From assembly GCF_006265225.1 (NCBI RefSeq), contig NZ_VDCS01000002.1:62001-126000 (forward strand): a DNA stretch of 64,000 nucleotides, in the 5' to 3' direction. The position numbers and the translations under genes were made by a program. This document shows, in pieces, positions 1-64,000 of this stretch; position 1 is the stretch's first letter; each line of letters opens with the position of its first letter. Source of the stretch: Allotamlana fucoidanivorans. Lineage in GTDB: Bacteria; Bacteroidota; Bacteroidia; Flavobacteriales; Flavobacteriaceae. Under the pieces are notes generated by a model, which did no database searches, had not been told where the DNA came from, and saw only the letters and a program-made list of their open reading frames with translations.

Positions 1-951
1 GCCTCTGGTTCAAAATTTCTTTTAGGAACAACAACCAATACCTTTGTAGTTACAGACGCTGCTGGGAACGAATCCTCATGCAGTTTTGATGTAATTGTGT
101 CATATCCTGAAGAAAACATGCCATATTCAGTTGATGGGCTATCTGCTGCCCCTGTGGGAAAAAAATGGATTAAGGTAGAAGAATTATCGGATGAATTTAA
201 TGGAGCTGAATTTGATGACACAAAATGGCACAGAGATCCTGCATCAGACCCCTTTGGTTGGTACGGACGACCTCCTGCTCTATTTGAATCTGACAATGTA
301 AGTGTTAACAATGGATATCTAAATATTACAGTTGAAAAGTTCGATTCTCCAAAAACTGTGAACAATAAATCATGGACTTATGGGGGTGCTATTTTACGTT
401 CAAAAAGCAAAGCGAAATATGGACAGTATTATGAGTGTAGAATGCAGGCTAATAAAACAGTCATGTCTTCAACATTTTGGATAGCATACCCTCAAAATTG
501 TACTACTGGGCCTATAAGAAAGCTTGAATTGGATATTCAAGAATGTGTAGGGCGTATTCATGAAGGTACACATAGTTGGGCTTCCAATTTTGCAAATATT
601 TATGCATCAAATACTTGGAGACATGATAGAGCATGTGACACTGAAGTTGATGGTGCAAAGCAATCCCCTGCTAAAACAATACTAAACGAGAAAAACAATT
701 CCAGATTTTTTGTCTATGGATGTTGGTGGAAATCTCCAAATGAAATGATATTCTATCTTGATGGAAAACAAACACATACCATAACAAACCCTCCTGCAGA
801 TTTTGATATTGAAGGATATATTACCATGGCTATTGAAACCTATGATTGGAACCCTATAGATAGTAATAATGATATTATTGCAACAGGTTCTATCGATGAT
901 AGAACGACCAAATATGATTGGGTAAGAACATGGAAATTGGAAGACCAATAG
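1..951 (+). CDS. HYR-GH16 secreted polysaccharide hydrolase, 3' part
   Basis: The reading frame is open from the first base, so the gene begins outside the window. Codons 1-33 encode the end of a HYR (Ig-like) domain, recognisable from a TDAAGNESSCSF segment just before the GTG at 97. The rest is a GH16 beta-jelly-roll domain. It carries the family catalytic signature ExDxxE as ELDIQE (positions 526-543): first Glu nucleophile, last Glu acid/base. The segments FGWYGRPPALF and the closing YDWVRTWKL are typical of marine bacterial agarase/porphyranase-like GH16 enzymes, so an endo-hydrolase of algal galactan is likely; the exact substrate cannot be read from sequence. The protein ends right after the GH16 domain, with no type IX sorting domain at the C-terminus, so it may be a lipoprotein or use another export signal encoded upstream. 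A strong terminator follows. Confidence 0.85.
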   Translation, partial: ASGSKFLLGTTTNTFVVTDAAGNESSCSFDVIVSYPEENMPYSVDGLSAAPVGKKWIKVEELSDEFNGAEFDDTKWHRDPASDPFGWYGRPPALFESDNVSVNNGYLNITVEKFDSPKTVNNKSWTYGGAILRSKSKAKYGQYYECRMQANKTVMSSTFWIAYPQNCTTGPIRKLELDIQECVGRIHEGTHSWASNFANIYASNTWRHDRACDTEVDGAKQSPAKTILNEKNNSRFFVYGCWWKSPNEMIFYLDGKQTHTITNPPADFDIEGYITMAIETYDWNPIDSNNDIIATGSIDDRTTKYDWVRTWKLEDQ

Positions 952-973
952 AACATGACCACAAACTTTTAAC

Positions 974-1008
974 AAAAAAGGCTTAACTATAGCAGTTAAG
1001 CCTTTTTT
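974..1008. terminator. Bidirectional intrinsic terminator
   Basis: A perfect 15-bp stem (974-988 with 994-1008) encloses a 5-nt loop. A-rich and T-rich flanks are part of the stem, so it can end transcription from the GH16 gene on the plus strand and from the cvfB gene on the minus strand. Confidence 0.85.
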
Positions 1009-1075
1009 ATTTATTAAATAATTACCTGAAATTATGCTCTATAATGCTTTGAAAACAAACATAATGCGCTAAACG

Positions 1076-1906
1076 CTACAGAAGATAAACACCATCTGAT
1101 TTTATATCTATCTTTTTTTGTTTATACAGATTTCCAATCGCTTTTTTAAAATTCTTTTTGCTCATTTGCAAAACCTCTTTAATGGCTTCTGGGTTCGATT
1201 TATCATTAAGAGCCATAAAACCGCTATTATCTTGAAGTTCTTGAAGTATACGCGCAGCATTGGGTTCAATATTTCTATACCCTACTTGCCCTAAAACAAT
1301 ATCTAATTTATTTCCAGGACGAATTTTTTTTACAATCCCTTTTAGTTTATCACCTACACTTAAATCCTGAAAAATATTGTCTTTATAAATTAAACCCGCA
1401 TGTTTTTTATTCACTATGACGTTCATGCCAATATCAGAAGGATGCGACACAATTAAGTCTACCTCATCAAATTGATTTACAGTTAGGTTTTTATTATTTA
1501 AAAATCTATTGGTTTTACTTGAGGCGACCAAACGGTCTGTTCTCTCATCTAAATAGCAATAAACAAGGTACCACCCACCTGGTTTCATTTTAAAAGCCTG
1601 CTCTTTAAAAGGGCAAAACAGTTCTTTTACTAATCCCCAGTCAAGAAATGCACCAAATTCAGTCACCTGATTACATCGCAACAAACCAAAGTCTCCACAT
1701 TCTATAAAAGGCATGTCTGTTGTAGCCACTGGTCTTTCTTCATTATCTAAATACACAAAGACCTTTATCTTATCCCAAATTTTAAATTGCTCTGGAACAT
1801 ATCTGTTAGGCAGAAGAACCTCGTTGTTGTCTTCATCAACTAAATATATGCCGTGATCTGTTTCACGGAAAATTTCCAATGTATTTATTTCTCCTAATTT
1901 TATCAT
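1076..1906 (-). CDS. cvfB: CvfB-like S1 RNA-binding protein
   Basis: The 276-residue protein matches the CvfB/YitL family in length and arrangement. It has successive S1-type OB folds over about residues 1-210 (for example GDFGLLRCNQVTEFGAFLDWG near 71-91) and a C-terminal winged helix (about 215-276) containing the MSKKNFKKAIGNLYKQ helix. CvfB of Staphylococcus and Streptococcus binds RNA and affects virulence gene expression; in Bacteroidota the role is unproven. It is a cytoplasmic single-gene unit with no partner in the neighbourhood. Start chosen at the ATG giving MIKLGEI. Confidence 0.85.
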   Translation of the reverse strand: MIKLGEINTLEIFRETDHGIYLVDEDNNEVLLPNRYVPEQFKIWDKIKVFVYLDNEERPVATTDMPFIECGDFGLLRCNQVTEFGAFLDWGLVKELFCPFKEQAFKMKPGGWYLVYCYLDERTDRLVASSKTNRFLNNKNLTVNQFDEVDLIVSHPSDIGMNVIVNKKHAGLIYKDNIFQDLSVGDKLKGIVKKIRPGNKLDIVLGQVGYRNIEPNAARILQELQDNSGFMALNDKSNPEAIKEVLQMSKKNFKKAIGNLYKQKKIDIKSDGVYLL

Positions 1907-1953
1907 GCGGCAAAGGTAATGATATTCAAGAAAGTTACATTTTATTTAAAACT

Positions 1954-1985
1954 AAAAAAGCGACACGTAAATGTGTCGCCTTTTA
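1954..1985 (-). terminator. Intrinsic terminator after DUF2853 gene
   Basis: The GCGACAC/GTGTCGC stem has a short loop and, read on the minus strand, ends in a run of U. It lies just past the stop codon of the minus-strand gene at 2001. Confidence 0.7.
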
Positions 1986-2000
1986 TAGTCTCAGTGTATA

Positions 2001-2339
2001 CTAATAAGCTGATTCTTTACCAAAATGCTTGGTTAGTAAATAATATACCACAGCTCTGTATTTATTTCTATTTGATTTTCCATATTGTTCCATGACAGCT
2101 GCAATACCCTCATCTAAATTATCTCCTTCACTTAAACCTAGCTTTTTAATAAGGAAATTATTTTTTACCGTTTCAAGTTCTGATTCATCTGATCCTGATA
2201 CGGTAGAAGCATCTGCATTATATATTGATGGTCCGCAACCCACAGTCACTTTGGTTAATAAATCCATATCGGCATCAATACCACATTTGTCTTTTAAATC
2301 TGCCGCGTATTTAACAATAAGTTCGTCTCTTTTACTCAT
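2001..2339 (-). CDS. DUF2853 family protein
   Basis: A 112-residue soluble protein with no signal peptide or membrane segment. It is recognised as DUF2853 from its N-terminal MSKRDELIVKYAADLKDKCG, a central VGPSIYNADA-like segment (seen here as CGPSIYNADAS) and a C-terminal KYRAVVYYLLTKHFGK. The family is small, alpha-helical and has no established function. It lies 94 bp downstream of menD in the same direction, so it may be read from the men transcript or its own promoter. Confidence 0.8.
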   Translation of the reverse strand: MSKRDELIVKYAADLKDKCGIDADMDLLTKVTVGCGPSIYNADASTVSGSDESELETVKNNFLIKKLGLSEGDNLDEGIAAVMEQYGKSNRNKYRAVVYYLLTKHFGKESAY

Positions 2340-2433
2340 AATACATTTTTGTTTTAAAATTAGTGAATGATTAATAACTGTTTTAAAGATACTAATTTTA
2401 AGAAACAGCTAGGACCAAAAAGTCACAATTTTA

Positions 2434-4194
2434 TTACCTAATAAATTCAAAATACTCTAAAAGAATTTTATCATTTAACGTTCTAGGTGTGAATACTTCT
2501 AATACTTTAGGCGAATTACTTGATGTATAAAATAAGTTGAGGGCCTTAGCGAGGTCAGTTTCATTTGACACACTTTCATAGTTTAACCCATACATGTTAC
2601 AAATATGTTCGGCTGTTAAAGAATGACTCGTTTCAAAATATGTGTCGAAATTTTCAGTGTTTTTTTGCCCTGGTAAGATTCTAAAAATACCGCCCCCTTG
2701 ATTATTCACTACAATAACGCGGAAATGTGATGGAATATAATTATTCCAAAAGGCATTGCTGTCATAAAAAAAGCTTAAATCACCAGTAATAAACAAAACA
2801 GGTTTTTCACTAGCCACGGCGCACCCAATAGCCGTTGATGTACTCCCATCGATGCCACTAGTACCTCTATTACAATACACTTCAATGTCCTTTTTCACCT
2901 TAAATAATTGCATATAACGGATAGCCGAACTATTACCTGACTGCAAAATATAATGTTCTGGAACCGATTTTAAAATCTCACTAAACACTTTAAAATCTGA
3001 AAAAGGAATATTGTTAACATAAGCTTTGTGCCGTTTCAATCGGTACTGCTTTAGTGCCAGCCAGGTTTCTTTGTACCTGCTTTTTACATAGTGAGTTATT
3101 CTTGGTAAAAACGTTTCAAAGAATATATTTGGAGCTATCTCAAAATGATTATTTAAACAAAAGAAGGTATCATTTGCTGCTTTCTCATCAATATGCCAAT
3201 GATGTTTGGGTTTATGTTTTCGTAGTAATTGCTTTATTTTTTTTGATACTATTAATCCACCAAACGTAACCAAAATATCTGGAGACAGCGCTTTTTGTTC
3301 TTCGTCTGTTAATGGTGCTATAAGCTGGTCTATACTCGGAAAAAAGTTTGAATGATGTAAATTTGATGTGGTTTCAGTTAACACAATCACACTATCATCT
3401 TCGGCAAGTTCATCTAACCATTTTTTTTCAAATTCAGAAGGCCCAAGAACACCAACCAATATCATTTTCTTTGATGCCGAATTCCAATCTTCTAAAGCAG
3501 ATTGCAAAACATAATCTTCTATTTTTGATGGTTTAACCGTTGAATCAATATTTCTAGGCGATACGCTAATTTTATCAACAAGTTCATACAGCGGTTCATC
3601 AAAAGGAATATTAATATGCACAGGGCCCTTCTTAGAAATTGCGGTATTTATGGCTGTATTAATACCTTCCTCATTATAGGTTTGAATATCTTTCTGTAAA
3701 CCCAAAAATCGTTCAAATTTATCTTCTAAATTCTTGAAAATTGGTAGCTCTTCATGACCCGGAATATTCATTTCATCTTTTAAATCGAGCTTTAAATTAG
3801 CAGAGAATAAAATATGATTTTCAAAAACATAGCGCTGATTAATGGTTTGACCATCGCCAATACCTATTAAATGTTTAGGTCTGTCTGCCGATAGAACAAT
3901 TAATGGTATATCACTGTAAAAAGCCTCCGCTACGGCTGGATAATAATTCAACAAAGCACTACCAGATGTACAAACCACAGCCACAGGTTTTTTTAATTTC
4001 TGAGCAATTCCTAAGGCAAAAAACGCCGCACAGCGCTCATCTACAATGCTATAGCAATTAAAATATGCATCATTTGAAAAGCCTATGGTTAACGGTGCAT
4101 TTCTACTGCCTGGAGAAATAACAATGTGTTTTAATTCTTTGGTTTTACAAAGCTGAATAACGGTTTGAGCGAGTGGAATTTTTGGGTATTTCAT
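2434..4194 (-). CDS. menD: MenD, SEPHCHC synthase
   Basis: A thiamine-diphosphate enzyme of 586 residues that condenses isochorismate with 2-oxoglutarate to SEPHCHC, the first committed step of menaquinone synthesis. Seen in the sequence: SPGSRNAPL (27-35), the activating Glu53 in VDERCAAFF, and the ThDP/Mg site near the C-terminus, GDLSFFYDSNAFWNN followed by NNQGGGIF. Length and order of N-terminal, central and C-terminal domains fit full-length MenD. It lies 40 bp after menF, with a thioesterase gene just before that, so the three form a menaquinone operon read leftward. Confidence 0.95.
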   Translation of the reverse strand: MKYPKIPLAQTVIQLCKTKELKHIVISPGSRNAPLTIGFSNDAYFNCYSIVDERCAAFFALGIAQKLKKPVAVVCTSGSALLNYYPAVAEAFYSDIPLIVLSADRPKHLIGIGDGQTINQRYVFENHILFSANLKLDLKDEMNIPGHEELPIFKNLEDKFERFLGLQKDIQTYNEEGINTAINTAISKKGPVHINIPFDEPLYELVDKISVSPRNIDSTVKPSKIEDYVLQSALEDWNSASKKMILVGVLGPSEFEKKWLDELAEDDSVIVLTETTSNLHHSNFFPSIDQLIAPLTDEEQKALSPDILVTFGGLIVSKKIKQLLRKHKPKHHWHIDEKAANDTFFCLNNHFEIAPNIFFETFLPRITHYVKSRYKETWLALKQYRLKRHKAYVNNIPFSDFKVFSEILKSVPEHYILQSGNSSAIRYMQLFKVKKDIEVYCNRGTSGIDGSTSTAIGCAVASEKPVLFITGDLSFFYDSNAFWNNYIPSHFRVIVVNNQGGGIFRILPGQKNTENFDTYFETSHSLTAEHICNMYGLNYESVSNETDLAKALNLFYTSSNSPKVLEVFTPRTLNDKILLEYFEFIR

Positions 4195-4234
4195 GAAACT
4201 ATAATCAATTCCCCAAAAGTAATAAATAGGCTAA

Positions 4235-5350
4235 TTATAGCGCCTTTTTTATAACTAAAGATTTAGCTACCGTTTCCTGCCATTCTTTTTCAGCATTCGA
4301 GTTTTCAGTAATTCCTCCACCTACATAAATAGTTGCTTGATTTTCTTGGATTTGCATACAACGTAAATTTACATAAAGCTGGGTGCTTTTTTTAGTCATG
4401 GCATAAGCTCTATTTTCTATATTTCGAACCCTACCTTTAGGCGCCAAAATAATATGTGCATTAAGCTCTCCTAAAAAGCCAGTATAAAACTCACGTTTAT
4501 AATGTTCATTCTGCAAAATAAATGTCTTAGCAACTTCCTTAGGAACGCCACAAACAGCTGGTGTAGGATGAATAGTATTAATAATAGATTGTAAGGGGAT
4601 ATTATCTTTTAACCTTGCAGACACCATAGTTTTTAAATGTACCAAATGACCTGCTTTAACCGTTTCAACATCAGATAACTTGATACTGTCCGTGACCGAT
4701 TTTAAATTATCAACAATATAATCAGTGACGTATTGTTGTTCCTTTTTTTCTTTGTTCTGCCATTCTACCTCTAATGTCCCCTGATATTCTTGCGTGCCAG
4801 CCAACGCCATCATAGAAAAGTTTTTACCTTCAATCTTAAGTAAAGTTTCTGGCGTGGCACCAAGCCATAGGCCAACTTTAGGGTGAAACCAACAATACAC
4901 AAAAGCAGCGTTATAAGTCTTCAAAAGTTTTTTAAAGGTGGTTATAAGATTGAATTCATCCAGATGTTTTGTTTCTTTTCTTGAAAGCACAACCTTTTTT
5001 AAACTGGTTGATTTAATGGCTTTTATACCTTGATTAACCAAGTGTATGTGTTGTTTTCTTTCAAATTGATTTTCATACATATGATGTTCATCAAAGGCAA
5101 TATGCTCATTAAACTCTAAGTCTACTTCTTCAAAATCAGAACAACTTGAGGGTATTAAAACGGTTTGTTCCTGAGCATTAAAAGGGGAAAAAACAAAACC
5201 AGATTCAGAAAAATCACTTGTGCAATGTAAGTCTGACGTATTTTGAAACCTACCAAAAACTTTAGTTTGTTTTGGCTTTCTATACATTACAAATGGTAAT
5301 TGATTGCCGAAATGATTTTCAACCTTTTGAAAAAACTTTCCTAAATTCAT
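4235..5350 (-). CDS. menF: Isochorismate synthase (MenF/EntC type)
   Basis: The 371-residue protein is of the chorismate-binding superfamily. It converts chorismate to isochorismate, supplying MenD encoded next door. Diagnostic motifs are GATPETLL, the EQQYVTDYIVDNL helix, HPTPAVCGVPK and a C-terminal IYVGGGITENSNAEKEW. The N-terminal third is divergent, as usual in Bacteroidota. Its ATG lies 2 bp after the stop of the thioesterase gene, indicating tight transcriptional coupling. Siderophore salicylate or enterobactin use is unlikely, since no such genes are nearby. Confidence 0.93.
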   Translation of the reverse strand: MNLGKFFQKVENHFGNQLPFVMYRKPKQTKVFGRFQNTSDLHCTSDFSESGFVFSPFNAQEQTVLIPSSCSDFEEVDLEFNEHIAFDEHHMYENQFERKQHIHLVNQGIKAIKSTSLKKVVLSRKETKHLDEFNLITTFKKLLKTYNAAFVYCWFHPKVGLWLGATPETLLKIEGKNFSMMALAGTQEYQGTLEVEWQNKEKKEQQYVTDYIVDNLKSVTDSIKLSDVETVKAGHLVHLKTMVSARLKDNIPLQSIINTIHPTPAVCGVPKEVAKTFILQNEHYKREFYTGFLGELNAHIILAPKGRVRNIENRAYAMTKKSTQLYVNLRCMQIQENQATIYVGGGITENSNAEKEWQETVAKSLVIKKAL

Positions 5351-5352
5351 TA

Positions 5353-5775
5353 TTACTTTTTAGGTAAAGAGATTGTAGTGAGTTTACACAAAGAAATTAA
5401 ATTATCATCATCATCTGTAACTCTTATATTCAAAAGCTGGGTGGTTCTGCCTTTGTGTAAAAAATTCGCTTTTGCAAAAACATAACCGTCCTTTACACTT
5501 TTTAAATGATTTCCAGACATTTCAATACCACGAACAAAAAACTTTTCGACATCTATAAAAATATGTGAAGCAAAACTACCTACACTTTCAGCTAGGGCAA
5601 AAGTAGCTCCTCCATGTAACACACCATCTACTTGATGATTTTTGGAGCTAACAGGCATTCTGGCTACTAAAAAATCATCACCAAAATCAATTATTTCAAT
5701 TTCAAGCGTTTCCATTAATGTATTCTTACAAAGCGTATTGCATTGTTCTAAAACATCTTTTTTAGATAATTTCAT
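5353..5775 (-). CDS. Hotdog-fold thioesterase, probable DHNA-CoA hydrolase
   Basis: A PaaI-type hotdog protein of about 140 residues. The family signature is present in HQVDGVLHGGATFALAESVGSFAS, with HGG and the following Glu in the catalytic helix. Its position as first gene of a menF-menD operon suggests it hydrolyses 1,4-dihydroxy-2-naphthoyl-CoA (the MenI role), but PaaI-like enzymes have broad substrates and this is inference. I start it at the ATG at 5775 (MKLSKKDVLEQ). A longer frame reaches 5847, but the extra segment overlaps a TACTTTAG promoter-like box and does not look like protein of this family. Confidence 0.8.
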   Translation of the reverse strand: MKLSKKDVLEQCNTLCKNTLMETLEIEIIDFGDDFLVARMPVSSKNHQVDGVLHGGATFALAESVGSFASHIFIDVEKFFVRGIEMSGNHLKSVKDGYVFAKANFLHKGRTTQLLNIRVTDDDDNLISLCKLTTISLPKK

Positions 5776-5893
5776 ATAGAATTCGTCTTTTAATTGAGCT
5801 GCTAAAGTACAAAAAGCATAAATAATTATTTTAAGTTTCGCTTTCAATTAAGGATTTTTATATTGCCGCACTTTAATGCAATAATTTGTGGAG

Positions 5894-6469
5894 ATGACCT
5901 ATTTAGAAAATCAACGCGTAAAATTAATAACACTTAATTTATCAAATTACCTACAGGTTTCTAAGATTGCTATGCAAAAGGATTTGGTTCAATTTTCTCC
6001 AAGTAAAATAGATAGTCCTGAAGATTTCAAGAGCTATGTTGAACAAGCAATAGCTGATGGTTCAAATAACACTGCTATTCCTTTTTTGATTTATGACAAA
6101 CAAGCTAATGCCTATGCGGGAAGTACGCGCTTTGGAAATATGCATTGGAAAAATAAAGTTTTACATATTGGGTGGACATGGATAGGCAAACAGTTTCAAG
6201 GCACAGGATTAAATATTCATGTGAAGTTTTTGATGCTTGAGCATGCATTTGAAACACTAAATTTTGATAAGGTAGAATTTAGAGTGGATGAACGTAATAG
6301 TCGATCAAGAAAAGCGGTAGAAAAACTAGGAGCTACTTTAGAAGGCATTTTAAGAAAAGACACTCTGATGCCTGACAGTTTTAGAAGAAATACCTGTTGC
6401 TATGGTATATTAAAGGAAGAATGGCTCGTGGCTAAAACACATATTTTAAAACATCTTCACTCTAAATAA
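5894..6469 (+). CDS. GNAT family N-acetyltransferase (RimJ/RimL type)
   Basis: A GNAT acetyltransferase of about 190 residues. The acetyl-CoA pyrophosphate loop is visible as GKQFQGTGLN, preceded by the beta-strand VLHIGWTWI and followed by a helix ending in DERNSRSRKAVEKLGATLEGILRK, the typical RimJ/RimL C-terminal half. The substrate cannot be told from sequence; relatives acetylate ribosomal protein N-termini, amino acids or small amines. A GTG two codons earlier (5888) is an alternative start. It is divergent from the men operon and ends at a strong terminator. Confidence 0.85.
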   Translation: MTYLENQRVKLITLNLSNYLQVSKIAMQKDLVQFSPSKIDSPEDFKSYVEQAIADGSNNTAIPFLIYDKQANAYAGSTRFGNMHWKNKVLHIGWTWIGKQFQGTGLNIHVKFLMLEHAFETLNFDKVEFRVDERNSRSRKAVEKLGATLEGILRKDTLMPDSFRRNTCCYGILKEEWLVAKTHILKHLHSK

Positions 6470-6470
6470 G

Positions 6471-6516
6471 ACTACCACAATTCAAAACCATACGTGGCTT
6501 GAATTGTGGTAGTTTT
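6471..6516. terminator. Bidirectional terminator between convergent genes
   Basis: A perfect 15-bp stem ACTACCACAATTCAA (6471-6485) pairs with 6499-6513. A small CCA-TACG-TGG hairpin sits inside the loop and TTTT follows. It separates the GNAT gene from the convergent lipoprotein gene. Confidence 0.85.
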
Positions 6517-6542
6517 AAATTATAGAAAACAAAGATTTGAGG

Positions 6543-7229
6543 TTATTTTTTATCGCCATCTTTTTTAAACTGTCCTAAAACTTTTTTTGCATAAGGCCCA
6601 GCAACTTGTGAAGCAGAATCTGGGTCTGTAATACTTGACGCCACAACTGCTACTAACTGACGATTATCTGTTCTATCTAAATCATAAATCACCGTTTCTA
6701 ATTTATAAATATCAGACTCATACGTTCGTTGCGAACTAGGAATATAACTACCACCAAAACCATAAGGCGAATAGAATGCCCCATAATAGCGACCAAAACC
6801 GCCATAATAACCATAATACATAGGATAATAGCCCCCAGTTACGTAACCTCCTGACTCTTGAGTAACCATTTCTGTTTTTACATCTTTCACCACAGTTAAA
6901 ACAATGGTTTCAAAACCATCCTTTTTAAACCTACTTACCTGACCATCAATCTGCTCGTCAGTTAGTTTTTCATTAAGTTTAATATCAGGATATTGGTTAT
7001 AACTAGCTACGGCATTGATCCCCTCAGTCTTTAACTTACTTACTATTTCTTGCTCAAATAATTGTCTAGATGCTAAATCATCCATTCTTGCCATCACCAG
7101 CATTTTATCCCCTTTGATATCTCTCACGTCCGGTGCACTCCAACTATCTGTAACACTAATTGATGGTCCACAATTATGAAGAGCTAACGTTAGAATAAAT
7201 AATGTAAAAATTTGCAACTTTCTTTTCAT
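6543..7229 (-). CDS. DUF4136-like lipoprotein
   Basis: A 228-residue predicted lipoprotein. The hydrophobic N-terminus MKRKLQIFTLFILTLALHNC ends at a lipobox with Cys20. The mature part resembles DUF4136-type envelope proteins: a SVTDSWSAPDVR opening, a central sheet region and a C-terminal YDLDRTDNRQLVAVVASSI strand. Residues 127-166 form an unusual Gly/Tyr-rich stretch (repeated GGY, YYGYYGG, YYGAFYSPYG), probably a disordered or surface loop. Function is unknown. It is monocistronic; a 440-bp non-coding stretch lies upstream. Confidence 0.75.
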   Translation of the reverse strand: MKRKLQIFTLFILTLALHNCGPSISVTDSWSAPDVRDIKGDKMLVMARMDDLASRQLFEQEIVSKLKTEGINAVASYNQYPDIKLNEKLTDEQIDGQVSRFKKDGFETIVLTVVKDVKTEMVTQESGGYVTGGYYPMYYGYYGGFGRYYGAFYSPYGFGGSYIPSSQRTYESDIYKLETVIYDLDRTDNRQLVAVVASSITDPDSASQVAGPYAKKVLGQFKKDGDKK

Positions 7230-7601
7230 GATAATGTAATTTTAAATTTTTCTGTTAATAATATATTTATAAGATTAATATTTCACCAAATTATTGATTT
7301 CTCAATGTGGTTCACTAATAATAGGGCAAACCTTTTACTAAACCCCTAATTTAAATTAAAAATATTAAAGACCTATCGTTTTTATTTCAAATGATGAATG
7401 TTTCACTATTAGAATTACATATATTTTGTATGCTATGGTAGAGTTATGAAATAATGTAGACATTAACTGTACTTTGTATTCTAAGAAGTTTATAATATCA
7501 GCTGTAAATATGTTAGAAGCGAACGCTTAATGAAACAAAAAAAGAACCAACTCAATTAGAGTTTCAACGCAGGACGACCATCACACTAACCACCTAAAAT
7601 A
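7230..7601. other. Non-coding stretch between lipoprotein and FAS1 genes
   Basis: About 370 bp of AT-rich sequence with no credible reading frame on either strand. It must hold the promoter of the minus-strand lipoprotein gene at 7229. Boxes resembling TAnnTTTG are present but none is clear. The last 60 bp (7541-7600) are less AT-rich and code for nothing I recognise. Confidence 0.5.
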
Positions 7602-7634
7602 AAAAAGGCATTGCATTATTATGCAATACCTTTT
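7602..7634 (-). terminator. Intrinsic terminator after FAS1 gene
   Basis: An inverted repeat AAAAGGCATTGCAT / ATGCAATACCTTTT with a 4-5 nt loop and one mismatch. On the minus strand it ends in a U-run and lies about 40 bp past the stop of the gene at 7672. Confidence 0.75.
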
Positions 7635-7671
7635 AAAACTAACTAAACCAAACTAATACTAGTATTAAAAT

Positions 7672-9072
7672 TTACGGCATTAAAACAGCATCAACTACAT
7701 GAATAACCCCATTTGTTGCTTGAACGTTTAATAATTCTGGAATTAGCATAGCATTACCATCAATCGTTAAACTACTTAAGTCAAGATCAAAATTGCCATT
7801 TAAAGTGGTTACAGATCCACTTGATAAATCACTAGAGTACACACGACCTTCAACCACGTGATAAAGTAGTATGTTTGTTAAAACTGTTGTATCAAGACCT
7901 TGAATGACTCCTTTAGCTTCTTCTAAATCTGATAAATTCAAGAAGTTGAGAAATGCCTGATTTGTTGGAGCAAATACGGTAAAAGGCCCTCCATTTGATA
8001 AGGTATCTCCTAAACCTGCAGCATTTGCCGCAGTAAGCAATAATGAAAATTCAGGATCAAAACTTGCAGCAGTTTCAACCAAATTCATTGTAGGCGGCAT
8101 TAAAACCTTATCAATAGCATGGATAACACCATTAGTAGCTTGAACATTAGATATTTTTACTTTTGAATCATTAATATAAACCATGGGAGCCATATCTAAA
8201 TTCACATATACTGCAGCTCCGTTTAACGTAGGAACAAAACCGTTCATTAACTGATTACTAAACACATACCCATCAACCACATGATACAGAAGAATTTGAG
8301 TTAATACATCCATTGGAATATCGTCTAGACTATTATAAGGTGTTGCCTCCAATAAATCCATAAATGCCTTGTTTGTAGGAGCAAAAACAGTAAAGGGGCC
8401 ACCGTCTGTTAATATACCTCCAAGATTTGCTTTAACAACAGCATCAAATAAAATAGAAAAATCATCACTAGACCCCGCAATACCTGCTATGGTTAAATTT
8501 GGTGGAAACAAAACACTATCTATAACATGAACTACACCATTTCTCGCTTTTATGTCTGCCATAGTTACCTTTGCATTGTTTATAAGTACACCATTATCAA
8601 TATTTACAATGACATTAGCTCCATTTACGGTTGTAACGGGTCCATTTTCTAATTGATTACTGTAAACTGTCATACCAACGGCATGGTAAAGCAATATATC
8701 TGCCAAATTTTCTACTTCCGTTACATTTTCGGTTGTTATGCCTAAGGCTGCAAAAGCCATATCTGTTGGAGCAAAAACTGTTAGTCTATTTCTAGAAACG
8801 GTACTTGCCAACTTCGTTCTAGCAAGGGCTTTGCTAAGAACGTCAAAAGTGGGGGTATAATCGCCTTCCTTATTGTTTAACATTTTAGCCGTGCTTGATT
8901 GCCCTTTATTAAAACTTTCAAGTACTTCCACTATACTTGGTAAATCAGAATTGAGATCAGCAGTTTCAGCCTCTTGGTCACTACATGAAAAACCAAGAAA
9001 ACTAATTAACAAAGCAGAGAGAAAATACAAATAGATTTTAGGGAGTCGATTTACTGTTAATGCTGTTTTCAT
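7672..9072 (-). CDS. Lipoprotein with three fasciclin (FAS1) domains
   Basis: A 466-residue surface lipoprotein. The start at 9072 gives MKTALTVNRLPKIYLYFLSALLISFLGFSC, a signal peptide with lipobox Cys; a longer frame to 9147 adds an implausible Lys/Asn-rich leader. Three FAS1 repeats follow, each with the H1 motif TVFAPT(D/N)xAF and the H2 motif NGVxHxIDxVLxPP, spaced about 130-140 residues apart. Repeats 2 and 3 are closest to each other (both have GGPFTVFAPTN and VQATNGVIH), suggesting internal duplication. FAS1 proteins act in cell adhesion and matrix contacts. The gene is transcribed alone, with its own terminator. Confidence 0.9.
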   Translation of the reverse strand: MKTALTVNRLPKIYLYFLSALLISFLGFSCSDQEAETADLNSDLPSIVEVLESFNKGQSSTAKMLNNKEGDYTPTFDVLSKALARTKLASTVSRNRLTVFAPTDMAFAALGITTENVTEVENLADILLYHAVGMTVYSNQLENGPVTTVNGANVIVNIDNGVLINNAKVTMADIKARNGVVHVIDSVLFPPNLTIAGIAGSSDDFSILFDAVVKANLGGILTDGGPFTVFAPTNKAFMDLLEATPYNSLDDIPMDVLTQILLYHVVDGYVFSNQLMNGFVPTLNGAAVYVNLDMAPMVYINDSKVKISNVQATNGVIHAIDKVLMPPTMNLVETAASFDPEFSLLLTAANAAGLGDTLSNGGPFTVFAPTNQAFLNFLNLSDLEEAKGVIQGLDTTVLTNILLYHVVEGRVYSSDLSSGSVTTLNGNFDLDLSSLTIDGNAMLIPELLNVQATNGVIHVVDAVLMP

Positions 9073-9160
9073 AATTTTGTTTAATATTTTATCATTTTTA
9101 TCAAACATAATAATTTTGTTTAATTTATTTTTAAAAATAATAAACATTTTAGATAAAGTG

Positions 9161-9187
9161 ACAAAAAAAGACGCTTAAATACGTCTT
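9161..9187 (-). terminator. Intrinsic terminator after nitronate monooxygenase gene
   Basis: Stem AAGACG/CGTCTT with an 8-nt loop, followed on the minus strand by a run of seven U. It lies 26 bp past the stop codon at 9213. Confidence 0.75.
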
Positions 9188-9212
9188 CTATCTACCCCCA
9201 TAAGCTTTAATA

Positions 9213-10160
9213 TTAATTTGTGAATCTTTTAACAATATCTCTTGTTGGAAGAATTTTAGTAGTATGTTCAATACTTGGCCCAGCCACCCAAACGGTTTTA
9301 TAAGTTGCTTTGGTTGCCGCATGCTTTGTAGCATTCATACCGATAGTAAATCGTATCATTTTAACCCACTTTTTAAGCCTTTTATTTTTATTTAATAGAT
9401 TTTCTAGCCAAGTTGCTTTTGTTCCTATTTTTTGAACATAAGGGGTATTAATTACAGTACATGGTGTACCTGAAATACGTTCTGTCATAACAATATCATC
9501 GGCTCCATAATCTACACAAGCTTGTTTGTATTCGTCGGTTACTGCAGCCTCTATAGAAGCTATAAACGGACTTCCTACTGACACACCTTGAGCACCGTAG
9601 CTCAACATTTTATCAATATCTTGTTTACATCCCACCCCACCTGCTGATATAATTGGAATTTTACAGTGTGTACTTAACTCCTTAATCAATTCCTCAGGTG
9701 ACTTATCACCACGATGTCCTCCTGCTTGATTATTGACTGCTATAATAGCGTCTGCTCCCAAGGCTTCAACCTTTTTCGCAAACTTTAAATCAACCACATC
9801 ACAGAACACTTTTATATTAGCTTTGTGTGCTTGAATTATGGTTTCTTCTGGGCTACCCAAGGAGGTTATAATAAAATCACAACCTTCTTCACAAATGACT
9901 TCTAATTGACCTTTATACTTAATATTAGATTTATTGACAATTAAATTGAAGCCAAATGAACCACCTTCAACTTTGGCCTCCTTTAAAGCTCGTGCTGCTA
10001 ATCGTAATTCATCAAGCGTTCTATAGTTAAGGGCAGGAATACATCCTGCAATACCACTATTCATGGCTTCTTTTACCATAGATACATTGGAAACCAAGAA
10101 CATAGGAGCCTGAATTATGGGATATTTAATGTGTAGTAGTTCGGTAAGTTTAGTTGACAT
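9213..10160 (-). CDS. Nitronate monooxygenase / NPD-family flavoprotein
   Basis: A TIM-barrel FMN protein of 315 residues in the 2-nitropropane dioxygenase family. Seen: the N-terminal KYPIIQAPM motif, AVNNQAGGHRGD carrying the conserved His, and the FMN phosphate loop IPIISAGGVG followed by GAQGVSVGSPF. Such proteins oxidise nitronates; some relatives (FabK) reduce enoyl-ACP, so the activity is not certain. Start at 10160 (MSTKLTELLH) because a TATATTTG promoter box lies 13 bp upstream, inside the longer alternative frame to 10271. It is divergent from a small secreted protein gene and shares a palindromic control region with it. Confidence 0.85.
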   Translation of the reverse strand: MSTKLTELLHIKYPIIQAPMFLVSNVSMVKEAMNSGIAGCIPALNYRTLDELRLAARALKEAKVEGGSFGFNLIVNKSNIKYKGQLEVICEEGCDFIITSLGSPEETIIQAHKANIKVFCDVVDLKFAKKVEALGADAIIAVNNQAGGHRGDKSPEELIKELSTHCKIPIISAGGVGCKQDIDKMLSYGAQGVSVGSPFIASIEAAVTDEYKQACVDYGADDIVMTERISGTPCTVINTPYVQKIGTKATWLENLLNKNKRLKKWVKMIRFTIGMNATKHAATKATYKTVWVAGPSIEHTTKILPTRDIVKRFTN

Positions 10161-10172
10161 GTGTACTTTTTT

Positions 10173-10180
10173 CAAATATA
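10173..10180 (-). promoter_or_regulatory. -7 box TATATTTG for nitronate monooxygenase gene
   Basis: An exact match to the Bacteroidota -7 consensus TAnnTTTG on the minus strand, 13 bp before the ATG at 10160. The 14-bp palindrome at 10187-10200 replaces the usual -33 region. Confidence 0.6.
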
Positions 10181-10186
10181 AAAATA

Positions 10187-10200
10187 TTATGCATGCATAA
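10187..10200. promoter_or_regulatory. Palindromic operator candidate TTATGCATGCATAA
   Basis: A perfect 14-bp palindrome almost midway between two divergent -7 boxes (10173-10180 minus, 10205-10212 plus). A 15-bp string containing it, TATTATGCATGCATA (10185-10199), recurs exactly at 10262-10276. Placement suggests one dimeric regulator controls both promoters; the regulator is unknown. Confidence 0.5.
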
Positions 10201-10204
10201 CAAC

Positions 10205-10212
10205 TATGTTTG
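10205..10212 (+). promoter_or_regulatory. -7 box TATGTTTG for the secreted protein gene at 10309
   Basis: Matches TAnnTTTG on the plus strand. It would give a 5' leader of roughly 90 nt that includes the second palindrome copy. The surrounding 15-mer ACTATGTTTGCATAA (10203-10217) recurs at the promoter of the outer-membrane barrel gene (47619-47633, minus). Confidence 0.45.
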
Positions 10213-10261
10213 CATAATAAAATCAGTTTAAAAGTTGACATTATGATTTTTATCATTTTTT

Positions 10262-10276
10262 TATTATGCATGCATA
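10262..10276. repeat. Second copy of TATTATGCATGCATA
   Basis: An exact 15-bp repeat of 10185-10199, 77 bp away, containing the 12-bp palindrome TATGCATGCATA. It lies 32 bp before the ATG at 10309, so it could be a second operator in the leader. Confidence 0.5.
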
Positions 10277-10308
10277 GTTAATTTTATGAGTAAATAATTC
10301 TAAACAAT

Positions 10309-10812
10309 ATGAAAACCATTGTAAATATTTTTATCGGACTCGTAATAAGCAGTAGCTTAAGCGCTCAAACGGTTAATCTTCCCGAAACTTTAATTGACAT
10401 AAACTATAAATACATAGCATCGCAAAACACGAATAATGCACAAAATCACGTGAAACTTCTGGAAGATGAAGTTTTAAATTTTAATCATAAAGAGGAATTG
10501 TTTGATCAATATGATGATGCCCATGACGTTTATACCGTATCATTTAATATTCCGAAAGGAAAAATCATTGCGGCTTACAACAAAAATGGAAAGATTATAA
10601 GAACTATTGAAAAATATAGCGACGTACGATTGCCTTTAGAGGTTATGCAAGCTATATCAAAACGTTTTCCTAATTGGGGCATTATTGAGGACGCCTACCT
10701 TATTAAGTATCATTGTGAGGCCGATTCATTAAACCAAGAATACAAAATTAAGATTAAAAATCAGGATCAAATTCTTATTGTAAAAACAGATGAAAAAGGA
10801 TTATTCATTTAA
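10309..10812 (+). CDS. Small secreted PepSY-like protein, paralogue of 14033
   Basis: A 167-residue exported protein. Residues 1-20 are a Sec signal peptide ending in SLSAQ. The C-terminal half resembles the beta-lactamase-inhibitor-like (PepSY-type) fold common in Bacteroidota: a strand 'GKIIAAYNKNGKIIRT', then SDVRLPLEVMQAISKRFP, then YKIKIKNQDQILIV and a terminal GLFI. The gene at 14033 has the same order (GRINAYFNKEGQLIKS, KNVKLP, YKVTIIQNNEKK, GNFI), so the two are paralogues. No function is known. It shares a control region with the divergent flavoprotein gene and overlaps the convergent rlmI stop by 4 bp. Confidence 0.75.
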   Translation: MKTIVNIFIGLVISSSLSAQTVNLPETLIDINYKYIASQNTNNAQNHVKLLEDEVLNFNHKEELFDQYDDAHDVYTVSFNIPKGKIIAAYNKNGKIIRTIEKYSDVRLPLEVMQAISKRFPNWGIIEDAYLIKYHCEADSLNQEYKIKIKNQDQILIVKTDEKGLFI

Positions 10813-12038
10813 TCTATAAATCGATAATAACCACATTTTAAATAAGCCCCTTCTGCAAACCCAACGGGATGATCAAGATCATGGCCTGTTTTAAGTATCG
10901 TTTTAAAGGCTCTCTTACTTGAAGCCAAGGCATGTGTGTTAATCTCAAAAAAGTCTTGCGTTAAAACTCTTGATGAGCAAGACGCCATAACCAAAAGACC
11001 TTTTGAAGCAGTTAACCTTTCCCCGAGTTGTGCCAGTTGTTTATATTTTTTCTTGGCCAAATCTACTTCAGATGCCTGTTTCGCAAAACTTGGCGGGTCA
11101 ATAACTACAACGTCAAAAGTGATACGTTTTTTTATCAGCTTTTCTAGTGCTTCAAAAGCATCTCCAGCTATCGTTCTATGAATACCATTGTACGTGTTTA
11201 GTTTCCCATTGGCTATGGCAATATCAAGCGCTTGTTTACTAATATCTAAACTGGTAACCTCTTTAGCATTATTGGCTAAAGCGTGTACCGAAAAGCCGCC
11301 AGCATAAGAAAACACATCTAAAACCGTTTTACCGCTACTCCACTCACCTACTTGTTTTCGGTTCGCTCTATGGTCTAAAAAATATCCTGTTTTATGTCCC
11401 TTAATGACGTTGGCCGAAAAATGAACACCATGTTCTACAAATTGAACAACCTCATTATTTAAGATACCATATATAACTTCGCCATTTTTTAATTGATGAT
11501 GTTTTGATTGTTCCAAACTTCGGCTTAATCTTAAAACAATGGTTTTGGCTTTTGAAGTTGCTTGTAACTTCGGAATAATGACCTCTAAATACGGTAACCA
11601 AATTTCTGAATATAATTTAACCACTAAAACTTGCGCATAAACATCCGCTATTAATCCAGGAAAACCATCATTTTCTCCAAATAATAATCGGTAACTATTG
11701 GTATCTGTTTGAAGTAGTTTTTCTCGTTTTGCGAAAGCTTCATCTATCTTTTTTTGAAAAAACACGTTATTTATATCCACTCTTCTGGTACCAGAATGCA
11801 GCATTTTAATTCGAATGGGCGATTCTGCATCAAATAACCCCAAACCAATTACTTTATTTTTATTTTTTCCGAAAATTACGGCTAAATCCCCAGATTGAGC
11901 ATCCTCATTAATTTTTATAATACTATTTGAAAACACCCAAGGATGCCCTTGCAACACAAACTTTTCGCCTTTTGCATTTAGTTTAACCGCTAGGCGTTTT
12001 GGTCTGTAATTAGCTTTAATTTTTAAGGAGTATGACAT
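10809..12038 (-). CDS. rlmI: RlmI-like 23S rRNA methyltransferase
   Basis: A 409-residue SAM-dependent methyltransferase of the RlmI/RlmK class, which makes 5-methylcytosine in 23S rRNA (m5C1962 in E. coli). An N-terminal PUA domain (about 15-95) includes LQGHPWVFSNSI. An EEHEE middle domain follows, then a Rossmann domain with motif I VLDVFSYAGGFSVHAL, the motif IV VVIDPPSFAK and the cysteine in VMASCSSRV. Length and domain order are those of full-length family members. It is convergent with the secreted protein gene and shares 3' ends with it. Confidence 0.9.
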   Translation of the reverse strand: MSYSLKIKANYRPKRLAVKLNAKGEKFVLQGHPWVFSNSIIKINEDAQSGDLAVIFGKNKNKVIGLGLFDAESPIRIKMLHSGTRRVDINNVFFQKKIDEAFAKREKLLQTDTNSYRLLFGENDGFPGLIADVYAQVLVVKLYSEIWLPYLEVIIPKLQATSKAKTIVLRLSRSLEQSKHHQLKNGEVIYGILNNEVVQFVEHGVHFSANVIKGHKTGYFLDHRANRKQVGEWSSGKTVLDVFSYAGGFSVHALANNAKEVTSLDISKQALDIAIANGKLNTYNGIHRTIAGDAFEALEKLIKKRITFDVVVIDPPSFAKQASEVDLAKKKYKQLAQLGERLTASKGLLVMASCSSRVLTQDFFEINTHALASSKRAFKTILKTGHDLDHPVGFAEGAYLKCGYYRFID

Positions 12039-12113
12039 GTAATTTAATTGGAAATGCCAAAAGTATAGTTTTTCTAAACATTAGTCTTAATTAGTTGATA
12101 TAACAACTACATT

Positions 12114-12629
12114 TTATCGTTTAAAAACGAAAGTGCCTTTAAAATTGGTAGTAGCTATCACCCCTTCTTCTTCTATGACCTCTGTTTCTGAAAAACTAAT
12201 AATCAATTTATGATTACTCAATTCTAGTATTTTCATAATTGTGGTTTCACCATTATTAGTTACAAAAAGCTGATCTCCTTCAAGACTCCATGTGCCATCT
12301 TCTATAAAATTGGTTTCATTGATTTCTTCAGTTGTAGTAAAGCCATTAATAGTGTAGGTAAGTTTTAATCCATAACTTCCCTTTGAAACTAAGGTGTTAG
12401 GATTCTCATTAAAAGTTAATGTGTTATTCATATTAAACCCCTCTCCTGTGAAATCTGCCTTTATGGTTTGTCCAGATTCAGAGGATTCAACTGTTCCATC
12501 ATAAGTCATGCCCGTTCCTTGCCAAACCCCAATAATACTAGCTGAAATTTTTGAATTCTCACTTTCTGAATCTTTTGAACAAGAAAATGTAACAAAAAGA
12601 ATAAGACTTAATATGATTAATTTTTTCAT
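12114..12629 (-). CDS. Lipocalin-like lipoprotein
   Basis: A 171-residue lipoprotein. The start at 12629 gives MKKLIILSLILFVTFSC, with the lipobox Cys at position 17. The mature part has the lipocalin-like pattern common in Flavobacteriaceae: an opening IIGVWQGTGM, a central sheet and DGTWSLEGDQLFVTNNGETTIMKILELS near the end. Ligand and role are unknown. It is divergent, 48 bp apart, from a broken DUF4377 lipoprotein gene. A hairpin TAGTTG-n6-CAACTA (12092-12109) follows it without a clear U-tract. Confidence 0.7.
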   Translation of the reverse strand: MKKLIILSLILFVTFSCSKDSESENSKISASIIGVWQGTGMTYDGTVESSESGQTIKADFTGEGFNMNNTLTFNENPNTLVSKGSYGLKLTYTINGFTTTEEINETNFIEDGTWSLEGDQLFVTNNGETTIMKILELSNHKLIISFSETEVIEEEGVIATTNFKGTFVFKR

Positions 12630-12677
12630 AATTTTGATTTTCTTACAATTTACAAGAAATATAAAAACGAACAAATA

Positions 12678-13016
12678 ATGAATTATAATTTGCGCATAAT
12701 CACACTTATTATCATTACAATAGTCTACTCCTGTGATGGTAATTCTGAATTCATTGAAAATTTGTGGGTAAATTCAAAACGGGTAGATTGTGTTGGTGTT
12801 GTACTTCAAAAATGTTATCAGATTCAAGCGAATGAGAAGATTAATGATGAAGATTGGCGTTTCTTTTATGGAGAAATTGAAGGCTTTGACGATTTATAGG
12901 AGGAAGGTTATATTTACAATATTTCGGTTAGTATAAAAACTATAGCCAACCCACCCGCAGACGGAAGTTCCATAAGATATAAACTTTCTAAAGTGAACAG
13001 CAAAACTTCTAAATAG
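12678..13016 (+). pseudogene. DUF4377-like lipoprotein gene split by an in-frame TAG
   Basis: The frame begins MNYNLRIITLIIITIVYSC, a lipobox-type signal. It carries a DUF4377-like core: VNSKRVDCVGVVLQKCYQI and WRFFYGEIEGFDD. A TAG at 12897-12899 interrupts it. The same frame then continues directly with EEGYIYNISVSIK, ANPPADGSS and YKLSKV, which is the normal second half of the domain, to a TAG at 13014-13016. No frameshift is needed. So one base change appears to have split a 112-residue gene. Either it is a recent nonsense pseudogene, the stop is read through, or a base is wrong in the assembly. The product of the first part alone would be 73 residues. Confidence 0.7.
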
Positions 13017-13184
13017 CAAAGAAGAATTGACGCTTTAAACGTTAATATAGTAGATTGTATTTTTGGTTAAATGACTCAAATGCTGTTTTTTAGCTAGGTT
13101 TATAAAAAGATAAACAGTATTTTTGTAAATACACTAATTACCAGCAAAGTAATTGCGTTTAAACTTTTTTCGTTTTCCCTAGAG

Positions 13185-13218
13185 CTAGTTATAGTTTTTA
13201 ACCAACTATAAACACTAG
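13185..13218. promoter_or_regulatory. Inverted repeat abutting the Crp/Fnr start codon
   Basis: CTAGT-TATAGTT (13185-13196) and AACTATA-AAC-ACTAG (13204-13218) form a 12-bp stem with a 7-nt loop and a 3-nt bulge, ending 6 bp before the ATG at 13225. It could be an RNA hairpin limiting translation or an autoregulatory operator. Confidence 0.5.
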
Positions 13219-13224
13219 AAAATA

Positions 13225-13899
13225 ATGGTCTTTTCTAAGGAAAACAGCTTGTTTTTATTACAAAAAAATGCTCTCTTTAGAGAAGCTTCTGGTGATCAGA
13301 TAACCCTGTTATTAAGAGATTCTGAATTTAAAATATTTAAAAAGCGTACATGCTTTGTAAACTCTAAACTCATAACAAATTTCTTTTATGTCATTTTTGA
13401 TGGTCGTATAAAAGTGTATTTCTATGATGAATCTAAAGACCGTAAAATCACCCTTTTTATATTAACCAGACACGACGTATTTAACGTTTACAGACTTTTG
13501 GATTATAAATCTTTTAACATTTTTTACGAGACCCTTGATGATTTAAGTGTTATGCAAACACCTATTTCTGTTTTTAAAACATGGGTATCAAAAAACCCTA
13601 AATTTAATGCCGCTATCCTTCACTATCTAATATTGAAAATGAGCACCTTAGAAAAATATGTTACAGCCTCATGTTTAGATAGTACGACTACAAAGCTTGC
13701 CAGAGTTCTATTAAATAATGCTTCTTCAAACAAAAGCTTAATTGACGGTTTACCGCATAAAGAAATAGCGCAATATATAGGTACAACAAGAGCTGTTTTA
13801 AACAGACATCTTCAAAAATTTAAGGATGACGGTATCATTGAAATTCAAAATAAGACAATAACAATTAGAAATTTAGAGTTGCTAAAGAAACATCTATAA
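13225..13899 (+). CDS. Crp/Fnr family transcriptional regulator
   Basis: A 224-residue protein. An N-terminal cyclic-nucleotide-binding-like beta-roll (about 15-115) is followed by a dimer helix and a C-terminal Crp-type winged helix, seen as LPHKEIAQYIGTTRAVLNRHLQKFKDDGII (about 175-204), where TTRAVLNRHLQ is the recognition helix. It lacks the N-terminal cysteine cluster of oxygen-sensing Fnr, so the ligand is unknown. Possible TATTTTTG promoter boxes are at 13058 and 13118; an inverted repeat touches the start codon. The next gene downstream is a small secreted protein whose promoter holds a palindrome, so local regulation is possible but unproven. Confidence 0.85.
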   Translation: MVFSKENSLFLLQKNALFREASGDQITLLLRDSEFKIFKKRTCFVNSKLITNFFYVIFDGRIKVYFYDESKDRKITLFILTRHDVFNVYRLLDYKSFNIFYETLDDLSVMQTPISVFKTWVSKNPKFNAAILHYLILKMSTLEKYVTASCLDSTTTKLARVLLNNASSNKSLIDGLPHKEIAQYIGTTRAVLNRHLQKFKDDGIIEIQNKTITIRNLELLKKHL

Positions 13900-13952
13900 T
13901 ATCTGAGCAAAGTGCTACTCAAGTAGCATTTATTTAGCTTTTATATAGGTAT

Positions 13953-13969
13953 ATTTATGCATCATAAAT
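13953..13969. promoter_or_regulatory. Inverted repeat ATTTATG-CAT-CATAAAT
   Basis: A 17-bp inverted repeat with a 3-nt spacer, in the -33 region of the promoter for the gene at 14033. Its half-sites (TTATG/CATAA) resemble those of the palindrome at 10187, but the spacing differs by one base. Confidence 0.4.
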
Positions 13970-13984
13970 TCTTGCTCTCTCAAT

Positions 13985-13992
13985 TATCTTTG
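13985..13992 (+). promoter_or_regulatory. -7 box TATCTTTG for gene at 14033
   Basis: Exact match to TAnnTTTG, 41 bp before the ATG. No TTG -33 box is evident; the inverted repeat at 13953-13969 occupies that place. Confidence 0.55.
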
Positions 13993-14032
13993 ATTAATAG
14001 CTTATTATTTGTTTAATTTAATTCCTATTATC

Positions 14033-14581
14033 ATGAAAAAGCTTTTAATCATTCTATTCCTTTTTGGGTTTACAGGTTTTGTATACTCACAAATCGCATT
14101 TAATCACAAACCCACAAAATTAGATACACGGGAAACATTTAGAACCAAACCTATGGCCAAGTCTAATGTTGTGAATACTAATTATCACAATGCCATTATT
14201 CTAACAACGCAATCAGACCGCGTAAAATCACTTGAGCAAAGAGTAGCCAACTACAATATTACCAAGCAGGACATATTTAAAGAAAAACGAAATACCTACG
14301 CTATTAATTTTAAAGACCCTAACTATAATGGAAGAATTAATGCTTACTTTAATAAAGAAGGGCAACTTATAAAATCTTATGAATTATTTAAAAATGTAAA
14401 ACTTCCGCATGCTATATGGAACAAAATTTATAATGAATATCCAGAGTCAGTTATTCAAAAAACAGTTTATCGAGTACACTATTCTATAGTAAATGGAACT
14501 AGTAAACAGTATAAAGTTACTATCATTCAAAACAATGAAAAAAAGCAAGTGAAATTAGATGGTAATGGTAATTTTATATAA
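14033..14581 (+). CDS. Small secreted PepSY-like protein, paralogue of 10309
   Basis: A 182-residue exported protein. The signal peptide MKKLLIILFLFGFTGFVYSQ supports the start at 14033 rather than an ATG 24 bp earlier. The C-terminal half matches the protein at 10309 in order and spacing of strands (NGRINAYFNKEGQLIKSYE, VKLP, YP, YKVTI, GNFI). The middle (about 60-85) contains a helical SDRVKSLEQRVANYN segment equivalent to HVKLLEDEVLNFN of the paralogue. Function unknown; the fold class includes periplasmic protease-inhibitor-like and sensor proteins. It follows the Crp/Fnr gene and ends at a strong terminator. Confidence 0.75.
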   Translation: MKKLLIILFLFGFTGFVYSQIAFNHKPTKLDTRETFRTKPMAKSNVVNTNYHNAIILTTQSDRVKSLEQRVANYNITKQDIFKEKRNTYAINFKDPNYNGRINAYFNKEGQLIKSYELFKNVKLPHAIWNKIYNEYPESVIQKTVYRVHYSIVNGTSKQYKVTIIQNNEKKQVKLDGNGNFI

Positions 14582-14603
14582 ATAAGTATGTGGTATTTAA
14601 AAT

Positions 14604-14632
14604 AAAAACGCAACCTATTTGGTTGCGTTTTT
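14604..14632. terminator. Bidirectional terminator between convergent genes
   Basis: A perfect 12-bp stem AAAAACGCAACC (14604-14615) / GGTTGCGTTTTT (14621-14632) with a 5-nt loop. It serves the secreted protein gene and dnaK. Confidence 0.85.
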
Positions 14633-14658
14633 ACTTATTATGCTATGTTTTAACAGAC

Positions 14659-16575
14659 TTATTTTACTTCTTCAAAGTCTACATCCTCAACATCACTGCC
14701 TTCAGATGCGCCTTGATCTCCCGCTGCTCCTGCATCAGGACCTGGCTGAGCTCCACCTGCTTGCTGTGCTTCGGCTTGTGCTTTGTACATTTCTTCTGAA
14801 GCTACCTTCCATGCTTCATTAATCTTATCTAAAGCTGGAGTAATTAAAGCTAAGTCTTTAGATTCGTATGCTTTTTTCAACTCCTCTAAAGCTTCCTCAA
14901 TAGGCTTCTTTTTATCATCTGATAATTTATCACCAAACTCTTCTAATTGTTTTTCCGTTTGGAAAATCATAGAATCAGCTTCATTTAATTTTTGAGCCTG
15001 TTCTGCAGCAGCTTTATCTGCTTCAGCATTAGCCTCGGCGTCTGCTTTCATTTTTTGAATTTCTTCTTCAGTTAAACCAGAAGACGCTTCAATTCTAATG
15101 TCTTGTTTCTTACCAGTTGCTTTATCTTCGGCAGATACTTTTATGATACCGTTGGCATCAATATCAAATGTCACTTCAATTTGCGGTGTACCACGACGTG
15201 CTGGTGGAATACCATCTAAGTGGAAACGTCCAATCGTTTTATTATCTGCTGCCATAGCGCGTTCACCCTGTAATACGTGAATTTCTACTGATGGCTGATT
15301 ATCAGCGGCTGTTGAGAATACCTGAGATTTCTTTGTTGGAATAGTGGTGTTTGCTTCAATTAGCTTAGTAAACACATTACCCATAGTTTCTATACCAAGA
15401 GATAATGGTGTTACGTCTAATAACAGTACATCTTTTACATCTCCAGTTAATACACCTCCTTGAATTCCAGCTCCTAATGATACTACTTCATCCGGGTTAA
15501 CTCCTTTACTTGGTGCTTTTCCAAAGAATTTCTCTACAGCTGTTTGTACTGCAGGTATACGTGTAGAACCACCAACTAAGATCACCTCATCGATATCACT
15601 TTTACTTAATCCAGCAGCTTTAAGTGCAGATTCACATGGTGCAATTGTACGTTTTACTAAATCATCAATTAATTGCTCAAATTTTGAACGCGTTAAGGTA
15701 CGTACCAAGTGTTTTGGTCCACTTGCAGTCGCTGTGATATAAGGTAAGTTGATTTCTGTTTGAGACGATGATGACAGCTCAATTTTAGCTTTTTCAGCAG
15801 CTTCTTTTAAACGTTGAAGTGACATTGGATCTTGTCTTAAATCCATTCCCTCTTCAGCTTTAAACTCATCAGCTAACCAGTTGATGATTTTTTCGTCAAC
15901 ATCATCACCTCCTAAGTGGGTGTCACCATCGGTTGATAATACTTCAAACACACCATCTCCTAATTCTAAAATAGATACGTCATGTGTACCACCACCAAAA
16001 TCGAATACCACAATTTTTTGATCTGTTCCTTTTTTATCCAAACCATATGCTAAAGCTGCTGCAGTAGGCTCATTAATAATACGCTCTACTTTTAAACCAG
16101 CTATTTCACCAGCCTCTTTTGTAGCTTGACGTTGACTATCGTTAAAGTATGCAGGCACTGTGATTACCGCTCTAGACACATCTTGCCCTAAATAGTCTTC
16201 AGCTGTTTTCTTCATTTTTTGAAGAATCATGGCTGATAATTCTTGTGGTGTATATAATCTTCCGTCGATATCAACTCTAGGGGTATCGTTATCGCCTTTT
16301 ACAACTTTATAAGGTACACGTTCTGCTTCTTTTTGAGATTCAGAATATTTATTACCCATAAAACGTTTAATAGAATAAACTGTTTTAGTAGGATTTGTTA
16401 CTGCTTGTCTTTTTGCAGGATCTCCAACTTTAATTTCTCCTCCTTCTACAAAAGCAATTACAGATGGTGTAGTGCGTTTACCTTCTGCATTTGGGATTAC
16501 AACAGGATCGTTACCCTCCATCACAGAAACGCAAGAGTTGGTTGTTCCTAAATCAATTCCTATAATTTTACTCAT
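14659..16575 (-). CDS. dnaK: DnaK, Hsp70 chaperone
   Basis: A full-length Hsp70 of 638 residues. The ATPase domain shows [12 protein letters not shown] at the N-terminus, [10 protein letters not shown] and [15 protein letters not shown] (phosphate 2). The substrate-binding domain begins after the [13 protein letters not shown] linker region, and the helical lid ends in a Gly/Ala/Gln-rich tail and an acidic [11 protein letters not shown]. It acts with DnaJ and GrpE in the cytoplasm; neither gene is present here. Upstream (16655-16667) lies a TGACA-TGC-TGTCA palindrome that may bind a heat-shock regulator. Confidence 0.97.
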
Positions 16576-16654
16576 AATTCTTTATTTATATTTTTGAATG
16601 TTCATTTTTAATTTCGGAAACAATAAGTCAATCATTATGCCATTTAAAAATTAC

Positions 16655-16667
16655 TGACATGCTGTCA
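16655..16667. promoter_or_regulatory. Palindrome TGACA-TGC-TGTCA upstream of dnaK
   Basis: A perfect 5-bp inverted repeat with a 3-nt centre, 80 bp before the dnaK start codon. On the minus strand it lies upstream of a possible TTATTGTTT -7 region. It is not the CIRCE sequence of HrcA. Its use as a heat-shock control site is inference. Confidence 0.4.
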
Positions 16668-16780
16668 TGAAATAAATATCCCCATTAATTATATTAAATA
16701 TTTTCAGTAGATTACTTTATTATTTAAATACTTCATTAGTACATTTAATTAGAGTAATTTGCATACTCAATTTTTTTAGC

Positions 16781-17860
16781 ATGAAAAAAGTAACAACTCT
16801 CATTTTTGTATTAATTATCAGTACTTTATCATTGACTGGCCAACAGATAACACATGATAGCATACAGAGCAACAAATCTACTAAAGATAAAAAGGCAGAC
16901 TTTACAGTTATGCCTTATTTAAGTTATAACAGAAATTTAAAGTTCATGTTTGGTGCTATTCCGATGGTGATGTATAAGTTGGATAAAAATGACAGTATTT
17001 CTGCCAAATCTATTTCTGGTTTGTCTGTGGTTTATACCACTAATAAATCTCATATCATTGCTTTTTTTAATAAATGGTATTTTAAAGAAGATAATTGGAG
17101 AGGTACTTTCTTTGCGGTTACAGGTAGCTTTAATTCACAATTCTTTGTTAATGGTTTTCAAATAAGTGACTTTTATGACTTTGCTACAGATGCCACCATT
17201 GTTAGCGCTGGTATTCAACGAAAAATAATAAAAAAGTTGTATGGTGGATTAACCTATACGTACGCCAATTATAAAACCAATTTTGAAGATAATATTCAAC
17301 CATCAACAAATACTATAACCAATGGTATTGAATTGAATTTATTATTAGATACAAGAAACGCCGTTTATTATCCTACGTCAGGAGCTTATACCCAACTTAA
17401 GTTTATTTCATATCCCGAATGGTTTGGCAATGATGTAAAAGCTAATAAGATTTCAGCGGAATATAACACTTATTTCTCCTCAAGAAATAATACCGATGTT
17501 ATAGCTGCTCGGTTTTCTAGTAAAATTGGTTTAGGAAACATTGCTTTTGAACAACAAGAAGTCATTGGCGGAAAAGATATAAGAGGGTATTCTGAAGGCA
17601 AATTTAGAGGTGATGGTATTATAGCCCTACAGGGAGAATACCGTTATAATTTTGATAATAAAATGGGGCTTGTTGCCTTTGCTGGTTTAGCAACCATTTA
17701 TGGTGCTGATAATGCCGATTTTGATTGGAAAGCGTATCCTGGAGGTGGTGTTGGCTACCGCTATGCTGCCTTTAAAAAAGTAAAATTTAATATTGGGTTA
17801 GATGCCGCTTTAGGAAAAGAAGACTGGGGCATCTATTTTAGAATTGGTGAAGCATTTTAA
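16781..17860 (+). CDS. Omp85-superfamily outer-membrane barrel without POTRA domains
   Basis: A 359-residue outer-membrane protein with a signal peptide (MKKVTTLIFVLIISTLSLTGQ). The C-terminal two-thirds are beta-strands of the BamA/TamA barrel. The Omp85 L6 motif is seen as VIGGKDIRGYSEGKFRG, and the last residue is Phe (RIGEAF), as expected for barrel insertion. Only about 50 residues separate the signal from the barrel, so no POTRA domain fits; this shortened form is common in Bacteroidota and probably does not act as the essential BamA. Its substrate or role is unknown. Transcribed alone, divergent from dnaK. Confidence 0.8.
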   Translation: MKKVTTLIFVLIISTLSLTGQQITHDSIQSNKSTKDKKADFTVMPYLSYNRNLKFMFGAIPMVMYKLDKNDSISAKSISGLSVVYTTNKSHIIAFFNKWYFKEDNWRGTFFAVTGSFNSQFFVNGFQISDFYDFATDATIVSAGIQRKIIKKLYGGLTYTYANYKTNFEDNIQPSTNTITNGIELNLLLDTRNAVYYPTSGAYTQLKFISYPEWFGNDVKANKISAEYNTYFSSRNNTDVIAARFSSKIGLGNIAFEQQEVIGGKDIRGYSEGKFRGDGIIALQGEYRYNFDNKMGLVAFAGLATIYGADNADFDWKAYPGGGVGYRYAAFKKVKFNIGLDAALGKEDWGIYFRIGEAF

Positions 17861-17953
17861 CGCATCTATCTTGATTACAGTATGTTAAAAAAAGCACTTA
17901 ACATGCCTCTTTGTTATTTTAAAAACAGGTAGATATTCCGTAAAAAGTTCTTG

Positions 17954-17961
17954 TATATTTG
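17954..17961 (+). promoter_or_regulatory. -7 box TATATTTG for sdaA
   Basis: An exact TAnnTTTG match 26 bp before the ATG at 17987, giving a short leader. No clear -33 TTG is seen. Confidence 0.55.
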
Positions 17962-17986
17962 CTCAACTATAACGTTTGCGTAAATT

Positions 17987-19408
17987 ATGGAATGTATCTC
18001 TATTTTTGACATGCTAAAAATTGGCGTTGGGCCCTCTAGCTCTCATACCTTGGGCCCTTGGCGTGCCGCAGAACGCTGGATTAATGAATTAAAAGAAGCT
18101 AAATCGTTTGATCACGTATCACATATTTCAATAGACCTTTATGGATCTTTATCTCTAACAGGTAAAGGTCATGCTACAGATTTGGCTATCATGCTAGGTT
18201 TAAGTGGGGCAAACCCAGAAACTATTCCTACAGATACAATTAATACCATTATCACCTCTATAAAAGAGAAAAAAGCACTCCGTTTTAATAACGAGAAGCA
18301 TCTGAAATTCAATCCAGAAACCGATATTGTTTTTAATAAAAATTTTTTACCCTTTCATGCCAACGGTCTTAAATTTACAGCGCTAATAAAAGGTAAAGCA
18401 TACACATCTACATTTTACTCTATTGGTGGTGGGTTTGTTGTAAAAAAAGAACGTAAAAGCAGCAAAAAGAATTTTGAAATAAAATGTGGATTCCCCTATC
18501 CTATTGAAAAAGGTACTGATTTACTGCAGTATTGTAAAACATTACAAAGTCCTGTGTCTAAAATAGTGTTGGAGAATGAAAAATCTATTAGATCTGAAGA
18601 AAATATTAACGCGGAAATTCAACGTATTTGGGATGCCATGTTAGAATGTATGTATCTGGGATGCCATACCGAGGGTATTTTACCAGGGGGCTTAAATGTA
18701 AAACGCAGAGCTTTTGATATTCATAAAAATCTTATCGGTAAAAAATTATATAATACACCTGTAGAATGGATTTATAGCATAAGAGATACTGAGGTTAAAT
18801 TCAGGCAAATTTTAAAATGGGTAAGTTGTTTTGCGCTTGCCGTAAATGAGGTAAATGCTTCATTAGGTCGTGTTGTTACTGCGCCAACTAACGGAAGTGC
18901 TGGTGTTATTCCTGCAGTACTCATGTATTATTTGGTTATTGAAAATCATGATGGAAATTTTGAAGATATTAAACGGTTTTTGCTTGTAGCGGGTGAAATT
19001 GGCAGTATTTTTAAAAAAGGAGCCACTATAAGCGCTGCCATGGGAGGCTGCCAAGCAGAAATTGGCGTATCATCTGCCATGGCTGCAGGTGGTTTATGTG
19101 AATTACTTGGTGGAACACCAGAACAGGTACTCATGGCATCTGAAATTGCTATGGAACATCATTTAGGATTAACTTGTGACCCCATTGGAGGACTCGTACA
19201 AATACCTTGTATAGAACGCAATGCCATGGGTGCCATAAAAGCTATTAATGCTGCTGAATTGGCATTAGATAGTGCACCTGAAAATGCCAAAGTTCCTTTA
19301 GATAAAGTCGTTGCAACCATGTGGGAAACAGCAAAAGACATGCATACTAAATATAAAGAAACAAGTGAAGGCGGATTAGCAATTAGCGTCAACTTGACTG
19401 ATTGCTAA
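17987..19408 (+). CDS. sdaA: L-serine ammonia-lyase, iron-sulfur type
   Basis: A single-chain L-serine dehydratase of 473 residues that converts serine to pyruvate and ammonia using a 4Fe-4S cluster. The N-terminal beta domain has the substrate loop [11 protein letters not shown]. The C-terminal alpha domain has [13 protein letters not shown] and three conserved cysteines in [16 protein letters not shown] and [10 protein letters not shown], which hold the cluster. Length equals the fused alpha-beta form. It has its own promoter box and is convergent with the DUF2461 gene 8 bp away. Confidence 0.95.
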
Positions 19409-19416
19409 GAATCTTG

Positions 19417-20100
19417 CTAATCTATAAGCGAAACACCATTTAAATCGGTAGTAAGAACATCACTCATATAATCAAAAAACGGCCGAACCGCTTGAAATGC
19501 TACATCAACTTCGCTTAGAAAATTGGTATTTAATACGTCATTGTCTGAGAATTTTTTTATAAAAATGTACTGTTTCTTTTTTATTAAGTCAATGGCCTGA
19601 TGCTCTTTACTAAATCCTTTAGGTGCCGTTTTAACTTCATCACCAACAAAAGCATTTCCCCAAACCGAATTAAATGTCTTATTTGCTAAAATGGTTCTTA
19701 TTTCTGAATCATCCATTTCAAATTCTTTTCTAATGCGGTATAAATCTTCTTTAACAGGTTCCCAAAACCCTGTTGCTATAAAACTTTCATTATTGGGTTG
19801 AATATGCAAGTAATACCCACCTCTTAATTTGGGTTTGGTTCTGTGAAAAGAACCGCCAAAATGCGTTTTATAAGGTAGTTTGTTTTTTGAAAAACGTACA
19901 TCTCTATAAATTCTAAATAGCTTTAGTTTGTCAATATCATCATGTTTATTCAAATTTTCAAACACCTGATTGTAAACTAATTTTATTTCCTTTTCAATGG
20001 TTTTAAATTCTGATTTATTATCATTAAACCAATCCCTATTATTGTTCTTTTCCAATCGTTTTAAAAAGGAAAACACCAATTTTGGTACTTGCATATCCAT
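19417..20100 (-). CDS. DUF2461 domain protein
   Basis: A 227-residue cytoplasmic protein. DUF2461 features are FLKRLEKNNNRDWFNDNKSEF near the start, RIYRDVRFSKNKLPYKTHFGG (about 65-85) and a GGYYLHIQPNNESFIATGFWEP core. The family is widespread and of unknown biochemical function. It is monocistronic and convergent with sdaA. Confidence 0.85.
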   Translation of the reverse strand: MDMQVPKLVFSFLKRLEKNNNRDWFNDNKSEFKTIEKEIKLVYNQVFENLNKHDDIDKLKLFRIYRDVRFSKNKLPYKTHFGGSFHRTKPKLRGGYYLHIQPNNESFIATGFWEPVKEDLYRIRKEFEMDDSEIRTILANKTFNSVWGNAFVGDEVKTAPKGFSKEHQAIDLIKKKQYIFIKKFSDNDVLNTNFLSEVDVAFQAVRPFFDYMSDVLTTDLNGVSLID

Positions 20101-20134
20101 AATGTTTTATGTTATTTTGATGTTCTAAAATACG

Positions 20135-20161
20135 AAAAGTCCCGAATGAATCGGGACTTTT
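20135..20161. terminator. Intrinsic terminator
   Basis: Perfect stem AAAAGTCCCGA (20135-20145) / TCGGGACTTTT (20151-20161) with a 5-nt loop. It lies downstream of the minus-strand gene at 20187. Confidence 0.85.
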
Positions 20162-20186
20162 ATTATTATCTTAACACGACTAATAA

Positions 20187-20747
20187 TTATAGATCTGGAT
20201 TTCTTTTTTTATACACCTTAGTTTTTATGCTTTGCGATTTTTCATCATAATATTCAATAACAAAGTTTCCAGCAGTGTCAAAATAGCCAATTCCATTGTG
20301 CATTTTTCCTCGTACAATATAGTTTCCTTTAGCTTGAGAACTCCAGGCTTTACCAACTTTTACAAACCGGTTATTGTCATTATCAAAAGCAATGTCAAAG
20401 CCATTATTATTTGGTATAAACTTATAGTTATCATCACCTTTTACAAAATAGGTTGTCTTGGTTAGTACATCAAAAGCTTCATCAGAATCATCATCAATCA
20501 TAATCACTTTTTCTACTTTTTTTGTAGCATCTATACGTTTCTGATTAACTTTGTGTGCATCGCGTTTATCTAATTCAACATTTGCTGTTTCACGGGTAAC
20601 CACTTTTAATTTCTTTTCCTTAGTTTCTTTCCCATCTTTATATTTAATGGTTTTTACCTTAGATTCTTCTTTTATTTCTGTAGGTTCTTCTTGTGCCATT
20701 ACAGTACCACTAATAAGTATGGCTAGCACGAATACAATCTTTTTCAT
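20187..20747 (-). CDS. Secreted protein of unknown function
   Basis: A 186-residue exported protein with a signal peptide cut after MKKIVFVLAILISGTVMAQ. The mature N-terminus is very rich in Lys and Glu (about 20-85), probably helical or disordered. The C-terminal half (about 90-186) has short strands with Asn/Asp-rich turns and the segment YIVRGKMHNGIGYFDTAGNFVIEYYDEKSQ. I do not recognise a family. It stands at the downstream end of a run of small envelope genes with MscS and Dps and has its own terminator. Confidence 0.65.
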   Translation of the reverse strand: MKKIVFVLAILISGTVMAQEEPTEIKEESKVKTIKYKDGKETKEKKLKVVTRETANVELDKRDAHKVNQKRIDATKKVEKVIMIDDDSDEAFDVLTKTTYFVKGDDNYKFIPNNNGFDIAFDNDNNRFVKVGKAWSSQAKGNYIVRGKMHNGIGYFDTAGNFVIEYYDEKSQSIKTKVYKKRNPDL

Positions 20748-20796
20748 TCTACTAATTTTAATGGTTTATAATTTATATTTATGTAAATAGTTATAA

Positions 20797-21030
20797 CTAT
20801 TTATCTTGTTTGCTTTCTTCTTTGACTTCGTTGATTTCATCTTGAACATCTTCAAGTGCATCTTCTACATCATCAGAAAGTTCTTCTGAATTTTCTTTAA
20901 TATCGGCCTTCGCTTCGTTTATAGCGTTTTCAATTTTCTCATCAGCCGATTTCTCTTTTTTATCACCACAACTTGTAAATGCAAGTGTAATGGTAAACAG
21001 TATCAGTACTATGGCTATGATTTTTTTCAT
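20797..21030 (-). CDS. Small acidic lipoprotein
   Basis: A 77-residue lipoprotein: MKKIIAIVLILFTITLAFTSC gives a lipobox Cys21. The mature part is a single charged helix rich in Glu, Asp and Lys (DEKIENAINEAKADIKENSEELSDDVEDALEDV) with a heptad-like spacing. It resembles Lpp/YtxH-type small envelope lipoproteins of Bacteroidota, with no known function. It is a paralogue of the even smaller gene at 21083. Confidence 0.7.
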   Translation of the reverse strand: MKKIIAIVLILFTITLAFTSCGDKKEKSADEKIENAINEAKADIKENSEELSDDVEDALEDVQDEINEVKEESKQDK

Positions 21031-21082
21031 AACGTTTCGTTTTAGGTTATTATTAAATTTTACAGGTTGCTAGGTTGCTTTC

Positions 21083-21244
21083 CTATATTTCGTCTTCAAT
21101 TTCATCGGCAGCATCTTCAACGGCATCACCTACTTCTTCTGCGGCTTCCTCAATATGATCTTCTGCTTTTTTTTCTTCTCTACAACCAGTAAATATGGTT
21201 GATAATGAGAATAACAATATAATGGCTAATACTAATTTTTTCAT
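21083..21244 (-). CDS. Tiny acidic lipoprotein (53 aa)
   Basis: A 53-codon frame starting at the ATG complement at 21242-21244. MKKLVLAIILLFSLSTIFTGC is a clear lipoprotein signal with Cys21. The mature peptide is about 33 residues and very acidic (EEAAEEVGDAVEDAADEIEDE). It is the same type as the neighbouring 77-residue lipoprotein and probably arose by duplication. It is easily missed by gene callers because of its length. Function unknown. Confidence 0.65.
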   Translation of the reverse strand: MKKLVLAIILLFSLSTIFTGCREEKKAEDHIEEAAEEVGDAVEDAADEIEDEI

Positions 21245-21290
21245 GATTATAGTTTTTTTGGTTAATATTTATTTATAATTATAACTTAAT

Positions 21291-21452
21291 TTATTTGCTT
21301 ATTGCGCTTTTAATTAAGGATAGTACAAAGAGTACAAGAAAAATAAAGAAGCATATTTTAGCAATACCTGCAGATGCTCCTGCTATTCCACCAAACCCTA
21401 ATACTCCAGCGATTAAGGCAATTATTACAAATGTGATTGTCCAACGTAACAT
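21291..21452 (-). CDS. DUF1328 small membrane protein (53 aa)
   Basis: A 53-residue inner-membrane protein beginning [20 protein letters not shown]. It has two hydrophobic helices (about 4-22 and 33-49) separated by a Gly/Ala segment, [12 protein letters not shown], the hallmark of the DUF1328/YtjA family. Members are often found with stress-response genes, but their function is not established. Placed between a tiny lipoprotein gene and mscS in the same direction. Confidence 0.85.
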
Positions 21453-21508
21453 AATTTTAAATTTTAAACATTGACTAAATAATAATTTACATGAGTTGTA
21501 AATCTACT

Positions 21509-22411
21509 CTAGTTATTAGAGAATTGCTTTTTTAAAGCGGTGTCATCAAATGATAGTTTATTATCAAATTGAAGTGTTCTGATAGGAAATGGGATACTAA
21601 TTCCTTTTTCGTTGTAAGCTTTTTTAATTTCAATTATAGCTTTAGTTTTTGCTTTAAGCTTTTCTAACATGCTTTCGGCGTCAATCCAAAATCTGCATAG
21701 GTAATTAATTGAGCTATCTCCAAATTCGGTATAATAGAATTCTACAGCTTCAGGTCCATTCACCTGTTCAAAGGTATTAGCTATAGTTGCCTTTGTTAAT
21801 TTTTCAACCTCCTCTAAATCGGATTCATAAGCCACTCCACATTCTAAAGCCACACGCATTTTTGTGGTTAAAGAATAATTTTTTAAAGGGTTTTCAAGAA
21901 TCAATTTATTGGGTAAAACAACAATATTATTATCGGCTTCTTTAATAACAAATTCTTTTAGGTTTATATCAATAACTTCACCAGCATAACCATTGGTCTC
22001 CACCCAATTACCTATTTGAATCTTTTTTCTAAAAGATAAGGCGATACCTGCCACCGTATTACTAAGTGTGTTTTGTAAAGCCAAACCTATAGCTAAACCT
22101 GCTACACCTGCAGTAGCTAATAGTGAGGTTAAGGTTTTACTCAAATTTAAAATACCTAAAGCAATGTATAAACCAATAAGTACCAAAACAATGGCCGATA
22201 TTTTTGAAATCATTTGAGAAACCGATTCCTGTTGAACCTGCCTAGAAACCAATTTATAGGTTAGCGTGTTAACATACTTGGCTATAAAATAAGCCATAAA
22301 CAATACCAAGAATGCTAAGGCAAAGTTTGGTAAATATTCAATAAAAGTGTTTAACCACGATTCTAGTTTTGAAATTATTGTGTTGATTATTTCTGAAATA
22401 GATAGTTCCAT
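21509..22411 (-). CDS. MscS-family mechanosensitive channel
   Basis: A 300-residue small-conductance channel. Three membrane helices lie in about residues 22-115. The pore helix TM3 holds the Gly/Ala pattern TAGVAGLAIGLALQNTLSNTVAGIAL. The cytoplasmic beta domain follows (IQIGNWVETNGYAGEVIDINLKEF), then the alpha-beta C-terminal domain. It opens on membrane tension during hypo-osmotic shock. Length is that of simple MscS. It lies 49 bp after dps, with a hairpin between them, so it may be co-transcribed. Confidence 0.9.
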   Translation of the reverse strand: MELSISEIINTIISKLESWLNTFIEYLPNFALAFLVLFMAYFIAKYVNTLTYKLVSRQVQQESVSQMISKISAIVLVLIGLYIALGILNLSKTLTSLLATAGVAGLAIGLALQNTLSNTVAGIALSFRKKIQIGNWVETNGYAGEVIDINLKEFVIKEADNNIVVLPNKLILENPLKNYSLTTKMRVALECGVAYESDLEEVEKLTKATIANTFEQVNGPEAVEFYYTEFGDSSINYLCRFWIDAESMLEKLKAKTKAIIEIKKAYNEKGISIPFPIRTLQFDNKLSFDDTALKKQFSNN

Positions 22412-22429
22412 TTTGTTAAAGTTTTAAGA

Positions 22430-22460
22430 TTAATAATTCATTTTGAAAAATGATTATTAA
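22430..22460. other. AT-rich hairpin between dps and mscS
   Basis: TTAATAAT-T-CATTTT (22430-22444) pairs with AAAATG-ATTATTAA (22447-22460), a 14-bp stem with one bulged base. No clear U-run follows on the minus strand, so it could be an RNA processing or attenuation element rather than a full terminator. Confidence 0.45.
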
Positions 22461-22967
22461 CTAGCCAGCTTCAACAACACGTTTTTTAAAGGAACCTGAA
22501 GATGTTTTACTCCATGCATGAAGCATCCAACTCGATTTTTCTAGTTGCCTGATGTAGGCTCCAATTAAATCCATGGTACCTTCATCTGATACTTTTTCAG
22601 CCTTTTCAATGACGTTTGACATTTGAGATAACAGTATTTTATGGTCGTTTAAAGTATCTTCAACCATATCTTGATCTGTCTTAATAGGCTTGTTTTCATT
22701 AATATGAGCCGTTTTTAAATAATCTTCAAGTTTACTCATTGGGTGGTAGCGTAAGGTTAAAATGCGTTCTGCTATTTCATCAATTTTTATCTTAGCATCA
22801 TTATATAATGCTTCAAATTTTTCGTGTAAATCGAAGAAATTTTCACCAATAATATTCCAATGATTACTTCTCAACTTTTGGTAGTACACGTGGTAATCTG
22901 CTAGAAGCGTATTCAATTCCATGACCACGGGTAGCAATTCCTCTTCATTCATTTTTAAATAACTCAT
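22461..22967 (-). CDS. dps: Dps family ferritin-like protein
   Basis: A 168-residue four-helix protein of the Dps/starvation family, which stores iron and protects DNA from peroxide as a dodecamer. The inter-subunit ferroxidase ligands are seen: His36 in SNHWN, His48 in FFDLHEKFE, and Asp63 and Glu67 in KIDEIAERIL. The N-terminus is short, without a Lys-rich DNA-binding tail. A TTGACA box with a 17-bp-spaced TAGTTTG lies upstream (22999-23027). It heads a leftward group of stress-type genes (mscS, DUF1328, small lipoproteins). Confidence 0.92.
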   Translation of the reverse strand: MSYLKMNEEELLPVVMELNTLLADYHVYYQKLRSNHWNIIGENFFDLHEKFEALYNDAKIKIDEIAERILTLRYHPMSKLEDYLKTAHINENKPIKTDQDMVEDTLNDHKILLSQMSNVIEKAEKVSDEGTMDLIGAYIRQLEKSSWMLHAWSKTSSGSFKKRVVEAG

Positions 22968-22998
22968 AGTTGTTCTGGTTTTTTTTGATTACTCCATT

Positions 22999-23027
22999 CA
23001 AACTAGGGCATAAACACAAAATGTCAA
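22999..23027 (-). promoter_or_regulatory. Promoter of dps
   Basis: On the minus strand TTGACA (23027-23022) is followed after about 16 bp by TAGTTTG (23005-22999), close to the Bacteroidota TTG / TAnnTTTG arrangement, 32 bp before the start codon. Confidence 0.5.
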
Positions 23028-23132
23028 GGTCTTTAACAGGGTTTAACGTTAAGCTAATAGCATTAACATAATTTTATGTTAATAAAAAGGTGGTTTGTTA
23101 AATATATTATGAAACTTTTTAGGTGTATTTAC

Positions 23133-23912
23133 TTATAAAATAAAGTCTATTTTGTTTAAAATCAACCCCGAAGCTGGTGCAATATAATTCATTTTTATAT
23201 TGCTATTAGGTAATAAACTGGCTTTGATATCTTCTAACGTTAGGTTGCCTTTGCCTAAATCTATTAGGGTTCCCATCATGAGTCTGATTTGATTTCGCAT
23301 AAACCCTTTACCTCTTACCCTTAGGATGTAAGACTTTTTTGGAAAATAATTGGCGGTATATATGGTGTTTTCAATCAGTTGGCAAGTAAGAATATTACGG
23401 GTATAATTACCATTTCCAGTAGGCTTGTAGCAATATGATTTTATAAAATGTTCACCTTCAAACAACTTGGCACCTTCTTTCATGAGATCAATATCTAAAT
23501 CATCTAAAATAGTAGTCATAATAGGTGCGCAAAACGGATGGCATTTCTCACCATAAGTAAATAGGTAGAGGTATTCTTTTATTTTTGAATTGTTAATGAT
23601 GTTAAATTTAGCATCCACTTCTTTGATGCTTTTGGCTCTAATATCTTGGGGCAAATTGTAATTGAATAGTTGTAAAAAAGCATCCAAATCATCAATAGGC
23701 TCTTGAAGAAACAATTCAAAAGCGGCATCTTCAGCTGACACCATGGCATCGGTTCTTCCAGAGCTTAAACTTTTAAAAGGTCTTCCTTCTAAAATAAAGT
23801 TTAGTGTTCTGTCAACCATAAGATGCAAGGTTTTCACATCGGGCTGTTTTTGCCAACCATGAAACCGATAGCCCAAATACTGAATATGTATAACGTAGAA
23901 GAATTTTTTCAT
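23133..23912 (-). CDS. truA: TruA-type tRNA pseudouridine synthase
   Basis: A 259-residue pseudouridine synthase. The start at 23912 gives MKKFFYVIHIQYLGYRFHGWQKQ, the usual N-terminal strand; ten extra codons upstream are not family-like. The catalytic Asp55 lies in SGRTDAMVSA. Most TruA proteins read GRTDAGVHA here; Asp is kept but the neighbours differ. RVRGKGFMRNQIRLMMGTL, a conserved C-terminal motif, is present. Expected to modify U38-U40 in the tRNA anticodon arm; the altered loop may mean a divergent TruA-like enzyme with another target. Confidence 0.85.
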   Translation of the reverse strand: MKKFFYVIHIQYLGYRFHGWQKQPDVKTLHLMVDRTLNFILEGRPFKSLSSGRTDAMVSAEDAAFELFLQEPIDDLDAFLQLFNYNLPQDIRAKSIKEVDAKFNIINNSKIKEYLYLFTYGEKCHPFCAPIMTTILDDLDIDLMKEGAKLFEGEHFIKSYCYKPTGNGNYTRNILTCQLIENTIYTANYFPKKSYILRVRGKGFMRNQIRLMMGTLIDLGKGNLTLEDIKASLLPNSNIKMNYIAPASGLILNKIDFIL

Positions 23913-24019
23913 TACCCAATGACTAGCTGAAGTGGCCAACAATAACTTGTAAAAATTTATGTATCACGTGTTACAACACACCTGATAGCATTTAAATATA
24001 TATTTTGTCTTGATATATT

Positions 24020-24613
24020 TTATTTATGCCTTCCTTTTAGTTCTGCTTCAATATCTTTTAAGGTAAAACCTTTGGCTTGTAATAGCATGAGGTAATGGAA
24101 TAATAAATCGGCAGATTCATATAAGAATAATTCATCGTTACTATCCATGGCTTCTATTACCGTTTCAACAGCCTCCTCTCCTACTTTTTGCGCTACTTTA
24201 TTGATGCCTTTTGAAAACAAACTAGCTACATACGATTTAGCTGTATCTTTATTAGCTACTCGTTCTGAAATCACATGTTCAAGAGTTGAAAAGAATCCGT
24301 AATTCGATTCATTTTTTTCCTTCCAGCAGGTATCTGTTCCCGTATGACAGGTTGGCCCTGTAGGATTTACTTGAATTAAAAGAGAGTCATTATCGCAGTC
24401 GTTTTTTATATCAACCAAATTTAAAAAATTACCACTTTCTTCTCCTTTGGTCCATAAACGCTGTTTGCTTCTGCTAAAAAAAGTGACTTTTTTTGTTTCT
24501 AAAGTTTTTTGATAGGCGGCTTCATTCATGTAACCTAACATCAATACATTTTTTGTTACCGCATCTTGAATAATAGCGGGTACTAATCCGTTTTGATCGT
24601 ATTTTATTGTCAT
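24020..24613 (-). CDS. hisIE: HisIE, bifunctional PR-AMP cyclohydrolase / PR-ATP pyrophosphohydrolase
   Basis: A 197-residue fusion. The N-terminal HisI half (about 1-110) has the zinc and magnesium residues in DCDNDSLLIQV and GPTCHTGTDTCW. The C-terminal HisE half (about 115-197) is the all-alpha MazG-like fold with KVGEEAVETVIEAM and the ESADLLFHYLMLL helix. It catalyses steps 2 and 3 of histidine synthesis. It is the last gene of the leftward his operon. Confidence 0.96.
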   Translation of the reverse strand: MTIKYDQNGLVPAIIQDAVTKNVLMLGYMNEAAYQKTLETKKVTFFSRSKQRLWTKGEESGNFLNLVDIKNDCDNDSLLIQVNPTGPTCHTGTDTCWKEKNESNYGFFSTLEHVISERVANKDTAKSYVASLFSKGINKVAQKVGEEAVETVIEAMDSNDELFLYESADLLFHYLMLLQAKGFTLKDIEAELKGRHK

Positions 24614-24655
24614 TACTTTATGTTTTTAAGTCTGAATCATATTCTTGTTTACTAA

Positions 24656-25411
24656 CTAAAATCGTACTTCTATATGATTCGCCTTTAGTTCTTTTTTTAA
24701 ATATGGAATAGGGATTTCACCAAAATGAAATACACTTGCTGCTAACGCAGCATCCGATTTTCCTTCTTTAAATGTATCGATAAAATGCTGCACATTTCCT
24801 GCTCCCCCAGACGCGATAATTGGAATATTTAATTCCTCAGATAATTTTGCAAGGGCTACATTGGCAAACCCATTTTTAGTCCCATCATGATCCATTGAGG
24901 TGAATAAAATTTCGCCAGCACCACGTTGTTCTACTTCTTTGGCCCATTCAAATAAATCGATATCTGTCGGGATACTTCCGCCTGCCAAATGCACTTTCCA
25001 TTGTCCGTTAATTTGCTTGGCATCAATAGCTACAACCACACACTGACTCCCAAATTTATTAGCCAGTTCGTTAACCAATTCTGGTCTTTTAACTGCTGAA
25101 GAATTAATCGATACCTTATCAGCGCCACATTGTAGTAAAGCATCAACGTGCTCTACAGATGAAATTCCGCCACCAACAGTAAACGGTATATTTACCTGCT
25201 CTGCCACATGCATTACCATTTCTAAAGTAGTTGCACGTCCCTCTAAAGTGGCCGATATGTCTAAAAAAACCAGTTCGTCTGCACCATAATTAGCATATTG
25301 TTTAGCCAGTTCAACAGGATCTCCCGCATCACGTAGATCGACGAAATTTACACCTTTTACAGTGCGACCATCTTTAATATCTAAACAGGGTATAATTCGT
25401 TTTGTTAACAT
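24656..25411 (-). CDS. hisF: HisF, imidazole glycerol phosphate synthase cyclase subunit
   Basis: A 251-residue TIM barrel forming IGP and AICAR from PRFAR with ammonia delivered by HisH. Catalytic Asp11 lies in [13 protein letters not shown] and the second Asp, about 130, in VVVAIDAKQ. Phosphate loops TVGGGI and IIASGGAGN are present. It forms a complex with HisH encoded two genes upstream. Confidence 0.96.
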
Positions 25412-25465
25412 TTTTCTGGTTATTGGTTGGTAGTTATTGGTTATTAGGTTTATTTTATTAAATCA

Positions 25466-26191
25466 CTAATAATTAACTATATAATTTTCTAATTGTTTTA
25501 AACTGATTTTATTTTCGTATATCGCTTTACCAATAATAGTGCCTTCACACCCCAGATCTGCTAATTTAGGCAATTCGTCAAACTCTGAAATACCCCCACT
25601 GGCAATTAGTTTAATGTTTGGCAACGCTGCTAACATTTTTTTGTACAAATCGAATGAAGGGCCTTCTAACATCCCATCTTTAGCAATATCGGTGCAAATA
25701 ACGTACGACACGCCTTCCTTCATATAATTATCTACAAATGGAATAAGTTCTTCATCTGATTCTTCTAACCAACCACTAATAGCTATTTTTTCATTATTAG
25801 CATCGGCACCCAAAATAATTTTATCTGCACCAAATTTCGATAACCAATTTTTAAAAACTTCACGGTTCTTAACAGCTATACTGCCTCCGGTAATTTGTTT
25901 CGCACCAGACTCAAAAGCAATTTTTAAATCCTCATCGGTTTTTAAGCCGCCACCAAAATCTATCTTCAAGTTTGTTTTGGTAGCAATTTGTTCCAAAACT
26001 TTATGATTTACAATATGACTGGCCTTTGCACCATCTAAGTCTACCAAATGCAGATACTCAATACCATGATCTTCATATTGTTTTGCGATTTCTAACGGAT
26101 TTTCATTATAAACTTTTTTGGTGTTGTAATCACCTTTAGAAAGGCGTACACATTTTCCGTCTATGATGTCTATGGCTGGTATAATTCTCAT
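25466..26191 (-). CDS. hisA: HisA, ProFAR isomerase
   Basis: A 241-residue TIM barrel. The general base Asp8 lies in [16 protein letters not shown], and the second catalytic Asp is in [16 protein letters not shown]. Phosphate loops are IDFGGGLKT and LIASGGISE. It performs the Amadori rearrangement before HisFH. It starts 2 bp after the hisH stop. The 54-bp gap to hisF holds short GGTTATT-type direct repeats. Confidence 0.95.
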
Positions 26192-26193
26192 TC

Positions 26194-26775
26194 TTATAAA
26201 TCTAAAAAGTTTTGTAATATCTGTGCGCCTGCGGTACTACTTTTTTCTGGGTGAAATTGTACCCCATAAAAGTTTTTGTGTTGCAATGCCGATGCATAAT
26301 TTAAACCATAATCGGTTGTAGCAATGGTTTCAGGACAATGCTCTGCATAGTAGCTATGTACCAAATACATATACTCTTTTTCCTTGACATCCCTGAATAA
26401 TTTTGATTTTAAATTCTTAATCACGTTCCATCCCATTTGAGGCACTTTAACCGAATTATCAAAGCGTTTCACAACCGTTTTGAATACGCCTAGCCCCTTG
26501 GTATTGCCCTCTTCGGTAAACTCACAGAGTAATTGCATACCGAGGCATATGCCTAAAACAGGTTGCTTCAACTTTGGAATGAGTATATCTAACCCACTCT
26601 CTTTAAGCATGGTCATGGCGCTACTGGCTTCACCTACACCAGGAAAAATGACTTTATCGGCAGACTTTATTTCTTCGGGATTGTTTGATAATACAGCATC
26701 GTATCCTAAACGCTTAAAAGCAAATTGAATACTTTTAATATTACCAGCTCCATAATTTATAATAACTAACTTCAT
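26194..26775 (-). CDS. hisH: HisH, glutamine amidotransferase subunit of IGP synthase
   Basis: A 193-residue class I glutamine amidotransferase. The nucleophile Cys lies in [14 protein letters not shown]; the His and Glu of the triad are in [24 protein letters not shown] at the N-terminus is typical. It supplies ammonia to HisF. A 77-bp gap with GTTGATTGTT repeats separates it from hisB. Confidence 0.96.
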
Positions 26776-26852
26776 TTTTTAGTTGTTGATTGTTGGTTGA
26801 TTGTTACTCTTTTAAAAAACTATAATTAGTAACAAAAAGCTAACCACTAATT

Positions 26853-27992
26853 TTATAACATTCCTTTGGTTGAAGGTAAAAACATTTTATTAGCATCACG
26901 TTTTACCGCCATTTTCATCGCTTTAGCAAAGGCTTTAAAAATACCTTCAATTTTATGGTGTTCGTTAGTGCCTTCAGCTTTAATATTTAAGTTGCATTTA
27001 GCACCATCGGTAAACGATTTAAATAGGTGAAAAAACATTTCTGTTGGCATATCCCCTATTTTTTCACGCTTAAATTCTGCATCCCATTCTAACCAATTTC
27101 TACCTCCAAAATCAACCGCAACCTGAGCTAAACAATCGTCCATTGGCAAGCAAAAACCATAACGCTCTATACCTAATTTGTTTCCTAAGGCTTTGTTGAA
27201 TAATTCACCAAGAGCAATCATAGTGTCTTCAATGGTATGATGTTCGTCTACTTCTAAATCGCCAGAAACTTTTATGGTTAAATCCATAGCACCATGACGC
27301 CCAATTTGATCAAGCATGTGGTCAAAAAATGACAATCCCGTATCGATATCATTTTTACCCGAACCATCTAAATTCAATTTAATATAAATTTGAGTTTCGT
27401 TAGTGTTGCGTGTAATTTCAGACACTCGATCTTTAAGTTTTAAAAACTCGTAGATATCTTTCCAATCGGTGCTCGTTAATGCAATGGCATCCATAATTTC
27501 TTGTTTAGAAGCTTCTGTTTCATTTGCTCCCAATTCTGGATTTTCAGACAGAAAAATACCTTTAGCCCCTAAATTTTTAGCCAATTCCATATCGGTAATA
27601 CGATCACCCAATACAAATGAATTTTCTAAATCATAATCTTCAGAAAAATATTTGGTTAATAACCCTGTTCGAGGTTTGCGCGTTGGGGCATTTTCATGTG
27701 GAAAAGTTTTATCAATATGAATATCGGCAAACGTAACACCTTCCTTTTTAAAAGCATCAACAATTTTATTTTGAGCTGGCCAAAACGTATCTTCTGGAAA
27801 ACTATCGGTGCCTAAACCGTCTTGGTTGGTTACCATAACGAGCTCATAATCTAATTCTGAAGCTATTTTAGCCATGTATTGAAACACCTTAGGATAGAAC
27901 TCTAATTTTTCTAAACTATCTAATTGATAATCTACAGGTGGTTCTAAAACTAGGGTTCCATCACGGTCTATAAAAAGGACTTTCTTTTTCAT
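26853..27992 (-). CDS. hisB: HisB, bifunctional histidinol-phosphatase / IGP dehydratase
   Basis: A 379-residue fusion. The N-terminal HAD phosphatase (about 1-165) has the DxD motif FIDRDGTLV (Asp9, Asp11) and a zinc loop region near [16 protein letters not shown]. The C-terminal IGP dehydratase (about 190-379) has the two His clusters DEHHTIED and NEHHKIEG. It catalyses steps 7 and 9. The fused form occurs in Bacteroidota and Gammaproteobacteria. It starts directly after the hisC stop. Confidence 0.96.
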
Positions 27993-29027
27993 TTATATGG
28001 CTTTTAAATTTTGAATTAACACCTTATTTTCTTCTTGTGTTCCAATGGTAAGTCTTAAACAATTTTCACATCCTGGTTGTGTGGTTCTGTTTCTAACCAC
28101 AATACCTTTTTCAATCAATTGGTTATAACGTTTGGTTGCATCATCTACTTTTACCAACACAAAATTAGCATCTGTTGGATAAATTTTTAAAACGTAACTA
28201 ACGCCTTCTAAAGCATTAATAAGCGCTGCTCTTTCTTCTAAAATTGTAGCAACTTGTTCTTCTACTTTACTATAATTATTAAGCTGATTTAGCGCCCTTT
28301 GTTGTGTTAATTCGTTAACATTATACGGTGGTTTTATACGATTTAAAACCGAAATAATATCTTGGGAAGCATAACAAATACCCAAACGGATACCTGCCAT
28401 ACCGTAAGCTTTAGAAAGTGTTTGTGTAATGATTAAGTTTGGAAATTCGTTTAATCTACTAATCCAGCTTTCTTCATTTGAAAAATCGATATACGCTTCA
28501 TCAATAACAACAATCCCATTAAAACCTTTAACTAATTTTTCAATGCTTTTAGCTTCAAAACTATTACCCGAAGGATTGTTTGGTGAGCATAAAAATAATA
28601 GTTTAGATTTTGCGTCTTGTGCTTCTAAAATAGCTTCAACTTTAGGTTGAAAATTAGGATCTAATTGTATTTCTCTTATGGCAATGGCGTTAATATTTGC
28701 CAGTACGGTGTACATACCATAAGTGGGTGGTAATGTGATGATGTTATCCTGATTAGGCTCACAAAAAGTTCTGAAAATTAAATCTAAAACTTCATCGCTA
28801 CCATTACCTAAAAGTATATTTTGAGGCGCAACATGTTTTCTAACCGCAAGTAAGGTTTTAACACGACGTTGCAACGGATCTGGATAACGGTTCACGCCAT
28901 TTTCATAGGGATTCTCGTTAGCGTCAAGAAACACCATATCATCGCTATTTCCTTGAAATTCGTCTCTAGCTGAAGAATACGGTTTCAGGTTTCTAATCGC
29001 TGGCCTAATTAAATCTTGAATGTTCAT
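27993..29027 (-). CDS. hisC: HisC, histidinol-phosphate aminotransferase
   Basis: A 344-residue fold-type I PLP enzyme. The Schiff-base Lys is in TQTLSKAYGMAGIRLG; the PLP phosphate and aspartate contacts are NGSDEVLD and VVIDEAYIDF. SPNNPSGNSF is the usual substrate loop. It overlaps the hisD stop by one base, giving translational coupling. Confidence 0.95.
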   Translation of the reverse strand: MNIQDLIRPAIRNLKPYSSARDEFQGNSDDMVFLDANENPYENGVNRYPDPLQRRVKTLLAVRKHVAPQNILLGNGSDEVLDLIFRTFCEPNQDNIITLPPTYGMYTVLANINAIAIREIQLDPNFQPKVEAILEAQDAKSKLLFLCSPNNPSGNSFEAKSIEKLVKGFNGIVVIDEAYIDFSNEESWISRLNEFPNLIITQTLSKAYGMAGIRLGICYASQDIISVLNRIKPPYNVNELTQQRALNQLNNYSKVEEQVATILEERAALINALEGVSYVLKIYPTDANFVLVKVDDATKRYNQLIEKGIVVRNRTTQPGCENCLRLTIGTQEENKVLIQNLKAI

Positions 29028-30310
29028 TATTTTAAATCCTTTAATCGTATGGTAACTGCATTTTTGTGCGCTTGTAAACCTTCGGCTTCAGCCATAAGCT
29101 CTATGCTTTCTCCTATATTTAACAGCCCTGCTTTAGATATTTTTTGAAAGGTCATACTCTTTGTAAAACTATCTAAATTAACACCGGAATATGCTTTAGA
29201 AAATCCATTAGTTGGTAAGGTATGATTTGTTCCAGAGGCATAATCACCTGCACTTTCTGGCGTGTAGTCTCCTATAAAAATAGAACCCGCATTGCTAATA
29301 CCATTAACGTATAAATCTTCATTTTTAGAACAGATGATAAAGTGTTCTGGACCGTATTCATCAATAAGTTCTAAAGCTAAATCATCGTTATCAACATAAA
29401 TTAACTTAGAATTGGCTATGGCTTTTTCGGCAATATCACGTCTAGGTAAAACACTTAATTGTTTTTCAACTTCATCTGAAACTTTTTCAATAATATCTTG
29501 AGAAGTAGAGACTAAAATCACCTGACTATCTGCACCGTGTTCGGCTTGACTTAATAAATCTGAAGCGATATAAGACGGATTAGCACTTTCGTCTGCCACA
29601 ACTAAAAGTTCACTAGGCCCAGCAGGCATATCAATAGCCACACCAAATTTAGTAGCCAATTGTTTTGCAACGGTTACAAATTGGTTTCCTGGTCCGAAAA
29701 TTTTATAAACTTTAGGAATGGTTTCAGTACCAAAAGTTAAGCCAGCAATGGCTTGTATACCACCAACTTTTATAATTTTGGTTACACCACATAAATTTGC
29801 AGCATAAAGAATTTCAGGTGCCAGCTTACCTTCTTTATTAGGAGGTGAACACAATACAATTTCTTTACATCCTGCAATTTGAGCTGGAACGGCCAACATT
29901 AAAACCGTTGAAAATAAAGGCGCTGTACCTCCTGGAATATATAACCCAACTTTTTGAATCGGTCTTTTTTCCTGCCAACACGATACGCCCTCTGTAGTTT
30001 CTAGTTCTACTTTGGTTGTTTTTTGCGCCGTATGAAAGGCTTCAATATTTTGTTTAGCTAATAGAATAGCTTTTTTTAAAGGTTCTGAAACTTGAGCTAT
30101 AGCCTCGTTAATTTCGTCTACACTAACTACATTAGTATCTAACGAAACACCATCAAAACGGTGGGTAAACGCATTTACTGCAATATCTCCTTTTTCTGAA
30201 ACTTCTTTGAATATCTGATTTACAGTCCCTTCAATATCAACTACAGTTTGCGTTGGACGCTGTAAGATGGTTGTCCAATCCTCACGTTTAGGGTTATTTA
30301 TAATTTGCAT
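29027..30310 (-). CDS. hisD: HisD, histidinol dehydrogenase
   Basis: A 427-residue zinc enzyme that oxidises histidinol to histidine in two NAD steps. Motifs include YIPGGTAPLFSTVLM, FGPGNQFVTVAKQ, SQAEHGADSQV (zinc Gln and His region) and EHFII; the C-terminal LQAHKNAVTIR carries the last zinc His. Second gene of the operon, 16 bp after hisG. Confidence 0.96.
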   Translation of the reverse strand: MQIINNPKREDWTTILQRPTQTVVDIEGTVNQIFKEVSEKGDIAVNAFTHRFDGVSLDTNVVSVDEINEAIAQVSEPLKKAILLAKQNIEAFHTAQKTTKVELETTEGVSCWQEKRPIQKVGLYIPGGTAPLFSTVLMLAVPAQIAGCKEIVLCSPPNKEGKLAPEILYAANLCGVTKIIKVGGIQAIAGLTFGTETIPKVYKIFGPGNQFVTVAKQLATKFGVAIDMPAGPSELLVVADESANPSYIASDLLSQAEHGADSQVILVSTSQDIIEKVSDEVEKQLSVLPRRDIAEKAIANSKLIYVDNDDLALELIDEYGPEHFIICSKNEDLYVNGISNAGSIFIGDYTPESAGDYASGTNHTLPTNGFSKAYSGVNLDSFTKSMTFQKISKAGLLNIGESIELMAEAEGLQAHKNAVTIRLKDLK

Positions 30311-30326
30311 TGTTTTCTGCTTTAGC

Positions 30327-31184
30327 TTATAATACCATTTTCTCTATCGGACAAACTAAAATACCTTGAGCTCCTTTAGCTTTTAGATCGTCGATAACAT
30401 CCCAAAATTCATTTTTGCTAATTACAGAATGTACAGAACTCCATCCTTCTTGTGCCAAGGGTAGAACGGTTGGACTTTTCATCCCTGGTAACACGTCAAT
30501 AATATCCTGAAGCTTATCGTTAGGCGCATTTAACAATACATACTTTGAATCTCTACCTTTTAAAACCGATTTAATTCTAAACTGAATGGTTTCTAAAATG
30601 GCTTGACGCTCGGCATCTAATTTAGGCGATACAGCAAGCACAGCTTCAGATTTTAATATGGTTTCAACCTCTTTTAAGTTGTTTTTAAATAAGGTGCTTC
30701 CACTTGAAACGATATCGCAAATAGCATCGGCTAAACCAATATTTGGCGCAATTTCAACCGAACCATTAATAATGTGAAGGTTTGCATTTACACCATTTTC
30801 ATCTAAATACATTTGAACTGTATTGGGATAAGAGGTCGCAATACGCTTTCCTTCAAGATCTTTTATGTTCTTAAATTTTGCAGCTTTAGGCACAGCAATA
30901 CAAACACGACACGATGAAAAACCTAATTTTTCAACAACATTAATGCCGGCTCCTTTTTCAATTAAAACATTTTCACCTATAATAGCTGCATCAACCACAC
31001 CATCTTTTAAATACTGAGGAATATCGCCATTTCTGAGATAAAAAACTTCCACTGGAAAATTTCTTGCCGAAGCTTTTAATTGGTCCTTCCCATTATCAAT
31101 GGAAATACCAATATCTTTTAAAATTTTCATCGAGTCTTCGTTTAAACGCCCCGATTTTTGTACTGCAATTCTTAATTTACTCAT
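30327..31184 (-). CDS. hisG: HisG, ATP phosphoribosyltransferase, long form
   Basis: A 285-residue long-form HisG, the first and feedback-controlled enzyme of the pathway. The periplasmic-binding-like catalytic domains (about 1-205) hold LRIAVQKSGRLNEDS and DAICDIVSSGSTLFKNNL, the PRPP-binding motif. The C-terminal ACT-like domain (about 210-285), with GMKSPTVLPLAQEGWSSVHSVI, binds histidine, so no HisZ is needed. Transcription is controlled by the attenuator just upstream. Confidence 0.96.
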   Translation of the reverse strand: MSKLRIAVQKSGRLNEDSMKILKDIGISIDNGKDQLKASARNFPVEVFYLRNGDIPQYLKDGVVDAAIIGENVLIEKGAGINVVEKLGFSSCRVCIAVPKAAKFKNIKDLEGKRIATSYPNTVQMYLDENGVNANLHIINGSVEIAPNIGLADAICDIVSSGSTLFKNNLKEVETILKSEAVLAVSPKLDAERQAILETIQFRIKSVLKGRDSKYVLLNAPNDKLQDIIDVLPGMKSPTVLPLAQEGWSSVHSVISKNEFWDVIDDLKAKGAQGILVCPIEKMVL

Positions 31185-31228
31185 TTTATTGTTTTTATGA
31201 GTTTGAACAATTCAAGTGATTTTTAAAA

Positions 31229-31263
31229 ATAAAAACCCGCTTGATTGTCTCAAACGGGTTTAA
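31229..31263 (-). terminator. Attenuator terminator of the his operon
   Basis: On the minus strand AAACCCG-TTTGA (arm 31261-31250) and TCAAGCGGGTTT (arm 31244-31233) form a 12-bp stem with one mismatch and a GACAA loop, followed by UUUUUAUUUUU. It lies between the His-rich leader peptide and hisG. Its 5' arm (31255-31248, GTTTGAGA) can instead pair with TCTCAAGC of the leader (31307-31300). Confidence 0.85.
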
Positions 31264-31292
31264 AATATATGTTGAATTTATTCAATACATTT

Positions 31293-31346
31293 TCACTTCG
31301 CTTGAGAGCAAATTTGGAAATGATGATGTAAATGAATAAAAGTCAT
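31293..31346 (-). CDS. hisL: His operon leader peptide
   Basis: A 17-codon frame, MTFIHLHHHFQICSQAK, with CAT codons at positions 5, 7, 8 and 9 and a TGA stop. It lies about 30 bp before the attenuator terminator and about 11 bp after the predicted transcription start. When charged His-tRNA is scarce, a ribosome stalled at the His codons would leave codons 13-17 (TCTCAAGC) free to pair with the terminator's 5' arm. This is the logic of the enteric his attenuator, assembled independently here. Too short for ordinary gene callers. I am confident because peptide, antiterminator, terminator and operon all agree. Confidence 0.85.
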   Translation of the reverse strand: MTFIHLHHHFQICSQAK

Positions 31347-31363
31347 GTCTTATTTTTCTATTG

Positions 31364-31396
31364 CAAATATCAGTAATTAATCTTTATAAATCCAAA
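31364..31396 (-). promoter_or_regulatory. Promoter of the his operon
   Basis: On the minus strand a TTTG (31396-31393) is followed after 21 bp by GATATTTG (31371-31364), one mismatch from TAnnTTTG. Transcription would begin just before the leader peptide ATG. Confidence 0.6.
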
Positions 31397-31500
31397 TTCT
31401 AAATACAATTCTTAAAACATTTAGAAATTATTAATTTTTGTATGAAAAAAAATGACAAATCATTAAAAGATAAACTGATATGCTGAATTATTTTTTGAAC

Positions 31501-32316
31501 TTATTGATTTCCTAAAATAATAGGCATACCACTATCTCCAGAACCAATCACAATAACTTTACTATTTGGTGATTCAGACAATTTAATAGTAGCCTCAATA
31601 CCCTTATCTTGTAATATTTTATCAGTTAATGACGCACTTAAAATCTTGTTTGCATCCGCTTTACCTTGAGCTTCAATACGTTGTTTTTCTGCTTCCTTTT
31701 GCGCTGTAATAAGCCTAAATTCATACTCTAATGATTGTTGTTCTTGCCCTAGCTTGCGTTCAATAGCATCTTTTATAGCGGTTGGAAGTGTTACATCTCT
31801 TACCAAAACTTCAACCAAATCAATATATTGATCATCCACTATTTTTTTAGTTTCATCATATATTTCTTGTTGAATGGCATCCCGCTTAGATGAATAAATT
31901 TGCTCTGGTGTATAGCGTCCCACCACACTTCTTGTTGCCGATCTGATAGCTGGTTTTAAAACACGTTCTAAATAATTAGAACCTTTTTCCTGATGCAACT
32001 TCCCTAAGTTTTCCAATTCAGGTTTATACCATGCTGTAGCTTCTAACTGAATATCTAATCCATTTGACGACAACACCTTCATACGTTCTGTTAATTCTTG
32101 CTGACGTGCTTCATAAATAAAAACTTTATTCCATGGTGCTACAATATGAAACCCTTCACCTAGTGGTGCCTTATCGGTTACAACACCGCCACCAAATGTT
32201 TTATACAAAACACCTGCTTCACCGGAACCTATGGTAACGGCCGATTTTGTTATTACAACAATTAATATGATTATTGCAATGATTACGGGAAATGCAATTT
32301 TTGGTAATTTTTCCAT
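31501..32316 (-). CDS. SPFH/prohibitin-family membrane protein
   Basis: A 271-residue protein with one N-terminal membrane helix (about 8-28) and an SPFH/Band-7 domain (IGSGEAGVLYKTFGGGVV, then PLGEGFHIVAPW). A long Gln/Glu/Lys-rich coiled coil (about 185-235, EYEFRLITAQKEAEKQRIEAQGKADA) and a short hydrophobic C-terminus follow. This is the prohibitin layout; such proteins form ring oligomers and organise membrane proteases or microdomains. It is 11 bp downstream of a VWA membrane protein gene, so the two are probably one operon. Confidence 0.88.
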   Translation of the reverse strand: MEKLPKIAFPVIIAIIILIVVITKSAVTIGSGEAGVLYKTFGGGVVTDKAPLGEGFHIVAPWNKVFIYEARQQELTERMKVLSSNGLDIQLEATAWYKPELENLGKLHQEKGSNYLERVLKPAIRSATRSVVGRYTPEQIYSSKRDAIQQEIYDETKKIVDDQYIDLVEVLVRDVTLPTAIKDAIERKLGQEQQSLEYEFRLITAQKEAEKQRIEAQGKADANKILSASLTDKILQDKGIEATIKLSESPNSKVIVIGSGDSGMPIILGNQ

Positions 32317-32327
32317 GTTTTATCTAT

Positions 32328-34361
32328 TTAAATTAATCCGTTATATTTTCTTAAAAACCATTCTGCAGATAAACTAAGCACAATAATAGCTAAAAGATAC
32401 TTCCAATCTATCAAGGGCATCGTTTCTTTTTTACTTTTTTGAATGGGGGTAAATCTATTATCATTCAACAAATCTGAAATTAAAGTCGATGTATCATCTA
32501 CAAAATAGCTTTTTCCTGTAGTATTTGTCGCTACTTGATTTAGTCGTGTTACATCAGCATTTAAAAATTGTTGCTCAACATTATAGGCCAATATTTCAAA
32601 ACGTCCTGATTTAGCAATGTTTTCACCAGTTGTTTTTATAGTGAAATTGTAGGACGAAGGCTTTAAACTACTCAAATCAACTTCATAGTGATTCCCTTTT
32701 AACAGTAGCGGGAATGTTTTTTTTGTTTGAGTTGATCTGTTAGTTACTGTAATTTGTAACGCACCACTATCATCAAAAACATAATTCTTATCAAAATATT
32801 CCGCTTTGATTATTACACTATTACTTCCTTCGTAAAACGATTCATAATCTACAGTTAACCGGCTGCGTTTTTTATTTGAAGCCAAATACTGAATAAGCTT
32901 ACCTATAAAATCATCAAAAGCATTAAAATTATTCGTATTTAAAAAACTCTGGGCGCGCCATTGCCATATATTTTCACCAAACAAAACAGCTTCCTTATGA
33001 TCTAGGTCTTCAAATGTAGCCAATAAAGGTTGTGAAAGCGAAATACCATTTATGGTTTTATTTAAAATTGTTTGAAATGGTACTTGAAATTGAGTCTTTC
33101 CATAATGAGAATACAAGGGTGGATATGATTCAAAATCAATATCATTAACTTGAAAAGGCGAATTGATTTCGTTCAATTCAGCTTGGTAGTTTTCAAACTG
33201 ATTTGTAATTTCAATTTGATAATTAGAGGTGTTTTTATTGATAAACCCTAAGTCCGTTTTTGCTCCAATAATAATAAAAACATTACGCTTTGTTGCTTTT
33301 AATTTCTGATAAATTTTATTAAACTTAAAGTTTGGTTGATATATTATAATAAGCTGAAAATCATCATAATTAAACGTTGTTTCATTAGGATGTAGTATAG
33401 AAACAGAACGCAATTCGTTACGTTCAATACTTTTTTTAAACGCTCCTATATCTGGATGTAGAATATCACTAACAAGAGCAATTTTTGATTTTTGATCGAT
33501 AACCTCAATAGCAAAATTTTTAAGGTTATTAGTCTTATTTTTTTCGTTTTCAAGTGGAATAATTTCTGCTTTTAAATTTGTAACACCAACGTTTGTTGTT
33601 GGGAGGGTGAAATTTAAAACATGAGAATTTTTTAATTTCGTAAAATGTAATACTTCCGAATAAATTACTTGATTTTTTTGAATTATTTGAAATTTTGATG
33701 ATACTGATGCATGCCCCTCATATACCAAAATGGCTTCAACAGGAAACTTATTTTTTAAATACGCATATTTGTTAACGTTTAACTGCTGTATCTTTAAATC
33801 GGTATAACTTATAGTGTCTCCCAAAATAATGGGGTAAACAGGTTGGTTATATTGAATGGGTTTTGAGGCGTAATCTATACCATACGTGGCATTACCATCT
33901 GTAATCAATATGGTAGGTGAAACACTATGCTTATAAATCTGATTAAGGTTTTTAAAAGCATTGGTTATATGGGTTTGTGTGCCTTTAAAATTAATTGAAT
34001 CACTTGACTTTAAATCATTGTCAAATGTGTAAACTGCCAAGTTAAATTTTTCCTGAAGTTTTTTGTTTGTTTTAAGGTGAGTTACTAATTCTAACGCTTT
34101 TTGATCCTGTTTTAAGTGCTTTACAGAACTTGTATTGTCTACGGCAATAACAAGATTAGGTTTTTCTGTAAAAACATACTGCGATTTGAACTTTGGATTG
34201 ATAATGAGAAGCAGCGTGCCAAAATAACTAACAAAACGTAAAAAAGAGAAAAGTATCTGTTTTTTTGATAGACTCTTCTCTTTTTTTAAATACTGAAACA
34301 GCGCCAAGAGTAACGCTATAATTCCAGAAAGTATAATATATAAAACGGTTTCGGTTTGCAT
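32328..34361 (-). CDS. VWA-like membrane protein, function unknown
   Basis: A 677-residue membrane protein. Two N-terminal helices (about 5-25 and 36-57) precede a von Willebrand A-like domain: NLVIAVDNTSSVK keeps the metal-site pattern DxTxS, and TILITDGNATYG is the second part. A long beta-rich extracytoplasmic region follows, and a last helix (about 655-670) ends in a short basic tail. The topology is like the BatA/BatB or 'aerotolerance' proteins but the chain is longer. Partners usually include MoxR and BatD, which are absent here. Probably co-transcribed with the SPFH gene. Confidence 0.75.
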   Translation of the reverse strand: MQTETVLYIILSGIIALLLALFQYLKKEKSLSKKQILFSFLRFVSYFGTLLLIINPKFKSQYVFTEKPNLVIAVDNTSSVKHLKQDQKALELVTHLKTNKKLQEKFNLAVYTFDNDLKSSDSINFKGTQTHITNAFKNLNQIYKHSVSPTILITDGNATYGIDYASKPIQYNQPVYPIILGDTISYTDLKIQQLNVNKYAYLKNKFPVEAILVYEGHASVSSKFQIIQKNQVIYSEVLHFTKLKNSHVLNFTLPTTNVGVTNLKAEIIPLENEKNKTNNLKNFAIEVIDQKSKIALVSDILHPDIGAFKKSIERNELRSVSILHPNETTFNYDDFQLIIIYQPNFKFNKIYQKLKATKRNVFIIIGAKTDLGFINKNTSNYQIEITNQFENYQAELNEINSPFQVNDIDFESYPPLYSHYGKTQFQVPFQTILNKTINGISLSQPLLATFEDLDHKEAVLFGENIWQWRAQSFLNTNNFNAFDDFIGKLIQYLASNKKRSRLTVDYESFYEGSNSVIIKAEYFDKNYVFDDSGALQITVTNRSTQTKKTFPLLLKGNHYEVDLSSLKPSSYNFTIKTTGENIAKSGRFEILAYNVEQQFLNADVTRLNQVATNTTGKSYFVDDTSTLISDLLNDNRFTPIQKSKKETMPLIDWKYLLAIIVLSLSAEWFLRKYNGLI

Positions 34362-34422
34362 GTATGATTGACGATTTTTACGTCACGATAAAATTTCAAG
34401 AACGTAATTCGTACATCATAGT

Positions 34423-35169
34423 TTAGGTCAACATACCACCATCTACGTTCAATGTCTGCCCTGTTACGTAAGCACTCATATCACTCGCTAAAAACACACA
34501 AACGTTGGCAACATCTTCGGGAGTTCCACCTCGTTTTAATGGAATACCTGCACGCCACCCTTTAACAACGTCTTCATCAAGTTTAGCCGTCATTTCTGTT
34601 TCAATAAAACCAGGAGCAACAACGTTACTTCTAATGTTTCTTGAACCTAATTCTAAGGCAACTGATTTTGAAAAACCAATAATACCAGCCTTAGATGCAG
34701 CATAGTTAGTTTGACCAGCATTACCTTTTACCCCCACTACTGAACTCATATTGATAATAGAGCCTTTTCTTTGTTTTAACATGGTTCTTTGTACGGCTTT
34801 AGTCATGTTAAAAACAGATTTCAAGTTTACTTCAATTACGGTATCAAAATCCTCTTCAGAAATACGCATCAATAAATTATCTTTTGTAATACCGGCATTG
34901 TTCACTAAAATATCGATACTTCCAAATTCTTTAGCCACTTCATCTGCTAACTTTTGCGCTTCTTCAAAACTAGCCGCATTACTTTGATAGCCCTTTGCTT
35001 TTACACCAAGATCGGTCAATTCTTTTTCTAGTGCATTGGCAGCATCAACAGAGGAGCTATATGTGAATGCTACATTTGCACCCTGCTGTGCAAATACCTG
35101 TGCAATGCCTTTACCTATACCACGGCTTGCTCCCGTAACAATAGCCGTTTTTCCTTCTAATAATTTCAT
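34423..35169 (-). CDS. fabG: FabG, 3-oxoacyl-ACP reductase
   Basis: A 248-residue short-chain dehydrogenase. The NADP loop is TGASRGIGKGIA, followed by NNAGITKDNLLMR, the catalytic Ser in INMSSVVG and the Tyr-Lys pair in YAASKAGIIGF; it ends VDGGMLT. All are diagnostic of FabG, the reductase of fatty acid elongation. Stands alone between the VWA gene and sucD. Confidence 0.95.
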   Translation of the reverse strand: MKLLEGKTAIVTGASRGIGKGIAQVFAQQGANVAFTYSSSVDAANALEKELTDLGVKAKGYQSNAASFEEAQKLADEVAKEFGSIDILVNNAGITKDNLLMRISEEDFDTVIEVNLKSVFNMTKAVQRTMLKQRKGSIINMSSVVGVKGNAGQTNYAASKAGIIGFSKSVALELGSRNIRSNVVAPGFIETEMTAKLDEDVVKGWRAGIPLKRGGTPEDVANVCVFLASDMSAYVTGQTLNVDGGMLT

Positions 35170-35241
35170 TTATATTCTAGTCTATTATGTTTTTAAAACT
35201 TCATTACAATCAAAGATAGCAATTAGAAATTTGTTGATATG

Positions 35242-35271
35242 AAAAAACCTTACAAGATTTGCAAGGTTTTT
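35242..35271 (-). terminator. Intrinsic terminator after sucD
   Basis: AAAAAACCTT-A-CAA pairs with TTG-C-AAGGTTTTTT around a GAT loop, with one mismatch. It lies 20 bp past the sucD stop on the minus strand. Confidence 0.75.
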
Positions 35272-35290
35272 TTATATGCGTGTTTGTTTT

Positions 35291-36163
35291 TTAGCCTAAT
35301 ACTTCTGCTACTTTTTTACCAATTTCAGCAGGAGAATCTACTACATGAATACCACAAGCGGTCATAATCTTCTTTTTAGCTTGAGCTGTATCATCACTTC
35401 CTCCAACAATGGCACCAGCATGCCCCATAGTTCTACCAGCAGGCGCAGTTTCACCAGCTATGAACCCAACAATTGGTTTTTTACTTCCACTTTCTTTATA
35501 CCAGTTTGCAGCATCAGCTTCTAATTGACCTCCAATCTCTCCTATCATAACCACAGCCTCAGTATCTGGATCGTTAATCAATAATTCAACCGCTTCTTTA
35601 GTGGTTGTTCCAATAATAGGATCACCTCCAATTCCTATCGCTGTAGTAATTCCCAAACCTTGTTTTACAACTTGATCTGCTGCTTCGTAAGTTAATGTTC
35701 CAGATTTAGATACAATACCAACCTTTCCTTGTTTAAACACAAAACCTGGCATGATACCAACTTTTGCCTCTCCTGGCGTAATAACCCCAGGGCAGTTAGG
35801 ACCTATTAGTCTACAATCTTTATTTTTAATATAGTTTGAAGCCGTAATCATATCGGCAACAGGAATACCTTCAGTAATAGTGATAATCACTTTTATGCCT
35901 GCATCAGCGGCTTCCATAATAGCATCAGCGGCAAATGCTGGTGGAACAAAAATAATGGTGGTGTTTGCTCCTACTTGTTCTACGGCTTCTAGAACAGTAT
36001 TAAAAACAGGTTTATCTAGGTGGGTTTGTCCACCTTTTCCGGGTGTTACACCTCCAACTACGTTAGTACCATATTCAATCATTTGACTTGCGTGAAACGT
36101 ACCTTCGCTACCTGTAAATCCTTGAACTATTATTTTTGAATCTTTATTTACTAAAACACTCAT
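35291..36163 (-). CDS. sucD: SucD, succinyl-CoA synthetase alpha subunit
   Basis: A 290-residue protein. The CoA-binding Rossmann part begins [20 protein letters not shown], and the phosphorylated His lies in [30 protein letters not shown] is the usual signature. It catalyses the substrate-level phosphorylation step of the TCA cycle together with SucC, whose gene is not in the window; separation of sucC and sucD is common in Bacteroidota. It sits just downstream of the lipid A operon. Confidence 0.95.
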
Positions 36164-36234
36164 AAGTGATTATTTATCGTTAATTAATTATTGAAAACAA
36201 ATGTAAATTTTTGATTTTACTTTTTGTATAGAAT

Positions 36235-37176
36235 TTATTCTTTTTTTGATTTTAGAAGTTCTAAAACTTTTGGAATTTGCCTAATACTGGCTAACTCCTT
36301 TAGTTTTACTCTAACTTCTTCGGCAGGGCAACCAAAATATGTTTTCCCTCCTTCTAAAGATTTGCTAATACCAGATTGTGCTTGAACCACCGCTTTCTTT
36401 CCAATGGTAACACCACTTGTACAACCTACCTGCCCCCAAATGATTACTTCATCCTCAATGACAACACAACCAGCAATACCAACTTGCGAAGCAATTAAGC
36501 ATTTTTTTCCAACAACGGTATCATGACCTATTTGGATTTGATTGTCTAATTTTGATCCTTTTCCAATGGTTGTATCACCAGTTACACCTCTATCAATAGT
36601 ACAAGCCGCACCAATATCAACATGATCTTCAATAACAACGCGCCCACCAGATTTAAGTTGATCAAATCCTTCTGGTCTGTTTTTGTAATAAAAAGCACTT
36701 CCACCTAATACAGTACCTGCATGAATCGTGACGTGGTCACCTATAACAGCATCATCATAAATACTAACATTAGAGTGAATAACACAATGATTCCCTATAA
36801 CCACATTGTTTCCAATAAAGCAATTAGGTTGAATGACTGTATTCAATCCAATCTTTGCTGATGCTGATATAGCCCTTTCACTGGCTTGAAATGGTTTAAA
36901 ATGACTTGTTAGTTTATTAAAATCTCTAAACGGATCATCACTAACTAAAAGAGCTTTTCCTTCTGGACAAGACACTTCTTTATTTATTAACACTATCGTT
37001 GCCGCAGATTCAAGTGCTTTATTATAATATTTGGGATGATCAACAAAAACAATATCACCTGGTTCTACCACATGAATTTCGTTCATGCCTAAAACAGGAA
37101 AATCTTCGGAACCCACAAATTGGCAACCAATAAGCTCGGCAATTTGCGCTAATGTATATGGTTTAGGGAACTTCAA
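36235..37176 (-). CDS. LpxD-like acyltransferase, second copy
   Basis: A 313-residue left-handed beta-helix acyltransferase. The N-terminal LpxD uridine-binding-like domain (about 1-95) is followed by hexapeptide repeats. The catalytic His region [16 protein letters not shown] aligns with [16 protein letters not shown] of the canonical LpxD encoded at 39937. The repeats carry two insertions absent from LpxD1 ([12 protein letters not shown]). It may N-acylate a different UDP-sugar or replace LpxD under some conditions; this is inference. It lies 4 bp after efp, in the lipid A operon. Confidence 0.85.
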
Positions 37177-37180
37177 AAAA

Positions 37181-37747
37181 CTATTCTTTAATGCGCTCTT
37201 TATAAGTGCCTTTAGCAGTTTCTACCTTAATTTTATCACCTTCGTTGATAAATAATGGTACGTTTACCTCTGCGCCTGTTTCAACCGTGGCAGGTTTCGT
37301 AGCATTAGTAGCAGTATTTCCTTTTACGCCAGGTTCTGTATGAGTCACTTCTAAAATAACACTAGCTGGTAAATCTACAGAAAGTGGCATATTATCTTCT
37401 GCGTTAATAAGCACAGTAACCACCTCGCCTTCTTTCATTAATCCTGGATTATCTAGTGCTGCTTCGGTTAATTGAATCTGTGTATAATCTTCAGTATTCA
37501 TAAAATGATAGTACTCACCATCATTATATAAAAATTGAAATTTGTGTGTTTCAACACGTACGTCCTCTAATTTATGACCCGCAGAAAAGGTATTATCAAT
37601 AACCTTCCCGTTTGTTACACTTTTTAATTTTGTTCTTACAAAAGCAGGACCTTTACCTGGTTTTACGTGTAAAAACTCTATAATTTTATAAATATCGTGA
37701 TTATACCGAATACATAATCCGTTTCTAATATCTGATGTTGTTGCCAT
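37181..37747 (-). CDS. efp: Elongation factor P
   Basis: A 188-residue EF-P that relieves ribosome stalling at polyproline. Domain I has the modification loop [15 protein letters not shown], with Lys at the tip; domains II and III follow (for example [21 protein letters not shown]). The C-terminal residues [15 protein letters not shown] are usual. It is embedded between lpxA (4 bp) and the second lpxD-like gene (4 bp), coupling it to outer-membrane synthesis. Confidence 0.95.
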
Positions 37748-37751
37748 TTAT

Positions 37752-38537
37752 CTAATTTGATTTAAAATATCCTTTCATAATACCACGATGTGAGTTTCTT
37801 ATAAATTGAAGAATTTCATCGCGCTCTGGAGTAGCCTCCATTTCTGCTTCTATAATTTCAGCAGCTTGAGTATTGTTATAATTCTTTTGGTATAAAATTC
37901 TAAAAATATCTTGTATTTCTCTTATTTTTTCGGTGGTAAAACCGCGTCGTCTTAGGCCTACCGAATTAATTCCTACATAAGAAAGTGGTTCCCGTGCTGC
38001 TTTTACGTATGGCGGTACATCTTTTCTCACTAAAGATCCTCCAGTTACAAAAGCATGATTTCCTACCGAAACAAATTGATGTACCGCAGTCATACCCGCT
38101 AAAACCACATAATCACCAATGGTAATATGTCCTGCGAGTGTACTATTATTCGAGAAAATACAATTATTACCAACCACACAATCATGAGCAATATGACAAT
38201 AGGCCATAATTAAGCAATTGTCTCCAACCACCGTTTTCATTCTGTCGGCCGTTCCTCTATTGATAGTAACACATTCTCGTATGGTAACATTATTACCTAT
38301 TTCAACTGTAGTTTCCTCATCATTATATTTTAGATCTTGAGGCACGGCTGAAATCACGGAACCAGGAAAAATATTACAGTTTTTTCCTATTCTAGCCCCT
38401 TCCATAATAGTTACATTACTACCTATCCAACTTCCTTCTCCTATTTTTACATTATTGTGAATAGTAGCAAAGGGCTCTATCACCACATTTTTTGCAATTT
38501 TTGCACCAGGGTGCACATACGCTAAAGGTTGATTCAT
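37752..38537 (-). CDS. lpxA: LpxA, UDP-N-acetylglucosamine acyltransferase
   Basis: A 261-residue left-handed beta-helix enzyme, the first step of lipid A synthesis. The catalytic His is in IMAYCHIAHDCVVGNN. HQFVSVGNHAFVTGGSLVRKDVPPYVKAAREPLSYVGIN marks the end of the helix, before the alpha-helical C-terminal domain. Full length. It starts 2 bp after lpxC/fabZ. Confidence 0.96.
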   Translation of the reverse strand: MNQPLAYVHPGAKIAKNVVIEPFATIHNNVKIGEGSWIGSNVTIMEGARIGKNCNIFPGSVISAVPQDLKYNDEETTVEIGNNVTIRECVTINRGTADRMKTVVGDNCLIMAYCHIAHDCVVGNNCIFSNNSTLAGHITIGDYVVLAGMTAVHQFVSVGNHAFVTGGSLVRKDVPPYVKAAREPLSYVGINSVGLRRRGFTTEKIREIQDIFRILYQKNYNNTQAAEIIEAEMEATPERDEILQFIRNSHRGIMKGYFKSN

Positions 38538-38539
38538 AA

Positions 38540-39946
38540 TTATTTTACTTTAGATATTTGTGCCATTAATTCTGCTTCGGCACATAATTTTCCGTTAGCA
38601 TAAGCGTAACCTTGCATATGACAAATTCCGCGTCTGATTGGAGTGATTAAAGAACATTTAAAAATTAGTGTATCCCCAGGAACTACTTTTTGCTTAAACT
38701 TAACATTATCCATTTTCATAAAAAAGGTTAAGTAATTTTCTGGATCAGGAACCGTATTTAAAACCAAAATACCTCCTGTTTGAGCCATAGCCTCACAGAT
38801 TAAAACACCAGGCATTACTGGAGCTCCAGGGAAATGCCCTTTGAAAAATTCCTCATTCATGGTGACATTTTTCATTCCTACTACGTAGGTGTCAGTAAGT
38901 TCAAAAACTTTATCCAACAGTAAAAAAGGTTGTCTGTGCGGTAACATAGCCATGATTTGATTCACATCCATAAGTGGCGGTTGATTCAAATCTATGTTTG
39001 GAACATTATTTCTTCTTTCGTTTTTAATAATTTTTGAAAGCTTTTTTGCAAATTGTGTATTTACAAAATGTCCTGGTTTATTGGCAATTACTTTACCGCG
39101 TATTCTGGTTCCAATTAAAGCTAAATCGCCTAAAACATCTAATAACTTGTGTCTTGCTGCTTCATTAGGATAATGTAAAGTAAGGTTATCTAAAATACCA
39201 TTAGGCTTTACGGCAATAGTATCTTTTTTAAAGGCTACTTTAAGCTTTTCTATGGTTTCGGGGGAAATGGCTTTATCAACATAAACAATAGCATTATTGA
39301 GATCACCTCCTTTGATTAACCCATGTTCTAAAAGCATTTCTAATTCATGTAAAAAACTAAATGTACGAGATGCCGAAATATCTGATTTGAAATCTGAAAT
39401 TTGATTAAGGGTGGCATTCTGGGTTCCCAAAACTTTGGTGCCAAAATCTACCATCGTAGTAACCTGATATTCCTTTGCAGGCATCACTAAAATTTCACTT
39501 CCAGACTCTTCATCTACATATGAAATCACATCGGTCACTTCATACTCTTCTCTGCAAGCGTCTAACTCAACTACACCCGCTTTTTCAATAGCTTCAACAA
39601 AAAACTTTGAAGACCCATCCATAATTGGGGGTTCAGACGCATTAAGCTCTACAATCACATTGTCAACATCTAGTCCTACCAGCGCTGCTAATACATGCTC
39701 AGAAGTTTGAATGGCAACGCCGTTTTTTTCAAGGCAGGTACCACGTTGTGTATTGGTAACATAATTAGCATCTGCTTCAATTACAGGCATACCTTCTAAA
39801 TCAACACGTTTAAAAGATAAACCTGAATTAGCCTCAGCAGGCTTAAACGTTAAGGTGACATCTTTTCCTGTGTGTAGCCCCACACCTTGTAAAGAAACTT
39901 CGTTCTTTATAGTCTTTTGTTTGATATTAGTATTTACTATTCCCAT
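38540..39946 (-). CDS. lpxC/fabZ: LpxC/FabZ fusion: deacetylase and 3-hydroxyacyl-ACP dehydratase
   Basis: A 468-residue fusion typical of Bacteroidota. The N-terminal LpxC part (about 1-305) deacetylates UDP-3-O-acyl-GlcNAc and keeps its zinc ligands: His in [12 protein letters not shown], and His and Asp in [13 protein letters not shown]. The C-terminal FabZ hotdog (about 325-468) has [13 protein letters not shown] with the catalytic His and [18 protein letters not shown] with the Glu. One protein thus balances lipid A and fatty acid synthesis. Its start overlaps lpxD by 10 bp. Confidence 0.97.
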
Positions 39947-40995
39947 TTATTTTTTTCTAAATCATTTAAATTTTTAACAATGGAAGGCAAGTTTTTAAAA
40001 TGAACGTATGCCTTATTATAATCATGTAGTTTTATAGCGGGAGATCCTTGAAGTATTTCATTATCTCTTACATTTCTCGCTATTCCTGACTGCGCTTGAA
40101 TTTTTACATTATCACCTATTGTAATGTGGCCCGCAATACCAACTTGTCCCCCTATTTGGCAATGCTTACCTATTTTTGTAGAACCGGCAATACCCGTTTG
40201 TGCCGCAATCACTGTATTTTCACCTATTTCAACATTATGAGCTATTTGAATTTGATTATCAAGTTTAACTCCTTGCTTTATAACAGTTGATCCTAAAGTT
40301 GCTCTATCAATAGTAGTAGCTGCTCCTATATCAACAAAATCTTCAATAACTACATTTCCTGTTTGGGGTATTTTACTATACCCACCGTCATCATTGGGAG
40401 CAAAACCAAAGCCATCAGCTCCAATAATAGCTCCTGAATTAATAACACAGTTTTTACCTATTGAGGTTTCAGAGTAAACTTTTGCCCCAGAAAACACAAT
40501 AGTATTATCTCCTATGGTAACATTATCACCAATGTATACATTAGGAAATATTTTCACATTTGAACCTATTACCACATGACTTGAAATATAACTGAAGGCA
40601 CCTATATAAACATCATCTCCATATTGGGCCGAGTCACTTATAAATGAAGGCGCTTCAACCCCAACTTTGTTCAGTTTTACAGAATTATAATACTCAAGGA
40701 TTTTAGAAAATGCTAAATAAGCATCATCTACTTTAATCAACGTTGTAGTAAGATTCACTTCAGGCTTAAAAGTTTTATTTACTATGGTAATAGATGCCTG
40801 AGTAGAATAAATATGTGGTGTATACTTAGGATTTGCTAAAAAAGTTAAAGAGCCTTCTTGTCCTTCTTCAATTTTAGAAAGCTTAGATACTTCAATATCA
40901 GGATTTCCAACAACATCACCATCTAATATTCCTGCTATTTGTTGTGCTGTAAATTTCACCGAAAATTTTAAATGTTTTTTGTTTGATTGAGGCAA
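39937..40995 (-). CDS. lpxD: LpxD, UDP-3-O-acylglucosamine N-acyltransferase
   Basis: A 352-residue enzyme for the third lipid A step. The N-terminal domain opens [19 protein letters not shown]; hexapeptide repeats follow. The catalytic His is in [15 protein letters not shown], and [20 protein letters not shown] is diagnostic. A C-terminal helix (about 325-350) is present. A second, divergent copy is encoded at 36235 in the same operon. It lies 16 bp after the HD hydrolase gene. Confidence 0.95.
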
Positions 40996-41011
40996 AAATA
41001 TGAAAAATGTA

Positions 41012-42232
41012 CTAAAGTTTATCCTTGGGATAACATATATAATATTTAGTAACTGGTTTTGATAACGCTTTCAAATTTAATTGATCAGAAGCTTTTACAA
41101 TATCTTGTATTTTTCCTGATTTATGTAAGATATTGATACGTTTATTACTCAATTGATAGGCCTGATTTTCAATACTACCTGAAAACACAAAATATTCGGC
41201 CTCATTTTCAGAGATATTATAAAGTGCAACCAGCTCTTTTCTAAACTTATCAATGCTCTTCGTTTTTATAGGTTTATTTTTTAGCTTTATACGAAGTAAG
41301 TTTCTGTTAATAATCATATCACTTAACTTACTTAATACAAAATCATCATGATTTTGCCACGCTTTCATAGCTGAAATAATATCGAAATCATCTAATTGAG
41401 AAAATACATGAAGTGTTTTGGTGTTAAAATTGTCTATGGATATTTTATTATTCAAGAAATACTCTAAGGCAGCACTTGCGGTAATTTTAGTCCCAGAATC
41501 ATGTAGTTCTTTGGCACGTTTAAGCACTCTAATAAGAAGTTGTTCTGCAGCCAATCCTGTTTTATGCAAATAAACCTGCCAATACATGAGACGTCTAGCA
41601 ATGATAAACTTTTCAACACTGTATATGCCTTTTTCTTCTACTACCAGATTATCATCAACTACATTAAGCATGGTAATTAAGCGCTCACTATTTATATTGC
41701 CTTCTGCAACGCCTGTATAAAAACTATCGCGCTTCAAATAATCGGCCCTATCCATATCTAATTGACCACTTATCAACTGACACATGAATTTTCTGGGGTA
41801 CTGCCCCTTAAAAATGTCAATGGCAAGCGTTAAACTTCCGTTAAATTCTTCGTTTAAATGCTCCATAAAAAGTAACGAAATTTCTTCATGAGACACATTA
41901 TTTACAATGCTATGCTCCATAGCATGCGAAAATGGCCCATGCCCAATATCGTGAAGTAAAATAGCTGCGTAAAGTCCAATCTCTTCTTCTTCTGAAATGC
42001 TAACACCTTTAAAACGAAGTACATTCACAGCTTGTTGCATTAAGTACACACAACCTATGGCATGATGAAATCTGGTATGGTGGGCACCAGGATACACCAA
42101 ATAGGACATACCCATTTGCGTAATACGACGAAGTCTTTGAAAATATTTGTGCTGAATTAAATCAAAAATTAACGAATTTGGAATGGTAATAAATCCGTAA
42201 ATTGGATCGTTTAATATTTTAAGTTTGTTCAA
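41012..42232 (-). CDS. HD-domain phosphohydrolase (dGTPase-like)
   Basis: A 406-residue HD protein. The metal-binding residues are seen as THARFHH-type [10 protein letters not shown], then [17 protein letters not shown] and the distal Asp in [13 protein letters not shown]. This layout is close to deoxyguanosinetriphosphate triphosphohydrolases and SAMHD1-like enzymes, so it may cleave dNTPs, but members of this subgroup are mostly uncharacterised. It is the first gene of the lipid A group, divergent from porX. Confidence 0.88.
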
Positions 42233-42329
42233 ACTTTTAATGTTTTACAATAAATTTTTACAAATATAATGATATGTAGTTAGCGTTTTAAGAAAAGGCC
42301 TCATAAACAATACCTTTCTTAATGCTAAA

Positions 42330-42337
42330 TACCTTTG
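42330..42337 (+). promoter_or_regulatory. -7 box TACCTTTG for porX
   Basis: An exact TAnnTTTG match 12 bp before the ATG at 42350. It overlaps a possible upstream TTG start at 42335, which is why I start porX at 42350. Confidence 0.6.
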
Positions 42338-42349
42338 AAGATAATTACA

Positions 42350-43903
42350 ATGAATAAAATGAGAATACTTTGGGTTGATGATGAAATTGATTTATTAAAA
42401 CCGCATATTTTATTTTTAGAGAAGAAAAATTATAGTGTAGCCACTTGCAAAAGTGGATCGGAAGCCATTGACCGTCTTGAAAATGAGAATTTCGACATTG
42501 TATTTTTAGACGAGAATATGCCTGGACTAGCGGGCTTAGAAACACTAAATGAGATTAAGGAAAAGCAAGATAATCTTCCTGTGGTTATGATTACCAAAAG
42601 CGAAGAGGAATATATTATGGAGGAGGCTATTGGCAATAAAATTGCCGATTATTTAATTAAGCCTGTAAATCCTAATCAAATTCTTTTAAGTTTAAAAAAG
42701 AATTTAGACCATTCAAGACTCATTTCAGAAAAGACTACCTCAAATTACCAGCAAGAATTTAGAAAAATAGCTATGGATTTGTCCATGGTTAACACCTATG
42801 AAGAATGGGTGAATTTGTATTTAAAATTAATTTATTGGGAAATTCAACTAGAAGATATTGAAGATGCTGGTATGTTTGAAATTTTAGAATCGCAAAAAAA
42901 TGAAGCCAATATTCAGTTTGGAAAATTCATTGATAAAAATTATGCAGAATGGTTTAAACCGCATACAGAAGCTCCTGTTATGTCTCATACGCTTTTTAAA
43001 GAAAAAATAGTTCCTGAAATAAGCAAAGAACAACCTACATTACTCGTTGTAATTGACAATTTACGCTATGATCAATGGAAGGTTTTAGAGCCTGTTATAA
43101 ATAATTACTACAAAAAAGACAAAGAAGATTCCTATTACAGCATTTTACCTAGTGCAACACAATATGCCAGAAATGCTATTTTTTCAGGGTTGATGCCAAG
43201 CGATATGGAGCATTTGTTTCCTGAATATTGGAAAAATGATACCGATGATGGTGGTAAAAACCTATTTGAAGCTGAATTTTTAGACACACAAATGAAGCGT
43301 TTAGGACTTACCAATTTTAAATTCGAGTATCATAAAATCACCAATTTCAAAACAGGTAGAAAATTAACAGATAATTTTAAGTCGTTAAAAAACAACGATC
43401 TAACTGTTGTTGTCTATAATTTTGTAGACATGTTGTCGCATTCTAAAACAGAGATGGAGGTGGTAAAAGAACTGGCATCAAATGATAAAGCGTACCGATC
43501 GTTAACATTAAGCTGGTTTAAGAACTCCCCGCTTTTAGAAATGATTCAACAAGCACAACAACTTGGCTTTAAGTTAATTTTAACCACAGATCACGGTACT
43601 ATTAATGTAAAGAGCCCTTCAAAAGTAATTGGAGATAAAGATACCAGCTTAAACCTGAGGTATAAAACGGGGCGCAGCTTAACGTATGACTCAAAAGATG
43701 TTTTGGTGGCAAAGAACCCTAAAGACTTGCATTTGCCCTCTATTAATATGAGTAGTTCGTATATATTTGCAAAGAGTGATTTATTTTTTGCCTACCCCAA
43801 TAACTACAATCATTATGTGAGTTATTACAGAAACACCTATCAACATGGGGGTGTTTCTTTAGAAGAAATGATTATTCCATTTGCAGTGCTTCAGCCTAAA
43901 TAA
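42350..43903 (+). CDS. porX: PorX, T9SS-associated response regulator with PglZ domain
   Basis: A 517-residue protein. The N-terminal receiver domain (about 1-122) has acidic residues in WVDDE, the phosphorylated Asp54 in FLDENMPG, the Thr/Ser in ITKSEEE and Lys in LIKPVNP. A helical linker leads to an alkaline-phosphatase-like PglZ domain (about 205-517) with metal residues in VVIDNLRYDQW, TTDHGTINV and YQHGGVSLEEM. PorX with sensor PorY controls type IX secretion genes in Bacteroidota, and structural work on homologues shows a zinc-containing phosphodiesterase-like domain acting on oligonucleotides. PorY is not in the window. tsaE follows. Confidence 0.94.
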   Translation: MNKMRILWVDDEIDLLKPHILFLEKKNYSVATCKSGSEAIDRLENENFDIVFLDENMPGLAGLETLNEIKEKQDNLPVVMITKSEEEYIMEEAIGNKIADYLIKPVNPNQILLSLKKNLDHSRLISEKTTSNYQQEFRKIAMDLSMVNTYEEWVNLYLKLIYWEIQLEDIEDAGMFEILESQKNEANIQFGKFIDKNYAEWFKPHTEAPVMSHTLFKEKIVPEISKEQPTLLVVIDNLRYDQWKVLEPVINNYYKKDKEDSYYSILPSATQYARNAIFSGLMPSDMEHLFPEYWKNDTDDGGKNLFEAEFLDTQMKRLGLTNFKFEYHKITNFKTGRKLTDNFKSLKNNDLTVVVYNFVDMLSHSKTEMEVVKELASNDKAYRSLTLSWFKNSPLLEMIQQAQQLGFKLILTTDHGTINVKSPSKVIGDKDTSLNLRYKTGRSLTYDSKDVLVAKNPKDLHLPSINMSSSYIFAKSDLFFAYPNNYNHYVSYYRNTYQHGGVSLEEMIIPFAVLQPK

Positions 43904-43996
43904 TTCTATAAAAAGCTATTTTTATCGATGAAATACATCTTTTGTTAGGAAATTAAAAATTAAATACTTAACATTGCATAATAAATAGGAGTAATA

Positions 43997-44410
43997 TTGG
44001 AAATTCGTTATAATTTAAATGACATTCAGAATGTTGCGAATCAAATCATAAAAAATGCTAAACATAACGTGTTACTTTTTTATGGTGAGATGGGAGTTGG
44101 TAAAACAACGCTGATACGTGAGATTGTAAAAGCTTTAGGATCTAATGACGATGTGAGTAGTCCAACGTTTTCCATTGTTAATGAATATCAAATTGATGAT
44201 GGTGTTTTATATCATTTTGATTTGTATCGTGTAAAAGATTTAGATGAGGCCTACAATTTTGGCATAGAAGATTATCTTAATTCTGATGCATGGATATTGA
44301 TAGAATGGCCAGAGTTAATTGAACCTATTTTAGACAAAAATATAGAACATATTGAAATAAAATTATTAGATAACAAAACAAGAAAATTAGTAGTTAAACA
44401 AAGGGTTTAG
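43997..44410 (+). CDS. tsaE: TsaE, ATPase for tRNA t6A synthesis
   Basis: A 137-residue P-loop protein. The Walker A motif is GEMGVGKTTLIREIV (about 28-42), then SSPTFSIVNEY and HFDLYRVKDLDEAYNFGIEDYL, all typical of TsaE, which acts with TsaB and TsaD to make threonylcarbamoyl-adenosine at tRNA position 37. The start is a TTG at 43997; an AGGAG six bases before it is one of the few clear Shine-Dalgarno sites in the window and supports this codon. Confidence 0.93.
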   Translation: MEIRYNLNDIQNVANQIIKNAKHNVLLFYGEMGVGKTTLIREIVKALGSNDDVSSPTFSIVNEYQIDDGVLYHFDLYRVKDLDEAYNFGIEDYLNSDAWILIEWPELIEPILDKNIEHIEIKLLDNKTRKLVVKQRV

Positions 44411-44528
44411 ATAAAATGATAGCCATTTTTACATTAGTTTACGGGAAACCCACACGGTGTAAAATTAAAAACATTTGATTTTAACATTTTTTTAACATTT
44501 AACAAAAAACAGCCACATACACTTTAGT

Positions 44529-44536
44529 TACATTTG
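44529..44536 (+). promoter_or_regulatory. -7 box TACATTTG for the 44566/44651 gene pair
   Basis: An exact TAnnTTTG match 29 bp before the ATG at 44566. The resulting transcript would carry the small secreted ORF first, then the overlapping membrane protein ORF. Confidence 0.5.
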
Positions 44537-44565
44537 GGTAATTAATTAATTAAATCCCTTAAAAA

Positions 44566-44709
44566 ATGAAAACTAAAAAGTATGTAATTGCAATAGCAAT
44601 TTTCGGAGGAATGTTGTTTACAGCTTACGCAGCTAACGCAATAAACCAAAATGGAGACCAAACAGCAAAAATCGAAAGAAAGCCTTTTAAAATCCCATCA
44701 GGGAATTAA
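44566..44709 (+). CDS. Small exported peptide (47 aa)
   Basis: A 47-codon frame that starts with a signal-peptide-like MKTKKYVIAIAIFGGMLFTA and continues AYAANAINQNGDQTAKIERK to a TAA. It is the first ATG after a good promoter box, which argues that it is translated. Its last 59 bp overlap the next gene in another frame. Short flavobacterial peptides of this type exist next to membrane proteins, but I do not recognise a named family. Confidence 0.55.
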   Translation: MKTKKYVIAIAIFGGMLFTAYAANAINQNGDQTAKIERKPFKIPSGN

Positions 44710-45190
44710 AAAAGGATTAGTTAGTGGTACAATAATAGCTACAATTTTAGCTGTTACGCCATATTTGTTTACAATTTACGAAAGTGTTCCTGCCACTAAG
44801 GTATGGAACACTTTTTTGTTTACTTATGATAGTAAGAATTGGGAGGATGCAAATTTGGTTATGTGGATATTTTCAAGTAAAGCAATACCGCTTCTTCTTT
44901 TATTGATTTGGTTTTTCACTAATCGACACTGGTGGTTTCATGCTTTGTTAGTTCCTATAATAATGTATGTCTATCAAATTTTTAGGTTATTTAGTGATGA
45001 TCAAAATTATGATGAATTCCAATTGATTTATATGCTACCTGTTATGGCAATCATTATTCCTTCAATCTATTTAATTAGGGCAAGAATGTTTAATCGGATT
45101 AATGAAGCCAACAAATCGTTAGAAGAGCTTGAAGAGGAGCTCAAACTATCCCCTAAAAATTTCTGGGGCAAATTAAAAGATTATTTTTAA
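44651..45190 (+). CDS. Membrane protein of unknown function
   Basis: A 179-residue membrane protein. About four hydrophobic helices are visible: 23-43 (LVSGTIIATILAVTPYLFTI), about 75-88, 94-115 and 127-147. The cytoplasmic C-terminus is a charged coiled coil (INEANKSLEELEEELKLS). No family is recognised with confidence. The first 20 codons overlap the 47-aa exported peptide gene in a different frame. It meets the outer-membrane barrel gene tail to tail with a 4-bp overlap. Confidence 0.7.
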   Translation: METKQQKSKESLLKSHQGIKKGLVSGTIIATILAVTPYLFTIYESVPATKVWNTFLFTYDSKNWEDANLVMWIFSSKAIPLLLLLIWFFTNRHWWFHALLVPIIMYVYQIFRLFSDDQNYDEFQLIYMLPVMAIIIPSIYLIRARMFNRINEANKSLEELEEELKLSPKNFWGKLKDYF

Positions 45191-47607
45191 TCGCGGTGGC
45201 TTAATCGTTCCCTTTCTTGAGTATCTATTGATTTTTCGTTGGTTTTTAATCTAAAATTTCCAAACTTATAATTAAAGCCCACTGTAAACAACCTGTTTTC
45301 CATAGTGGACTTCGATGCAATATCCTGATCTAGATACCGGGTATCTGTGGTAAAGTTTTGCGTGTTAAATACATCCGAAACCCCTAAACTTAAGGATGCT
45401 CTGTTTTCCCAAAAACTCTTTCTTACACTAAAATCTAAACCCGCTCTTGCGCTAATTTCTCTAGGACCATCAATATAAGATGAAATATAAATAAATGACA
45501 AATCTGTAGTTAAACTTTTGTCTTTTAAAAAACTAAAATAATTAATAATCTGACCATAAAACGTCCATTTGTCATTCTGTAGTAATTCGTTCTCTTTTGT
45601 GAAATAATTATTTTCATTATAAAAATAGGATGACAAGATATACAGATTCCAATGCTTTGTAATAGTTTTATAAGTTGTAAAATCAAGTCCATAAGATACC
45701 CCATAATCAATGTTGGTATAATTTTGCCTTATTAACCTATTCTCATTGTCTTGATAAATAAACTCAATATTCACATTGTCCTCATACCTGTAATAAATCT
45801 CAAAAGTATAACTTTCATCAAAGGTATAACCTAATATAACCTGATCATCAATTTGCGGTAATAAATTAGGGTTGCCACTAGAAATAGTGTTATCATTAAG
45901 AAAAAACTCAAATGGGTTTAACTCATTGTATTTGGGTCTGTAAATACTTCGTTTATAATTAACATATAACTGATTTATGTCGTTTAACTTGTGTAGTATA
46001 TATAATGAAGGGAATAACTTAAAATACGCCTGTTCATTAATTAATCCTGTAGACAAGGAGTTTCCTTTTAAATTGGTATACTCTCCTCGAATACCAAGTT
46101 TTAAACTCCAGTTTTCCCAATCTTCTGAAACACTAACATAACCAGCATAATTATCTTCTGAATAATTAAAGGTATCATAATTATCCAATGCTACTAATGG
46201 TTGGGTTTCGTTTACTAAATGTTGTTTCAGTCTACTTTGAGAATCTATGCGTGCATATTTCAATCCCGCCTCAAATTGATCACCAAATTTATTAGGTAAT
46301 TCATAATCTATTTGTCCGGTATATAATTTTATACGTTGTCTTGAAAAGGTTTGAAAATGATTGTTTCTTATTAATGACCCATCAGGGAAATTATAGTTGG
46401 TATTTACATCTTGAAATATTGAAAAATCATAATTTGTATGATGCACATTGCTTGAAATTCGCTCACCTTTGTCCCCTATTTTATACGCATAATCTAAAGT
46501 AAAAGCCAAATTATAAATTTCATCTACAGATTTATTTATGGTATTAAATGTGGAATCTAACGTTTTATTAGCATCATATATAGCTGTAAGAGAATTGACA
46601 TCTGTTCGTACACCATTACGGGGCGCTAACAACATACTGGTAGAAAACCCTATTTCACTTTTATTACTTAACGCATAGTCTATATGGGCATTTATATTCT
46701 GATTAGCACTTTCTCGGGTTCTATTATAATCGGTATTCCAAATAGAGACAATCTTATCGTTTTCTATAAAATTAACGTCATCCCTTAAGTTTCTATAATC
46801 TTTTCTTGGGCTAATACTATAATTAATATAGGTGTTCAGCTTTTTTGTCTTAAAAAAGTGGCTTGTACCTGCCGAAAACTTAGGGTATTCAAAACCTTGT
46901 TTATAATCTCCAAAAACACTACCACGGTATCCTGAAATGACATTTTTAGTTGTTACAATGTTAATCACAGCACCGCCTTCTGCATCGTATTTTGCAGGAG
47001 GATTGGTTATTACTTCAATGGATTTCACATCATTGGCCGAAGTAGCTTCCAATAACTGTAGCACTTCGCTTTGAGATAAATAAACTCTTTTATCATTGAT
47101 ATATATAATAGGTGTGGCTTGTTTTATAGAAATAGCCCCGTCATGGACTAAAACCCCTGGCGTGTGTTTTAAAACACCTAAAAGATTATCATTAGACAGG
47201 GTAGAATTTTCTACATTAAATATGAGTCTATCTACCTGTCTTTTTACTGTTGGGCGTTTTGCTACAACCGTAACATCATCAAGAATTTCACTACTTGTCT
47301 CTAAAATGATAGTGCCTAAGTCTGTATTATTTTTTATTAAAAGATCTTCAGTAAAGGATTTATATCCTAAAAACGAAATTTTGATTTGATAAGATCCTGT
47401 TTTTATGTTATCAATAACAAATACCCCGTTTTCATCTGTTGTTGATCCCTGCAGAGGTTTATCAGATTGTTTTTCAACTAAAACGACATTAGCAAAGGCA
47501 ATTGGAACGTTATTTTCATCGTTTAAAACACCAGTAATTTCATAGCCTTGTGAAAAAGACAAGCTCGTAATAAATAAAATAAAACAAGTAGAAAATTTTA
47601 TAAACAT
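45187..47607 (-). CDS. Outer-membrane beta-barrel protein with carboxypeptidase-regulatory-like domain
   Basis: An 806-residue TonB-receptor-like protein. The start at 47607 gives a signal peptide (MFIKFSTCFILFITSLSFSQ). A CarboxypepD-regulatory-like domain follows (about 21-105, GYEITGVLNDENNVPIAFANVVL), then a plug-like domain (RPTVKRQVDRLIFNVENS, VEVITNPPAKYDAEGGAVINIV). A long barrel with many aromatic strands fills the rest, as in the OMP_b-brl_3 family. Substrate unknown; these proteins are often linked to peptide, metal or surface functions rather than glycan uptake, and no SusD partner is here. A TATGTTTG promoter box ends 17 bp before the ATG. Confidence 0.85.
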   Translation of the reverse strand: MFIKFSTCFILFITSLSFSQGYEITGVLNDENNVPIAFANVVLVEKQSDKPLQGSTTDENGVFVIDNIKTGSYQIKISFLGYKSFTEDLLIKNNTDLGTIILETSSEILDDVTVVAKRPTVKRQVDRLIFNVENSTLSNDNLLGVLKHTPGVLVHDGAISIKQATPIIYINDKRVYLSQSEVLQLLEATSANDVKSIEVITNPPAKYDAEGGAVINIVTTKNVISGYRGSVFGDYKQGFEYPKFSAGTSHFFKTKKLNTYINYSISPRKDYRNLRDDVNFIENDKIVSIWNTDYNRTRESANQNINAHIDYALSNKSEIGFSTSMLLAPRNGVRTDVNSLTAIYDANKTLDSTFNTINKSVDEIYNLAFTLDYAYKIGDKGERISSNVHHTNYDFSIFQDVNTNYNFPDGSLIRNNHFQTFSRQRIKLYTGQIDYELPNKFGDQFEAGLKYARIDSQSRLKQHLVNETQPLVALDNYDTFNYSEDNYAGYVSVSEDWENWSLKLGIRGEYTNLKGNSLSTGLINEQAYFKLFPSLYILHKLNDINQLYVNYKRSIYRPKYNELNPFEFFLNDNTISSGNPNLLPQIDDQVILGYTFDESYTFEIYYRYEDNVNIEFIYQDNENRLIRQNYTNIDYGVSYGLDFTTYKTITKHWNLYILSSYFYNENNYFTKENELLQNDKWTFYGQIINYFSFLKDKSLTTDLSFIYISSYIDGPREISARAGLDFSVRKSFWENRASLSLGVSDVFNTQNFTTDTRYLDQDIASKSTMENRLFTVGFNYKFGNFRLKTNEKSIDTQERERLSHRD

Positions 47608-47618
47608 GTGTCTAGTTG

Positions 47619-47633
47619 TTATGCAAACATAGT
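47619..47633 (-). promoter_or_regulatory. Promoter element ACTATGTTTGCATAA
   Basis: On the minus strand this 15-mer contains the -7 box TATGTTTG (47631-47624), just before the barrel gene. The identical 15-mer occurs at 10203-10217, and the following CATAACAACTA also recurs there (10196-10206). Confidence 0.5.
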
Positions 47634-47801
47634 ACATTTAATTCATTTTAAACGGAGGGTTTCCCTTAAAACCCTATGTTTTTTTTCCTACATATTGTAT
47701 TTTTCGATGAAACGCACATATCGTCCAAAATATTTATTTAAAAGATACCTACATCAATAGAAAATTTATTTGTAATTTCATTTTTCACTAATGCTAAAGA
47801 C

Positions 47802-49001
47802 ATGTCAAAACAAATATCTCCCTTTACTAAACAGCAATTATTACCTCAGGAAGAGACCCTTGAAATTTACAAAAAAAAAGGAGAGTTATTTATAGGTTTA
47901 CCCAAAGAAACGGCCTTTCAGGAAAAGCGAATTTGCTTAACGCCAGATGCTGTTTATGCCTTGGTAAGCAACGGACATCGGGTTCTCATTGAATCTGGTG
48001 CTGGGAAGGGGGCTAATTTTAGTGATAGAGATTATAGTGAAGCTGGGGCTGAAGTCACTAAAGATACTGCCAAAGTGTTTTCTTGTCCTATGATTTTAAA
48101 AGTAGAACCTCCTACCTTAGACCAAATTAAATTAATTAACCCTCAAACCATACTCATATCTGCGCTTCAAATAAAAACACAATCAAAAGCTTATTTTGAA
48201 GCTCTAGCCGCTAAAAGAATTACCGCCTTAGCATTTGAATTTATTAGAGATAGTGATGGAGGCTATCCTGCCGTGAAGTCTTTAAGTGAAATTGCAGGAA
48301 CAGCATCGGTTTTAATAGCTTCTGAGCTACTATCAGACACAAAAGATGGTAACGGTTTAATGTTTGGTAATATAAGTGGTGTGCCTCCTATTGAGGTGGT
48401 TATTTTGGGAGCAGGTACTGTGGGAGAATATGCCGCAAAATGTGCTATTGGTCTTGGTGCCGGTGTGAAGGTTTTTGACAACTCAATTACAAAACTTAGG
48501 CAAATTCAAACCAATTTAGGACGTTCTTTATTCACGTCAACTATTCAACCCAAAAACTTGCTAAAAGCCTTAAAAAGGTGCGATGTTGTTATTGGTGCTG
48601 TACGAGGACTAAACAGATCTCCTATTGTAGTCTCTGAAGCCATGGTACAAAACATGAAAAAAGGAGCAATAATAATAGATGTTAGTATTGATATGGGAGG
48701 CTGTTTTGATACCAGTGAGGTAACCACACACAAAGCTCCTACTTTTGTAAAGCATGATGTAGTACACTATTGTGTGCCTAATATTCCTGCGCGCTATCCC
48801 AAAACAGCTACGGTTTCAATAAGTAACATCTTTACACCTTATTTGCTAAAAATAGCCGAAGATGGTGGTATTGAAAATTCTTTAAGATTTGATAGAGGTT
48901 TAAAAAATGGATTGTACTTTTACCACGGAATTTTAACTAGTAAATCTGTTGGTGAATGGTTTGATTTAAAATATAATGATGTTAACTTACTCATCTTTTA
49001 A
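47802..49001 (+). CDS. ald: Alanine dehydrogenase (AlaDH/PNT family)
   Basis: A 399-residue NAD-dependent enzyme interconverting alanine and pyruvate plus ammonia. The N-terminal domain has GLPKETAFQEKRICLTPDAV; the NAD-binding Rossmann loop is VVILGAGTVGEYAAKCAIGLGAGVKVFD; the substrate-side loop DVVIGAVRGLNRSPIVVS and PNIPARYPKTATVSISN complete the family pattern. It is longer than the enteric form by a short N-terminal extension, as in other Bacteroidota. DUF4258 follows 36 bp downstream. Confidence 0.92.
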   Translation: MSKQISPFTKQQLLPQEETLEIYKKKGELFIGLPKETAFQEKRICLTPDAVYALVSNGHRVLIESGAGKGANFSDRDYSEAGAEVTKDTAKVFSCPMILKVEPPTLDQIKLINPQTILISALQIKTQSKAYFEALAAKRITALAFEFIRDSDGGYPAVKSLSEIAGTASVLIASELLSDTKDGNGLMFGNISGVPPIEVVILGAGTVGEYAAKCAIGLGAGVKVFDNSITKLRQIQTNLGRSLFTSTIQPKNLLKALKRCDVVIGAVRGLNRSPIVVSEAMVQNMKKGAIIIDVSIDMGGCFDTSEVTTHKAPTFVKHDVVHYCVPNIPARYPKTATVSISNIFTPYLLKIAEDGGIENSLRFDRGLKNGLYFYHGILTSKSVGEWFDLKYNDVNLLIF

Positions 49002-49037
49002 TTCAAGTCTTATTACGATTTCTACAAACTATTTTTA

Positions 49038-49415
49038 ATGAAACTTATTCAACGTATTGGCTACTATTTAGGCGGTTTTTCCATGGGATTAATAATTCTA
49101 GCCTTTTTTTTAAATGGAAAAAAAACCTCCTGTAGTTACGGACCAGAATCAAGAGTTTTAAAAAACATAAATTCAAAGCACATGGTATTTAGTAAGAAGG
49201 CTGAAGACGATATCTTGCAATTAAATACAGACTCTGTAACGGTGCATACCATTTTAAAAAAAGGAAGTATTGATTTTTTAAATAGTGCCCCAAGAAAGAA
49301 ACCCTGCGGGGAATATATTATATTTGACAAAACGGAAAATAAAAAAGAAATAGCCATTACTGTAAAAAATTGTGACAGTATAGCAACAATCATAGCCGTT
49401 AAAGCCATAGATTAA
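49038..49415 (+). CDS. DUF4258 protein, membrane-anchored
   Basis: A 125-residue protein with one N-terminal membrane helix (about 8-26) and a DUF4258 domain: KHMVFSKKAEDDILQ near the start and CGEYIIFDKTENKKEIAITVKNCD at the end. Function unknown; related domains resemble small RNase-like toxins, but this membrane-anchored type is a housekeeping gene beside ald in Flavobacteriaceae. The next gene starts 1 bp after its stop. Confidence 0.75.
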   Translation: MKLIQRIGYYLGGFSMGLIILAFFLNGKKTSCSYGPESRVLKNINSKHMVFSKKAEDDILQLNTDSVTVHTILKKGSIDFLNSAPRKKPCGEYIIFDKTENKKEIAITVKNCDSIATIIAVKAID

Positions 49416-49416
49416 T

Positions 49417-50010
49417 ATGCTAAAGCGTTCTTTTGATATATTACTGTCCTTACTCCTTTCCATTTTACTCCTCCCCTTTTTACTGCTCATTTCTATTTTA
49501 ATTAAGATAGATTCTAAGGGGCCTATTCTATTCATTCAAGGTAGAGTTGGTAGAAATAACCACGATTTTTCTATTATGAAGTTTAGAACCATGCGCGTAC
49601 AATCTGAACAAAAAGGGCTGCTTACTCTTGGTAATCATGATTCTAGAATTACCAAAATGGGGTATTTTTTAAGACGTTATAAGATTGATGAATTCCCTCA
49701 GTTATTTAATATTCTGAAAGGCGATATGAGCTTTGTAGGACCACGACCAGAACTCAGGCATTATGTTAATTACTATCATCAAGATGATATGGTAATTTTT
49801 AAATTAAGACCTGGGTTAACAGGCTTAGCGTCCATTAAATACCGTAATGAGGTAGAACTATTAAAAAAAGCTGATGACCCAGAAAACTACTTTATCAATG
49901 TTATCATTCCTGATAAACTGAGGTATAATAAAATGTATTTAAATAATAGAAATTTCCTTTTAGACTTAAAAATTATAGCCCTAACCATAATTAAAGTCAT
50001 TTCAAAATAA
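49417..50010 (+). CDS. Initiating sugar-1-phosphate transferase (PglC/WcaJ type)
   Basis: A 197-residue bacterial sugar transferase. The N-terminal membrane hairpin (about 5-29, LLSLLLSILLLPFLLLISILIKI) is followed by the catalytic core: KFRTMRVQSE, RRYKIDEFPQLFNILKGDMSFVGPRPEL with the Asp-Glu pair, and RPGLTGLASIKYR. It moves a sugar phosphate from UDP-sugar to undecaprenyl phosphate at the inner membrane. The short form lacks the extra helices of WbaP/WcaJ, like PglC of bacillosamine pathways. First glycan gene of the locus. Confidence 0.92.
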   Translation: MLKRSFDILLSLLLSILLLPFLLLISILIKIDSKGPILFIQGRVGRNNHDFSIMKFRTMRVQSEQKGLLTLGNHDSRITKMGYFLRRYKIDEFPQLFNILKGDMSFVGPRPELRHYVNYYHQDDMVIFKLRPGLTGLASIKYRNEVELLKKADDPENYFINVIIPDKLRYNKMYLNNRNFLLDLKIIALTIIKVISK

Positions 50011-50087
50011 GCTGTAACGTGATATATAAGTTGTTACATGGTAAAAAATAATTATTTTGTTGAGGAAAAGAATGACCATACGCCCTA

Positions 50088-51158
50088 ATGAAAGACTCAC
50101 TAAACAAACGCATTGATACCTTAATAGCCAGCACAAAACTATTCCCGTGGCTAAGAGAAACAAAAGAACAAATAGAGCCTTTCGATTTTTCAAACGAAAT
50201 CATTTTAATCACTGGAGCTGCAGGGTCTTTAGGTAGTGAACTCACTAAGCAATTAACATTATGCAAGTTTCATAAATTGATTCTAGTCGATTTTTCAGAG
50301 ACCGCATCTTATATACTTCTGCAAGATTTAAAGTTAGAAAGCAACGAAACTATTTTTTTTGAATTACTTGATATCTCCAAGCGTCATGCTGTAAAAGCTG
50401 TGTTTAAAAAACACAAACCAACTATGGTTATCCATGCCGCTGCATATAAGCATGTCCCCCTATTAGAAACTAACCCCTATGCTGCCATTCAAAATAATAT
50501 TTTTGGCACAGAAATCCTTGCTGAATTGGCTTTAGAATTCAGCGTTAAAACATTTATTTTCATTTCAACTGACAAGGCAGTAAAACCCAAAAATATTATG
50601 GGAATGACAAAATCAGTGTGTGAAAAGCGTTTGGAGCATTATAACTGTCTTAATAAAACGTTATTCATAAGTGCTCGATTTGGAAATATTATTGGGTCAA
50701 ATGGCTCTGTGCTGCCTTTATTCAAAAGGCAAATGGAACAACATAACAGTATTACAATTACCAATGCAAAAGCGTCTCGCTATTTCATGACTAAAACAAA
50801 GGCGTGTCAGCTTATATTGCATTTAGCAAGTTTCAAAAGAAAAGCATCTAATATTTATACATTTCAGATGGGAGACGCCATTAGAATATTAGATGTAGCA
50901 AACCGTTTAATAGACATTAGTTCTAATACATTTCCAAATATCAGTCTCGAAATTAAAACGCTACGCCCTGGCGAAAAAACAGAAGAATCGATTATTAGTG
51001 ACAATGAAATTCTTCAGAATACGCATCATCCAGATATTTTTCAAATACTACCTAAAGAAGAAAAATCTAATCGAAAAACAGCTTGGCCAGAAGTATTAGA
51101 AATAAATTTAGAAACGTCAACAACCAAAATTAAAAGTATCTTAAAGCGATTCACCTAA
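50088..51158 (+). CDS. Nucleotide-sugar 4,6-dehydratase, short form
   Basis: A 356-residue SDR of the CapD/PglF type without the N-terminal membrane domain. The NAD loop is ITGAAGSLGSELTKQL; the catalytic region STDKAVKPKNIMGMTKSVCEKRLEH has Met in place of the usual SDR Tyr, with Thr, Asp and Lys kept, as in UDP-GlcNAc 4,6-dehydratases. LRPGEKTEESI is the family end motif. With the PglC-like gene and the DegT gene it would make a diamino-sugar precursor. It overlaps the proline dehydrogenase stop by 4 bp. Confidence 0.88.
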   Translation: MKDSLNKRIDTLIASTKLFPWLRETKEQIEPFDFSNEIILITGAAGSLGSELTKQLTLCKFHKLILVDFSETASYILLQDLKLESNETIFFELLDISKRHAVKAVFKKHKPTMVIHAAAYKHVPLLETNPYAAIQNNIFGTEILAELALEFSVKTFIFISTDKAVKPKNIMGMTKSVCEKRLEHYNCLNKTLFISARFGNIIGSNGSVLPLFKRQMEQHNSITITNAKASRYFMTKTKACQLILHLASFKRKASNIYTFQMGDAIRILDVANRLIDISSNTFPNISLEIKTLRPGEKTEESIISDNEILQNTHHPDIFQILPKEEKSNRKTAWPEVLEINLETSTTKIKSILKRFT

Positions 51159-52330
51159 ACTACTTTTCTTCGTTTTTTTTCTCTGCCAAGTAATGCTAAT
51201 TCTCGTCCCGTTTGCCCGGCAACTGAAGTATTTTCTTCTGCGCGTCTTATAAGATAAGGCATCACATCTTTAACGGGGCCAAACGGAATATATTTAGCCA
51301 CATTATACCCTCTTGCTGACAGGTTAAAACTTATATGGTCACTCATGCCATACAACTGCCCAAACCATATTCTTGGATCATTGTTTAATATATGATTATC
51401 TTTCATCAACCGCATCAGCAGGTATGAACTATCTTCATTATGTGTTCCAGCAAAAATAGACATGGCAGATAGGTGTTTTATCATATAGCGTAGGGCATCA
51501 TTAAAATTTTCGTCGGTAGCCGCTTTACTCACACAAATGGGTGATTGGTAGCCTTTATCTTTTGCCCGTTCATTTTCTTTTTCCATGTAAGCACCACGCA
51601 CCAATTTATATCCTAAAAAATACTTACCTGTTATTGCTTTTTTATGTTCGCTTTTTAAAAAATCAAGCCGGTCGTGTCTATACATTTGCAAGGTGTTAAA
51701 TACAATAGGCTTTTCTGTATTATATTTTTGCATCATTTGTGTAACTAGGGCATCAGCGGCATCCTGCATCCAACTCTCTTCAGCATCAATCAAAACCACA
51801 ATATCTTTTTGTTTAGCTTTAGCACAAACCCGATCATATCTGCTAACCACACGACCCCATTCAATTTGCTCCTTTTCGTTTAAATCTTCCCCTTTACCTA
51901 GCTTTTCATAAAGCCCCAATCTACCAAATCCTGTTGGTTTAAACACCGCTATAGGCATAGCAGCCTTGTCTTTACTAAAGTCTATTATTTGTAAAACTTT
52001 TTCACAGGCGGTATCAAATTCTTTTTCATCTTCCTTACCTTCTACAGAATAATCTAAAACTGAACTCACACCTTTGTCATACATCTTATCAATAACGGTT
52101 AAGCAGTCTTCTTCATTCACTCCACCACAAAAGTGGTCAAACACCGTTGACCGAATTAAACCCTCAATGGGTAGATGCGCTTTTATAGCAAAATTAGTGG
52201 CGGCTGTACCTATTCTTACAAGTGGTTCAATGGATATCATTTTAAACAGAAAATAAGCGCGTTCAAGTTCTGAATCTGACTTTAAGGCGAAGGCCACTTC
52301 GGTATTATCAAAGATTAAATCGGTATTCAT
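51155..52330 (-). CDS. Proline dehydrogenase
   Basis: A 391-residue FAD enzyme with the PutA PRODH barrel. Motifs: VVLIDAEESWMQDAAD, YKLVRGAYMEKEN with the conserved Lys and Arg, GTHNEDS and GQLYGMSDHISFNL near the end. It oxidises proline to pyrroline-5-carboxylate and passes electrons to quinone. Start at 52330 (MNTDLIFDNTEVAFA), since six codons upstream are not family-like. Its pairing with divergent aroB is common in Flavobacteriaceae and not linked to capsule. Confidence 0.93.
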   Translation of the reverse strand: MNTDLIFDNTEVAFALKSDSELERAYFLFKMISIEPLVRIGTAATNFAIKAHLPIEGLIRSTVFDHFCGGVNEEDCLTVIDKMYDKGVSSVLDYSVEGKEDEKEFDTACEKVLQIIDFSKDKAAMPIAVFKPTGFGRLGLYEKLGKGEDLNEKEQIEWGRVVSRYDRVCAKAKQKDIVVLIDAEESWMQDAADALVTQMMQKYNTEKPIVFNTLQMYRHDRLDFLKSEHKKAITGKYFLGYKLVRGAYMEKENERAKDKGYQSPICVSKAATDENFNDALRYMIKHLSAMSIFAGTHNEDSSYLLMRLMKDNHILNNDPRIWFGQLYGMSDHISFNLSARGYNVAKYIPFGPVKDVMPYLIRRAEENTSVAGQTGRELALLGREKKRRKVV

Positions 52331-52422
52331 TTTGAAAAATTTTGGCAAAGATAATTATAGCTAAACTATCATATTATATAAAATCTCCTTAATTTCACGG
52401 CTTTAAAAAATAATTAACATTT

Positions 52423-53490
52423 ATGGATTCTATTTCTGCCAATAACAGTTTAATTCATTTTAACGCTATCTGTTATAAGGCTCTAAATGAGCATCTTGAA
52501 AAGCATAATTTCTCTAAGATTTTTATCCTTGTAGATGAAAATACACACCAACATTGTCTGCCTGTTTTTTTAGAAAAATTAAAAACGGACCTGGCTTTTG
52601 AAATCATTGAAATAGAATCTGGTGAAATAAATAAAACCATAGAAACCTGTGTTGGTGTATGGAATGCCCTTTCTGATTTAGATGCCGACAGAAAAAGCTT
52701 AATGATTAATATTGGCGGTGGTGTTATAACCGATTTAGGTGGGTTTGTAGCCTGCACTTTTAAACGCGGTATCGCCTACGTGAATGTACCTACTACCCTA
52801 CTTTCTATGGTTGATGCCTCGGTTGGTGGTAAAACCGGGGTTGATTTAGGGGCTTTAAAAAATCAAATTGGTGTTATAAGTGATCCTGATTTAGTACTTA
52901 TTGATACCCAGTTTTTAGATTCCTTGCCTCAAAACCAAATGCGTTCTGGTTTAGCTGAAATGCTCAAACACGGATTAATCACAGGCACAGATTATTGGAA
53001 TAAGTTTTTAGATCTTTCTAAATTATCTATGGAAGATTTAGATACATTGATTTATGAGTCTGTACTTATAAAGCGAAATGTAGTACAAGAAGACCCCTAT
53101 GAAAATGGTTTAAGAAAAACCTTGAATTTTGGGCATACTCTTGGGCACGCCATTGAATCGTATTTTCTAAGTAACCCCAAAAAAGAAACGCTACTTCATG
53201 GGGAAGCTATTGTGGTTGGTATGATTTTAGCTTGTTATATTTCTTCAAGATTAACAGGATTCTCAAAGGAGGACACCAATTACATTAAACAGTTGTTTAT
53301 AAACTACTACGGTAAAGTAAGCATTGATAAAACGGAATATGCCCCTATCATGGATTTGCTAAAATATGACAAGAAAAATAATCATGGTAATATCAATTTT
53401 GTGTTGTTAGAAGCTATTGGAAAAACTAAGATAGATTGCCAGGTAGATGATGCTATCATTGAAGAGGCGTTTGATTATTACATGTTATAA
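52423..53490 (+). CDS. aroB: AroB, 3-dehydroquinate synthase
   Basis: A 355-residue NAD- and zinc-dependent enzyme of the shikimate pathway. Motifs: INIGGGVITDLGGFVA, VPTTLLSMVDASVGGKTGVDL and LNFGHTLGHAIE with zinc His residues. Full length. Divergent from proline dehydrogenase, 29 bp before the capsule phosphatase gene in the same direction. Confidence 0.96.
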   Translation: MDSISANNSLIHFNAICYKALNEHLEKHNFSKIFILVDENTHQHCLPVFLEKLKTDLAFEIIEIESGEINKTIETCVGVWNALSDLDADRKSLMINIGGGVITDLGGFVACTFKRGIAYVNVPTTLLSMVDASVGGKTGVDLGALKNQIGVISDPDLVLIDTQFLDSLPQNQMRSGLAEMLKHGLITGTDYWNKFLDLSKLSMEDLDTLIYESVLIKRNVVQEDPYENGLRKTLNFGHTLGHAIESYFLSNPKKETLLHGEAIVVGMILACYISSRLTGFSKEDTNYIKQLFINYYGKVSIDKTEYAPIMDLLKYDKKNNHGNINFVLLEAIGKTKIDCQVDDAIIEEAFDYYML

Positions 53491-53518
53491 AATCTAAAAA
53501 AATAATAAGTCAACATAG

Positions 53519-54268
53519 ATGTTTTCTATATTCAGCAGAAAAAGGTTTTTAAGAGACTTATTAGTAGATTTTGTTGATATCCACAATCATATTTTACCAG
53601 GTATAGATGACGGAGCAAAAACCATTGAGGAAGCGCTTCTGCTCATTGATAATATGAAACAACTAGGGATAAAAGAATTTATTCCTACCCCGCATGTCAT
53701 GCAGGACTTTTATCCCAATACTGACGAAACGATAGGAGAAGCCTACCAAAATGTGCTATCGGCCATACATACTTATAAGGACTATACTGGTATTTCGGTT
53801 AATCCAGCCGCAGAATATATGTTGGATGTTCATTTTGAAACCTTTTTAGAAACCCATAACCTGTTTACCTTAAAATCAAATTATGTTTTGGTTGAACTCT
53901 CTTATTATCAGCCGCCCCTTAATTTAGAAGCTATTATATTTAAAATTAAAACCAAGGGGTATATTCCAGTGTTGGCACATCCTGAGCGCTATATTTATTT
54001 TCACCAAAACTTTGATTATTACAAAAAACTAAAACAGATGGGCTGTATGCTTCAGCTTAATTTTTTATCGTTAAGTACTTATTATGGTACATCGGTCAAT
54101 AAAGCAGCATTTAAATTAATTAAAAACAAGTGGATTGATTTTGTGGGTACCGATATTCATAATACCAGACAGGTATCAAAATTAGAATCCATAACACTAA
54201 ATAAATCCGTTCAGGATAGTCTTACCCCCATCATTAAAGCCACAAATCATACGTTTTCTGTTAGGTAG
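53519..54268 (+). CDS. CpsB/YwqE-type protein tyrosine phosphatase
   Basis: A 249-residue PHP-fold, metal-dependent tyrosine phosphatase. Metal ligands are in FVDIHNHILPGIDDGAKT, PTPHV, ILAHPERY-type VLAHPERYIYF and GTDIHNTRQ. It dephosphorylates the Wzc kinase, whose gene lies next to it tail to tail (8-bp overlap), and so sets capsule chain length and export. Start at the first ATG; the initial 17 residues are basic. Confidence 0.9.
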   Translation: MFSIFSRKRFLRDLLVDFVDIHNHILPGIDDGAKTIEEALLLIDNMKQLGIKEFIPTPHVMQDFYPNTDETIGEAYQNVLSAIHTYKDYTGISVNPAAEYMLDVHFETFLETHNLFTLKSNYVLVELSYYQPPLNLEAIIFKIKTKGYIPVLAHPERYIYFHQNFDYYKKLKQMGCMLQLNFLSLSTYYGTSVNKAAFKLIKNKWIDFVGTDIHNTRQVSKLESITLNKSVQDSLTPIIKATNHTFSVR

Positions 54269-56633
54269 TTCCTTTTAATCTACTAAACAGACCTTTATTT
54301 TCATCGGAGGCATAATACCCATACTTAGCGCCATAACCAAAATTAGATTGCTTCACATCATTAACAATAAGCATCATTCTTTGTAATTTATTCTGCTCAT
54401 AAATCTCTTTGGTAAAATTAAGTACCGCCTTATCGGTGTAGCCAGCTCTTACTAAGTACATGGTATACCCCGCATATTCACTAATAATTAAAGTATCTGT
54501 AACCAACATAGAAGGCGCTGTATCAACTATAACGTAATCATATTGCTCTGAAACCGTATCAAATAATGTTTTTACGCGATCACTCATAAGTAACTCAGCC
54601 GGGTTTGGAGGTATTCTACCAGATAATAAAACATCTAGTTTAATCCCATTGATGTTATAAGAATTAATAGTCTCTCCAAGTAGAACCGATGAATCTGCTA
54701 AATACTCAGACAACCCAATAGTTTTTGCATCCACTTTTTTATCCACTGATTTCTTAATCTGCTGAGCCAATTGCGGATTTCTTAAATCGGCACCAATAAC
54801 TAAAACCCTATGACCCGAATGACTTAAGGTTAGCGCAGCATTTAAACTAACAAAAGATTTGCCCTCTCCTTTAATGGTAGAAGTAACAAAAACAACATTG
54901 CCATAGCGTTCAAGGGTTTTGCTTTTCTTTATAAAATCAAAATTAGTGCGTATAATCCTGAAAGACTCCGATAATAAAGAACGGTCATTTTGCTTTATTA
55001 AAACTTGATTTTCTTTGATATTAGGTATTTCACCGAGTACGGGTATATTCTTAATTACGTCTTGTAAATCTTCTTTATTATGAATTTTGGTATCTAATAA
55101 ATCAACCACATAGATAATTAAAAAAGGAATGAGCAAGCCAATAAAAAGAGCACCTGCATAAATAACCATTGGCCTTTTTTGAACAGTTCCCAAGCCATAT
55201 GCTGGTTCTACAATTTTTGCGCTAGGCATGGTTGTTGTTTGTGAAATTTCCGCTTCCTCTCTTTTTTCAAGTAAATACAAATACAGAGACTCTTTAATAC
55301 TTTGTTTTCTACTAATAGAAATTAATTTGCTTTCTTGAACAGGAACTGAAGAAATCTTTGAATTAATAGTACTAAGTTGATTTTGTAATCCTCTCAGTTG
55401 AATGTTTAACGTGTTTATATTGTTATCAATACTTACACTCAAATTACTTTTTATAGCCTTTAGTGTTTGTTCAAGTTGGATGACCACCGAATTATTTTCC
55501 CCAGCACTTTTTAAAACCAAACGACGTTGTTCAATCAATTCATTATAACGCGACGCCAGACTTACTAATGCGGGGTCACTTCCTCCAAGGTTAGCAGGTA
55601 AATTATCAAAAGCTCCTGTCTCAAGCGTTTTCTTCATATAATTCAACATATTTAGCTGAATTCTAATATCTTGAAGTTGCTGTTCACTATTAAGGCTAGA
55701 ACTTGATAGCATTCCACTTTTTGAAGAAATATCAGTAATTTTATTAGCCGATTTATAACGTACTATACTGTCCTCTACATCTAATAAATCTGATGCTATG
55801 GCTTCTACTCTATCATTGATAAAATTAGCCGTAGCTTTAGCCCTCAATTTGTTTTTTTCAACCGTAACCAGATTATACTCATTAACCAAGGTATTTATAA
55901 TATCTATAGATTTATTTTCAACTTCGCTCTCTAAAAACAAATCAATTACTTTTGAGCCTTTCGCAGCAGGAAAAATGCTTAACTTTTCCTTGAGTAATTT
56001 GGCTACCGTTTTAACTGGTGTTACTTTAATCTTAAATGCTCTACCTTGATAGGTATTAACCTCATGGTCACCCTTTTTAGAAATAACAACACCGCCCATA
56101 GCAGTTGATATAGTCTCATCAAAAGTATAGGTTTTAGGATCTTCATCCACATGAGATTTATACTCAAAATGTGATTCTGAAATAGGTTTTATATAGAACA
56201 TGGTACTTGTTCTAGCAAGTACTGAGTCTGACACTAAAAACTGAACATCAAATGGTCTCCCTGAATACATTTCATACTCATTTACTTTTCCTAAGGAAAA
56301 AAACTGAATATTCAGATTTAACTTTTCAACCACATTTTTTATCAAATTTCTTGATTTTATCACTTGAATTTCATCCTCAACTTTATTGTCCTCTTGACCT
56401 GTGACAAATGATAAATCTTTTAAAACAGCATTCCCCGGATTACTATTATTATCCAACAACATAATTTTAGCCGTTGCAGAATATACTGGAACGGTATATC
56501 GATTCTTAAGAAATGCCAACAGAGCACATACCAAAACACTTAATGCAAACCATTTCCAGCGTTTTACATATGCCATGACGGCCTTCTTTAGGTTAAATTT
56601 TCCTGTGTTTGTTGGGATATTATTATTTTCCAT
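54261..56633 (-). CDS. wzc: Wzc-type polysaccharide co-polymerase and tyrosine autokinase
   Basis: A 790-residue inner-membrane protein. A Wzz domain with two membrane helices (about 33-53 and 498-520 by the hydrophobic runs) flanks a long periplasmic coiled coil. The C-terminal BY-kinase has Walker A TSTIKGEGKSFVSLN, Walker A' VLVIGADLRNP (the first Asp of the enteric motif is Gly, as in relatives from this phylum) and Walker B YDYVIVDTAPS. The tail has a Tyr cluster, YGAKYGYYAS, for autophosphorylation. Start at the MENNN codon at 56633; 56639 (MYMENN) is possible. Confidence 0.93.
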   Translation of the reverse strand: MENNNIPTNTGKFNLKKAVMAYVKRWKWFALSVLVCALLAFLKNRYTVPVYSATAKIMLLDNNSNPGNAVLKDLSFVTGQEDNKVEDEIQVIKSRNLIKNVVEKLNLNIQFFSLGKVNEYEMYSGRPFDVQFLVSDSVLARTSTMFYIKPISESHFEYKSHVDEDPKTYTFDETISTAMGGVVISKKGDHEVNTYQGRAFKIKVTPVKTVAKLLKEKLSIFPAAKGSKVIDLFLESEVENKSIDIINTLVNEYNLVTVEKNKLRAKATANFINDRVEAIASDLLDVEDSIVRYKSANKITDISSKSGMLSSSSLNSEQQLQDIRIQLNMLNYMKKTLETGAFDNLPANLGGSDPALVSLASRYNELIEQRRLVLKSAGENNSVVIQLEQTLKAIKSNLSVSIDNNINTLNIQLRGLQNQLSTINSKISSVPVQESKLISISRKQSIKESLYLYLLEKREEAEISQTTTMPSAKIVEPAYGLGTVQKRPMVIYAGALFIGLLIPFLIIYVVDLLDTKIHNKEDLQDVIKNIPVLGEIPNIKENQVLIKQNDRSLLSESFRIIRTNFDFIKKSKTLERYGNVVFVTSTIKGEGKSFVSLNAALTLSHSGHRVLVIGADLRNPQLAQQIKKSVDKKVDAKTIGLSEYLADSSVLLGETINSYNINGIKLDVLLSGRIPPNPAELLMSDRVKTLFDTVSEQYDYVIVDTAPSMLVTDTLIISEYAGYTMYLVRAGYTDKAVLNFTKEIYEQNKLQRMMLIVNDVKQSNFGYGAKYGYYASDENKGLFSRLKGTT

Positions 56634-56643
56634 GTACATAATT

Positions 56644-57414
56644 CTAGCGCGTAAATAAAATACCAATAGTTATAGCAAGCCCTAATAAAGATGCAAAAAC
56701 ACCAATTCTGGCATCCCCAGAGGCTCTACTCACACCAAAGCTATTGGGTTCTACATAAACCACATCATTTTGTGTTAAGTAGTACACCGGTGAATTAAAA
56801 ACTTCTTTACTTGTTAAATCAATACGGGTATAGGTTTTTGCTCCATTAAAATCACGAATTACTAAAACATTATCTCTTTTACCTGTTATCGCTAAATCGC
56901 CTGCAGCCGATAAAGCCTCTAAGATAGAAATGCGTTCTCCAGTTACTGGGTAAACACCAGGGTTATTTACTTGGCCAAAAACCGACACTCTATAATTATT
57001 AATTCGCATAATAACCACCGGATCTTTGAGCAGTTTTCCGTCCTCAAACTTCTTTTTAAATAATTGCTTTGCTTCCTCAATGGTTAAACCTTCTAATTTT
57101 ACTTTTCCTAAAACAGGGTAATCCACATTGCCTTCTGAGTCTATCAAGTATTGAACCAAGGTGCCTTGACCATTACCACCAGTTGATTCAATTAAATTGT
57201 ACGGCTGCGTAACTGTTAAATCTGGAGTGGAAATATAAATACTTAATAAATCACCTGTTTTTAATGTTGCATTAAATGTATTGGTATCTACAATCGTTTC
57301 AGCATTTTTTGCATTCTGAAAATACACAATATCCTTCTTTGTGGAGCAAGAACTCACCAAAGCAAGCACATATAAAACGATAATTAACTTAAATGTTGAA
57401 GTCAATCGGCTCAT
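56644..57414 (-). CDS. wza: Wza-type polysaccharide export lipoprotein
   Basis: A 256-residue outer-membrane lipoprotein. The lipobox LALVSSC puts Cys23 at the mature start. A Poly_export domain (about 45-135, LKTGDLLSIYISTPDL, DSEGNVDYPVLGKVKLEGLT) is followed by a SLBB domain (VSVFGQVNNPGVYPVTGERISILEALSAAGD) and a final hydrophobic helix (about 236-254) that would line the outer-membrane pore. It works with Wzc, 10 bp downstream. Confidence 0.93.
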   Translation of the reverse strand: MSRLTSTFKLIIVLYVLALVSSCSTKKDIVYFQNAKNAETIVDTNTFNATLKTGDLLSIYISTPDLTVTQPYNLIESTGGNGQGTLVQYLIDSEGNVDYPVLGKVKLEGLTIEEAKQLFKKKFEDGKLLKDPVVIMRINNYRVSVFGQVNNPGVYPVTGERISILEALSAAGDLAITGKRDNVLVIRDFNGAKTYTRIDLTSKEVFNSPVYYLTQNDVVYVEPNSFGVSRASGDARIGVFASLLGLAITIGILFTR

Positions 57415-57458
57415 GTAGTTTTAAGATTTGGAGGGAAAGTTAAAGAATTTTAATTGAT

Positions 57459-59420
57459 TTATAATAGATTACTATAATTTCTAGAGCTTGTTTCATTTAA
57501 AGCAGACATACTCTTTGCTTTTTTATATATCTGAACCCGTTTATCAAATTTCTCGTAATCAGAATTATTAGATTGATATTCAGGAATGAGTTGCTTCATT
57601 TTCAAAACAATATTATTGTTTTGAAAACGGTTAGTCATACATAGTTCTTCAATCTCTGATTTTATCTTGCTATATTCTAGTGCTCTCGTTTTACTTATCA
57701 TAATCTTCTTGTGATAGGTTGATAAGGTGTTTTCCCCATTAGCCAGCAACTCTTCATACAATTTTTCTCCAGGTCTTAAGCCGGTTATCCTAATATCAAT
57801 ATCTTCTGGATATCGCAAACCTGAAAGTTTAATCATATTTTTAGCTAAATCAAATATTTTAACCGATTCGCCCATATCGAAAATAAATATTTCACCACCT
57901 TTACCCATCGTGCCAGCTTCCAATACCAAACGAGACGCCTCAGGTATGGTCATAAAATAACGGGTGATATCTTTATGCGTTAAGGTTAAAGGCCCTCCAT
58001 TTTCTATTTGTTTTTTAAACAAGGGAATCACGGAACCATTGGATCCTAAAACATTACCGAAGCGCGTTGTAATAAATTTTGTTTTGCTTTCCTTTTGTAA
58101 GCAACTAATATACATTTCAGCAAGGCGCTTCGTGGCTCCCATTACGCTAGTAGGGTTAACTGCTTTGTCAGTAGAGACAAAAACAAATTTTTTCACATTA
58201 TACCTGGATGCGGTATCGGCAAGAAGCTTAGTACCATTTACATTTATTTTTATAGCTTCATAAGGGGTTTGTTCCATCAATGGAACATGCTTGTATGCCG
58301 CAGCATGAAACACCAAAGTCGGTTTGTATTGTTGAAATATGGTATCAATTCTTAAACCATCTCTAATATCTGCCACTATAGCAGTTTGATTATGAAAACC
58401 ACTACGTATTAAATCTTGTTGCACATCATAAAGCGCTGATTCTGCTTGGTCTACCAATATAAGTTCCTTAACACTAAAATGAGCCAGTTGTTTTACCAAT
58501 TCACTTCCAATAGACCCGGCAGCTCCAGAAATAAGCACGGTTTCACCCCTAAACTCGCTTAACAAATTAGGATTGTCTATTTCAATAGGTGGACGACCCA
58601 ACAAATCTTCTATTTGCACTTGTTTGATTTGTTTTGTACTTAATTCACCATTAATCCATTGCTCGATAGGTGGTACTTTATTAATTTTAACATCAGAATC
58701 TACTAAACTATCAACTAACCTTCTTAAGCGTTCTAATTTTAACGTTTGAGAGGCTACAATAATTTCATCAATACGATTACTATGAATATAGTCCGCTGAT
58801 ACTTGTTGATGATTTATGATAGAAATCCCATTAATCTTTTTTCCTATTTTCTTCACATCATCATCAATGAACGCTACAACTTGGTAGGAGGAATTGTTAT
58901 TACTCACTAAAGCATTGTAGGTAACAATACCAGAATCAGCCGCACCATAAATTAAAACACGCTTTGATACTCTGAACTTACATTTTAGGTACTTAAACAA
59001 CATTTTAAATGCTAATCTGCTTGCGGCAAGTAGTACAAAACTCAATAAGGCATGTATAACAATAATAGATAAAGGAATGGTAAAATTAGGGGCTAATCCT
59101 GTTGTTCTATTTATAAACACAACACCAATACACAATGCTGATATTAGTGCTATAGATTTAAAAACAGTAACAATGTCTGAAAATCCGGTATGGCGGATCA
59201 AACTTTTATAGGAGCCTATAATTAAAAAACTAACCGAAGCCACAATAACCAAAAAAGGCAATTGAATAGCAAACTGTTTTAAATCGAACTGTAAAGTAAA
59301 ATTAAAACGGATGAGATAAGCCATACAAAATGTTACTAGTATTGAGAGCAAATCAATACCAAAAACCAGCCATTTTGAAGCATGTTTATGAGTGAGGGAA
59401 GCTAAGTAATTTTTTATCAT
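57459..59420 (-). CDS. WbpM/CapD-type 4,6-dehydratase, membrane form
   Basis: A 653-residue protein with four N-terminal membrane helices (about 17-128), a Rossmann-like domain (YGAADSGIVTYNALVS, about 158-250) and a C-terminal SDR 4,6-dehydratase. The NAD loop is ISGAAGSIGSELVKQL and the active region STDKAVNPTSVMGATKRLAEMY with Thr-Met-Lys. LRPGEKLYEELL is the family signature. It makes a UDP-4-keto-6-deoxy-hexosamine, the substrate for the aminotransferase encoded just upstream. It overlaps that gene by 4 bp. Confidence 0.92.
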   Translation of the reverse strand: MIKNYLASLTHKHASKWLVFGIDLLSILVTFCMAYLIRFNFTLQFDLKQFAIQLPFLVIVASVSFLIIGSYKSLIRHTGFSDIVTVFKSIALISALCIGVVFINRTTGLAPNFTIPLSIIVIHALLSFVLLAASRLAFKMLFKYLKCKFRVSKRVLIYGAADSGIVTYNALVSNNNSSYQVVAFIDDDVKKIGKKINGISIINHQQVSADYIHSNRIDEIIVASQTLKLERLRRLVDSLVDSDVKINKVPPIEQWINGELSTKQIKQVQIEDLLGRPPIEIDNPNLLSEFRGETVLISGAAGSIGSELVKQLAHFSVKELILVDQAESALYDVQQDLIRSGFHNQTAIVADIRDGLRIDTIFQQYKPTLVFHAAAYKHVPLMEQTPYEAIKINVNGTKLLADTASRYNVKKFVFVSTDKAVNPTSVMGATKRLAEMYISCLQKESKTKFITTRFGNVLGSNGSVIPLFKKQIENGGPLTLTHKDITRYFMTIPEASRLVLEAGTMGKGGEIFIFDMGESVKIFDLAKNMIKLSGLRYPEDIDIRITGLRPGEKLYEELLANGENTLSTYHKKIMISKTRALEYSKIKSEIEELCMTNRFQNNNIVLKMKQLIPEYQSNNSDYEKFDKRVQIYKKAKSMSALNETSSRNYSNLL

Positions 59421-60547
59421 GAATTGAGGGATTTCTTTATAATAGCAATAATTCTGTTTAAGTCATCAGTGTCTAAATTAGAGCCACTAGGCAAACACAA
59501 GCCCCTATTGAAAAGGTCTTCTGATACGCCATTGGTATAGCTCAAACAATGCATAAACACAGGTTGTAAATGCATTGGTTTCCATAAGGGTCTGGATTCA
59601 ATATCGTCCTGTAACAACGCTTTTCTTATACGCTCTCTGGTCTCAAATGCGTCTGTTGAAATACAGGTTATCCATCGGTTTGAAAAACAACCTGTTGGTT
59701 CTTCTAAAAAAGTAATGGAATTACATTCTGATAAATGTCTTTTATAATACTCGTAATTTCTTCGTCTAGCTTCAACTCTTAAGTCAAGTACTTCCATTTG
59801 TCCTCTACCTATACCCGCTAAAACATTACTCATTCTATAATTAAAACCAATGGAAGAATGTTCATAATGCGCCGCATCATCACGAGCCTGTGTGGCCAAG
59901 AAAACAGCCCGTTTTTTTAGGGATGGATCTTTACAAATCAAGGCACCGCCACCCGAGGTTGTTATAATTTTATTACCATTGAATGATAAAATTCCAAAAT
60001 CCGCTAAGGTGCCACAAGGTTTACCATAATAGGTACTTCCAAAAGCTTCAGCACTATCCTCTATCACTGGAATACCATACTTTTTTGCAATAGTTTGTAT
60101 AGCATGCGCTTTATAGGGTACCCCATATAAATGCACCGCTATAATGGCTTTAGGTGTTTTGTTTTTATGTATTCTGTCAATTATCGCCTTCTCGAGCAGA
60201 TACGGATCCATATTCCAGGTCTCTAATTCGCTATCCACAAAAATAGGCGTAGCACCTTCATAGAGAATCGGGTTGGCTGAGGCCGCAAAGGTAAAACTTT
60301 GACATATTACCTCGTCACCCACTCCTATACCTAATAAGCGTAAGGCTATATGTATGGCTGCAGTACCTGAACTTAACGCAGCTACATCACAATCATTGCC
60401 CAAGTAATGTTTAATAGCATCTTCAAAACCATCAACATTGGGCCCTAATGGAGCAATCCAATTAGAATCAAAGGCCTGGGCAACATATTTTTGCTCTGCA
60501 CCTCCCATATGGGGAGAGGATAAATATATTTTCGTTTTAGTTAGCAT
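59417..60547 (-). CDS. DegT/DnrJ/EryC1 sugar aminotransferase (PglE-like)
   Basis: A 376-residue PLP enzyme. The Schiff-base Lys is in FGILSFNGNKIITTSGGGAL; SSGTAAIHIAL and EDSAEAFGSTYYGKPCG are cofactor contacts. It transfers an amino group to a UDP-4-keto-6-deoxy sugar, giving a 4-amino sugar such as a bacillosamine precursor. First gene of the leftward capsule operon, after a 567-bp non-coding stretch. Confidence 0.93.
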   Translation of the reverse strand: MLTKTKIYLSSPHMGGAEQKYVAQAFDSNWIAPLGPNVDGFEDAIKHYLGNDCDVAALSSGTAAIHIALRLLGIGVGDEVICQSFTFAASANPILYEGATPIFVDSELETWNMDPYLLEKAIIDRIHKNKTPKAIIAVHLYGVPYKAHAIQTIAKKYGIPVIEDSAEAFGSTYYGKPCGTLADFGILSFNGNKIITTSGGGALICKDPSLKKRAVFLATQARDDAAHYEHSSIGFNYRMSNVLAGIGRGQMEVLDLRVEARRRNYEYYKRHLSECNSITFLEEPTGCFSNRWITCISTDAFETRERIRKALLQDDIESRPLWKPMHLQPVFMHCLSYTNGVSEDLFNRGLCLPSGSNLDTDDLNRIIAIIKKSLNS

Positions 60548-61114
60548 GGTTTGTTATCATATTGTTTAATGGCATAAGGCGAGCCTCCATAGTAATCAAC
60601 TATGTTGCTTTTCGTTTTAAAAATATATGGAATTTCCCTTGAGACATTAATACAAATTCGTTTTAATTAATATTTTTAACATGTGTTTTATAATGTTATA
60701 ACAACCTATTTTCTAGATATAGCATATAAACACAAATTAAATTTTTAAGCTATTAATCAATTCAATTTTTGTATTCAACGGTGTAAATTTAGTAATTGTT
60801 TTAATTCATTGGAGGCACTTAGAATATATTTCGCTAAAAGCCTATTTATTTCGGTTTATCAGCAACCAAAATTCAGGATATAGCAAAAGTTTGCAACTCA
60901 TCGAACGCCTCGTATTTAAACGATGTTAATGTACCGCTTACTTGCTCTATACAACCCATATGACCTTTCTGTTTTTTAACATGAGGCGCATACATCGGAA
61001 AAATTAACACCAGCATGAATTTCATCGGAAAAAATGAAACCTTAATACAGGAATCATCTTTCCTTTCATAAATTTTTATAATATTTGCTTCAGCTATTAA
61101 ACACCCAAACAAAA
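60548..61114. other. Long intergenic region between divergent capsule operons
   Basis: 567 bp without a convincing gene. It contains a small hairpin CATAGT-AATCA-ACTATG (60588-60604) in the leader of the leftward operon, a very AT-rich middle (60660-60790) and a repeated CATCGGAAAAA (60997 and 61022 areas). A minus-strand frame 60873-61127 is open but its peptide is not recognised. Promoters for both operons must lie here; a TAATATTTG-like box precedes the gene at 61115. Confidence 0.5.
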
Positions 61115-62113
61115 ATGACTTACCCACAACTGGATGAATTAAAAGGAAAACGTGTTTTAGTAACAGGAGGTGCTGGCTTTATAGGGTCAAACCTGATTGA
61201 AGTATTACTAGCACATGGTATAGCTGTTGTTTGCTTAGATAATTTTTCAACAGGAAAGCGAGAGAATATCACACCCTTTTTATCAGATTCAAATTTCACT
61301 TTAATTGAAGGCGATATTAGGCATCTTGAGGATTGTAACCAAGCATGCAAGAACGTAAACTACGTGTTGCATCAAGCGGCTCTAGGATCTGTACCAAGAT
61401 CTATTAAAGATCCCATCACAACGAATGATGTTAATATTTCAGGATTTTTAAATATGCTGGTAGCAGCAAGAGATGCTAAGGTAACCCGCTTTGTATATGC
61501 GGCAAGTTCATCAACCTATGGTGATCATGAAGCTTTACCAAAAGTTGAGGACGTTATTGGCAAGCCTCTTTCGCCCTACGCCATTACCAAATATGTGAAT
61601 GAATTATATGCTGATATCTTTCAAAAAACCTATGGCCTAGATACAATAGGCTTAAGGTATTTTAATGTGTTTGGAAAGCGCCAAGATCCTGATGGAGCCT
61701 ATGCTGCGGTGATTCCCCTGTTTGTAAAACAACTTATAAAACATGAGTCGCCTGTAATTAATGGAGACGGCAGTTACTCGCGTGACTTTACCTATATAGA
61801 CAATGTGGTTCAAATGAATATATTGGCTCTAACCACTACAAACAAAGCGGCTTTAAATACGGTGTATAATGTGGCTTATGGTGAACGCACTACGCTTTTA
61901 GAACTAGCAAGTTTATTGAAGAATCACTTAGCTCAGTTTGATAGGGACATTCTTAATGTTGCGATTAAACATAGAGATAACCGGGTTGGTGATATTCCGC
62001 ATTCTTTAGCCTCTATAGACAAAGCAAAACAACGCCTCCAGTACAAGCCAAAGTACAATATCGATAAAGGTATTGAGGCTGCAGTAACATGGTATTGGAA
62101 CCATTTAAAATAA
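61115..62113 (+). CDS. UDP-GlcNAc C4-epimerase, WbpP/TviC-like
   Basis: A 332-residue SDR. The NAD loop is [19 protein letters not shown]; the catalytic Ser-Tyr-Lys triad lies in AASSSTYG and [40 protein letters not shown] is characteristic of the WbpP/TviC subgroup, which epimerises UDP-GlcNAc to UDP-GalNAc (or the uronic forms). Start at 61115 ([13 protein letters not shown]). It works with the dehydrogenase encoded 71 bp downstream to give an N-acetylhexosaminuronic acid. Confidence 0.9.
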
Positions 62114-62120
62114 TTACAAA

Positions 62121-62147
62121 TGTCAGTCTGAGCGCAGTCGAAGACTC
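62121..62147. repeat. Short intergenic repeat, flavobacterial GAGCGCAGTCGA type
   Basis: TGTCAGTCTGAGCGCAGTCG followed by AAGACTC sits between two capsule genes. GTCT/AGAC arms flank a GAGCGCAGTCGA core. I recognise this from memory as a short intergenic repeat common in genomes of this family; only one copy is in the window, so it cannot be confirmed here. Confidence 0.5.
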
Positions 62148-62184
62148 ATAAACAAATCAACTAATCAAAGAATAAACACCTAAA

Positions 62185-63465
62185 ATGAACAATATAAAAA
62201 TAGCAGTAATTGGTTTAGGCTATGTAGGTTTACCATTGGCTAGGTTATTTGCTACAAAATATCCTGTGATTGGCTTTGATATCAATGAAAAGCGCATTGA
62301 TGAGCTAAGGCAAGGCAAGGACACCACACTAGAGGTGGCCTCAGATGTTTTAACAGCAGTGTTAAAAAACACCAACAATAATACCATAGGGCTTTTTTGT
62401 GCGTCTCATCTTCAGGCTATAAAAGACTGCAACTATTATATAGTAACGGTACCCACACCTATTGATAAAAATAATAGGCCCGATTTAACACCGCTTTACA
62501 AATCGAGTGAAACCGTGGGCAAAGTGCTTAAAAAAGGAGATATTGTTATTTATGAATCTACGGTGTATCCTGGAGTGACTGAAGAAGAATGTATCCCTGT
62601 ACTGGAACGTGTAAGCGGACTTACCTTTAACCAAGATTTTTATGCTGGCTATTCTCCAGAGCGGATCAATCCGGGCGATAAATTACATACCGTAGATAAG
62701 ATATTAAAAGTAACGGCAGGCTCTACCCCAGAAATCGGTAAAAAAGTAGATGCCCTTTATGCGAGTGTGATTACCGCAGGTACGCACCTAGCGCCTACTA
62801 TCAAAGTAGCAGAGGCGGCTAAGGTGATTGAAAACTCGCAACGCGATATTAATATTGCCTTTGTTAATGAGCTGGCTAAAATTTTCAATCTATTAGATAT
62901 TGATACCCATGCGGTATTAGAAGCTGCAGGCACCAAATGGAATTTTTTACCCTTTAAACCCGGCTTGGTAGGCGGGCATTGTATAGGGGTTGACCCTTAC
63001 TATTTAGCCCAAAAAGCCCAAGAGGTGGGCTATCATCCTGAAATTATTTTAGCAGGCCGCAGGGTCAATGATAGTATGGGACACTATGTAGCGGCTCAAG
63101 TGATAAAGTTGATGCTGCAAAAAGACATTCGTATTAATGAGGCTAATATTTTGGTTTTGGGTATTACATTTAAAGAAAATTGTCCTGATGTACGGAACAC
63201 CAAAGTGGTTGATGTAGTACATGAGCTTAAAAGCTATAATACCAACATTACTATTTATGATCCTTGGGCCAACCCAGAAGAAGTGAAACATGAATATGGC
63301 TTATCAACTACCCAAAACCTCCCTTCTGAACAATTTGACGCCGTAGTTTTAACCGTGGCTCATAAAGAATTTTTAGATGAAAATTTAGACGCTTTATTGA
63401 AAGATAATGGTGTTTTATATGATGTAAAAGGCGTTTTAAAATTATCTGTAAGTGGAAGGTTGTAA
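62185..63465 (+). CDS. UDP-N-acetylhexosamine 6-dehydrogenase, WbpO/TviB-like
   Basis: A 426-residue nucleotide-sugar dehydrogenase. The NAD loop is IAVIGLGYVGLPLARLFA; STVYPGVTEEECIPVLE and the catalytic Cys in GLVGGHCIGVDPYYLAQKA are diagnostic. VLGITFKENCPDVRNTKVVD begins the C-terminal sugar-binding domain. It oxidises UDP-GlcNAc or UDP-GalNAc to the uronate, as for Vi-type antigens. Followed 17 bp later by the flippase gene. Confidence 0.93.
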   Translation: MNNIKIAVIGLGYVGLPLARLFATKYPVIGFDINEKRIDELRQGKDTTLEVASDVLTAVLKNTNNNTIGLFCASHLQAIKDCNYYIVTVPTPIDKNNRPDLTPLYKSSETVGKVLKKGDIVIYESTVYPGVTEEECIPVLERVSGLTFNQDFYAGYSPERINPGDKLHTVDKILKVTAGSTPEIGKKVDALYASVITAGTHLAPTIKVAEAAKVIENSQRDINIAFVNELAKIFNLLDIDTHAVLEAAGTKWNFLPFKPGLVGGHCIGVDPYYLAQKAQEVGYHPEIILAGRRVNDSMGHYVAAQVIKLMLQKDIRINEANILVLGITFKENCPDVRNTKVVDVVHELKSYNTNITIYDPWANPEEVKHEYGLSTTQNLPSEQFDAVVLTVAHKEFLDENLDALLKDNGVLYDVKGVLKLSVSGRL

Positions 63466-63482
63466 ACGAAAATTAAACTAAA

Positions 63483-64000
63483 GTGAGTCAATTAAAAAAA
63501 GGAGCTGCATTGAATTACATGACTATATTTTTAACAAATGTGGTTGGGCTCTTTATAACTCCTTTTATACTAAACCATTTGGGGAAAGCCGAATACGGTG
63601 TGTATACCGCTATAGGTGCTTTGGTAGGAACTATATCTGTATTAGATTTAGGACTTAACAACACCATTGTGCGCTTTGTAGCTAAATACAGAGCTGAAAA
63701 TGACCGAAAAAGTGAAGAAAATTTTTTGGCAACAACCATGCTGATTTATGCTGTGATTTCAGTAGTTATAGTCATTATAGGAATTTCCTTTTACGGCTAT
63801 ATTGATACATATTTCACTAAGATGAATACCGAAGAAATACGTATAGCTAAAACCATTTTCATATTACTTATTTTTAACTTAGCTATTGGGTTACCAGGAG
63901 GTAGTTTTACCGGTATATGTTATGGTTATGAGATGTTCGTTTTCCCAAAAACCGTCAATATTATACGTTATATTTTAAGAACCATTGTAGTTATAGGAGT
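63483..64000 (+). CDS. Wzx-type oligosaccharide flippase, 5' part
   Basis: The frame begins at a GTG (MSQLKKGAALNYMTIFLTN) and runs off the window after about 172 codons. Hydrophobic helices are visible at about 10-30, 41-58, 85-106 and 124-145. The N-terminal LNYMTIFLTNVVGLFITPFIL and LGKAEYGVYTAIGAL segments are typical of Wzx flippases of the MOP superfamily. It would flip lipid-linked repeat units across the inner membrane. A later ATG at 63519 is an alternative start. Confidence 0.88.
   Translation, partial: MSQLKKGAALNYMTIFLTNVVGLFITPFILNHLGKAEYGVYTAIGALVGTISVLDLGLNNTIVRFVAKYRAENDRKSEENFLATTMLIYAVISVVIVIIGISFYGYIDTYFTKMNTEEIRIAKTIFILLIFNLAIGLPGGSFTGICYGYEMFVFPKTVNIIRYILRTIVVIG

Follow-up and report, generated by a model that had tools for sequence, protein, structure and literature searches.

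The hisG Leader Region of Allotamlana fucoidanivorans as a Probable Ribosome-mediated Attenuator of the Histidine Operon

The region upstream of hisG in Allotamlana fucoidanivorans raises the question of how transcription of a his operon is controlled in the Bacteroidota, in which translation is mostly initiated without a Shine-Dalgarno sequence. Attenuation by His leaders is classic; in the enteric his attenuator, a leader containing His codons, a terminator, and a competing antiterminator precede hisG. A reading based on sequence alone (the sequence-only reading) had proposed that a complete his attenuation module lies upstream of hisG in the window, by which is meant the whole stretch of 64,000 nucleotides that was analyzed, and all of its parts are present on the minus strand. 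We consider the locus to act on the his operon as a ribosome-mediated transcription attenuator (probability about 0.9), a reading that draws on comparison between loci for its pairing elements and on geometry and predicted folding for the steps that involve the ribosome. It is comparison that decides in its favor, through the His leaders, terminators, and covariation found across loci.

Leader, Promoter, and Terminator

The hisG gene (30327-31184, minus strand), which is identified by a PF01634 match at this place, is the first structural gene of the operon, and its product shares 92% identity with the HisG proteins of two Flavobacteriaceae, Algibacter mikhailovii and Tamlana agarivorans. The rest of the operon (24020-30310, minus strand) is recognized from its ORFs and their order, and, judging from their sequences, we take these genes to be hisD, hisC, hisB, hisH, hisA, hisF, and hisIE, in that order. 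The preceding gene on the same strand, presumably encoding an SPFH/band-7-like protein, ends at 31501, and the 316 nt between it and hisG hold the promoter, the leader ORF, and the terminator.

The loci used for comparison came from a same-family and same-order search, in which 41 of 60 genomes, including that of A. fucoidanivorans, contain hisG (30 loci), from a genome-contig set of 80 loci, one of which (L058) is without upstream DNA, and from a class search, in which 127 of 295 genomes, again including its own, gave a match (28 new loci). Another 80 short stretches, nine of them from the family/order search, were added to the class set, which omits 20 listed near-full-length places together with fragments, mostly weaker matches. 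The upstream regions are identical in L007 and L063, in L009 and L079, and in L010 and L086.

The leader ORF, MTFIHLHHHFQICSQAK followed by a TGA stop codon, occupies 31293-31346 of the minus strand and, as had been described, has 17 codons, four of which (codons 5, 7, 8, and 9) specify His. When the 350 nt before hisG in the window are shuffled with dinucleotide frequencies kept, a leader with at least four His residues as densely placed appears in 8 of 5000 shuffles. Among relatives, a dense His leader, defined as an ATG-started ORF with at least three His in eight codons within 350 nt of hisG, is found in 201 of 217 upstream regions (198 of 214 after the three identical regions are dropped), compared with 89 of 4340 shuffled regions (2%). 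The remaining 16 regions include two that have two His in eight codons and several with a His-rich ORF that starts with GTG or TTG.

The promoter that had been noted upstream of the leader (31364-31396, minus strand) is present, but it is not of the sigma-70 type, a scan for which found no promoter at 31364-31396. It is of the Bacteroidetes type, with TTTG at 31396-31393, a 21-nt spacer, and GATATTTG at 31371-31364, an identification that depends on what we take to be the consensus and transcription start spacing of such promoters. The GATATTTG box ends 17 nt 5′ of the leader ATG. In 95 of the 103 flavobacterial-set leaders, a TAnnTTTG box with no more than one mismatch in the TA is present no farther than 60 nt from the leader start, this one-mismatch form being counted without a control, and in 73 of these 95 it is at 16-19 nt. 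The exact box is present in 18 of the 103, as compared with 5% of shuffles, and, within 60 nt, in 71 of 93 class-set leaders, as compared with 3.5% of shuffles. Transcripts in Bacteroidota start a few bases after the promoter box. If this spacing applies here, the position of the box gives the RNA of the window a 5′ leader of 10-14 nt and makes some relatives nearly leaderless; the box ends no more than 8 nt before the ATG in 22 of the 84 class-set leaders with a scored box, which would make these leaders leaderless or nearly so. The comment in the sequence-only reading that initiation of the leader deserves attention was apt, since a Shine-Dalgarno-like motif is present in only 1 of 103 flavobacterial-set leaders and 2 of 93 class-set leaders. 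Adenine is enriched 5′ of the leader ATG, chiefly in the flavobacterial set.

The predicted 12-bp terminator with its U-run was recovered by a terminator scan at 31233-31261 of the minus strand, where a stem of 12 pairs, five of them G-C, encloses a loop of 5 and is followed by TTATTTTT (31232-31225). It is the sole terminator-like site found in 31180-31520, for which shuffles give an expectation of 0.0 ± 0.1, and the leader-terminator pattern has a single occurrence in the 4.0-Mb genome. Of 203 loci scanned, 197 have a hairpin followed by a T-run after the leader, with a median energy of −16.5 kcal/mol; among the 201 His-leader loci, the terminator is at −9 kcal/mol or better in 189 and is weaker than this or missing in the other 12. 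It could be argued that the hairpin in the window is a plain terminator of the upstream SPFH/band-7-like gene and the His-rich ORF is incidental, given that no other terminator-like site was found between 31520 and 31180 and that the hairpin is on the same strand as this gene and beyond its end at 31501. However, the His leader recurs at 201 of 217 loci, whereas chance would give 2%, and leader and terminator covary, as described below, which makes this explanation very improbable.

Competing Helices and Their Covariation

The antiterminator strand of the leader, TCTCAAGCG (31299-31307, minus strand), corresponds to codons 14-16, and its partner, CGTTTGAGA (31248-31256, minus strand), is formed by part of the terminator 5′ arm and the first bases of the loop; both assignments draw on pairing tests in which each locus is compared with swapped partners and on pair counts, and that of the partner also on matched changes in alignment columns. 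The proposal that TCTCAAGC pairs with GTTTGAGA through seven Watson-Crick pairs and one G-U is correct, and an extra G-C pair lengthens the helix to nine (31307-31299 with 31256-31248). The antiterminator excludes the terminator through the strand that they share, 31256-31250. In the CGTTTGA type, which is that of flavobacteria, the leader typically ends in CTCAAGCG or CTCAGGCG, pairing with CGTTTGAG or CGTCTGAG of the terminator. Many of the other loci (37 of 60 distinct arms) have GGCTT in the terminator arm, and there the leader strand resembles GGTAAGCC. The antiterminator strand includes the leader stop codon in 25 of 186 loci.

When leaders and terminators were exchanged between loci, after identical pairs had been dropped (189 reduced to 180), the pairing energy was −13.49 kcal/mol for own-locus pairs and −10.18 ± 0.20 kcal/mol for swapped pairs; 0 of 20,000 permutations were as good overall, a statistic that still contains kinship and shared base composition. 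The result was again 0 of 20,000 when each group was taken separately: CGTTTGA (116), GGCTT (37 distinct arms), and the remaining loci (23). The concern about relatedness and composition is reduced by these within-type results, by the spacer shuffles described below, and by compensatory changes.

The compensatory changes are seen in alignment A1, which contains 50 diverse sequences of the CGTTTGA type. The terminator has 98.2% of its cells paired and 28 double changes, as compared with 5.5 in shuffles. The antiterminator has 87.9% of its cells paired and 22 double changes, as compared with 13.1 in shuffles; 11 of these 22 fall at one loosely paired end position, and in A1 the doubly changed pairs and pair types of this helix show no excess over shuffles, the paired cells and the score alone exceeding them. 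One position links all three strands. In most A1 sequences, columns 118 (terminator 5′ arm), 134 (3′ arm), and 54 (leader) are U, A, and A, respectively, but in the 10 sequences with C at column 118, columns 134 and 54 are both G in 10 of 10; where column 118 is U (n = 40), the leader column is A in 29 and G, giving a wobble pair, in 9. Of the 10 sequences with C at column 118, 9 have CAG in the leader instead of CAA, a change that leaves Gln unaltered; in the tenth (L029), the leader change falls after the stop codon. In L008, L012, and L071, TAA replaces the conserved Gln codon CAA, so that the peptide is shorter, and the helix is kept by a U-G pair. Because of these silent CAA/CAG matches and the retention of the helix where Gln is replaced by a stop, the conserved C-terminal end of the leader peptide appears to reflect a constraint on the RNA rather than a function of the peptide. 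Thus, conserved His codons (201 of 217 upstream regions) and compensatory changes in both stems, the comparative features that were to be sought in relatives, are both found.

These observations also bear on whether the leader acts mainly on translation, by reinitiation or nascent-peptide arrest, rather than on transcription. Precedent comes from a survey (PMC4833913) in which leader genes are described as often lying 11-14 bp before structural genes in Bacteroidetes and reinitiation is proposed. At the present locus, by contrast, 108 nt and a terminator separate the leader stop codon from hisG, the conserved C-terminal residues follow the RNA helix, which is kept where the Gln codon has become a stop, and other lineages have a different helix at the leader end. 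A principal role in translation is therefore highly unlikely, and attenuation of transcription continues to be the preferred reading.

A further helix may involve the 5′ part of the leader. Folding of the RNA from 31357 to 31185, which had been suggested as a check, gave a structure better than those of shuffles (z = −5.25), and the minimum free energy fold contains a candidate protector hairpin (31277-31340, minus strand) in which codons 3-7 (31340-31333 and 31330-31326) pair with the stretch after the stop codon (31290-31286 and 31284-31277). TTTATTCAATTACAT of the leader and ATGTATTGAATAAA past the stop codon lie opposite each other in many of the flavobacterial relatives. In a swap test, own-locus pairs gave −13.28 as compared with −10.07 for swapped pairs (0 of 20,000), a difference that unequal piece lengths may inflate, and the pair counts are weaker than those of the other helices, with 69.6% of cells paired; the doubly changed pairs show no excess over shuffles, and slid versions of the helix have similar double changes. 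With moderate confidence, we regard this hairpin as a candidate protector of the antiterminator strand. The small TTGAAT-AA-ATTCAA hairpin that had been expected to bridge the antiterminator arms exists, but inspection of A1 by eye indicates that it is not conserved as such and that its first half, TTGAAT, is more conserved in pairing with leader codons 3-7, so that the candidate protector hairpin is the better conserved alternative.

Ribosome Position and Proposed Mechanism

The consequences of ribosome position were modeled by placing the front of the ribosome 12 nt past the beginning of the A-site codon; the remaining RNA was then folded as far as the terminator loop. Of the 201 His-leader loci, 186 were used, namely those in which the leader has at least three His in eight codons, the terminator is at −9 kcal/mol or better, and the stem-loop is no longer than 45 nt; it should be noted that the model is a thermodynamic sketch rather than a kinetic one and that these loci are preselected for a leader and a terminator. 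With a ribosome stalled at either the first or the middle His codon, the terminator 5′ arm is predicted to be paired upstream with a median probability of 0.70. This median falls to 0.16 for a ribosome at the stop codon, where the terminator pairs have a median probability of 0.96. The difference between the stalled and stop states exceeds 0.3 in 175 of the 186 loci (178 with a 15-nt front) and falls short of it in 11. Shuffling of the spacer lowers the mean stalled value from 0.71 to 0.42, and the real spacer is better than the mean of its own shuffles in 184 of 186 loci, although no more than two of 50 shuffles are as good in only 114 of 186. The middle His codon and the antiterminator strand are 20 nt apart (interquartile range, 17-21), and the strand lies within the shadow of a ribosome at the stop codon in 178 of 186 loci. 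The earlier suggestion that the parts fit the enteric logic, in which stalling at the His codons selects the antiterminator, is supported by this predicted folding and geometry, with the ribosome at the His codons as well as at the stop codon.

The following sequence of events is proposed. RNA polymerase would start about 10-14 nt before the leader, and a ribosome would begin the 17-codon leader without the aid of a Shine-Dalgarno site. When charged His-tRNA is in short supply, the ribosome would stall at codons 5-9, covering the 5′ part of the leader and leaving codons 14-16 free, so that UCUCAAGCG could pair with CGUUUGAGA once this had been transcribed, the terminator would be blocked, and the his genes would be transcribed. 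When histidine is plentiful, the ribosome would reach the stop codon and cover codons 14-16, and the CGUUUGA strand would fold into the terminator. The least certain step concerns RNA that carries no ribosome, in which the hairpin between codons 3-7 and the post-stop stretch may trap the antiterminator strand, a role like that of the 1:2 hairpin of trp. In the predictions, this hairpin wins in L002 and L003 but not in the RNA of the window, for which the availability of the antiterminator is predicted to be 0.64 without a ribosome and 0.65 with a stalled one; the value without a ribosome has a median of 0.45 over all loci and is 0.11 in L002 and 0.18 in L003.

Known Systems and Distribution in the Bacteroidota

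The locus resembles the enteric His_leader (RF00514) in having a leader with His codons, a terminator, and a competing antiterminator before hisG. It differs from the enteric layout in being simpler, with the antiterminator strand inside the last codons of the leader, and in having a leader that starts without a Shine-Dalgarno site. No Rfam family, including RF00514 and the T-box models, is detected in the window at the gathering score. At an E value of up to 10, 14 weak matches to 31150-31520 are obtained, all below their cut-offs and RF00514 not among them; SpF11_sRNA, the best of these (27.2 bits versus a cut-off of 54), and Trp_leader (17.1 bits versus a cut-off of 41) were both rejected. 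This result bears on the possibility that an RNA or protein, such as a T-box, riboswitch, or repressor, senses histidine or uncharged tRNA directly, with the leader secondary. In Firmicutes, his genes are under the control of T-boxes and of the repressor HisR (PMC9413887), but in the window there is no Rfam family at cut-off, and the conserved parts are codons and two competing helices. We give direct sensing very little weight as compared with attenuation by the ribosome.

The same report describes his attenuators that have competing hairpins and leaders of three to five His codons in Firmicutes, namely, in the Bacillus cereus group, Peptostreptococcaceae, and Erysipelotrichales (PMC9413887); the likeness to the present locus is one of description, not sequence, and the phylum is different. 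In Flavobacterium psychrophilum, a section of a 2021 study reports structured 5′ regions, among them one at hisG that is conserved in other genera of Flavobacteriaceae and gives no Rfam hit, and sees strong clues for leader-peptide attenuation in amino acid operons (PMC9723704). That section gives no sequence, leader, or mechanism for the hisG element, which is probably the same element as that described here. A literature search gave no recognized description of a Bacteroidetes his leader, but the survey of Lopatovskaya et al. (2010) may mention one, and absence from print is not claimed. What is already known is therefore the kind of regulation, His-leader attenuation, and the existence of a conserved hisG 5′ element in Flavobacteriaceae; the mechanism, the covariation, the breadth, and the start without a Shine-Dalgarno site are added here.

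Like the present locus, Bacteroid-trp (RF01692) is a cis-regulatory motif in Bacteroidetes (PMC2864571), but the his leader does not match it and has different codons. The A. fucoidanivorans genome contains one match to RF01692, located before trpE, with a WWW leader, MNAILNYTWWWCFRN (L219:1523-1570, contig C118), and a terminator of −15.9 kcal/mol. This leader is clear, although its antiterminator, found by the same method, is weak (−7.1). Two other ORFs in this genome are leads only. One is a candidate branched-chain leader before ilvD, MKKYGLNIISEVVVIISQR (L250, minus strand, 1044-1103, contig C140), with a hairpin of −11.2 kcal/mol followed by a T-run and a possible antiterminator of −11.5. 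The other is a Thr-rich ORF, MPSIFGTTTNITTPWGC (L253:847-900, contig C61), a candidate threonine leader 82 nt before the aspartokinase-homoserine dehydrogenase ORF at 983, and no intrinsic terminator was found after it. Small ORFs are present upstream of a second homoserine dehydrogenase gene.

His leaders extend beyond the class. In a search of the phylum, 171 of 198 genomes contain hisG, and 20 of the 30 loci listed are from other classes; in 18 of these 20, a dense His ORF lies no more than 500 nt away (all start codons being allowed, without a shuffle control), and in 5 a compact terminator starts no farther than 70 nt from hisG. In six loci of another class (L226, L229, L230, L233, L235, and L237), similar His leaders, mostly approximating HHAHHGHH or HHAHRGHH, occur without a compact terminator just before hisG. 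In the class set, 12 of 94 leaders have no strong terminator. In L186, L187, L189, L205, L206, L215, L217, and L218, the His leader upstream of hisG lacks a strong intrinsic terminator, and in several such loci a hairpin lies over or next to the leader stop codon, for example, ATTCCTC-TTGA-GAGGAAT in L205. The idea that leaders without a terminator have a stronger hairpin at the stop codon was rejected (−7 kcal/mol is reached in 6 of 12 versus 29 of 82 with a terminator; means of −4.95 and −5.49, respectively). It is conceivable, though we would put it at somewhat below even odds, that His attenuation is ancestral to Bacteroidota, with non-Shine-Dalgarno starts that are often near the 5′ end of the RNA, and that lineages lacking the terminator need another off-switch, such as Rho.

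Attenuation of this kind requires tight coupling of translation to transcription and efficient initiation on a very short leader. The locus is a model for the control of histidine synthesis in Bacteroidota, and an attenuator whose 5′ leader is about a dozen bases long, if it works, would be a compact natural reporter of coupling and initiation.
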